Of a stretch of DNA of 38,623 nt, positions 1-38,623 are shown piece after piece. Both the position numbers and the translations under genes were made by a program. The notes below the pieces were generated by a model. That model saw only the letters and a program-made list of their open reading frames with translations. It was not told where the DNA came from and made no database searches. The stretch is taken from assembly GCA_007134025.1 (NCBI GenBank), contig SLLR01000024.1, positions 1 through 38,623 on the forward strand, in the 5' to 3' direction. Position 1 is the stretch's first letter. Every line of letters starts with the position of its first letter. This stretch comes from Desulfuromonadaceae bacterium (GTDB taxonomy: Bacteria > Desulfobacterota > Desulfuromonadia > Desulfuromonadales > Syntrophotaleaceae).

Positions 1-77
1 ATTGAGCTATCTCCCCACATTGGCGATGTGAATTCAAATCGAAAACGGATTAGTTATGTCAAAGAGCAATTGGTTTC

Positions 78-105
78 AACGACTTACGTCGTTATCAGTT
101 TTTTT
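78..105 (+). terminator. possible terminator of an upstream gene
   Basis: AACGAC (78-83) and GTCGTT (88-93) form a 6-bp hairpin with a TTAC loop. A run of seven T follows at 99-105. Five bases separate the stem from the T-run, so this is a weak intrinsic terminator at best. It would end transcription from a gene left of the window before the DUF945 gene starts at 141. Bases 1-140 otherwise show nothing recognisable. Confidence 0.35.
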
Positions 106-140
106 AACCGGACAGTAGTGACCTGACAGGATGGATTTTT

Positions 141-1565
141 ATGCGTTATGCCAGAAAACTGCTGCTTGTTTTTGTGGTCACCGTTGTTGCTGTTTGCGGA
201 TTGTCCTGGTGGCTGGGACGTCAGGTCGAGGCGACGTTTGATCGACAGTTCGAACAGCTGTCTCAGTCCCCTTATGTTGCGTCGGTTTCCCGGGAGTACG
301 TGCGCGGATTTTTCTCGGCCAGGGAGACGCTGATCCTGACTTTATCGCAGGAATGGCAGGAGCGACTGCTTTTGCTGGCGGCAAATGCAAATCTGCCGCT
401 TGTGTTTCTGCGGGAGCCGGTGCAGTTGAGGAACGAAACCCGGATTCGCATCGGGCCGTTGGCTGGCGGCTTGCTGCCCGCGGCAGGCAGGGCTCGTAGT
501 GAAATGTTTGTGGAGGGCGCGCTGGGGAAGGAGATTTCTGCGGCCCTTGACGGTGTCCCGATGTTGACGGCGACCGTCCGGTTTGGATTCGGGGGTGGCG
601 CAACCGGTACGCTGGAGGGGCCCGCATTCAGCTATGTCCATCCTGAGGGAGCGACGGAAGGTCTTACGGCCTTGTCCTGGGGCGGTTTCCACGGGACCTT
701 TAGCTTTTCCCGTGATTTCCGCCGAGTCGGAAGCCGCTTGCGAATGCCTTCTGCGGAGTTTCAAACACACGAGGGTCGGCTGCAGTTATCCGGGCTGACG
801 GTGGACTCAAAGCAATACCAGCCTTTTCAGGACATTCCCCTCTTTTATGCCGGAGCCATGAACCTGACCCTGGAACGGATGGCGTTTTTTAGTCCGGAGG
901 AAGCCGGACAAAATCCGGCTTTGCTGACCCTGCATGGCCTGGCCTGGAAAACGGATCTGCCCCGGCAGGATGAGTACTTTGACCTGGACTCGCGGCTTTC
1001 CATCGAGGAGCTGCATGTCGCCGGTGATGACTACGGACCGGTCCATTATTATCTGGTTTTGCATCGGCTGCACGGGCACACTCTGGCCCGTTTGTATCAG
1101 GTCATGATTGACGAATATTACGGTGCCCCTGTGACGGGGCCGGCGGATCCTTCGGGCTTCCTTGAAGAGTTCACCTCGATGGAACTACTGGTGGAGATGC
1201 TGCGGCACAGCCCGGAACTGCACCGCTACGAAATTGGTTTCAACAGCGCTTACGGGCCGGCGTCAATGTTTGTCCGGGCCGGTTTTGAGGATTTGAAACC
1301 CGAGGACCTGGACCTGCCTTTCGTTGCCCTGGTCAAGCTCGTTGCCGGCGGCGAGTTGTCGCTGCCGGTGGAAATGCTCCGCCACGCTGTGCTTGCCTGG
1401 GACACGGATTCGGAAGCTATGTTTGACCTGCAACTGCATGAGTTGCAGAAACAGGGATATGTGGATCTGAACGACCAGCTGTTGAAGGTCCGCTTTGGTC
1501 TTAAAAGGCTGGAAGTGACGGTCAACGACAAGCCGTTGAATCTTTTCGGTTCAGGAGTGATGTAG
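141..1565 (+). CDS. DUF945 (YdgA-like) membrane-anchored protein
   Basis: A 474-residue protein with one N-terminal hydrophobic segment (about residues 7-27) after a short basic start, so it is probably held in the inner membrane with the rest in the periplasm. Most of the sequence is a mix of beta-rich stretches and amphipathic helices. The N-terminal pattern (membrane helix, then a region around SREYVRGFF) and the length fit the DUF945/YdgA family, which has no settled biochemical role. The ATG at 141 has a plausible AGGATGG ribosome site at 127-133. The gene stands alone, with 119 bases before the CheB/CheR fusion. Family assignment is by recognition of pattern only; function is unknown. 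Confidence 0.7.
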   Translation: MRYARKLLLVFVVTVVAVCGLSWWLGRQVEATFDRQFEQLSQSPYVASVSREYVRGFFSARETLILTLSQEWQERLLLLAANANLPLVFLREPVQLRNETRIRIGPLAGGLLPAAGRARSEMFVEGALGKEISAALDGVPMLTATVRFGFGGGATGTLEGPAFSYVHPEGATEGLTALSWGGFHGTFSFSRDFRRVGSRLRMPSAEFQTHEGRLQLSGLTVDSKQYQPFQDIPLFYAGAMNLTLERMAFFSPEEAGQNPALLTLHGLAWKTDLPRQDEYFDLDSRLSIEELHVAGDDYGPVHYYLVLHRLHGHTLARLYQVMIDEYYGAPVTGPADPSGFLEEFTSMELLVEMLRHSPELHRYEIGFNSAYGPASMFVRAGFEDLKPEDLDLPFVALVKLVAGGELSLPVEMLRHAVLAWDTDSEAMFDLQLHELQKQGYVDLNDQLLKVRFGLKRLEVTVNDKPLNLFGSGVM

Positions 1566-1609
1566 CCGCGGTGTTACGATCCGGCAAGGGTTGGGAAGGG
1601 GGAATGGTA

Positions 1610-1666
1610 ATGCGCGATTTCATTCCCGTGGCAGAAGATATGGCACTGGCTGAAGACCTCTATTAA
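1610..1666 (+). CDS. possible 18-residue upstream ORF
   Basis: ATG at 1610 (or 1604) follows a strong purine-rich AAGGGGG ribosome site and opens a short frame ending in TAA at 1664-1666. It encodes MRDFIPVAEDMALAEDLY. It ends 18 bases before the CheB/CheR start, which itself lacks a clear ribosome site. It could be a leader peptide that feeds ribosomes to the next gene, or chance. No homologue is recognised. Confidence 0.25.
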   Translation: MRDFIPVAEDMALAEDLY

Positions 1667-1684
1667 TCAGGTATACTTGCCAAC

Positions 1685-4309
1685 ATGGGAAAATTATCGA
1701 AAGCAGACAGCCCGAACAGTCCGTCTCATGGCACCTCAGCAATAACCGTGTCAAACGGGCCATTGCTTCTGCCTCATCCCATTGTGGGCATCGGGGCTTC
1801 CGCAGGCGGACTGGAGGCGTTGGAACAGTTTCTTAGGAACGTTCCGGCGAAATGCGGCATGGCCTATGTCGTTATCCAACATCTGAACCCGACTCTCAAG
1901 GGGGCGCTGCCTGAGTTGCTGCAACGCGCCACCGGGATGCAAGTTTACGAAATCACGGACGGAATGCAGGTCAAGCCTGACAACGTGTACGTGATCCCGC
2001 CAAACAAGGATCTGAGCATTCTTCACGGTGTTCTGCGCCTGTCCGAGCCGAAGGCGCCCCGAGGATTGCGTCTGCCTATCGATTTCTTTTTCCGTGCCCT
2101 GGCCGAAGACCAGGGGGATGGCAGTGTCGGCGTCATCCTCTCCGGCATGGGTTCCGATGGCACCATCGGGCTGCGGGCCATCAAGGAACAGGGCGGTCTG
2201 ACGCTGGCTCAGGAACCGGCCTCAGCCAAGTTCGACAGCATGCCTAGGAGTGCGATAACCGCCGGCCTGGCGGACATTGTCGCCCCGGTCGAGGAATTGC
2301 CTGGAAAGATAAGCAACTATATCCGACATGCCACAAGGGGTTTTGCAAAGAATAGTAAAAACGATATGAAGGACCGGACCTTTCTTGAGAAGGTTATTCT
2401 TCTGCTGCGCTCCAGGATTGGCCACGACTTTTCCCAGTACAAGGAAAATACTTTGCTTCGCCGGATCGAGCGACGCATGAGCATTCATCAGTTTGGTGAA
2501 ACTGAATCCTATATCCGCTTTTTGCAGACGAATCCCCAGGAACTGGAGCTGCTCTTCAAGGAACTTCTTATCGGGGTGACCAACTTTTTTCGAGACCCGG
2601 CAGCCTGGGACCAGTTAAAAGTGGAAATTATTCCGGCACTGCTGGAAAAATATCCGAACGGCGGTACTATACGGGCATGGTCGGTGGGCTGCTCTACCGG
2701 GGAAGAAGCCTATTCTCTGGCCATGGTTTTCAAAGAGGCGTTGGGACTGATCCAGCCCGATGTCGATTTCAAGATGCAGATCTTTGCCACCGACCTGGAC
2801 CGGGATGCTATCGACAAAGCCCGCCAGGCAGTCTATCCGGCCAATATCGTTGCCGATGTTTCGCCCGAGCGTTTGAGGCGATTTTTTGTCCAGGAAACCA
2901 CCGGCTACAGGATCGGCAAGGAAATTCGGGAAATGGTGACCTTTGCAACGCATAATGTCATCATGGATCCGCCCTTCACCAAGCTGGACATTCTCATCTG
3001 CCGCAACCTTCTGATTTATCTGCGGTCAGAGATTCAGAAAAAGGTTCTGCCGCTGTTTCACTACAGCCTGAACCCGGGCGGTATCATGTTTCTTGGTAGC
3101 GCTGAAACGGCTGATAGCTTCAACAATCTTTTCCTGCCGCTGAACCTCAAACTAAGACTCTATTGCCGGCGAGAATCGGTGTTATCGGCCCGGCTGGATG
3201 GATTTCCTGCGTCCTTTGCCGCCACTGAGCCGGGGAGTCCCACGGAGCTGTCAAACGCGAAACCTGCTGCTAATCTGCAATCGCTGGCAGAGCAGGTGTT
3301 GCTGCATTATTTTACCCCTTCTGCCGTACTGGCCAACGACAAAGGCGATATTCTCTACATCAGCGGGCGCACCGGCAAATATCTGGAGCCGGCCGCCGGC
3401 AAGGCCAATTGGAATATTTTTGCCATGGCCCGTGACGGACTTCGCTTTGAACTGGGAAGCGCTTTTCAGAAAGTGGTCCGAGAAAAAGGCTCGGTCACCG
3501 TGAAGGGCCTCAAGGTTGGAACCAACGGCGCAACACAGATGGTCGATATCACGGTCAAGGCAATCGAAGAGCCGGAAGCGTTGCGGGGGATGGTGATAAT
3601 TGTCTTTGCCGATGCGGCAACGCCCCCCGAGAAGAACAAGCCGGATCGCACCAAAAAGGGCGTGGCCATCAACGGTCGGACCGCGCAATTGGAGCAGGAA
3701 CTCAAGCAGGTTCGCGAAGAACTTCTCACTACACGCGAAGAAATGCAGTCCTCCCAGGAAGAATTAAAATCAACCAATGAAGAATTGCAGTCCACCAACG
3801 AGGAATTAACTACCTCCAAGGAGGAGATGCAATCCCTGAATGAAGAGTTACAGACCGTAAATGCCGAGCAACAGTCCAAAATGAACGAGCTTGCGCGGAC
3901 CAACGACGATATGCGGAATTTGTTCAACAGCACGGAAATTATCACCGTTTTTCTGGATAAAGATCTTAATGTTCGAAGGTTTACCGCCGGGGCAAATAAA
4001 ATTTTCAAGCTGATCCCTGGAGATATCGGGCGTCCTCTGAGCGACATCCGGTGCGATCTGCTCTATCCGGAAATGATTGAGGCGGCGCAAGAGGTGTTGC
4101 GCACGCTGATGTTTTCCGAAAAACAGGTAGCCTCTTCGAAAGGCCGCTGGTTTTCGGTGCGCATCATGCCCTATCGTACCATGGAGGATGTTATTGGCGG
4201 GGTTGTGATGACCTTTTCGGATATTACTGCTTCGAAGACTTTGGAGGCGGAACTACGCCAAGAGAATGCCGAACTCAAGAGGCGTCTTCAGGAAAGATCC
4301 GAGAACTGA
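1685..4309 (+). CDS. CheB-CheR-PAS fusion protein
   Basis: An 874-residue soluble multi-domain signalling protein. Residues about 30-210 are a CheB methylesterase domain with the triad Ser39 (in GASAGG), His66 and Asp158, but without the N-terminal receiver domain of classical CheB. Residues about 230-500 are a CheR methyltransferase with the SAM motif VGCSTGEEAYS. A PAS-like region (about 535-640) follows, then a heptad coiled coil (about 660-750, repeats of the EELxSTNEEL type) and a second PAS domain. Such fusions are orphan sensory proteins found outside chemotaxis operons and often feed histidine kinases. No methyl-accepting receptor is encoded here. The next gene is a PAS/sigma-54 activator 73 bases downstream, suggesting a shared pathway. 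The ATG has no good ribosome site, and a TATACT hexamer lies only 8 bases upstream of it. Confidence 0.9.
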   Translation: MGKLSKADSPNSPSHGTSAITVSNGPLLLPHPIVGIGASAGGLEALEQFLRNVPAKCGMAYVVIQHLNPTLKGALPELLQRATGMQVYEITDGMQVKPDNVYVIPPNKDLSILHGVLRLSEPKAPRGLRLPIDFFFRALAEDQGDGSVGVILSGMGSDGTIGLRAIKEQGGLTLAQEPASAKFDSMPRSAITAGLADIVAPVEELPGKISNYIRHATRGFAKNSKNDMKDRTFLEKVILLLRSRIGHDFSQYKENTLLRRIERRMSIHQFGETESYIRFLQTNPQELELLFKELLIGVTNFFRDPAAWDQLKVEIIPALLEKYPNGGTIRAWSVGCSTGEEAYSLAMVFKEALGLIQPDVDFKMQIFATDLDRDAIDKARQAVYPANIVADVSPERLRRFFVQETTGYRIGKEIREMVTFATHNVIMDPPFTKLDILICRNLLIYLRSEIQKKVLPLFHYSLNPGGIMFLGSAETADSFNNLFLPLNLKLRLYCRRESVLSARLDGFPASFAATEPGSPTELSNAKPAANLQSLAEQVLLHYFTPSAVLANDKGDILYISGRTGKYLEPAAGKANWNIFAMARDGLRFELGSAFQKVVREKGSVTVKGLKVGTNGATQMVDITVKAIEEPEALRGMVIIVFADAATPPEKNKPDRTKKGVAINGRTAQLEQELKQVREELLTTREEMQSSQEELKSTNEELQSTNEELTTSKEEMQSLNEELQTVNAEQQSKMNELARTNDDMRNLFNSTEIITVFLDKDLNVRRFTAGANKIFKLIPGDIGRPLSDIRCDLLYPEMIEAAQEVLRTLMFSEKQVASSKGRWFSVRIMPYRTMEDVIGGVVMTFSDITASKTLEAELRQENAELKRRLQERSEN

Positions 4310-4382
4310 ACCATTCCGGGAGATTGATTGTATTTCCTCTGACCGTATCAATCTCATCTCTTAAAGCAACAAGGGGGATGAA

Positions 4383-6104
4383 ATGGGAGTTGAAGAAGAT
4401 GTGAAGCGAACTTCGGATTCCGATAAACTGCGACGCCGCGCTGAGGAACAGCTGGCTGCCCAGACGCAGAAGATGAGACCGCCCCGGACCGAATACGAAG
4501 CGCAGCGGCTTTTTCATGAGCTGCAGGTTTATCAGTTGGAACTGGAGATGCAGTTGGAGCAATTGCATCACGCCAAGGATGAACTCGAGCTTTCGCGGAA
4601 CAAATATGCCGAACTCTATGATTTGGCCCCCGTCGGTTATTTCACTTTCGATGCGCAGGGAGTGGTCTGCGAGCTGAATCTGGCCGGCGCGCAGATGCTG
4701 GGTGTCGAGCGGCAACTGCTGATTCAAAAGCCCTTTGTCCGTTGCGTTGCCAAAGGAGAAGAAACGACTTTTTCCCGACACCTTGAAACTGTTGTGAAAC
4801 GACAGGGCACGGTGTGTTGTGAACTGGAGATCATCAGGCCCGATGGCGCGGTTATCTGCGGCCATTTGCAAAGTCTGGCGGTGGATTGCGACGGCGGCCA
4901 AAAACCTTGTATTCTCACCTCAATCATTGATGTCACGGAACACAAAAGGGTAGAGGCGGACCTGCAAAAGCTGCGTGTTCACCTGGAGTCTATGGTGAAG
5001 GAACGGACTGAAAATCTGGTGTTAGCCAACGAACAGCTTGTGCAGAAAATCACTGAACTTAAAGGTGCAAAAAAATCACTCAAGAATGCGGTGGCGGAAA
5101 TCAGCCAGTTGAAAAGCCGGCTCCAGGCCGAAAACGTTTATCTGCAAAGAGAGGTTTCCGAGTGGTACAACTACGATGAGATCATAGGCCAAAGCAATGC
5201 CATGTCCTACGTCTTCTTTCGGATCGAGCAGGTGGCGCCTCAGGATGCGACCGTTCTTCTGCTAGGGGAAACCGGCACCGGCAAAGGTGTTATCGCCCGC
5301 GCCATTCATCGCAGGAGTTCCCGCAAGGACCGAACCCTGATAACGGTCAACTGCGCCGGATTGCCAGCCAATCTCATTGAAAGTGAGCTTTTCGGTCGGG
5401 AAAAAGGGGCTTTCACCGGTGCCCATTCTTCGCAGATTGGGCGTTTCGAGTTGGCGGACGGCGGCACCATTTTTCTCGACGAAATCGGAGAAATGCCCAT
5501 TGAACTGCAGTGCAAGTTGCTGCGCGTTATTCAGGATGGCCAGTTTGAGAGGCTGGGTAGTCCCCGCACCATCAAGGTCAATATTCGGATCATTGCGGCC
5601 AGCAATCGAAAGCTGGAGGAAGAGATCCGCGCGGGTCGCTTTCGGGAAGATCTTTTCTATCGACTCAATGTGTTTCCCATAACACTCCCTCCACTGAGGC
5701 AGCGCAAGGAGGACATCCCGCTGCTCATCCAGCATTTTATGGCCAAATTCAATAAAAAAATTGGCAAGAATATCGAAACCATTTCGAAACAGACCCTGGA
5801 AACTCTCCAGGAATACAGCTGGCCCGGCAACGTGCGGGAACTGGAGAATATTATCGAGCGCGCGGTTATTACCAGTTCGGGAACCGTTTTGAGGATCCTG
5901 GACCGATTGGAAAATTTGTCCCACCATGAAAAACTGATTTCCGGAGATGTTAAGGCTCTCGCCGACATGGAGCGCGACCACATTCTTAAAGTTCTACAGG
6001 CAACCGATTGGCGAATCGAGGGGAAAAAGGGGGCTGCCTTGCTCCTTGGTTTGAATCCCAGCACATTACGCGCCCGGATGCGAAAATACGGTATTCACCG
6101 TTAG
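4383..6104 (+). CDS. PAS-containing sigma-54-dependent transcriptional activator
   Basis: A 573-residue bacterial enhancer-binding protein. It has an N-terminal helical segment (about 10-70, with the [13 protein letters not shown] motif), a PAS sensor (about 75-190, starting APVGYFTF), a coiled coil (about 195-255), a sigma-54 AAA+ domain (about 265-500) and a C-terminal Fis-type helix-turn-helix (about 530-573). The AAA+ domain has Walker A GETGTGKG (295-302), the sigma-54 contact loop GAFTGA (342-347) and Walker [12 protein letters not shown]. There is no receiver domain, so control is by the PAS ligand or a partner rather than phosphorylation. The AAGGGGG ribosome site at 4371-4377 supports this ATG. 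A sigma-54 promoter and an inverted repeat lie directly downstream, making the small stress genes from 6458 the obvious targets. Confidence 0.93.
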
Positions 6105-6149
6105 AGCGCACAGTATACGTGTCAACGGTTGCTGATGAAACCTCCTTTC

Positions 6150-6183
6150 CCGTCATATATGGCCGTTATGTTGAATATGACGG
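6150..6183. promoter_or_regulatory. candidate enhancer site for the sigma-54 activator
   Basis: CCGTCATAT (6150-6158) is repeated in perfect inverted form as ATATGACGG (6175-6183), with 16 bases between the arms. Its centre is about 115 bases upstream of the GG of the sigma-54 promoter, a usual distance for activator binding. It has no T-run, so it is not a typical terminator, although it lies 46 bases after the activator stop codon. Confidence 0.45.
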
Positions 6184-6278
6184 ATGACATAGTGGCATCT
6201 TCCCCCTTCAACTTACCGCTCGAATAAAAATTCTATTAAAATCAGTCATGTCCTGCCGTGGCACGTTCAATTTCCTGC

Positions 6279-6294
6279 TGGCACGCTAGTTGCG
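6279..6294 (+). promoter_or_regulatory. sigma-54 promoter upstream of the CsbD-like gene
   Basis: TGGCAC at 6279-6284, five bases, then TTGCG at 6290-6294. This matches the sigma-54 consensus TGGCAC-N5-TTGCW except for the last base. GG (6280-6281) and GC (6292-6293) have the required spacing. Transcription would start near 6305 and run into 6458. Confidence 0.75.
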
Positions 6295-6457
6295 GAAGCA
6301 TAACCACAGAGGTGCTCGGATTATTTCTGTTTTCCGGTCAGCAGGACGATTGCCGGTGACGAGGCCGGCGTCGTGTTCGTGTTGCGGGGTTCTCAAGAAA
6401 TTACAGTAATGGTTCTGAATGTGCCTCCATCTTCGAGGGGTCAGAAAGGAGAAGAGT

Positions 6458-6637
6458 ATGAAATCGGGCGACAGGGATAAAGCAGAAGGAACATTTCACA
6501 AAGTAAAGGGCAAGATAAAGGAAAAATTTGGAAAAGTAACTGATAACACTGAACTGGAAGCGGAGGGTGCTGTTGAGAAAGCCGGTGGCGATTTTCAGAA
6601 AAAAAGCGGAGAAGTGAAAAAGGTTCTGGGCAAATAG
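6458..6637 (+). CDS. CsbD-like stress protein
   Basis: A 59-residue, highly charged, Lys/Glu-rich protein with no cysteine and no membrane segment. The pattern GTFHKVKGKIKEKFGKVTDN, followed by an EAEGAVEKAGGDFQKKSGEVK region, is that of the CsbD family. These are small hydrophilic proteins induced by general stress in many bacteria, with no known biochemical activity. The frame is open further upstream, but the start at 6458 is chosen because AGAAAGGAG lies 7 bases before it and family members begin this way. It is the first gene after the sigma-54 promoter at 6279. Confidence 0.85.
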   Translation: MKSGDRDKAEGTFHKVKGKIKEKFGKVTDNTELEAEGAVEKAGGDFQKKSGEVKKVLGK

Positions 6638-6761
6638 CTGTCACTTGGTGCAGAAGCCATGCATCGACAAGGAAGTGCCATCGAGTTAACGTCCCAGGGT
6701 GTCGAAAGCGAGGGTAGCGGTTGTTTCTTCTGCGGTGCAAACCCGTAGAAAGGAGGAGTCT

Positions 6762-6908
6762 ATGTTGTGGACAGTTGCCATAATACTCATCGTTTTGTGG
6801 GTACTAGGTCTTTTGAGCAGTTACACGTTAGGAGGTTTCCTTCACATTCTGCTGATCATCGCCCTGATAGTTATTGTTGTTGGTGTTATCCAGGGGCGAA
6901 GGGTTTGA
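6762..6908 (+). CDS. 48-residue lmo0937-type membrane peptide
   Basis: A very small protein of two hydrophobic helices (about residues 3-20 and 25-43) ending in a basic QGRRV tail. Size, the LWTVAIILIVLWVLGLLSSY start and the GGFLHILLIIALIVI second helix fit the lmo0937 family of short membrane proteins, often found next to stress genes. Function is unknown. ATG at 6762 has an excellent AAAGGAGGA ribosome site (6750-6758). It lies 124 bases after the CsbD-like gene and probably shares its transcript. Confidence 0.8.
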   Translation: MLWTVAIILIVLWVLGLLSSYTLGGFLHILLIIALIVIVVGVIQGRRV

Positions 6909-7086
6909 TTGTGCTGACGTACTAATGTGGCGCGTTGCTCGGTAGGTCGATTTTTTTTGTGGTATCAACTGGTCTCTGCATTATCAAGGTTGAACTTTGC
7001 CCCATTGTTTTGAGACTGGTTGGAAACTGGAAAATTTGAACCCAAAGATGATCGATGTTGAATTCCCCTTTACTTGGATCGAGGCC

Positions 7087-7431
7087 ATGTTTAACGCGAG
7101 CATAAAAATGACGGTGTCGCAAGAAAACCACAAAGAGGTCCTTCAGGTTTTAAAAGAACTGCTTGGCCCCATTCGGCTTGAGAAGGGATGTATCAGCTGT
7201 CATTGCTATGCCGATGTAGAGTCAGAAAACAGGTTTTTTTTCAGGGAGGAATGGCGCTCTGGCGAGGATTTAGGTGCTCATTTGGAATCGGCGCATTTTG
7301 GTGTTCTTATTGGAGCTATAAAGCTGCTGACGAAAGATCCGGATTTCAGATTTAACACCGTCCTTTCAACCGTGGAGACGAAGGAGTTTGACGATGTAAT
7401 AGCTGCCCGCAAAAAACCCGGTTATTTTTGA
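7087..7431 (+). CDS. ABM-domain (antibiotic biosynthesis monooxygenase-like) protein
   Basis: About 114 residues forming one dimeric alpha-beta-barrel domain: an N-terminal strand (ASIKMTVSQEN), a helix (KEVLQVLKELLGPIRLEKG), the strand CISCHCYADVE, then FFFREEWRSGEDLGAHLESAHF. This order and the late EEW...L..H...HF pattern are typical of the ABM/YgiN family, which includes quinol monooxygenases and heme- or aldehyde-related enzymes. No substrate can be assigned. The frame stays open upstream to 6997, but ATG 7087 fits the usual start of the domain. The ribosome site is weak (GGATCGAGG at 7076-7084). It lies within the putative sigma-54-driven cluster. Confidence 0.75.
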   Translation: MFNASIKMTVSQENHKEVLQVLKELLGPIRLEKGCISCHCYADVESENRFFFREEWRSGEDLGAHLESAHFGVLIGAIKLLTKDPDFRFNTVLSTVETKEFDDVIAARKKPGYF

Positions 7432-7466
7432 GAATGGCACGAACTTCTAAAAGAAAGGGACCCATC

Positions 7467-7781
7467 ATGTTAAAAACTCATCGAACCATGAAGCTCCTAG
7501 CCTGTTTAATGCTGATCGCCTTGTTCTTCGGGTGTGCGCCTACCCGTACTCAAGAAGGTACCGGGGGGTACGTTGATGACAGTGTTATAACGGCCAAGGT
7601 CAAGTCGGCAATTTTAATGGATTCCGAATTGAAAGTCTTGCAGATCAATGTCGAGACTTTCAAGGGCGAAGTTCAGCTGAGCGGATTTGTTGATTCTCGA
7701 CAAACGGCCATCAGAGCGGAAGAAGTGGCTGGTACGGTTAATGGCGTCCTGGGAGTAAAGAACAATCTCATTGTAAAGTAG
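7467..7781 (+). CDS. BON-domain lipoprotein
   Basis: A 104-residue protein with a signal peptide (KLLACLMLIALFFGC) whose Cys23 is a likely lipidation site, although the FFGC box departs slightly from the L-[AS]-[GA]-C consensus. Residues about 40-104 are one BON domain: DDSVITAKVKSAILMD, then the VETFKGEVQLSGFVD strand pair, then AEEVAGTVNGVLGVKNNL. BON domains bind phospholipid and occur in OsmY-like periplasmic stress proteins. ATG 7467 is preceded by AAGAAAGGGA (7451-7460). It begins 35 bases after the ABM gene, and its stress theme agrees with CsbD upstream. Confidence 0.85.
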   Translation: MLKTHRTMKLLACLMLIALFFGCAPTRTQEGTGGYVDDSVITAKVKSAILMDSELKVLQINVETFKGEVQLSGFVDSRQTAIRAEEVAGTVNGVLGVKNNLIVK

Positions 7782-8014
7782 CTGAGGCCCCCTGTTGTTT
7801 TCTGCAGTGCGATGCCTGCCAATAGATCCAGGTGCTGCATAATGGCAGGACAACTCCGGAAGGCGTACGGGGGACTGGGAAAAGATGCAGGTTGCCTGTC
7901 GGTGGGTTCGATAACCGCCGGCGGGCAAGCCTTCAGTCGTTAACCCTGAAGGGCTGAAAGTCCGTTTGAACTGGGCAGGTCGAGACCACACCGAGCACCA
8001 GGAGGAGGTTTTTA
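7782..8014 (+). ncRNA. candidate structured leader or small RNA
   Basis: No gene fits here. CCTGCCA (7815-7821) pairs with TGGCAGG (7843-7849). A second unit has outer arms GGTTGCC (7890-7896) and GGCAAGCC (7924-7931) around an inner stem CGGTGG (7900-7905)/CCGCCG (7915-7920). A third hairpin pairs AGCCTTCAG (7928-7936) with CTGAAGGGCT (7946-7955). The second and third compete for 7928-7931. GGTGCT (7831-7836) can also pair with AGCACC (7994-7999), right beside the ribosome site of the radical SAM gene. No known riboswitch class is recognised. Confidence 0.35.
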
Positions 8015-9526
8015 GTGAACATTCTTCTTGTGTATCCTCACTATCCCGATACGTTCTGGAGCTTCCGGCACGCTCTCAAATTCATTGGTAGAAGCGCGAG
8101 TTTTCCGCCTTTGGGGCTCTTGACCCTGGCCGCCATGTTGCCGGGAGAGTGGCACAAGAGGCTTGTTGATATGAATGTAAGGCCTCTGACCGATGAAGCT
8201 CTGGAGTGGGCGGATTACGTTTTCATCAGCGCCATGACCGTTCAACGCACATCAGCACAGGAAATCATTGGTCGTTGTCGGCAAAGTAGAGTGAAAACTG
8301 TGGCGGGCGGTCCTCTGTTTACCGCCAGTCATGACGATTTTGCCGAGGTTGACCATCTGGTGCTGGGGGAAGCGGAGCTGACCCTGCCGCTCTTTCTGGA
8401 AGACCTGAAAAACGGTAAGGCGCAGCGTCTTTATGTCGACGAACAGTGGGCGGATCTGGCCCATACGCCCATTCCGCTCTGGAACCTGATCGACGTCCGG
8501 GACTATGCCTCCATGAATATTCAGTATTGCCGGGGATGTCCTTTTGATTGCGAGTTTTGCGACATCACCGCCCTGTTTGGCAGAAAAACGCGGAGCAAGA
8601 CCCGGGGGCAGCTGCTTGCCGAACTGGAAAGCCTGTACCTGCGGGGGTGGCGCGGGGCGATCTTTTTCGTTGACGACAACTTTATTGGCGACAAGGGGAA
8701 GCTGAAGCGGGAGATTCTGCCCGCCATGATCGAATGGATGAAACAAAAAGGGCGGCCTTTTTATTTTTACACCGAGGCGTCCATTGATCTGGCCGATGAA
8801 CCGCAACTCATGGAGCTCATGGTCGAAGCCGGGTTTGAAGAAGTCTTTATCGGCATCGAGACTCCTTGTGAAGAATGTCATGACGAAGCCGGCAAGGTGC
8901 AGAACCGAAACCGTGATCTGTTGGCTTCCGTCAAGACCATACAGCGGGCCGGATTGCAGGTTCATGGCGGATTTATTATCGGCTTTGACAGTGATCCGCC
9001 CTCGATTTTTGACCAGCAGATCGGTTTCATCCAGGAAAGCGGCATCGTCACGGCCATGGTGGGACTGCTATCCGTCATTCGTGGAACCCGGCTCTACCAG
9101 CGCCTGGCACGAGAAGGAAGGCTTATCGGGGAAGACAGTGGAAACAACACGGATCTTAATCTCAACTTTGTGCCGCGGATGGAACCCGACACACTTATTG
9201 CCGGTTATCGAACAGTTCTGAAGACCATCTACTCGCCTAAAAACTACTACCAGCGGATCATCCGCTTGCTGCGAGAGTATCGCCCTCGGCGGCCTCGAAC
9301 GTTTCACCTCCAGCCAGGATATGTCAGGGCATTTTTCAAATCGATGCTGTTGCTGGGAGTTGTCGGCAGGGAGCGAATACACTATTGGAAGCTGTTCTTC
9401 TGGACCCTGGCCAGAAAACCACGACTTTTCCCCCGGGCCATAACCTATGCCATCTATGGTTTTCATTTTCGAAAGATCGCTGAAAAAGTTCAATCGAAGG
9501 ACCTTTTGGATAGGAGCGGTATTTGA
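8015..9526 (+). CDS. B12-binding radical SAM protein with DUF4070-type C-terminus
   Basis: A 503-residue enzyme. The N-terminal part (about 1-140) is a cobalamin-binding Rossmann-like domain, starting NILLVYPHYPDTFWSF and including FPPLGLLTLAAMLP. The radical SAM core (about 165-370) has the iron-sulfur motif C175-x3-C179-x2-C182 in CPFDCEFC, preceded by an extra C172. The C-terminal region (about 380-500) resembles DUF4070, seen in relatives such as the hopanoid methylase HpnP. The family likely catalyses radical methylation or ring chemistry; the substrate is unknown, and no hopanoid genes are nearby to support that role. The start is GTG at 8015, fixed by a strong AGGAGGAGG at 8000-8008. 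It follows a structured 233-base gap. Confidence 0.85.
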   Translation: MNILLVYPHYPDTFWSFRHALKFIGRSASFPPLGLLTLAAMLPGEWHKRLVDMNVRPLTDEALEWADYVFISAMTVQRTSAQEIIGRCRQSRVKTVAGGPLFTASHDDFAEVDHLVLGEAELTLPLFLEDLKNGKAQRLYVDEQWADLAHTPIPLWNLIDVRDYASMNIQYCRGCPFDCEFCDITALFGRKTRSKTRGQLLAELESLYLRGWRGAIFFVDDNFIGDKGKLKREILPAMIEWMKQKGRPFYFYTEASIDLADEPQLMELMVEAGFEEVFIGIETPCEECHDEAGKVQNRNRDLLASVKTIQRAGLQVHGGFIIGFDSDPPSIFDQQIGFIQESGIVTAMVGLLSVIRGTRLYQRLAREGRLIGEDSGNNTDLNLNFVPRMEPDTLIAGYRTVLKTIYSPKNYYQRIIRLLREYRPRRPRTFHLQPGYVRAFFKSMLLLGVVGRERIHYWKLFFWTLARKPRLFPRAITYAIYGFHFRKIAEKVQSKDLLDRSGI

Positions 9527-9631
9527 AAAAGACAGCAATGCTCAGGGCTGAGAATTCGTTCTGAATATTTCACTGCAAGGCTTTATCCATAAGGCGTGCA
9601 CTGGCTGTTGACTTTAAATGAAGGGACATGT

Positions 9632-10912
9632 ATGGGGGCCATCAAAGATTCGAATTCTACCAGCGCCGCGACGAAACTGCGCCACCGCGCCGAAGAGCAG
9701 TTGCGGGTCCGTCTGGCTGGCATGTCGCCAGCCGGATCAGAGGACGAGACGCAGCGGCTCTTGCAGGAACTGCAGATTCACGAGATCGAATTACAGATGC
9801 AAAATGAGGAATTGCGCCTGGCCCGGGACACGATGGAGAAGCTACTGCGTCGATACAGGGATATCTATGATTTTTCACCGGTTGGCCATTTCACCCTCGA
9901 TTCCCACGGAGTGATCAGAGATGTAAACCTGCATGGTGCGAAACTCCTGAGAGTAGCCCGCCCGCAATTGTTTGGGCGGCGTTTCACCCAATTTGTTTCG
10001 GATGACAGTCGTTTGTTGTTCGCTGAGTTTCTGGTCCGAGCCTTTGATACTCGGACCAGGGAGTCCTGTGAGATGCCCATCAGGCAAGACGGCAATATTC
10101 TGGTTTTTGTCCAAATCGAAGCCCTGTCGTGCCCGGCAGGAAAAAAGTGCCGCATTGCCGTCATCGATATTTCTGAACGCAGGCGACTGGAAGAGGACCT
10201 GAAAGCAAGTAACTCTGAGCTGGTTTCTGCGAATGCTGAAATGGAAGCCTTCAGCTATAGTATTTCTCATGATCTGCGCCGACCGCTGACGTCCATCAAC
10301 GGCTTTTGTCAGCTTCTTCAGGAAACTTTCCCCGAGCAATGCGATAAAAAGACCCGAGAGTATCTCCACCATATTTACGAAGCAACTCTGCATATGGATT
10401 GCCTCATCAGTGATTTACTGGAATTTTCACGGGTGAAGCACGTTGCAGTACGACTCGAAAAGGTTGAACTGAGTCAAATCGTGAAGGAAGTGGCCATACG
10501 ACTACAGTTCGCGCAACCGGATCGCCGGGTCACATTCAAGATCGCCGAAGGCATTAACGCCATCGGTGACCCGTCCTTGTTGCGGGTGGTGCTGGATAAT
10601 CTGGTTGACAACAGCTGGAAATATTCGAGCAACCAGGAAGAGGCGATTATTGAATTTGGCGTGAAGGACGTGGGCGGGAAAACGGCCTTTTTTATTCGTG
10701 ACAACGGTTCGGGATTCAGTATGGCCCAGGCCGGGAATCTGTTTACCCCTTTTGTGCGGGTTCCGGGATCTGTCGCTCATGGGAATGGTCTCGGCCTTGC
10801 CATGGTGGACCGTATCGTTCAGCATCACGGCGGGAGCGTATGGGCAGAAAGCAAGCCGGGGAAGGGGGCGGTTTTTTATTTCACCCTGGAGTTAAAAGAG
10901 CCTGATCGCTGA
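9632..10912 (+). CDS. PAS-domain sensor histidine kinase
   Basis: A 426-residue soluble kinase with no membrane segment. It has an N-terminal helical segment with LQELQIHEIELQMQNEEL, a PAS domain (about 75-190, starting SPVGHFTL), then HisKA and HATPase domains. The phospho-acceptor is His213 in SISHDLRRPL. The N box is VLDNLVDNSWKYS, G1 is DNGSGF and G2 is GNGLGLAM. The first 190 residues align end to end with those of the sigma-54 activator at 4383. That alignment favours ATG 9632 over the in-frame GTG 9596, as does an AAGGGA ribosome site. No response regulator is nearby. The GH13 gene begins 10 bases after its stop, so the two are probably co-transcribed. Confidence 0.9.
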   Translation: MGAIKDSNSTSAATKLRHRAEEQLRVRLAGMSPAGSEDETQRLLQELQIHEIELQMQNEELRLARDTMEKLLRRYRDIYDFSPVGHFTLDSHGVIRDVNLHGAKLLRVARPQLFGRRFTQFVSDDSRLLFAEFLVRAFDTRTRESCEMPIRQDGNILVFVQIEALSCPAGKKCRIAVIDISERRRLEEDLKASNSELVSANAEMEAFSYSISHDLRRPLTSINGFCQLLQETFPEQCDKKTREYLHHIYEATLHMDCLISDLLEFSRVKHVAVRLEKVELSQIVKEVAIRLQFAQPDRRVTFKIAEGINAIGDPSLLRVVLDNLVDNSWKYSSNQEEAIIEFGVKDVGGKTAFFIRDNGSGFSMAQAGNLFTPFVRVPGSVAHGNGLGLAMVDRIVQHHGGSVWAESKPGKGAVFYFTLELKEPDR

Positions 10913-10922
10913 GGATTGAATC

Positions 10923-12710
10923 ATGACCGATAAAGCAAAGATCGCCGGCATGGGAGCGATTCCTCATTCAGGAGGAGTCGCGTTCCGGGTCTGGGCCCCT
11001 CATGCGCAGCGCGTCGCCGTTACGGGTTCCTTTAACGACTGGGACGCTACCCGGCATCCCATGCAAGTCGAGGAGAACGGATACTGGTATGCGCAGGTGC
11101 CGGAAGCCCGCATCGGCGACCAGTACAAATTCCTGCTTTGCACTGACAGGGGTGACATCCAGCGCATTGATCCCTACGCCCGTGAGGTGACCAGCTCAGT
11201 GGGCAATGCAATTGTCCACGACCCCGATTTTGACTGGGAAGGTGACGACTTCCAACTCGCGCCGTGGAACGAACTGGTCATCTACGAACTGCATGTCGGT
11301 ACCTTCAGCGACCAGGAAGGGGCCAATCAGCCGGGCGAGTTCCAATCCGTTTCAGCGCGCTTGGGACACTTGAAGAAGCTCGGGGTCAATGCCATCCAGA
11401 TTATGCCGGTGGGTGAATTTGCCGGGGATCGATCCTGGGGCTACAACCCCGCCCACATTTTCTCGGTAGAAAATTCTTACGGAGGCCCGTTGGCGTTCAA
11501 GCAGTTCGTCAAGCGCGCCCACCAGGAGGGCATGGCGGTGATCCTGGACGTTGTGTACAACCATCTGGGGCCGAGCGACCTTGATCTATGGCAGTTCGAC
11601 GGCTGGAGCGAGAACGATGGTGGCGGCATCTACTTCTACAACGACCACCGGGCCCATACGCCCTGGGGAGAAACCCGCCCCGATTACGGTCGCGACCAGG
11701 TCCGCCACTATCTCCGCGATAATGCCCTGATGTGGCTTGAGGAATACCACGTTGACGGCCTCCGTTTTGACTGTACCCAATTCATTCGCACCGTCAACGG
11801 CACCGACGAGCAGCAACTACCGGAGGGCTGGAGCCTGTTGCAGTGGATCAACAGCCAGGTCGCGGAAAAATTCCCCGGCAGGATCATTATTGCCGAGGAT
11901 CTGCAGAGCAACAGATGGCTCACCACGGACGTTGGCGGAGGTGGGGCCGGGTTCAGCTCGCAATGGGACGCCATGTTCGTCCATCCCATCCGCCAGGCGG
12001 TGATCACACCCCATGACCAGGAACGCTCCCTTGCCGCCATTCGCCAGGCCATTGTTTACCGCTACAACGATGACGCCTTTGACCGGGTCATCTACAGCGA
12101 ATCTCACGACGAAGTGGCCAACGGCAAGGCCCGCGTGCCCCAGGAGGTCAGCTCGAAGGACCCCAGGGGCTGGTACGCCCGCAAACGCTCGACCCTGGCA
12201 GCGGCCATGGTTTTTACGGCTCCGGGCATCCCCATGATCTTCCAGGGTCAGGAGTTTCTTGAAGGGGGATGGTTTCGCGACACGGTTCCCGTCGACTGGG
12301 ACCAGCGGGACGAGTTCCAAGGCATCGTGTGTCTTTACCGTGACCTGATCCGTTTGCGACTCAACCGTGATGGGTTTACCCGTGGCCTCTGCGGCCAGTT
12401 CACCCAAGTCTATCACTTGAACGAGGACCGCAAGGTGCTCGCCTTTCATCGCTGGGACCAGGGTGGGCCGGCGGACGACGTGGTGGTCGTGGCCAATTTT
12501 TCCTATCTGCCCCAAAATGATTATGTCGTCGGTTTCCCGAGCCGGGGACTCTGGACGCTTCGGTTCAACAGCGACTGGCAAGGCTACAACGACGACTTCC
12601 AAAGCCATCCAAGCACCGATGTTGTTGCCGAGCCGGGTGCGTATGATGGCTTGCCCTGCCATGGACCGCTTTCGATTGGTCCCTATAGTGTGCTGATCTT
12701 TTCGCAATGA
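10923..12710 (+). CDS. GH13 alpha-glucan enzyme, branching-enzyme-like
   Basis: A 595-residue cytoplasmic protein. Residues about 10-95 are a CBM48/E-set beta domain (FRVWAPHAQRVAVTGSFNDW). The GH13 barrel follows, with conserved regions DVVYNH, GLRFD with nucleophile Asp283, acid/base Glu325 in IIAEDL, and Asp396 in ESHDEV. A C-terminal beta domain spans about 495-595. The SHDE form of region IV resembles glycogen branching enzymes rather than trehalohydrolases (NHDQ) or debranching enzymes. At 595 residues it is shorter than typical GlgB, so the exact reaction (branching or transglycosylation of alpha-1,4-glucan) is not certain. No other glycogen genes are present. It is coupled to the kinase gene and ends at a bidirectional terminator. 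Confidence 0.85.
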   Translation: MTDKAKIAGMGAIPHSGGVAFRVWAPHAQRVAVTGSFNDWDATRHPMQVEENGYWYAQVPEARIGDQYKFLLCTDRGDIQRIDPYAREVTSSVGNAIVHDPDFDWEGDDFQLAPWNELVIYELHVGTFSDQEGANQPGEFQSVSARLGHLKKLGVNAIQIMPVGEFAGDRSWGYNPAHIFSVENSYGGPLAFKQFVKRAHQEGMAVILDVVYNHLGPSDLDLWQFDGWSENDGGGIYFYNDHRAHTPWGETRPDYGRDQVRHYLRDNALMWLEEYHVDGLRFDCTQFIRTVNGTDEQQLPEGWSLLQWINSQVAEKFPGRIIIAEDLQSNRWLTTDVGGGGAGFSSQWDAMFVHPIRQAVITPHDQERSLAAIRQAIVYRYNDDAFDRVIYSESHDEVANGKARVPQEVSSKDPRGWYARKRSTLAAAMVFTAPGIPMIFQGQEFLEGGWFRDTVPVDWDQRDEFQGIVCLYRDLIRLRLNRDGFTRGLCGQFTQVYHLNEDRKVLAFHRWDQGGPADDVVVVANFSYLPQNDYVVGFPSRGLWTLRFNSDWQGYNDDFQSHPSTDVVAEPGAYDGLPCHGPLSIGPYSVLIFSQ

Positions 12711-12787
12711 CGGCGGCTCGGAAGGCCTGAATTGGTGCCCAGGGTTGACCCGGCAACGGCCCTGAATCTACACCCATGAACCCGATC

Positions 12788-12821
12788 AAAAAAGGCCCGC
12801 CCCTTGTGGTGGGCCTTTTTT
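12788..12821. terminator. bidirectional terminator
   Basis: GGCCCGCC (12794-12801) pairs with GGTGGGCC (12808-12815) around a six-base loop. Six A precede the stem and six T follow it. It can stop transcription from the GH13 gene (+) and from the convergent methyltransferase gene (-). Confidence 0.9.
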
Positions 12822-12891
12822 CGGGTGGCGGCAAAAGGCAGGCTGCCGAGTCTGACTGTTCGATGCGTTTGTGTCCGTTTATTGGTGCCGA

Positions 12892-13737
12892 TTATTTGCG
12901 CGCCACAACCCCCATCAGCTCGGCAACCCGGGTTACCTCCCTGAAGCCGACGGCTTTGAGGCGCCTTAGGGCGTCATCGACAAAGCCGGAGCCGCGACGG
13001 TTCTGGCCGGGGTTACCGGTATAGTGGAAGAGTCTGCCGCGCCGTTTGAGAACCCGGTACAGTTGCCGATAGAAAGCCTCGCCGTAGAGTTCTCCGGCCA
13101 GGGAAAAGCGGGGAGGGTCGTGAATGATTCCGTCAAAAGAGGCCGTTTCCAATGCGATTATATAGTTGTTGATATCGCCCTCCACGGAGAGGATTTCCGG
13201 AGCCATGAGCCCGTCGGACCAGGGATTTTTTGCCCGCAGGGCGATGACCATGGGGCTTTTTTCAACCGTGACGACTTGCCGGGCTCCCAGGGTTCGCGCC
13301 GCAATGGCGGCATAGCCGAGGCCGCTGCAGGTATCCAGTATGCGGCTTCCTTTGCGTACCACCTGAGCGGCCATGCGCGAAGCGCTGTCAAAGGGGCTGA
13401 TCCCTTTGGAGATATGCATCTTGACCCCGCTGATTTCCAGCAGTGGAGCCTGATCCGTGGGGACCAGCTTGTAGTAGCCATCGTCTCGCGCCTCCAGGAT
13501 CTCCAACCGCTCTCCTTGAAGAAAGAACACCCGTTGGGGTTTGGAGGCGATGCGCCGCAGCGAGTTTCTTCCCAGTCGGGTTGTCTGATCCAGAATCAGC
13601 TCGTCGCATTCCACCGCGAAATAGCGCCGGGAGCGGTTCAGGTCGACGGAGATGGTTACCCTGTCGTTCCCCTGCTCCATGGCGTCAAGAACCTGCCTGG
13701 CGGCAACGGCGTCAAAAAGATAGACGAATCGGCTCAT
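12892..13737 (-). CDS. predicted SAM-dependent methyltransferase (COG2521-like)
   Basis: A 281-residue protein. An N-terminal portion of about 120 residues, rich in beta strands, leads to a class I methyltransferase fold. Visible parts are the SAM-binding motif ILDTCSGLGYAAIAARTLGA, the acidic residue in VVTVEKSP, and a putative active-site motif IIHDPPRFSLAGELYGEAF followed by LYRVLKRRGRLFHYTGNPG. The pattern matches a family first predicted in archaea (COG2521), with unknown substrate. The DPPR motif hints at a nucleic acid or small-molecule amine target but does not decide it. The frame is open to 13782. ATG at 13737 is chosen because AGAGGA lies about 10 bases upstream. It converges on the GH13 gene. 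Confidence 0.8.
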   Translation of the reverse strand: MSRFVYLFDAVAARQVLDAMEQGNDRVTISVDLNRSRRYFAVECDELILDQTTRLGRNSLRRIASKPQRVFFLQGERLEILEARDDGYYKLVPTDQAPLLEISGVKMHISKGISPFDSASRMAAQVVRKGSRILDTCSGLGYAAIAARTLGARQVVTVEKSPMVIALRAKNPWSDGLMAPEILSVEGDINNYIIALETASFDGIIHDPPRFSLAGELYGEAFYRQLYRVLKRRGRLFHYTGNPGQNRRGSGFVDDALRRLKAVGFREVTRVAELMGVVARK

Positions 13738-13956
13738 GCGGTTGGTTCCTCTACAGTGGCCGGTCTTGCTATGAATGACCAAAGTATCGCAGGTTCGCGA
13801 CGTATTTCGAGCGGCGTTGTCCGGGTTTAGACTTTTGGAATCGGAAGCCTTTGCAACAAACGGGTTCGAGGAACAGAAAGCAGGGCTTTTGATGGTTTTT
13901 TCTCCGCCGCGAGTATCGGTTCCAGGCCGGACCAGCTGCGCAAAGACGGCCCGCGC

Positions 13957-14169
13957 TCACGGCATGACGGCGATCTGTCGGCCCAAACAGAAGACCTTCT
14001 GGCCGGAGCGTATTTTGCACCGCTTTCTTCGCTCGACTCGGCCGTCCACCTCGACCTCGCCGTCGCTGATCATCAGCTTTGCGGTGCCGCCACTGGGGCA
14101 GATGCCGGTAAGCTTGAGAAGGTTGTTGAGTTCGACGTAGTCCCGTCCCTGCAGTTCGAAGATATCCAA
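13957..14169 (-). CDS. YbcJ-like S4-domain RNA-binding protein
   Basis: A 70-residue protein that is almost entirely one S4 RNA-binding domain: VELNNLLKLTGICPSGGTAK, then a GEVEVDGRVERRKRCKI segment and a final beta turn. It closely follows the layout of E. coli YbcJ, a small S4 protein thought to bind structured or ribosomal RNA. The start is TTG at 14167-14169, since the frame has no ATG near the domain edge and AAAAGGAA lies about 8 bases upstream. The frame remains open to 14439, but that extension has low-complexity, non-family sequence and runs into the start region of the divergent M23 gene. It precedes the methyltransferase on the same strand, separated by about 220 bases. Confidence 0.82.
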   Translation of the reverse strand: MDIFELQGRDYVELNNLLKLTGICPSGGTAKLMISDGEVEVDGRVERRKRCKIRSGQKVFCLGRQIAVMP

Positions 14170-14292
14170 TGGGTGTTCCTTTTTCTGGTGCGGGTTCCCG
14201 CGAGCGTTGGTTATTTCGTGAAATGTTGTGTTGAGGGCTGCGGCAGGGTAGCAGAATGCCTTTTTGCAGGCAAGTCGATGGCGGATAGAACC

Positions 14293-14322
14293 TTGACAGG
14301 GAACAGATATAATCGTTATACA
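14293..14322 (+). promoter_or_regulatory. sigma-70 type promoter for the M23 peptidase gene
   Basis: A perfect -35 TTGACA (14293-14298) and a -10-like TATACA (14317-14322) are separated by 18 bases. Transcription would begin near 14330, giving a leader of about 70 bases before ATG 14401. Confidence 0.5.
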
Positions 14323-14400
14323 CAACAGGATAGATGCATAGTGCGGTCGTTTCCCGCTGGCTGATTTGACTTTCACTGTTGACCTGTCCCGATCGGATCT

Positions 14401-15732
14401 ATGAGCTATTACTGGACGTCCAAAACGCTGAAAAACCAACGCCGGCCTAAAAATCGCGGGCCTTCGCTGCTTTTGATGGTTCTGGCCCTGGCGTTGCTGG
14501 CGGGCATTGTTGTTCTGGGTTTTTCCTGTCGCTCTTCGAGCCCCGCAACCGGATCGTCCCGTTCCGGGACCGAGGCGAAGGCCATTGCTGCTGTTATCGA
14601 GCCACCTGCCGAACCGGACAATGTGTTCACCTGGACCATCGGCAACGGCGACACCCTTAGCGCGATTTTTGATCGGTTTGAGCTAAGCCGCAACGCCATG
14701 TATCAGATTTTGAGCTCGGACGAGGCCCTGCTGGCACTGGACGTGCTGCGCCCCGGACATGTGCTGACCTTTACCCTGGACGAGGAAAGCCGTGCCCTGT
14801 CCGAAATGGAGTTGTTCGTTCATCCCGGCAAACGGATTATTTACCGCAGGGTTAACGACAGCGGGTTCGAGTACGAAGAGATCATTCTTCCCGGGATCTG
14901 GGACCAGGAGCTTCTGCAGGGAGAGATCAACGGCAGTTTTTATCTTTCAGCTATCGCCGCTGGACTGACTGAGGGGGAAACGGCAACGATCACCGATCTA
15001 TTCAAGGATCAGCTGAACTTTGCCCGCGAAATTCGCGCTGGGGATCGTTTTCAGGTGATCCGTTCGCGGCAGTTCGTTGAAGGTGAGATGACCGGTCAGA
15101 GCCGTGTCGAAGGGGTTCGTATTTTTCGTCGCAATCACCTTCACAGTGCCTTTCTGTTTGAGGACGGAAACTATTACGACCACAAAGGCGAAAGTCTTGT
15201 CCGGGCTTTTCTGCGTTACCCCACACAGCAGCGCTACCGTGTCAGCTCTTCCTTCAACCCCGCACGCCGGCATCCCATCACCGGTCGGGTATCACCTCAC
15301 AACGGTGTCGATTTTGCCATGCCCACCGGCACCCCGGTGCTGTCTACGGGGGACGGTATTGTTACCCGCGTCCTCAATCATCCTTTTGCCGGCAAATATA
15401 TCGAGATTCAGCACGGAGGGCAGTATCTGACCCGCTATCTGCATCTTCACCGTCATCTGGTGCGGCGGGGCCAGCGGGTCAAGCGGGGAGAGCGTATCGC
15501 TCTGTCCGGCAATACGGGGCGCTCCACCGGACCCCACCTGCATTTCGAACTGCACATCAACGGTCGCCCGGTCAACCCGCTGACGGCCAAGATTCCCATG
15601 GCGTCCTCGGTGCCTCGGGACAAGATGGCCCTCTTCAACCGGCGGGTGGGAGATCTGGTCGCTCTCATGGAACCGTCGGATGAACAGGTCGCCCGCAGCG
15701 TCTCGTCCGAGGCCCGGCCTGATTCCATATGA
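14401..15732 (+). CDS. membrane-anchored M23 murein endopeptidase (MepM-like)
   Basis: A 443-residue protein with a basic N-terminus and one membrane helix (about 22-42), placing the rest in the periplasm. A LysM/OapA-like domain (about 70-125, with WTIGNGDTLSAIFDRF) precedes a middle domain and an M23 (LytM) zinc peptidase domain (about 285-400). Zinc ligands are His300 and Asp304 (HNGVDF) and His381 (in HLHFE); His379 is likely catalytic. All residues needed for activity are present, so it should cleave peptidoglycan cross-links during wall growth, as E. coli MepM does. The Cys43 context (LGFSC) is a poor lipobox, so a transmembrane anchor is preferred. The ribosome site before ATG 14401 is weak. 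It has its own promoter. Confidence 0.88.
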   Translation: MSYYWTSKTLKNQRRPKNRGPSLLLMVLALALLAGIVVLGFSCRSSSPATGSSRSGTEAKAIAAVIEPPAEPDNVFTWTIGNGDTLSAIFDRFELSRNAMYQILSSDEALLALDVLRPGHVLTFTLDEESRALSEMELFVHPGKRIIYRRVNDSGFEYEEIILPGIWDQELLQGEINGSFYLSAIAAGLTEGETATITDLFKDQLNFAREIRAGDRFQVIRSRQFVEGEMTGQSRVEGVRIFRRNHLHSAFLFEDGNYYDHKGESLVRAFLRYPTQQRYRVSSSFNPARRHPITGRVSPHNGVDFAMPTGTPVLSTGDGIVTRVLNHPFAGKYIEIQHGGQYLTRYLHLHRHLVRRGQRVKRGERIALSGNTGRSTGPHLHFELHINGRPVNPLTAKIPMASSVPRDKMALFNRRVGDLVALMEPSDEQVARSVSSEARPDSI

Positions 15733-15832
15733 CCGGTTCCGCTCTTACGATCCTTCCTCCACCCGCCTCATAGATTCGTTTTCCCCGGGTAGCTGACGGC
15801 CTTTTGGGTGATCGTACCTGCTTTTGTTGTCT

Positions 15833-15920
15833 CTTCGACGACGGCATAGTAGTCTGTGCGAGATTCACCATGTGGTATGCCTGTCAGGGTTGCCGCGGGT
15901 ACTCTCCGGTATCGTCGAAG
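15833..15920. repeat. long-range inverted repeat upstream of the AddB-like gene
   Basis: CTTCGACGA (15833-15841) recurs in perfect inverse form as TCGTCGAAG (15912-15920). Between them lies a nested pair GGCATA (15843-15848)/TATGCC (15876-15881). The segment 15733-16009 has no convincing gene, and this possible RNA fold in the leader of the repair operon is all I see there. Confidence 0.3.
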
Positions 15921-16009
15921 GGGGCGGCTTGGCCCTTTTCCCTCGGCAAGGCGGTGGCCATTGAGCTGCCGCGATTAACGTCCTGAAATAAAAGGAGCAC
16001 AGATCAGTT

Positions 16010-18703
16010 ATGACTGACGCCACGGGGGTGACAGAGCAGGATCTGCTGGCGGCGGCCGATAGGGGCGACCTGGTGCTGACCGTCAACCGGCGTCTGGCCC
16101 GTTATCTGGTGCAGGCTTACGATGCGCAAATGCGGATTCGCGGCCGCACGGTGTGGAAAGCCCCTTCGATCGTGTTTCATCAGCAATGGCAACGGCGCCT
16201 GGCCGAAAGGTTGGGGTTGGACCGCCGGATGTTGTCTTCGGCCCAGATGCTGGTGTTATGGGAGCGGGCCATCAGGGAGGAAGAGCAGGGCAGCGGGGCT
16301 GACGAGCTGATGCGGATTGCCGATGCGGCCCGAACGGCGGATGCGGCCCATCGGCTGCTCTGTGACTACGATGTCTCTTTCACGGCACAGGAGGGAAGCG
16401 ACGATCATCGGGCTTTTCTGCGCTGGCGGCGGCGCTGGCAGCAATTGTGTGAGGGGGGGGGTTGGCAGGACCCCGCACTTCTCGGCAGAAAACTGGTAAA
16501 GGCGCTGGAGACGGCCCGAGCTTCGCTGCCGGGAACCCTGTGGCTGGCCGGTTTCGACGAACTGACGCCGATCGTCGAAGCCCTGATTCAGGTGCTGGAG
16601 CATCGCGGGGTATCTGTTTTTCGCTGGCAGTCGCCTTGCTGCCCGTCGGTGGTGGCCGGCAAAGTTTCCTATGCCGATTGTCAGGACGAATTGCGGCAAT
16701 GTGCGGGATGGGTGCGTCGTTTGCTGGAACAGAGCCGGGAACGTATCGGCATCGTGGTGTTCGACATGAACTCCTATCAGCGTCCCCTGCAAAGGATCTT
16801 TCGGGAGGAGCTGACTCCGGCGGCGCTGCTGCCGGATGCCGACAACGAAAAAGCTTTCAACCTGTCCCTGGGTACACCCCTGGCTCAGGAGCCAATGATC
16901 CTGGCGGCTTTTGAGCTTCTCGCTCTGGGTCGCAGCGTTGCTCTTGACCGCCTTGGTTTTTTGTTGCGGTCACCTTTTGTCTGGGGACATTCGGCCGAAG
17001 AAGTTTCCCGAGCATTGCTGGATCGGGAACTGCGAGCCCTGCGCATGAAGGAACTGCCCCTGAGGCAGGTGCTGCAATTTGCCGAGCAGGGATTCAAAAA
17101 AGGTGTTGGCCAAAGTGATATCTTCGCCCGTCAATTGGCGATTGTCCTCGAGTCGCTGGAGGACCGGGAGCTTTGCCTGCCTGGTGCCTGGGCCATCCAT
17201 TTTGCCGAGCTTCTTGACCGTTGTCAGTGGTCACGGGACCGGACCCTGAGCAGCCGGGAGTATCAGGTGTACGTGGCCTGGAAGGAGTTGCTGGCCGGCC
17301 TGGGCGGTCTCGACGGAGTTTCCGACCCCATGCCCCGGAGCGAGGCTCTGGCACTGCTGCGACGCCAGGCGGGGGAGATGGTCTTTCAGCCGGAAGGTTC
17401 CATGGGGCGCGTGCAGGTGCTTGGTCCGCTGGAAGCCGGCGGTATGCAGTTCGACGCCCTCTGGCTGGTCGGAGCACACGATGAGGTGTTGCCGGCAGCG
17501 GCCCGCCCCAACCCGTTTCTGCCACCGGCCCTGCAGCGGAGACTGAATATGCCTCACGCCGACCCGTCCCGGGAACTGGAGTATGGGCGGATCCTGGCGC
17601 GTCGACTGCTGGGAGCCGCCCCCGAGGTGGTGATCAGCTGGCCGCGACAGATGGAGGGCCGGGAGCGGCTGCCCAGTCCTTTGTTTGCCCATCTGCCACA
17701 AGTCGTGCCGTCGGTTGCGGAGAGTCGGCGGCCGGCCCGGTTGCTGCGTTTACCCACCGATTGTCTGGAGTGTTTTGAGGACGATGTCGGTCCCGCGCTG
17801 TCCGCTAACGAGCGGGTGGCCGGTGGAGCGGCGATCCTTAAGGATCAGGCCCTTTGCCCTTTTCGGGCCTTTGCCCGCCATCGGCTTGGAGCCCGGGCTC
17901 TGGAGTCGCCCGGCCCCGGGCTGGACGGTCTGGATCGCGGCGCTCTGGTGCATCGGGTGCTGGAACTGTTCTGGAACAAAACCGGCGACTGGCGGACTCT
18001 TGTCGAGCTCGACCCGCCACGCTGGAAAGAGCGGGCCCAAGAGTGTGTCGGACAGGCTCTGGGGGAACTGGAACGGCAGCGTCGTGTTCCCCTGTCGTTG
18101 AGCCAGCGCCGCCTGGAGGGCGCCCGCCTCGAGTCGATTCTCGGCGAATGGCTGGAAGTCGAAGCGAGCCGGCCGTCTTTCTCCGTGGTCTCTCTGGAAT
18201 CCTGGCATCGGCAGCAGTTCGGTCCGTTGCTGCTGCAGACCCGGATTGACCGTATCGACCGACTGGCCGATGGTACCCAGGTGATTATCGACTACAAAAC
18301 CGGTCAGACGTCCCTGGCCGACTGGCTTGGCGAGCGGCCGACGGAGCCGCAGCTGCCCTTGTACACCTTGAGCTGTTCCGAGGAGCTTCTGGGTGCCTTG
18401 GCCTTTGCCCGGGTGCGGCGGGGCGAGTGCGCCCTGGTCGGTCTCGGCTGTCGCAACGATCTGCTGCCGGGGGTGGACGCCGCCGCAGGGCATCGGCAGC
18501 TCGAAGCCCGGGGTGTTGCTGACTGGAGTGATTTGCTTCGTCGGTGGCGCCAGGCCCTGCAAGGGCTGGCCGACGAGTTTTGCGCGGGGCAGGCCGTCGT
18601 GCAGCCCCTTAACGAACAGCATGCCTGTACTTTCTGCGATCTGCATGCCCTGTGCCGGGTGGCCGACCGGAACCAGGGCTTGGATCAGGGAGGCACTTCA
18701 TGA
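16010..18703 (+). CDS. AddB-like nuclease subunit, DNA repair
   Basis: An 897-residue protein of the 'probable DNA repair protein' group related to AddB. The N-terminal half is helicase-like in layout but has no Walker A motif, so it probably does not hydrolyse ATP. The C-terminal PD-(D/E)XK nuclease domain has Asp761 and Lys763 in VIIDYKTG. Four cysteines, C616, C873, C876 and C882, reproduce the iron-sulfur spacing of AddB (a distant Cys, then CxxC-x5-C). The role is probably processing of double-strand breaks with the partner encoded next. ATG 16010 has AAAGGAG at 15989-15995, a rather long spacing. Its stop overlaps the partner's start (ATGA at 18700-18703), a sign of coupled translation. 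It is shorter than Bacillus AddB. Confidence 0.88.
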   Translation: MTDATGVTEQDLLAAADRGDLVLTVNRRLARYLVQAYDAQMRIRGRTVWKAPSIVFHQQWQRRLAERLGLDRRMLSSAQMLVLWERAIREEEQGSGADELMRIADAARTADAAHRLLCDYDVSFTAQEGSDDHRAFLRWRRRWQQLCEGGGWQDPALLGRKLVKALETARASLPGTLWLAGFDELTPIVEALIQVLEHRGVSVFRWQSPCCPSVVAGKVSYADCQDELRQCAGWVRRLLEQSRERIGIVVFDMNSYQRPLQRIFREELTPAALLPDADNEKAFNLSLGTPLAQEPMILAAFELLALGRSVALDRLGFLLRSPFVWGHSAEEVSRALLDRELRALRMKELPLRQVLQFAEQGFKKGVGQSDIFARQLAIVLESLEDRELCLPGAWAIHFAELLDRCQWSRDRTLSSREYQVYVAWKELLAGLGGLDGVSDPMPRSEALALLRRQAGEMVFQPEGSMGRVQVLGPLEAGGMQFDALWLVGAHDEVLPAAARPNPFLPPALQRRLNMPHADPSRELEYGRILARRLLGAAPEVVISWPRQMEGRERLPSPLFAHLPQVVPSVAESRRPARLLRLPTDCLECFEDDVGPALSANERVAGGAAILKDQALCPFRAFARHRLGARALESPGPGLDGLDRGALVHRVLELFWNKTGDWRTLVELDPPRWKERAQECVGQALGELERQRRVPLSLSQRRLEGARLESILGEWLEVEASRPSFSVVSLESWHRQQFGPLLLQTRIDRIDRLADGTQVIIDYKTGQTSLADWLGERPTEPQLPLYTLSCSEELLGALAFARVRRGECALVGLGCRNDLLPGVDAAAGHRQLEARGVADWSDLLRRWRQALQGLADEFCAGQAVVQPLNEQHACTFCDLHALCRVADRNQGLDQGGTS

Positions 18704-21700
18704 ACAGCAACAGAGGACCCATCCCGGATCTTGATGACCGCCGTCGCGCTCTCGACGTGGAGCGTTCCTGTATCGTCCAGGCACCGGCCGGAAGTGGCAA
18801 GACCGAGTTGCTGATCCAGCGGATTCTGGCCTTGCTTGGTACCGTCGAGCGTCCCGATGAAGTACTGGCCATCACCTTTACCCGCAAAGCCGCCGGAGAA
18901 ATGCGCGATCGCCTGCTTCGAGCTCTGGAATCAGCGGCCGGTCCGGCACCGGCGGAAGAACACGCCCGAACGACCTGGCAACTGGCCCGCGCGGTTGTGG
19001 CCAACGACGAACGCCGCCAGTGGCGGTTGCGGGACAATCCGGTTCAGCTCTCGATCCAGACCATTGACAGCTTTTGTGCCTCCCTGGTCAGGCGGATGCC
19101 TTGGCTGTCCCGCTTCGGCGCTCAGGCGGCGATTGTCGACGATGCCGAAGAGCTCTACCGCGAGGCGGCGGAAAAGGTTCTGGACCTGGCGGATGGCACC
19201 GATGCCTGTGCTCAGGCGGCCTGCCTGTTACTGGGACATCTGGACAACCGCATGGAACGCCTAAGGAACCTTCTGGTGGGCATGCTCGGGCGGCGGGATC
19301 AGTGGCTTCGGCATCTCTACGGACAGGCAGCGGATCAGCAGCGGACAACCCTCGAAAAGGGTCTGCGTTCGCTGGCGGAGGGTTTTCTTGAACAGCTGGA
19401 TTGCGCCCTGTCCGAGGAACACAAACGTGAGCTGCTGCGTCTGGGAACCTTTGCCGCGGACAACCTCCCGAATTCGGCACACAACCACGGGATCGCCGCC
19501 CTGCAAGGCCAGACGCAGTTTCCCGCCCCCGTCGTCGAGGACATTGCCCGGTGGCGGGCGCTGGCCGATCTGTTGCTGACCGGTGGCGGCAGCCTGCGCA
19601 AGCGCCTGGACAAGAACTGCGGATTTCCTCCCGGCAACCGCCAGCCCTTTGTCGACATGAAGCTCGCCATGTCGGCCCTGCTTGAGGAACTGGCACCACG
19701 GCGGGATCTGGTCCGCCTGTTCAACGAGATAAGAGGCCTGCCGTCGGTTCTTTATGAAGAAGACCAGTGGCGGGTGCTGCAGGCATTGACCACTCTGCTT
19801 CCTCGGGCAGTGGCCGAACTGTGGCTGGTCTTCAAGCAGCGCGGACAGTGCGATTTTGTCCAGGTGGCCCTGGCGGCCGTCCAGGCCCTTGGCAGCAGTC
19901 AGGAACCGAGTGAACTGTTGCTTCGCCTTGACAGCCGCATCCGCCATATTCTGGTGGACGAGTTTCAGGATACCTCCTTCGGGCAGTTTCTGCTGCTGCA
20001 GAAACTCACCGAAGGCTGGCAGGCACAGGACGGCCGAACCCTGTTTCTGGTGGGGGATCCGATGCAGTCCATCTACCGGTTTCGCGAAGCCGAAGTCGGC
20101 CTCTATTTGCAGGCCCGTCAGCAGGGGATAGGCTCATTGCGTCTTGAGCCGCTGACTCTGTGCGCCAACTTTCGTTCCCAACGAGGTATCGTCGACTGGC
20201 TCAATCAAGTCTTTCCGGATCTGTTCCCAAATCAAGAAGACGCCGCTCTGGGGGGGGTCACTTATGCTCCGTCTATCGCCGCCAGGGAAGCGTTGGCAGC
20301 ACCGGCGGTCACCTGTCATCCCGCTGTCGGTCTCGACGATGAAGTCGAAGCCCTGAAGGTCTTGGAACTGGTGTGCCGGGCCCGAGAGGAGAATCCGCAA
20401 GGCAGTGTGGCGGTTCTGGTGCGGGCCCGCTCCCATCTGACAGCGATTCTGGCGGCGTTTCGCAACGCCGGATTGCGATTTAAAGCCCAGGACATCGATT
20501 TCTTGGGCGCCCGGCCCGTTGCCCGGGATCTGCAGGCGCTGACCCGCGCCTTGCTGCATCCCGCCGATCGGGTCGCCACCCTGGCTGTGCTTCGAGCTCC
20601 CTGGTGCGGCCTGAACCTGGCGGATCTCCATGCCCTGTTCGGTGCGGCGGACGAGCTGTCGCTGGTCGAATTGATGCGGCAACCGCGACGCCTTTTTTAC
20701 CTTTCCGACCTGGGTCGCAACAACCTGGAGCGGCTTGTTGCGGTTTTTCGGCACAGCCTGGCCCAGCGCGGCCGGGTGTCTCTGCGGGAACGGGTGGAAG
20801 GCGCCTGGTTGGCTCTTGGCGGGCCCTGTTGCGTCGATGAGGCCGGTCTGACGGACGCCGACGGGTTTTTTGCCCTTCTGGAAGGGTTGGATCAGGGAGG
20901 CGACCTGTTGCCCTTTGAATCTCTGGCCGAAAAACTCGCTGTTCTGTACGCAGCACCCGATCCACTGGCTGACGATTCCCTTCAGGTCATGACTATTCAC
21001 AAGGCCAAGGGGCTGGAATTCGACACAGTCATTCTGCCCGGTCTCGGGCGACGGCCTCCGGCCGAAAAGCCTGTGCTCATGCGCTGGCTCGAACTGCCGA
21101 AGATTGGTCTGCTGCTGGCCCCCCTGGCTCCTGCCGGAAGTCGCTTGCGGGACGGAATCTACGACTTAATCGGTCGTATCGAAAAACAGAAAACCGACAT
21201 GGAGTTATCCCGCGTGCTTTACGTCGCCGCTACCCGGGCAAAAAACAGGCTTCACCTGCTGGGGCACGCGCAACCGTCCAACGACGAACAGCCTCGCCCT
21301 GAAAAAGGTTCGTTTCTGGAAAAGTTGTGGCCGGCGTTCGCCTCTGTGTACAGCCAAGTCGAGGGAGCCCAAGCGTCGACAGAGCAGGCGTTGCCACCCG
21401 GGGTTTTATTGCGTCGATTGCCCGAAGGCTGGCTGCCGCCGCAATTGCCCGCCGGTTGCGCGGAAGATTCTGGAGATCCGCTGCGACCTTCCGCAGTGAC
21501 GGAACAGGAGGGCGATGGTTCACTCCATCCGCACACCGATGAAGGACGTCACATCGGCACCCTGCTTCACCAGATTCTGGAACAAATGGTGCGGGAAGGA
21601 ACCACCGCCTGGGATGATGACCTTTTGGCTTTACAAGTGCCCGCATGGAGTCATGCTCTGAGCCAGCGCGGTGTTGCCCTGTGCCGCCTGGAAGAGGCGG

Positions 21701-22062
21701 TGGCCAGGGTTCGGCTTGCGCTGAAGACCGTTATTCGTGGAGAGCGGGGCCGTTGGCTGCTGGCGCGTCACCGCCAGGGCGACTGCGAACTGGCCTTGTC
21801 CGGGGTGCTTGACGGGCAATTGGTCCACGCGGTGATCGATCGCACTTTTATCGATGATGAGGGGACTCGCTGGATCATTGATTACAAGACCAGCGTCCCC
21901 AGGCAGGGCAATCTGAAAGATTTTCTGTCTCAGGAAGGGGAACGCTATCGGCGGCAGATGACCATTTACCGACGTTTGTTCAGGGAACTGGAACCCGAGG
22001 CGTCAATTCGTGCGGCCCTCTACTTTCCCCTTCTGGACGGCTGGTTTGAGTACGAGCACTGA
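18700..22062 (+). CDS. AddA-like UvrD-family helicase-nuclease
   Basis: A 1120-residue superfamily 1 helicase with a C-terminal nuclease. Helicase motifs in order: I (APAGSGKTELL, Lys34), Ia (ITFTRKAAGEM), II (ILVDEFQDTS), III (LVGDPMQSIYRFREAEV), IV (CANFRSQ), V (TIHKAKGLEFDTVILPG) and VI (LYVAATRAKNRLHLLG). The PD-(D/E)XK nuclease has Asp1061 and Lys1063 in WIIDYKTS. Length and layout match AddA. With the upstream gene it should form a two-nuclease complex that unwinds and resects broken DNA ends for RecA. ATG 18700 is chosen over the earlier in-frame start because AGGGAGG precedes it and it overlaps the upstream stop by ATGA. A RecBCD system is not seen in the window. Confidence 0.92.
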   Translation: MNSNRGPIPDLDDRRRALDVERSCIVQAPAGSGKTELLIQRILALLGTVERPDEVLAITFTRKAAGEMRDRLLRALESAAGPAPAEEHARTTWQLARAVVANDERRQWRLRDNPVQLSIQTIDSFCASLVRRMPWLSRFGAQAAIVDDAEELYREAAEKVLDLADGTDACAQAACLLLGHLDNRMERLRNLLVGMLGRRDQWLRHLYGQAADQQRTTLEKGLRSLAEGFLEQLDCALSEEHKRELLRLGTFAADNLPNSAHNHGIAALQGQTQFPAPVVEDIARWRALADLLLTGGGSLRKRLDKNCGFPPGNRQPFVDMKLAMSALLEELAPRRDLVRLFNEIRGLPSVLYEEDQWRVLQALTTLLPRAVAELWLVFKQRGQCDFVQVALAAVQALGSSQEPSELLLRLDSRIRHILVDEFQDTSFGQFLLLQKLTEGWQAQDGRTLFLVGDPMQSIYRFREAEVGLYLQARQQGIGSLRLEPLTLCANFRSQRGIVDWLNQVFPDLFPNQEDAALGGVTYAPSIAAREALAAPAVTCHPAVGLDDEVEALKVLELVCRAREENPQGSVAVLVRARSHLTAILAAFRNAGLRFKAQDIDFLGARPVARDLQALTRALLHPADRVATLAVLRAPWCGLNLADLHALFGAADELSLVELMRQPRRLFYLSDLGRNNLERLVAVFRHSLAQRGRVSLRERVEGAWLALGGPCCVDEAGLTDADGFFALLEGLDQGGDLLPFESLAEKLAVLYAAPDPLADDSLQVMTIHKAKGLEFDTVILPGLGRRPPAEKPVLMRWLELPKIGLLLAPLAPAGSRLRDGIYDLIGRIEKQKTDMELSRVLYVAATRAKNRLHLLGHAQPSNDEQPRPEKGSFLEKLWPAFASVYSQVEGAQASTEQALPPGVLLRRLPEGWLPPQLPAGCAEDSGDPLRPSAVTEQEGDGSLHPHTDEGRHIGTLLHQILEQMVREGTTAWDDDLLALQVPAWSHALSQRGVALCRLEEAVARVRLALKTVIRGERGRWLLARHRQGDCELALSGVLDGQLVHAVIDRTFIDDEGTRWIIDYKTSVPRQGNLKDFLSQEGERYRRQMTIYRRLFRELEPEASIRAALYFPLLDGWFEYEH

Positions 22063-22401
22063 ACGGTTGCACAGGCCGATGCTGTTTTCCAGTCGCCGGT
22101 GGGAGGGGCCTGAAGACTTTTTACCGCAGTTCGCGGGGCAGTTAACCCGTTGCTCTGCAAACCAGACGGTTCTGCTGGGATTTTTTTGGTCTTTTCCGAA
22201 TCGAACTTGATTTTTTTTCTAAACTGCGGCAGGCTGACGGATAATTGTTTTATTGTTCGCCGATCCAAGGCCGCGGAAGCAATTGCTTGTGGCCGAGGTG
22301 GGCGGTCCACTGAAATTCAAATGCCGCGCTGCAACCCGTAACAGTCAACCGCCGTCGAATGATCGGGAATCACCCCGTTGCCACCAGAAAGGAACCCCTG
22401 T
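22063..22401 (+). other. intergenic region with a palindrome
   Basis: No gene is supported in these 339 bases. AAGCAATTGCTT (22277-22288) is a perfect 12-bp palindrome flanked by GGCC at 22269-22272 and 22291-22294. A -10-like GATAAT lies at 22240-22245 without a good -35. The palindrome would be at about +25 to +36, a position suited to a repressor. No clear terminator follows the AddA-like gene. Confidence 0.35.
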
Positions 22402-22677
22402 ATGCCGAAATATGTCATTGAACGTGAAATCCCCGGAGCCGGAAGCCTTACCGCCGAAGACTTTCAGGCGATTTCTCAAAAATCCTGCAGTGTTCTGCAG
22501 GAACTGGGACCGCAGATCCAGTGGGTAGAAAGTTATGTGACCGACGAAAAGATCTACTGCATATACATCGCGCCCAATGCCGATATGGTCATGGAACATG
22601 CCAAGCAGGGAGGTTTTCCGGCAAACAGTGTCGCCGAAGTCCGGAATGTTATCAGCCCGGTGACGGCCGAAGGTTAG
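22402..22677 (+). CDS. DUF4242 (SCO4226-like) small protein
   Basis: A 91-residue single-domain protein: PKYVIEREIPGAGSLTAEDF, then a helix with SCSVLQELG, the strand pair WVESYVTDEKIYCIYIAPN, and a final EHAKQGGFPANSVAEVR. This is the ferredoxin-like fold pattern of DUF4242; an actinobacterial member (SCO4226) is described as nickel-binding. Whether this protein binds metal cannot be judged from sequence alone. ATG 22402 is chosen for its AGAAAGGAA ribosome site and because the family begins with PKYVIER-like sequence. It is a single-gene unit closed by a strong terminator at 22721. Confidence 0.82.
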   Translation: MPKYVIEREIPGAGSLTAEDFQAISQKSCSVLQELGPQIQWVESYVTDEKIYCIYIAPNADMVMEHAKQGGFPANSVAEVRNVISPVTAEG

Positions 22678-22720
22678 TCCTGTTGTAAAATGTTTGACAG
22701 CGCCGCATTTTTAATGAATT

Positions 22721-22745
22721 CCGCCCGCTTCCGGGCGGTTTTTTT
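22721..22745 (+). terminator. intrinsic terminator after the DUF4242 gene
   Basis: CCGCCCG (22721-22727) and CGGGCGG (22732-22738) form a perfect 7-bp stem with a CTTC loop, followed by seven T (22739-22745). Confidence 0.93.
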
Positions 22746-22890
22746 ATGCGACTGAAGAGAGCCTTCGAAGAAATTGACCGTCGATAAATACCGGGTTCAG
22801 CCATTGACGGCGGCGGGGATACGAATTATATTATTCCTCGTCGTCCAAGGCGCTATCCCGCTTCACCATTTCCAAGGAGAGGTACGACCC

Positions 22891-23124
22891 ATGCTTTTCA
22901 GAAACAAATGCAAAACCTGTGATTATTGGACTGTTTTTGAACTGAAAATCAAGGACGATAAGGCCTTGAAAATCTGCACTCACTGTCAGCACCAGGAAGA
23001 AATCGACTGGAACAGCAATGCCGAAACCCTGATAAGTGATGGTGAAAAGGATGTAAGGGCTCTGCAGGGCCATTTCCCCGCCCTGGCCCGCCTGAAAAAT
23101 CGCGGCGACCACATCCGCTTATAG
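22891..23124 (+). CDS. small double-CxxC protein, copy 1
   Basis: A 77-residue protein that I cannot assign to a named family. Cys7-x2-Cys10 and Cys29-x2-Cys32 look like a zinc-ribbon or redox metal site; the second pair lies in CTHCQH. The C-terminal half is charged and helical and ends LKNRGDHIRL. It is clearly paralogous to the gene at 23331: same cysteine spacing (C-x2-C-x18-C-x2-C), the same CTHCQH, and a similar final LKNxGDHIxL. ATG 22891 has a strong AAGGAGAGG ribosome site (22874-22882). The frame is open upstream to 22774, but that part is not shared with the paralogue. Role unknown. Confidence 0.75.
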   Translation: MLFRNKCKTCDYWTVFELKIKDDKALKICTHCQHQEEIDWNSNAETLISDGEKDVRALQGHFPALARLKNRGDHIRL

Positions 23125-23330
23125 CCATTGCCGTTCCCCCCATGCGATCCCGTCGTTTTCCCAGCATTTGGTAGCCGTTGCATCGTTTCTGGCAGCCATG
23201 CTGGAAGCGGTTGCCGTCGTTTCTGGTTGCGTTTCGCACCGAGGTTAAATAATCATCGTTTTGCTGTTCAGCAACGGGCCCGTGCCGGTTTGTGGGGCCA
23301 TTTAATCGTGACATAACCAGGATGTTTTCA

Positions 23331-23594
23331 ATGATAACCAAACGCGAAGTTAAGCCGATTCTGCATCGGCAGAAATGCAAGAATTGCAACTTTTATACAG
23401 TTCATCGAGTAATCCCCGCCGGCGAAAAAGCCGTCGATACCTGTACCCATTGTCAGCACGCGGTGGAAATTCCCTGGGACCATGAAATCAAGGCCTCTTT
23501 CAAAAATAAAGAGAAGTTTTTTAAAAATCTGGAAGAACTTTATCCGGAGCTGAGGGATCTTAAAAATCCCGGGGATCATATTAGTCTGGATTGA
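23331..23594 (+). CDS. small double-CxxC protein, copy 2
   Basis: An 87-residue paralogue of the protein encoded at 22891. Cysteines 16, 19, 38 and 41 keep the C-x2-C-x18-C-x2-C spacing, with KCKNCNFYTV and DTCTHCQH as the metal-site segments and LKNPGDHISLD at the end. The C-terminal half is lysine-rich and probably helical. The start is placed at ATG 23331, with CAGGAT about 8 bases before it; ATG 23322 is in frame but would have no room for that site. The two copies are separated by 206 bases without an obvious repeat, so the duplication is old. No transmembrane or signal segment. Function unknown. Confidence 0.75.
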   Translation: MITKREVKPILHRQKCKNCNFYTVHRVIPAGEKAVDTCTHCQHAVEIPWDHEIKASFKNKEKFFKNLEELYPELRDLKNPGDHISLD

Positions 23595-23641
23595 AGGGGC
23601 ATTATATTTTTCTGCAAATGAATCTTTTTTTAGGAGGAAGC

Positions 23642-23911
23642 ATGTTTATCAGATTGATTATCGCCGATGAAGAAAAGGCCCGCAGCCGGGGACTGGAGCC
23701 GGTCAATGAACTGGCATGCAACGAAAAGTACTGTAATGATTCCGAGGGCTACCCGGTTTTTCTCCTTCCCAACGAGCAACTGCTGGACTGTGGCACCTGG
23801 CGTGAATTGCGGGATGAATGCGGCGCCACCATGGAAACGGACAATCTCACCAAGTTGTGTCTCGGAGTAGGTATTCCCCGCGATGAGCCAGGCGTGACTC
23901 TGGTGAAATAA
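23642..23911 (+). CDS. 89-residue cysteine-containing protein, unknown
   Basis: A small soluble protein I do not recognise. It opens FIRLIIADEEKARSRGLEPV and has five cysteines (26, 31, 50, 60, 73), including an ELACNEKYC segment and LLDCGTWRELRDECG. The spread of cysteines could bind a metal or form disulfides, but there is no standard motif and no signal peptide. ATG 23642 has a strong AGGAGGA ribosome site (23631-23637), and the gene lies 47 bases after the second double-CxxC gene, so the three may form one operon ending at the terminator at 24003. Start and reality of the gene are well supported; function is not. Confidence 0.7.
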   Translation: MFIRLIIADEEKARSRGLEPVNELACNEKYCNDSEGYPVFLLPNEQLLDCGTWRELRDECGATMETDNLTKLCLGVGIPRDEPGVTLVK

Positions 23912-24002
23912 CAAAGGATCGGCAAACACATTACCCGTTGTTTAACTCAGCTTGTTCACCAACGCAGGCTTTGGCATGTTTCGCGTCGCGACCAGTTTTG
24001 AG

Positions 24003-24032
24003 GCCTCTCCTGATTCCAGGGGAGGCTTTTTT
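24003..24032 (+). terminator. intrinsic terminator
   Basis: GCCTCTCC (24003-24010) pairs with GGGGAGGC (24019-24026), with one G-T pair and an eight-base loop, followed by six T. It closes the small-gene cluster before the GTPase gene. Confidence 0.88.
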
Positions 24033-24221
24033 CGGGCTTGAATTTTTTTGCTCGAGGGAGCCTGGCAGGAGCAGCTCAGTGTCGCAGGCCGGCTTGTTGT
24101 AGGCCCTGTCTCATACCGGTTACTCTGAAAAGGTTTCGGTTGTGCTTTTTCATGACTTTGCTATGCTCTTCAGGCCAAAAGGAGTTTAAAATAAGCCCCG
24201 GTTTGATAAGGATGTTTGAAG

Positions 24222-25568
24222 ATGGGCATGGATGAAGGGGGGCAGCGCCGAGACGTTGTCATCATGGGCGCGGGAGGAAGGGATTTTCATAACTTCAATT
24301 GCCTGTTTCGGCACCGTTCCGATGTGCGGGTGCTGGCCTTTACGGCGACCCAGATTCCTTTTCAGCAGGGTCGCCGGTATCCGGCAGAACTGGCAGGCAG
24401 TCTCTATCCCCAGGGGATACCCATTGTCGCCGAAGACGCCTTGCCCGAGCTGTTGGCCGAGGGTGGGGTCGAGGTGTTTTTTTCATACAGCGACATTTGC
24501 CACCAGCAACTGATGACGGTGGCTTCTCGGATCCTGGCCCTCGGTGGGCGTTTTACCCTGCCGGCACCCAATCAAACCATGCTGCGGGCCCGCCTGCCGG
24601 TGCTTTCAGTTTGCGCCGTTCGTACCGGCTGCGGCAAGAGCCCCGTTGTGCGTTTTTTGTGTCATCGCCTGTTGAGCAAGGGAATTCGCCCGGTTGTGGT
24701 GCGGCACCCCATGGCCTATGGTGATCTGACGGGTAGGGCGGTGCAGCACATCAGTTCCGGCGGCGCGGCCGATCAGCAACGCTGGACATTGGAGGAAAGA
24801 GAAGAGTTCGAACCGTTGCTGAAACTGGGGATCGAGGTTTTTTGCGGCGTCGATTATGAGGCAGTTCTTGCCGGAGCCGAAGAGGCCGGGGATCTTATCG
24901 TCTGGGATGGTGGCAACAACGACACCCCCTTTTTTCATCCGGACCTGGAACTGGTGCTTGTGGATCCTCTGCGGGCCGGTGACGAAGTGGCTTATTTCCC
25001 CGGTCAGGTTAATCTGCGCCGTGCTCGAATACTGGTCGTGACCAAGGTGGACGAGGCCACGCCGGAACAACTGGAACGGCTGCGGAATAGCATACGCCTC
25101 TGCAATCCCAACGCAAGAGTGGTCGAGGGGCGATTGGAACTTTCTCTGGACCATCCCGACCGGGTGCGGAACCAGAGGGTGCTGGTGGTTGAGGACGGGC
25201 CAACCGTCACCCACGGCGGCATGGCCAGCGGTGCCGGAATGGTCGCTGCTCATCGCTACGGTGCCGCTCGAGTGGTTGATCCCCGCCCCGCTGCTCGGGG
25301 CAGTTTGCGGGACATTTATCGGCAATGGCCCCATCTCGGCGCTGTGGTGCCCGCCATGGGCTACAGCCCGCAGCAGCTGGATGATCTGCGCCGGACCCTG
25401 GAGGATACGGAGTGTGATCTGGTGCTGTCGGCCACACCAGTGGATCTGAGCCGCCTGCTGGGCCTGAACAGACCTGTGGAACAGGTGCGCTACGATTTTG
25501 TCGAGTGTCGGGAGGGTCAACTGGCCGATCTTGTCTTCAAAGGACTCAAGTCAATAAGAAGCCGTTAA
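24222..25568 (+). CDS. cyclic 2,3-diphosphoglycerate synthetase-like GTPase (COG2403)
   Basis: A 448-residue predicted P-loop protein. The N-terminal part (about 1-115) is Rossmann-like (VVIMGAGGRDFHNFN). The nucleotide-binding part has a P-loop in VCAVRTGCGKSPVVRFL, a conserved DGGNND segment, and TKVD as a possible base-recognition motif. It resembles archaeal cyclic 2,3-diphosphoglycerate synthetase, which closes the ring of 2,3-diphosphoglycerate using ATP in thermophilic methanogens. Bacterial members have no proven role, and cyclic DPG production here should not be assumed. ATG 24222 has AAGGAT 8 bases upstream; TTG 24216 and ATG 24228 are alternatives. The DUF2148 gene follows 68 bases later. 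Confidence 0.8.
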   Translation: MGMDEGGQRRDVVIMGAGGRDFHNFNCLFRHRSDVRVLAFTATQIPFQQGRRYPAELAGSLYPQGIPIVAEDALPELLAEGGVEVFFSYSDICHQQLMTVASRILALGGRFTLPAPNQTMLRARLPVLSVCAVRTGCGKSPVVRFLCHRLLSKGIRPVVVRHPMAYGDLTGRAVQHISSGGAADQQRWTLEEREEFEPLLKLGIEVFCGVDYEAVLAGAEEAGDLIVWDGGNNDTPFFHPDLELVLVDPLRAGDEVAYFPGQVNLRRARILVVTKVDEATPEQLERLRNSIRLCNPNARVVEGRLELSLDHPDRVRNQRVLVVEDGPTVTHGGMASGAGMVAAHRYGAARVVDPRPAARGSLRDIYRQWPHLGAVVPAMGYSPQQLDDLRRTLEDTECDLVLSATPVDLSRLLGLNRPVEQVRYDFVECREGQLADLVFKGLKSIRSR

Positions 25569-25636
25569 CGGCAGTGTCGGCTCATCGGCAGGCCGATGAG
25601 CCGAAGGCGCTCTGTTGTCAAGAAAGGCTGTGTTTT

Positions 25637-26167
25637 ATGCTCAAACTGAACGAAGAATCTCAACAGCACACACTCTTCGAGTTAGCGCGGCAATTGTGTG
25701 TCGCTGCTCGTACGGCGCCCAAGGCGCGGGGTCTGGATTTTTTGACCACCGCCATTGTCGTCGGCAAGGACAAGGATCGTCTGACTGCTGCCATGAGGGA
25801 GATCGCCCGTCGGGACGGAGTGGCTTTTTTCGAAAGGGACGCCGGCAATGTCGATGTCTCGCCGGTAGTCGTGCTGTTGGGAAGTCGCAGGGAACCCATC
25901 GGGCTGCCCCATTGCGGTTTTTGCGGATTTTCCGATTGCAGAGAATTGACGCGTTCCGGTGGAATCTGTGCTTTTAACAGCGGCGATCTGGGCATTGCCC
26001 TCGGATCGGCGGTCAGCCGGGCTGCTGACTTGCGGCTCGATAACCGCGTCCTCTATTCCGCTGGCAAGGCAGCCCTGGAATTGAAACTGCTGGGTCCCAA
26101 TGTTGTGCTGGCTTATGGGTTGCCTCTTTCCGTTAGCGGTAAAAGCCCCTTTTTTGATCGAAAATAG
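25637..26167 (+). CDS. DUF2148 ferredoxin-like protein
   Basis: A 176-residue soluble protein. The N-terminal half contains a helical segment and RGLDFLTTAIVVGKDKDRLT. The central cysteine cluster HCGFCGFSDC, followed by GGIC about 10 residues later, could hold an iron-sulfur cluster. This is the hallmark of the DUF2148 family, described as uncharacterised ferredoxin-like proteins common in anaerobes. The C-terminal part (SAGKAALELKLLGPNVVLAYGLPL) is conserved in such proteins. ATG 25637 has a moderate AAGAAAGG ribosome site; the frame is open upstream to 25505, overlapping the GTPase gene, but that part lacks family features. The Nudix gene begins 5 bases after its stop, so co-transcription is likely. 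Confidence 0.82.
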   Translation: MLKLNEESQQHTLFELARQLCVAARTAPKARGLDFLTTAIVVGKDKDRLTAAMREIARRDGVAFFERDAGNVDVSPVVVLLGSRREPIGLPHCGFCGFSDCRELTRSGGICAFNSGDLGIALGSAVSRAADLRLDNRVLYSAGKAALELKLLGPNVVLAYGLPLSVSGKSPFFDRK

Positions 26168-26172
26168 CCCCC

Positions 26173-26706
26173 ATGGACGAACTTCTCGATATCGTAAATG
26201 AGCAGGACAGGGTGATCGGCCAGGCCCTTCGATCGGCTTGCCACGGCAATCCGGAACTGATCCACCGGGCGGTACATGTTCTGGTCTTTAACGGCAGGGG
26301 CCGACTGCTGCTGCAGAAGCGTCCTTTGCACAAGGATGTGCAGCCCGGTCGTTGGGACACCAGCGTTGGTGGCCACCTGGATGTCGGCGAAGGCTATTAT
26401 CAGGGGGCATTGCGGGAGATGGGCGAAGAACTGGGGATTGTCGGTCGGCCGCTGGCATTCTTATACCGATATCACTACGGCAACGATGTGGAAACGGAAT
26501 ACGTGACCAGTTGGTGGCTTCGCTACGACGGCCTCATCCCCTACAATACGGACGAACTGGATGGCGTGGCCTTTTATGCCGCCGACGAGATTGATCAAAT
26601 GCTGGGCACAGGGCTGCTGACGCCGAATTTTGAGCAGGAGTGGCGGTTGTTTAAACAATGGGCAGGCAATCGGGGGGGCTTTGACGTTTTGTTTTCAACA
26701 GGTTGA
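26173..26706 (+). CDS. Nudix hydrolase
   Basis: A 177-residue protein with a complete Nudix box, GHLDVGE-x7-REMGEELGI (about residues 74-96), which binds the catalytic magnesium through its glutamates. The N-terminal LLDIVNEQDRVIG and HRAVHVLVFN pattern resembles the isopentenyl-diphosphate-isomerase-like branch (E. coli YfcD type), whose members hydrolyse nucleoside diphosphates linked to other groups. An isomerase is less likely because the active-site cysteine of IPP isomerase is not evident. The substrate cannot be named. ATG 26173 lies 5 bases after the DUF2148 stop and has a weak ribosome site, which fits coupled translation. Confidence 0.87.
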   Translation: MDELLDIVNEQDRVIGQALRSACHGNPELIHRAVHVLVFNGRGRLLLQKRPLHKDVQPGRWDTSVGGHLDVGEGYYQGALREMGEELGIVGRPLAFLYRYHYGNDVETEYVTSWWLRYDGLIPYNTDELDGVAFYAADEIDQMLGTGLLTPNFEQEWRLFKQWAGNRGGFDVLFSTG

Positions 26707-27384
<678 letters not shown>

Positions 27385-27460
27385 CCGTTGGCACAATCCG
27401 GGAAAAGGTCACAGGGTCTAACTGTCGAAAGCGTATTGAACAATTTAAAGGAGTAGTGCG

Positions 27461-28870
27461 ATGACGCCAAAAGAAGTGATTCAGTTTGCCAAGGAAAAAA
27501 ATGTAGCGATGATCGATTACAAGTTTCTGGACTTTGTCGGTATCTGGCAGCATTTTACCACGCCGATCAGCGAGTTTGAAGAAGAGGTTTTTGAGGACGG
27601 CCTCGGTTTTGACGGTTCTTCGATTCGTGGTTGGCAGCCCATCCACAACAGCGACATGTCCATTATTCCCGATCCGAGTACGGCGATGATCGATCCCTTC
27701 GTCAAGGTTCCGACTCTGAGCCTGATCTGCAACATCTACGATCCCATTACCAAGGAAGGTTATAGCCGCGACCCGCGCTTTATCGCCCAGAAAGCCGAAG
27801 CCTATCTCAAGTCCACCGGTATCGGCGACACCGCCTTTTTTGGTCCGGAACCGGAGTTTTTCATTTTTGACGACGTTCGTTACGCTTCCTCCGCCAACCA
27901 GTCTTTTTACAGCGTCGATAGTTCCGAAGGCATCTGGAACACCGGCCGCGAAGAATACCCCAACCTCGGCTACAAGCCCCGCCACAAAGAGGGTTATTTC
28001 CCCTGTTCGCCTACTGACTCGCATGTGGACTTGCGTAATGAGATGGTTCAGGTTCTGCAGAGTGTCGGTATGCGCATTGAGGCTGCCCATCACGAGGTGG
28101 CCAGCGGTGGCCAGTGCGAAATCGATATGCGCTTTGACTCTCTTGTCAATATGGGGGACACTCTGCAGTGGTTCAAGTATATTGTTAAAAACGTGGCTGT
28201 AAAGAATGGAAAAACCGCAACATTTATGCCCAAGCCTCTTTTTGCTGACAACGGCAGCGGCATGCACTGCCACGTTTCCATCTGGAAGGACGGCGTCAAT
28301 ACTTTCGCTGGAGACGGCTATGCCGGCCTGTCCAAGACCGCCCTCTATTTCATCGGCGGTATCATTAAGCATGCCAGGGCTCTTTGCGCCTTTACCAATC
28401 CCAGCACCAACTCCTACAAGCGCCTTGTGCCGGGCTTTGAAGCCCCGGTCAATCTGGCCTATTCGGGTCGCAACCGGTCGGCGGCTTTGCGCGTGCCGAC
28501 GACCTCCAACCCCAAGTCCAAGCGTGTGGAATACCGAACCCCCGACCCTTCTTCCAATGGTTATCTGTGCTTCTCCGCCATCCTGATGGCCGGTCTGGAT
28601 GGCATTGAAAACAAAATCGATCCGGGCGAGCCGCTGGACAAGGATCTCTACGCCCTGCCTCCGGAGGAACTGGCGGATGTGCCGAGTGTCGCCGGCACCC
28701 TGGCCGAGGCCCTTGAAGCCCTCAAGGAGGACCACGAATTCCTGCTCAAGGGTGATGTTTTCACCGATGACGTCATCGAGATGTGGATCGATTACAAAAT
28801 GGACTCCGAGGTCAATCCAGTTCGGATGCGTCCTGTTCCTGAAGAGTTCGCCCTGTACTACGATTGCTGA
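27461..28870 (+). CDS. glnA: type I glutamine synthetase
   Basis: A 469-residue enzyme, the same length as E. coli GlnA, making glutamine from glutamate, ammonia and ATP as a dodecamer. Visible family features: [18 protein letters not shown], the [10 protein letters not shown] segment and the [10 protein letters not shown] segment. Tyr397 in [11 protein letters not shown] is the adenylylation site, so activity is probably shut down by GlnE under P-II control. ATG 27461 has AAAGGAG at 27448-27454. It lies downstream of glnB and ends at a strong bidirectional terminator. The large reverse-strand frame over this gene is not coding. Confidence 0.98.
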
Positions 28871-28894
28871 TCGCTCTTCGGTTGAAAAGTTATT

Positions 28895-28938
28895 AACAGA
28901 AAACGCCCCCGTGCCTGCCAACGGGGGCGTTTTCTGTT
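28895..28938. terminator. strong bidirectional terminator between glnA and thrC
   Basis: A perfect 18-bp inverted repeat (28895-28912 and 28921-28938) has a GC core, GCCCCCGT/ACGGGGGC, and an eight-base loop. A-rich and T-rich outer parts let it work for glnA (+) and thrC (-). Confidence 0.95.
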
Positions 28939-29001
28939 CAAGAAGATCTGTTCTAAAGTCCGGTAACGAAAAAAGCACCGGCGGTTCGCAACATCAGAAT
29001 C

Positions 29002-30390
29002 TCAGCAGCTGTTTCGGACAACAAAACGGCGAATAGTCTCGGTATCGGCATCAATGATGTCGCAACGGCGGGGCCGCTGCTCGATGCCTTTGAGGGAGGC
29101 CGGCATGATCGGCGGAGTGCCGGTGGCTTCCAGCACGGCATCGCCGAACTTGGCCGGGTGGGCCGTAGCCAGACAGATAAGAGGGCAATCGCCCTCGGCT
29201 AGCTGCTGCCCAACCTTGACTCCGATGGCGGTGTGAGGGTCTAGAACATAGCCGGTCTTCTGATGAAAGTCCCGAATAGTGCGAATAGTTTCGGTGCAGG
29301 TGGCAGAGCCACTGAGAAAATCCTGAGCCACTCGCTGTTGCAGGGAAACGTCAAAACTCAGTCGGCCACTGCGGGAAAATTCAGCCATGGATCGACGGAC
29401 TTCGGCGGGATTTTCGTCCAACAGATAGTAGAGGTAGCGTTCAAAATTGCTGGCCAGTTGAATGTCCATGGAAGGAGAGGGTGTCTCCACCACTTTGGCG
29501 ATGGAATAGTCGCCTCGACTGACAAAGCGGGACAGAATGTCGTTTTCGTTGGTGGCCAGAATCAGTCGGCGGACAGGCAGGCCCATGCGTTTAGCAATAT
29601 AGCCCGCAAAAATATCGCCGAAGTTGCCGGTGGGTACCGAAAAATAGACCTCGCTGCAGCCGGTATCCTTTTTTACCCGGGAAAAAGCGTAAAAGTAATA
29701 GACCACCTGGGCCAGAACTCGGACCCAGTTGATGGAATTGACCGCCCCCAGCGACAGTCGGGTCTTGAATTCGAGGTCGCCGAAAATCTCCTTGACGATG
29801 CGCTGACCGTCATCGAAGGTTCCTCGAATGGCCAGATTGAAGACATTGGCATCCGTGACCGTGGTCATCTGCAGTTCCTGAATGAGCGACACCTTCTGAT
29901 GGGGGTGAAGGATGAAGATATGGATGTTTTCCTTGCCGCGCACGCCGTAGATGGCGGCACTGCCGGTGTCGCCGGAAGTGGCTCCGATAATGTTCATCTT
30001 TTCGCCTCGCTCCTTGAGCAGGTACTCGAAAAGATTGCCGAGAAACTGCAGGGCGACGTCTTTGAAAGCGAGAGTGGGGCCGTGGAAGAGCTCAAGGATG
30101 TAAAGACCGCCCTGGCGTACCACGGGAGTGACTTCCGGGTGATCAAAGCTGCCATAGGAGCGGTCGATCAGATTTTTGAGATCGGTGGGCGGAAGGCCTT
30201 CAACAAACAGGGAAAGGATGCGCTGAGCCAGTTCGGGATAGGTCAGGTCGGTGAAGGCCGCCAGATCTTCGGCGTTCAGTTGCGGGATGGTCACCGGCAG
30301 AAGCAGGCCGCCGTCGTCGGCGAGACCCATCATGACAGCTTCTTTAAAGGAAACGGCCTGAATCTGTCCGCGAGTGCTGATATATTGCAT
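29002..30390 (-). CDS. thrC: threonine synthase
   Basis: A 462-residue pyridoxal-phosphate enzyme turning O-phosphohomoserine into threonine. The cofactor lysine is Lys110 in HGPTLAFKD. The phosphate-binding segment ATSGDTGSAA, VNSINWVRVLAQVVYY and PTGNFGDIFAGY are typical of ThrC. The N-terminal STRGQ and GLADDGGLLLP motifs place it with the long proteobacterial and yeast form. ATG 30390 is chosen because GAGGAGA lies about 10 bases upstream; the frame is open to 30426. It is convergent with glnA and divergent from the phosphoesterase gene, with its own likely promoter near 30451. Confidence 0.96.
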   Translation of the reverse strand: MQYISTRGQIQAVSFKEAVMMGLADDGGLLLPVTIPQLNAEDLAAFTDLTYPELAQRILSLFVEGLPPTDLKNLIDRSYGSFDHPEVTPVVRQGGLYILELFHGPTLAFKDVALQFLGNLFEYLLKERGEKMNIIGATSGDTGSAAIYGVRGKENIHIFILHPHQKVSLIQELQMTTVTDANVFNLAIRGTFDDGQRIVKEIFGDLEFKTRLSLGAVNSINWVRVLAQVVYYFYAFSRVKKDTGCSEVYFSVPTGNFGDIFAGYIAKRMGLPVRRLILATNENDILSRFVSRGDYSIAKVVETPSPSMDIQLASNFERYLYYLLDENPAEVRRSMAEFSRSGRLSFDVSLQQRVAQDFLSGSATCTETIRTIRDFHQKTGYVLDPHTAIGVKVGQQLAEGDCPLICLATAHPAKFGDAVLEATGTPPIMPASLKGIEQRPRRCDIIDADTETIRRFVVRNSC

Positions 30391-30450
30391 CGGCAAAGGT
30401 TCTCCTCGATATCGGTAGTTGCCCATGGTAATTGTTTTTGACTGGGCCGC

Positions 30451-30478
30451 ATCATACCAGTTAAACTGCCCGAATGAA
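30451..30478 (-). promoter_or_regulatory. possible thrC promoter
   Basis: On the minus strand a -10 TATGAT (30456-30451) is preceded by TTCATT (30478-30473) at a 16-base spacing. The -10 matches well and the -35 poorly. A start near 30444 gives a leader of about 54 bases. Confidence 0.4.
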
Positions 30479-30566
30479 ATAGCGGCTTCCTGCGCGGCGC
30501 GTTTTTCTGCCGACCGTTAGTCCCGGCTGCGCCGATCGGCGACTTGCCGTTTTGAATTCCTCTTCA

Positions 30567-31100
30567 ATGTCAACCGGGACCGTGCCTGTGCAATTTTCCT
30601 CTTTCAAATGGCCTTGCCGTATCGGCGTCCTTTCCGATACCCACGTGGCTGACATCTGGCGGGATGAGGGCCTTGTCGCGGAACTGGAGAGCCATTTCAG
30701 GGGAGTGGATCTGCTGCTGCACGCCGGTGATATCCTGGACCCCCTGTTGCTGGGCTGTTTCACCATCTGCCCGCTGCTGGCGGTTCGAGGCAATATGGAC
30801 CGCTCTTCGCCGGATCTTCCGGAGCGGCGCATTATTCGCGTCGGGCCGTTTCGTATCGGCCTTGTTCATGGCTGGGGCAGCCCTCAGGGACTCGAGTCCC
30901 GTCTGCTCAGGGAATTTTCTCCCCAGCCGGTCGATTGCCTGATTTACGGGCACAGCCACAGGGCTCTATGCCGGCACCGGTCGGGTGTACTGCTGTTCAA
31001 TCCCGGCAGCCCCACGGATCGTCGTGGCGCGCCTTTTCATTCCGTGGGCGTGATCGAGGTGAAGGACCGGATTGAAGGACGGATTATCCCTTTGGATTGA
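30567..31100 (+). CDS. YfcE-like metallophosphoesterase
   Basis: A 177-residue calcineurin-type phosphoesterase. Metal-binding motifs are in the usual order: SDTH, HAGDILD, RGNMD, VHGWG and GHSH, which together place two metal ions. Length and layout match the YfcE/MJ0936 group, which hydrolyses phosphodiesters in vitro and whose in-cell substrate is unknown. The start is uncertain: ATG 30567 has no good ribosome site, TTG 30552 is also in frame, and GTG 30588 has GGGA about 8 bases upstream. The domain itself begins around FKWPCRIGVLSDTH, so any of these would include it. It is divergent from thrC, with the HIT gene 96 bases downstream. Confidence 0.85.
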   Translation: MSTGTVPVQFSSFKWPCRIGVLSDTHVADIWRDEGLVAELESHFRGVDLLLHAGDILDPLLLGCFTICPLLAVRGNMDRSSPDLPERRIIRVGPFRIGLVHGWGSPQGLESRLLREFSPQPVDCLIYGHSHRALCRHRSGVLLFNPGSPTDRRGAPFHSVGVIEVKDRIEGRIIPLD

Positions 31101-31196
31101 GTTGGCCATACCGCTTTCAGCTTAGGCCGTTCAAGGCTGGTTTGAAGGTATTTTTTACAAACAACCCGGTATCCACCGACCCGAAAAGGAGGGCTG

Positions 31197-31706
31197 ATGG
31201 TTCAACATTTATGGGCACCCTGGCGCATGACCTATCTTCAATGCAAGGACGAAGGGTGCGACGACTGCGTCTTTTGCGTGGCCGACAAGGCCGCCGAGGA
31301 CACCGAAAGGCTGATACTGTACCGGGGCCGTCTGGCCTTTGTTATGATGAACAAGTTTCCCTATACCAACGGTCACCTGCTCATCGCCCCTTACCGGCAT
31401 GTCGCCGATGTGGCTGACATCGAAGACCAGGAGATGCTGGAGATGCACCGGTTGCTCAAGTTGTCCCGGCGTCTGCTGGAATCTTACTGCAAGCCTCAGG
31501 GCTATAACGTGGGAATGAACATCGGCCGTATCGCCGGAGCCGGAATTGCCGATCACGTGCATCTGCACCTGGTGCCCCGCTGGATCGGAGACACCAATTT
31601 CATGCCGGTTTTTGCCGAAGTGCGGGTGATTCCCCAACACATTCAGGAAACCTATCAGGCTCTGTCCCGCCTCTTCTCCCGGTACCGTGAAGATTGTGGC
31701 TGCTAA
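31197..31706 (+). CDS. HIT-family hydrolase, Ap4A-type
   Basis: A 169-residue protein with the histidine triad HVHLHLVPRW (His120, 122, 124), the last active in nucleotidyl transfer. An N-terminal LWAPWRMTYL is followed by three closely spaced cysteines (C21, C24, C27 in CDDCVFC), and the layout resembles diadenosine polyphosphate hydrolases or phosphorylases of the Rv2613c type. The substrate is probably a dinucleoside polyphosphate or an AMP conjugate. ATG 31197 has AAAAGGAGGG immediately upstream and is the clear start. It follows the phosphoesterase and precedes the TolQ/ExbB gene by 117 bases. Confidence 0.9.
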   Translation: MVQHLWAPWRMTYLQCKDEGCDDCVFCVADKAAEDTERLILYRGRLAFVMMNKFPYTNGHLLIAPYRHVADVADIEDQEMLEMHRLLKLSRRLLESYCKPQGYNVGMNIGRIAGAGIADHVHLHLVPRWIGDTNFMPVFAEVRVIPQHIQETYQALSRLFSRYREDCGC

Positions 31707-31823
31707 TTTGGCAGCGCTTGAGTCTGTGACACTGGCGTCTGCTGTCCGTTTCCCTGAAACCTTGTCGCAGGTGACGCTCCAGGCCGAATTGCGATTGCCA
31801 CCTCCAAGAAAGGATCGAGGATC

Positions 31824-32423
31824 ATGATGATGTATTTTAACCAGGGAGGGCCGCTCATGTGGCCGATCCTGCTGTGCTCCATTCTCGCTTTGGGCATTTT
31901 TCTGGAACGGCTTTGGAGTTTTTTCCGTCTTAACCGGGGATCACGGGAACTGGTCAAAGAAGTGGAAAACCTGGTACTGAAGCAGCGCATCGACGAGGCG
32001 GTGATCATCTGCCAGCGCTACGGCACGCCGCTGGCCCATATTCTGCTGGCGGCCCTGCGAGCCAAAGGCCGCAGCCGCGACCAGATCAAAACCGCTGTCG
32101 AAGAGGCCGGCAGTCGTGAATCGGCTCCCCTGGAGCGCTATCTGGGACTGCTCGGCACCATCGCTACCATCTCCCCGCTGCTGGGTCTGTTGGGAACGGT
32201 GCTGGGCATGATCAAGGCCTTTACGGTCATCGCAACGGAAGGTGTGGGGACCCCGGCCACCTTGGGCGGAGGGATTTCCGAAGCTCTCATTACCACCGCA
32301 GCAGGTCTCTCGGTAGCCATACCGGTGCTGTTGCTGCACAAGTATCTCATCAGCCGGCTTGATCGCATAATTCTGGGGATGGAATCGGATTCCTTGCGGT
32401 TGGTTGATCTGCTGGGGAGCTAG
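31824..32423 (+). CDS. TolQ/ExbB-type proton channel subunit
   Basis: A 199-residue inner-membrane protein with three hydrophobic segments (about residues 9-28, 110-135 and 150-172), as in MotA/TolQ/ExbB. The cytoplasmic loop carries KGRSRDQIKTAVEEAGSRES. The conserved channel region is LGLLGTIATISPLLGLLGTVLGMIKAF, with GISEALITTAAGLSVAIP in the last helix. With the next gene it forms a proton-driven motor acting on a periplasmic partner such as TonB or TolA; neither partner is present, so ExbB versus TolQ cannot be decided. ATG 31824 (or 31827) follows GGATCGAGG. The TolR/ExbD start is 2 bases after the stop. Confidence 0.92.
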   Translation: MMMYFNQGGPLMWPILLCSILALGIFLERLWSFFRLNRGSRELVKEVENLVLKQRIDEAVIICQRYGTPLAHILLAALRAKGRSRDQIKTAVEEAGSRESAPLERYLGLLGTIATISPLLGLLGTVLGMIKAFTVIATEGVGTPATLGGGISEALITTAAGLSVAIPVLLLHKYLISRLDRIILGMESDSLRLVDLLGS

Positions 32424-32425
32424 CC

Positions 32426-32836
32426 ATGGCTTTTTTACGAAAAAAACGGGAAGCGCCGCGGGTCGAACTGACGCCGATGGTGGATGTGGTTTTTCTGCTG
32501 CTGATCTTCTTCATGATCTCGACCACCTTTGTCGAAGCGCCGGGGATAACCGTCAAACTGCCCGAGTCGTCCAGTCAGCAGCGAGATCAGGAAACTCGGG
32601 AAATCAAGGTCTACCTGTCTCGTGAAGGGAACATTTTTCTCGGCTCCGAGGCTGTTGATATGGAAAGTCTGCGACAGCATCTTCTAAACCATGGCGATGA
32701 AGCGGCGGCCATGACCTTTCTGCTGCTGGCCGATGAGGAGGCTCTGCACGGCAAGGTGGTGGCCCTGATGGACCTGGCCAGGGAGACTGGTTTTTCCCGG
32801 CTTGCCATTGCCACCGAGCACAAGGAGGGGCGATGA
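32426..32836 (+). CDS. TolR/ExbD-type protein
   Basis: A 136-residue protein with a short cytoplasmic N-terminus, one membrane helix (about 16-36, VDVVFLLLIFFMISTTF) and a periplasmic domain. The helix opens with the conserved proton-carrying Asp of LTPMVDVVFLL. It works with the TolQ/ExbB protein encoded immediately before it. The stop overlaps the ROK kinase ATG as ATGA at 32833-32836, a sign of coupled translation. That coupling to a sugar kinase is not expected from function. The nearby ribosome site GGGGAGC serves this start. Confidence 0.92.
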   Translation: MAFLRKKREAPRVELTPMVDVVFLLLIFFMISTTFVEAPGITVKLPESSSQQRDQETREIKVYLSREGNIFLGSEAVDMESLRQHLLNHGDEAAAMTFLLLADEEALHGKVVALMDLARETGFSRLAIATEHKEGR

Positions 32837-33792
32837 AGGAGGCCGCGATCATCGGCCTGGATATCGGCGGCACCTATTGCCGCGGGGCTCTGGTGACGAA
32901 AGTCGGACAGGTTCTGGAATGGCGGCGCTTTAATAGCGATCCGGCGGCGGGCCTGGCGGTTTTTTTGCCTCGGCTGGCTCATTTGTGTCGGGAATTGCAG
33001 GCTGTCGCCGCCTCTCGCAATATGGCGACCTTGGGGATCGGTTGCGGAACCGCTGGGATTGTCGAACCCGAAGGAAAGGTACTTATTTCTCCCAACCTGT
33101 CGATGCTGGACCGGTTTGACCTGAAGGCTTACCTGGAACAGCAGTTCAGCCTGCCGGTTCGGGTCGTGAATGATGCCGACGCCATCGCCTGGGGAGAAGC
33201 CTGTCATGGCAGCGGCCTCAATCTGGAATCGTTTCTGACCATGACGCTGGGTACCGGGGTCGGCGGCGGTCTGATTCTGCAGCGTCGTCTGTGGCAGGGG
33301 AGCTGCGGCGGTGCCGGTGAGATCGGTCATCTGGCGGTGGAGTCCCGAGGACGGCCCTGTCGCTGCGGAGCTCACGGCTGCCTGGAGCAGTATGCCTCCG
33401 GAACCGGAATTCTTCTTAATTACCGGGAAATAACCGGCTCGGTGCAGGAGGGTCCCGCAGACAGCGTAGCCATCGCCCGGCTGGCCCGTCAAGGCGATGC
33501 GGCAGCCAAAGAGGCGTTTCGTTGCGCCGGGCGCTATCTGGGCCAGGCCCTTGCCGGAGTGGTTAATCTGCTCAATCTGGACGGAGTGGTTTTTGCCGGC
33601 GGGGTGAGTGATTGCTTCGATCTGCTGCGGCCGGCGCTGCTGAAGGAACTTCAAGAGCGGGCTTTCGAAGTCAATTACCGGTCGCTGCAACTGCTCGTTG
33701 CCAGTTGTGGAGAAGAAGCCGGTATTCTGGGGAGCGCCCAACTGCTGCGGAGTTTTCTGCCGGACGGTTGCAAATCAGCAGCAAGACCGTAG
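32833..33792 (+). CDS. ROK-family sugar kinase
   Basis: A 319-residue ROK protein without a DNA-binding domain, so a kinase and not a repressor. The phosphate-binding segment GLDIGGTYCRGALV opens the protein; VNDADAIAWGE and GTGVGGGLIL form the sugar and phosphate sites. The ROK zinc motif is CRCGAHGCLEQYASG (three cysteines). Glucose is the most likely substrate, given phosphofructokinase next in line, but N-acetylmannosamine or fructose cannot be excluded. The start is coupled to the TolR/ExbD stop through ATGA. The phosphofructokinase gene begins 135 bases downstream; together the two would give the first and third steps of glycolysis. Confidence 0.9.
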   Translation: MKEAAIIGLDIGGTYCRGALVTKVGQVLEWRRFNSDPAAGLAVFLPRLAHLCRELQAVAASRNMATLGIGCGTAGIVEPEGKVLISPNLSMLDRFDLKAYLEQQFSLPVRVVNDADAIAWGEACHGSGLNLESFLTMTLGTGVGGGLILQRRLWQGSCGGAGEIGHLAVESRGRPCRCGAHGCLEQYASGTGILLNYREITGSVQEGPADSVAIARLARQGDAAAKEAFRCAGRYLGQALAGVVNLLNLDGVVFAGGVSDCFDLLRPALLKELQERAFEVNYRSLQLLVASCGEEAGILGSAQLLRSFLPDGCKSAARP

Positions 33793-33927
33793 ACTGATGG
33801 CGGCGGAAAAATTTCCCTTGAATGGGGCGCTTGAATAGCTGTTGTTGCAGAATCCGACCAAGGGTTTTTCGATTATCGATCCTGCCGTCCAGGTTATGGC
33901 CGGCCTTCAAAGCAGGGAGCATCAGGT

Positions 33928-35016
33928 ATGATTCAATCTATTGCGATTCTGACCGGCGGCGGCGATTGTCCCGGACTCAATGCCGTTATTCGGGGGGTGA
34001 CCCGGGCTGCCATTATCAAGCGCGGCTGGTCGGTGGCAGGGATTCTCGACGGTTTCGACGGTCTCATCGAGGGACCGCGAACCATTCCTCTGACCTTGGA
34101 CAAGGTTCGGGGAATCCTGCAGCGTGGTGGCACCATTCTGGGCACCAGTAATCGCGGCAACCCCTTCAGCTATCCTGTGAAAAAAGGGGATGGCTATGAA
34201 ATGACGGACGTTTCGGATCGCGTGGTTTCCAATTTCCATAAAATCGGTGCGGACGCCCTGGTGGTGGTGGGGGGTGACGGTACTCTGAAAATTGCCCGAC
34301 TTCTCAATGATCGGGGAGTGCCGGTGGTGGGGGTTCCCAAGACCATAGACAACGACCTGTGCGGCACCGATGTGACCTTTGGCTACAACACCGCCGTGGG
34401 GGTGGTGACCGAAGCCCTCGATCGCCTGCACACCACGGCCGAGAGTCATCATCGGGCCATTGTGGTCGAAGTCATGGGCCGTGATGCCGGCTGGATTGCC
34501 ATCGAGGCGGGCATAGCGGGATCGGCGGACGTGATTCTGTTGCCGGAAATTCCTTTTGATATCAAGAATGTTTGTGAGCATATCGGCCGTCGCCGGGAAA
34601 AAGGTCACCGTTTTCATATCATTGTTGTGGCCGAAGGCGCGGTAGCCGCCGGAGGTCGTAAAGTCGTGGTGGAAACGGCCGATCGGAACTGCGGTATGGA
34701 GCGCCTCGGCGGTATCGGCCATGTGGTTGCAGAGGCCATTCAGTCCCGGCAGGGGATCGAGACCCGGGCCGTGGTTCTTGGTCATTTGCAGCGGGGCGGG
34801 ACGCCATCGGCTTTTGATCGCATTCTCGGTTCGCGGTTCGGCGTAAAGGCTGTGGAACTTATTGAGCTGGGGCTGTTCGGCAAAATGGTTGCTCTGGCGG
34901 GCCGAGAGGTGATCTCCTCGGAAATAGAGATGGCTGTCGACACCATGAATCGGGTGGATCCCGAGGGAAACCTGGTGCATACGGCGGAAGCCCTCGGCAT
35001 CATGGTCGGTCGCTGA
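33928..35016 (+). CDS. pfkA: 6-phosphofructokinase, group III
   Basis: A 362-residue enzyme of the mixed-substrate group III family. ILTGGGDCPGLNAVIRG opens the protein. VVVGGDGT has Gly118 at the position of E. coli Gly104, the form that admits ATP; PKTIDND has Lys138 at position 124, and Asp141 is the catalytic base. The Gly104/Lys124 pair is seen in ATP-using actinobacterial-type enzymes, while PPi-using ones have Asp104/Lys124. It phosphorylates fructose 6-phosphate in glycolysis. ATG 33928 has AGGGAGC upstream. It ends at a strong terminator. Confidence 0.93.
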   Translation: MIQSIAILTGGGDCPGLNAVIRGVTRAAIIKRGWSVAGILDGFDGLIEGPRTIPLTLDKVRGILQRGGTILGTSNRGNPFSYPVKKGDGYEMTDVSDRVVSNFHKIGADALVVVGGDGTLKIARLLNDRGVPVVGVPKTIDNDLCGTDVTFGYNTAVGVVTEALDRLHTTAESHHRAIVVEVMGRDAGWIAIEAGIAGSADVILLPEIPFDIKNVCEHIGRRREKGHRFHIIVVAEGAVAAGGRKVVVETADRNCGMERLGGIGHVVAEAIQSRQGIETRAVVLGHLQRGGTPSAFDRILGSRFGVKAVELIELGLFGKMVALAGREVISSEIEMAVDTMNRVDPEGNLVHTAEALGIMVGR

Positions 35017-35045
35017 TTACAAGCCCTTGCAAGGTGCGGAATAGT

Positions 35046-35078
35046 GGGGCTCAGTCTGTGGACTGGGCCCCTTTTTTT
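35046..35078 (+). terminator. pfkA terminator inside the 3' end of the CDF gene
   Basis: GGGGCTCAGTC (35046-35056) and GACTGGGCCCC (35061-35071) form an 11-bp stem with one T-G pair and a TGTG loop, followed by seven T. It overlaps the last codons of the convergent CDF gene: the T-tract is its Lys-Lys codons. Confidence 0.93.
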
Positions 35079-35992
35079 GAAGGATCCGCAACCCTCACGC
35101 ATATTTGCGGGTCGTCGCAGTCGGGCCGGGCGCAGGGATCGAGGTGGATGGTGACATCGCAGTTGGGAATGATCTCCCTGAGTCGCAGTTCGAGATGGTC
35201 GGCGATGGCATGAGCCTTTTCCACCGAAAGGTGCTTGCATACCGTCAGGTGAAAGTTGACTATTTTCTGGGATCCGGCCCGCCGCGTGCGGAGTTGATGA
35301 TAACCGACAATATGGGCCTCGTGTCGCTCAATGATGTCAGCTATCTCCAGGCGAACCGACTCGGGTAATTGCTCATCGAGAAAATCGCTCAAGCCATGGC
35401 GAATCAGCCGAAAGGCCTCAAAAAGGACATAACCGCCGACCAGCAGTGACAACACCGGATCAAGCCAGGCAATTTCCAGCCACAGCACCAGGCCCAGGCC
35501 GACAACCAGAGCCCCGTTGGTGTAGACATCCATGGCGAAATGCAGGGAGTCCGCCTGCAATGCCGAAGAGTCGGTTTCCAGGCCGGTTGTCTTGAGATAA
35601 CGGGCGATTTTCCAGGACACCACGGTGCTCAGCAGCAACACTGCCATGCCTTCTTCCAGTCGGCTCAGGGTGCTGCCGTGAATCAGTCGCCGCACCGATT
35701 CGTAGAGAATCCAGCTACCAGAGAGGGTGATCATCAGTGATTGAAAGATGGTTGCCAGGGTTTCGAACTTGCCGTGCCCGAAAGGGTGCTTTGAATCCGG
35801 CGGCATTTCAGCCTGGCGAATGCCAAAATAGTTGGCGCTCGACATAAAAATATCGAGGAGCGAATCGACCGCGGAGGAGAGTACCGCCAGGGAGCCGGTG
35901 ATCATGGCGGTTACCAGTTTGAGGCCGGTCAGGGCTATGGCGGTGGCCAGGGAGATGCGGGCGGCGCGGATTTTTCGTTTGCTGTTTTTCAT
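35051..35992 (-). CDS. cation diffusion facilitator (FieF-like) metal exporter
   Basis: A 313-residue inner-membrane antiporter exporting divalent metal against protons. Several hydrophobic segments are visible in residues about 12-205, followed by a cytoplasmic domain (about 210-300). The transport site is Asp43 and Asp47 (AVDSLLD) with His151 and Asp155 (HFAMD), the DD-HD set used by FieF for zinc or iron. A HPFGHGKFE loop follows helix 2, as in the family. The tail is Cys/Asp-rich (CARPDCDDPQIC), which could bind metal. ATG 35992 has a weak ribosome site. It is divergent from mutS and convergent with pfkA, whose terminator overlaps its final codons. Confidence 0.93.
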   Translation of the reverse strand: MKNSKRKIRAARISLATAIALTGLKLVTAMITGSLAVLSSAVDSLLDIFMSSANYFGIRQAEMPPDSKHPFGHGKFETLATIFQSLMITLSGSWILYESVRRLIHGSTLSRLEEGMAVLLLSTVVSWKIARYLKTTGLETDSSALQADSLHFAMDVYTNGALVVGLGLVLWLEIAWLDPVLSLLVGGYVLFEAFRLIRHGLSDFLDEQLPESVRLEIADIIERHEAHIVGYHQLRTRRAGSQKIVNFHLTVCKHLSVEKAHAIADHLELRLREIIPNCDVTIHLDPCARPDCDDPQICVRVADPSKKGAQSTD

Positions 35993-36340
35993 CGTATCAG
36001 GTCCGAAAAGTGCGGGGCGGACGCCTCAAATATTTTATGGTTTTGCTTTTTGCCGACTATAGCAGATTTTTCACTGCCAGGGCCACGACAAGCTGTTAAA
36101 GAAACATGCCGTTTCAGTAGTTTTTTTTTGTGCTGCGTATTTACATTCGCCGGGCTCGTTTGTTAACATAATTCGCCGCAGGCTGCGGACCTTGCCGGCA
36201 TGCCTGCAAGCCAAAACGGGCTTTTTTCTCTAGCTTTTCGACATTTCACAACAAGCCAGCACATTCGGTCTTTTACGGATCCCTTGTTTTTTTGATTTCG
36301 GCAATCCGCTACCGAGTACGACCTTGTTTTTTTGGTGATT
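35993..36340. other. divergent intergenic region between CDF gene and mutS
   Basis: No gene is supported in these 348 bases. A possible + strand promoter is TTTACA (36140-36145), 18 bases, TAACAT (36164-36169). GCAGGC (36178-36183) can pair with GCCTGC (36202-36207). AAGCC (36208-36212)/GGCTT (36219-36223) is a short hairpin followed by T, so the mutS leader may contain an attenuator-like element. Confidence 0.35.
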
Positions 36341-38623
36341 ATGAGTAAAACGACTCCCATGATGCGGCAGTACCTGGAGATCAAGGCGCAGTATGGTGAC
36401 GCCATCCTGTTTTTCCGTCTGGGCGATTTCTACGAGATGTTTATGGAAGACGCGGTCATTGCTTCCCGTGTTCTGGATATTACCCTGACATCTCGCAACA
36501 AAAACTCGGCTGAAGAGATTCCCCTGTGCGGAATTCCCTATCACAGCTGCCAGCCCTATATCGCCAAACTGGTCGATGCCGGTTACAAGGTGGCCATCTG
36601 CGAGCAGGTTGAAGATCCTCGCTCCGTTAAGGGGATCGTCCGGCGGGAGGTTGTCCGTGTGGTGACCCCCGGCCTGGTGGTCGACAGCCAAAACCTCGAG
36701 CCCAAGGAAAATAATTACCTGCTCGCTCTTTGCGGTGCCGCTGAAAAAAGTTGGGGTATGGCTTTGCTCGATATCACCACCGGTGAATTTCGTGTTACCG
36801 AGGTACGGGATCTGGAGGCGATGCGTAGCGAGATCGCTTCGGTGGACCCGCGGGAGATACTCTGCGCTGAGGACCCCGGCGGTTCCTGGTTCGAAGATCT
36901 TGCAATGGTGGTTCGGGGGCGTTTCGTCAATCGGCTTGCGGACCATGTTTTTGAGCCTGAAAACGGCCGTGAGCGGATACGGGATTTTTTTCAATGCGAA
37001 TCCCTGGTTGCTTTCGGTTGTGAGCATCTGCACCAGGCCCAGGGTGCGGCCGGCGCCGTTTTGTATTATCTGCAAGAGACGCAGAAGGGCATGGTCGCGC
37101 ATATTTCGTCCCTTATCACCTACCACTGTCAGGATTTCATGGCTCTGGACAACAGCACCCGGCGCAATCTGGAACTGACCGCAACGCTCAACGATCAGCG
37201 CAAGACCGGTTCGCTGCTGGGGGTTCTCGACAACACCGCAACCGCCATGGGCGGACGCAAGTTGCGGCACTGGATCCAGCGTCCACTCATCGACCTCGAA
37301 ACCATTCGTCGCCGTCACGAGGCCGTCGCCGAAATGGTGGATGAGAGCCTGTTGCGTGGAGAGTTATGCGGGGAACTGGACGGCGTTTACGACCTGGAAA
37401 GGCTGAATTCCCGAGTTTCCATGGGGCATGCCAACGGCAGGGACCTCACCGCCTTGAGAAAGACCCTGGCAAGATTGCCGGGTATTTTGAAGCTACTGGA
37501 AGGTTTCTCCAGTCTTTTGCTGAAGCAATTGAACGGGAATCTCGATCCCCTGCAGGATGTTCAGACCCTGCTCGAAAAAGCGTTGGTGGAGGATCCCCCT
37601 TTCACACTACGGGAAGGCGGATTGATACGGGACGGTTTCAACGGGGAGCTGGACGAGTTGCGGGAGATCTGCCGTACCGGCAAGGGCTGGATTGCCCGCC
37701 TGGAAGTGCAGGAACGGGAGCGCACCGGAATCCCTTCGCTGAAGGTGCGTTACAACAGGGTTTTCGGTTACTATATCGAGGTTACCCGTACTCACGCCGC
37801 CAGAGTTCCCGAAGATTACCAACGCAAACAGACCCTGGCCAATGCCGAACGCTACATTACACCGCAACTCAAAGAGTATGAGGAAAAGGTCTTGGGGGCG
37901 GAGGAGAAGACTGTCTCGATTGAATTCGACCTGTTCCAGCAGGTACGTTGCGAGGTGGCGCTTCAGGGCCGCCGAATTCAGCAGACCGCCGAGGCTCTGG
38001 CCAATCTTGATGTGCTACAGTCGCTGGCCTCGGTGGCCCATAACCGCAATTACGCCATTCCGGAAATGGATGACAGCGGTGATCTGGTCATCGAAGAAGG
38101 CCGCCACCCGGTGATTGAGGCCATGCCCCTGGGTGAAAATTTTGTCCCCAACGATGTCTGCCTTGACGGCCGGGAAAATCAGATTCTGGTGATCACCGGT
38201 CCCAACATGGCCGGCAAATCCACTTTTATGCGCCAGGTGGCCTTGATTACCCTCATGGCCCATATGGGCAGCCTGGTGCCGGCCCGTTCAGCTCGCATCG
38301 GCCTGGTCGATCGCATCTTTACCCGGGTTGGCGCCAGTGACAACCTGGCCCAGGGGCAGTCGACCTTTATGGTGGAAATGACCGAGGCGGCACATATCCT
38401 TCGTCACGCCACGCCCCGCAGCCTGTTGGTTCTTGATGAAATCGGTCGGGGCACCTCGACTTTTGACGGGATCAGCATCGCCTGGGCGGTGGCCGAGTTT
38501 CTTCACGACAATCCAGCAGTGGCGGCCAAAACGCTTTTTGCGACCCATTATCACGAATTGACCGAACTGGCGATAACCTGCGAACGGGTAAAGAATTTCA
38601 ATATTGCTGTAAAAGAATGGAAC
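36341..38623 (+). CDS. mutS: DNA mismatch repair ATPase MutS (3' end outside window)
   Basis: The first 761 residues of MutS; the frame is open to the window edge, so the C-terminal part (about 100 residues by comparison with E. coli) is missing. Mismatch contact Phe30-Tyr31-Glu32 is in LGDFYEMF. The lever and clamp regions follow. The ATPase has Walker A GPNMAGKS (Lys626), then GQSTFMVEM, Walker [14 protein letters not shown] and the ATHYHEL motif. It finds base mismatches and recruits MutL. The start is ATG 36341, as usual for the family ([15 protein letters not shown]); GTG 36335 is in frame and the ribosome site is poor. It is the only gene in the window that is visibly cut. Confidence 0.97.

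Follow-up and report, generated by a model that had tools for sequence, protein, structure and literature searches.

The window, a 38,623-nucleotide stretch of contig from a Desulfuromonadaceae bacterium, contains a run of three small genes, here called A, B and C, which are listed with their flanking signals and neighbors in Table 1. Gene A is preceded by the ribosome-binding site AAGGAGAGG. The gap between A and B is 206 bases (28-307 in relatives) and that between B and C is 47 bases (29-81 in relatives).

Table 1. Features of the A-B-C locus in window coordinates.
Feature	Position	Strand	Description	Basis
Upstream gene	22378-22677		Just upstream of the operon; matches PF14026 (SCO4226-like, nickel-responsive protein)	Pfam, E 3e-29
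Terminator of upstream gene	22721..22745	+	Predicted intrinsic terminator, setting this gene apart from the operon	Stem of 7 G-C pairs and T run
Operon promoter (candidate)	22804..22832	+	TTGACG-17-TATATT	Window scan; conserved in relatives
Gene A	22891..23124	+	77-aa predicted Cys4 zinc-ribbon protein; B paralogue apparently specific to the window's family	Translation
Gene B	23331..23594	+	Predicted Cys4 zinc ribbon of 87 aa; C-terminal helix, then LKxxGDHIxLD tail; probable ancestral copy	Translation
Gene C	23642..23911	+	89-aa acidic putative orphan, pI about 4.5	Translation
Terminator 3' of C (candidate)	24003..24033	+	Intrinsic terminator	Window scan, weak versus shuffles; conserved in relatives
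Downstream gene	24216-25568		Putative nucleotide-binding protein of 450 aa, beyond the operon	No Pfam match at cut-off

A and B are paralogues with similarity beyond chance, aligning without gaps over 77 residues at 42% identity (BLASTP, E 7e-22). The cysteines of A (Cys 7, 10, 29 and 32) and of B (Cys 16, 19, 38 and 41) have the same C-x2-C-x18-C-x2-C arrangement, and CTHCQH and LKN[RP]GDHI[RS]L are common to both proteins. An initial annotation had described tandem paralogues with identical cysteine spacing and a shared tail; its coordinates proved exact and the alignment bears out the relationship. The window's genome, assembled to 2.25 Mb over 149 contigs and 99% complete, has no third copy of A/B. 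Both proteins are near neutral to mildly acidic in charge. At five positions of the alignment, A and B are each fixed for a different residue (F/H, N/Q, W/Y, G/E and R/P), a pattern that fits distinct roles for the two copies.

The AlphaFold2 model of B, built from the family alignment, has a mean pLDDT of 86.8, with predicted strands at residues 10-15, 22-30, 33-38 and 44-48 followed by helices at 51-70 and 72-76. A Cys4 ribbon is expected to have at least three strands and conserved CxxC knuckles; in B, four predicted strands surround the cysteines at a pLDDT of about 91, and the four cysteines, arranged as two knuckles, are invariant in all 39 aligned A/B homologues. The helix of B is amphipathic and that of A is not clearly so. 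Very probably, the four cysteines of each protein hold one metal atom. Predicted fold and spacing together point to a structural zinc site, and zinc in a structural role is the likely assignment for both proteins. Foldseek returned no PDB match to the B fold at E <0.001.

In the window, C encodes five cysteines, and to that extent its description as a five-cysteine partner 47 bases beyond B was accurate. The five do not form a conserved set: Cys31 and Cys73 alone never vary among 13 orthologues, with Cys60 present in 12, Cys26 in 10 and Cys50 in 9. Because most of these residues are unconserved, the five cysteines are no defining trait, and C is no obvious metal protein itself. A compact alpha-beta fold is predicted (AlphaFold2, pLDDT 90), for which Foldseek found no match at E <0.001 in the PDB or among viral models.

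With B as query, 13 of the 14 genomes that GTDB places in the window's family yielded both A and B, and the same 13 contain C; the remaining genome is a bin that is 67% complete. Order and strand are kept wherever the contig permits in these 13 of 14 genomes, so that the trio co-occurs in conserved order, as the initial annotation had proposed checking. In one genome of the window's genus (G002) a contig break falls inside B, leaving A with the 5' part of B on one contig and the rest of B with C on another. Outside the family, B occurs alone in 10 of 263 other genomes of the class, belonging to families f6, f8, f18 and f21 of the same order and f24 and f25 of the rest of the class; four genomes of family f12 have a distant form whose tail is similar and whose C-terminus is longer. 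B orthologues share 47-82% identity across seven families of the class. A was not recovered from the 263 other class genomes searched, and C was found nowhere outside the window's family among 277 class genomes, profile search included; C thus appears to be an orphan specific to this family. In a phylum sample of 395 genomes, matches were confined to members of the class, plus one weak match.

In a tree of 39 members, the A sequences form one clade on a long branch with support of 100/100, covering all four genera of the window's family and no others; the point at which A attaches within B is weakly supported. The restriction of A to one family, set against single-copy B elsewhere, indicates that B is the old gene and that A is, on sequence distribution, a tandem duplicate that apparently arose at the base of the family. 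The f12 ribbon form (L071, L072, L050 and L073) has an additional charged stretch at its C-terminus and adjoins a conserved 457-aa protein in three genomes. In L066, an ORF of 420 aa next to B had grouped with the A/B family and was discarded as an overlapping-frame artefact.

All three genes are clearly maintained as proteins by purifying selection. Median pairwise dN/dS (Nei-Gojobori, unsaturated pairs) was 0.066 for A, 0.077 for B and 0.113 for C, ratios that are rough, as most A and B pairs are saturated at synonymous sites. Retention of both copies under selection, together with their differing subfamily-specific residues, agrees with the earlier suggestion of distinct roles.

Scans of the window alone gave promoter-like and terminator-like signals that did not exceed shuffled sequence and were insufficient in themselves; the assignment of both signals is therefore drawn from their conservation across genomes. 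Each of the six genomes belonging to the window's genus or to a sister genus (g4) has the -35 element TTGACG and the 17-base spacer; five carry TATATT as the -10 element and the sixth TATGAT, and the promoter lies 58-144 nt upstream of the A start. Terminators of similar sequence occur at the matching place after C in five comparable genomes, or six of six with the window. No internal terminator was found in the A-B and B-C gaps scanned. In two further genera (g2 and g3), scans identified neither a promoter before A nor a terminator after C. In the window's genus and g4, order and strand are kept with one promoter before A and one terminator after C, and this arrangement suggests that A-B-C form one small operon. 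The initial annotation had noted neither these bounding signals nor the status of A as a duplicate of B confined to the family.

The outer neighbors of A-B-C vary between genera while the trio stays, which indicates that the trio itself is what is kept. This variation also ruled out guessing a pathway from the neighbors, and no function-bearing neighbor linked to A-B-C across genera was found. The PF14026 gene is followed by a terminator of its own and occurs with the trio in some genomes only. The 450-aa protein gave a weak LpxK-like match (E 0.0026) and was otherwise seen in this position in the sister species alone. Genera g2 and g3 have a fourth small gene of 63-68 aa 3' of C, absent from the window's genome, at L055 (about 8928-9116, minus strand) and directly after C in L056-L061. 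Its pattern is MMI.VRYKDGTYDRVK...GRDPVRG...YRGVERR, and its small-protein family, which has no Pfam match, occurs in 105 of 136 genomes of the order at up to 17 copies each.

The initial annotation could assign none of the three proteins to a named family, and the searches upheld this. For A, B and C, no match in Pfam, NCBIfam, PHROG or PADLOC reached cut-off, or was both significant and shared across the family; a PDB sequence search of all three likewise gave no significant match, and for C no significant match of any kind emerged from these five collections. Family, PDB and fold searches linked A/B to no characterized zinc-ribbon regulator at significance, and a literature search on the A-B-C family found nothing. 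Weak matches were scattered over many unrelated zinc ribbons, as a generic ribbon would give. Hits of B to VWC2L_C (E 7.9e-4) and adenylate kinase (E 0.007) were rejected, being far under curated cut-offs and missing from most orthologues.

Among known systems, FmdB / Zn_ribbon_8 proteins (PF09723, TIGR02605) resemble A/B in being small and in having two CxxC pairs at comparable spacing, and their ribbon aligns with A residues 6-34; scores were below the cut-offs (14.1 versus 34.4 and 13.0 versus 31.3 bits), and A/B differ in having their own LKxxGDHIxL tail. ZifS of Thermus thermophilus (PDB 8yoz), a 77-residue stand-alone zinc protein, was among the best-ranked fold matches to B, though homology cannot be shown at these values (Foldseek E 1.5, probability 0.14, TM 0.30). 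One-domain zinc-finger micro-proteins of Haloferax volcanii (PMC6562870), which stand alone and have cellular roles, may offer a functional analogy only.

The conserved pairs of knuckles invite a redox interpretation, and the initial annotation had offered a metal-binding or redox pair as an example of what A and B might be. They would then bind iron in a rubredoxin-like Fe(SCys)4 center or alternate between thiol and disulfide states, serving as electron carriers or redox switches in anaerobes, with C as a thiol partner via Cys31 and Cys73, the two cysteines it keeps in 13 of 13 orthologues. Rubredoxin-like ribbons (RUBY_RBDX, PF21349) do share a four-cysteine, two-knuckle metal site with A/B, and 15 of 39 members weakly resemble the rubredoxin-like domain of rubrerythrin (best E 0.096). 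No rubredoxin-like match reaches cut-off, however (8.7 versus 26.5 bits for B against RUBY_RBDX). The knuckles of rubredoxins have the form CPxCG; the motif of A/B is instead KCxxC...CTHC, and no oxidoreductase or other redox enzyme is linked to the genes across genera. We found no evidence for the redox part of the proposal, fold and spacing favor a structural zinc site, and we consider a redox function quite unlikely.

An accessory role in translation or transcription, in which the ribbons of A and B bind the ribosome or RNA polymerase, is hinted at by sub-threshold likeness to L37Ae (best E 0.0018), RNA polymerase subunit P, mitochondrial bL32 (E 0.51) and Nop10 (E 0.03). All of these lie under cut-offs and are typical of any zinc ribbon; the near-neutral to acidic charge of A/B also speaks against it, the sporadic distribution of B is ill suited to a core factor of either process, and such a role seems unlikely. 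Small genes in an operon, with B sporadic outside the family and C lineage-specific, might also describe a toxin-antitoxin-like, phage-defense or mobile-element cargo unit. That identity is highly improbable given no PADLOC or meaningful PHROG match, fixation in 13 of 14 family genomes and strong purifying selection; because no relatives were found in the viral contigs or plasmids searched, a mobile origin of the trio was rejected.

The explanation we prefer, at a probability of roughly 45%, is that A and B are two structural-zinc adaptors with different partners, B being ancestral and A its duplicate, co-produced with the acidic C from one operon. B, a protein of the class Desulfuromonadia, would be a soluble zinc ribbon that stands alone. 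Its two CxxC knuckles would bind a single metal, most probably zinc rather than iron, that shapes a four-stranded ribbon; an amphipathic helix would follow, and a nearly invariant LKxxGDHIxL tail would close the protein. With the zinc most likely structural, B may have an adaptor or regulatory function, binding a larger partner through its ribbon face and tail. Retention of this tail in A, in B and partly in the f12 form suggests that it probably contacts a shared kind of partner. After tandem duplication at the base of the family, B would have kept the old role and A would have diverged toward a different partner or state. The new acidic C, always encoded with A and B, is most likely the third member of one complex or its client. 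Its production in step as a third component is suggested by co-conservation in one family only, A and C co-occurring in 13 genomes of a single family that share descent. A bolder reading, which we regard as rather unlikely, is that two ribbons and an acidic protein build a complex found in a single family of Desulfuromonadales and in no other. It would be a novel module for regulation or assembly that came about when a lone zinc-ribbon gene was duplicated and a newly arisen orphan gene joined it.

A-B-C is a real, conserved and unannotated set of genes, yet an ordinary one: a lineage-restricted small-protein operon with generic zinc ribbons. The find is genuine, if modest, and settles no long-standing question, and the functional role proposed from sequence is putative. 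The locus adds two protein families not yet listed, A/B and C. It also provides a clean case in which a single zinc-ribbon gene appears to have been duplicated and joined by an orphan gene within one bacterial family, with the single-gene state, B alone, persisting in relatives and available for comparison.
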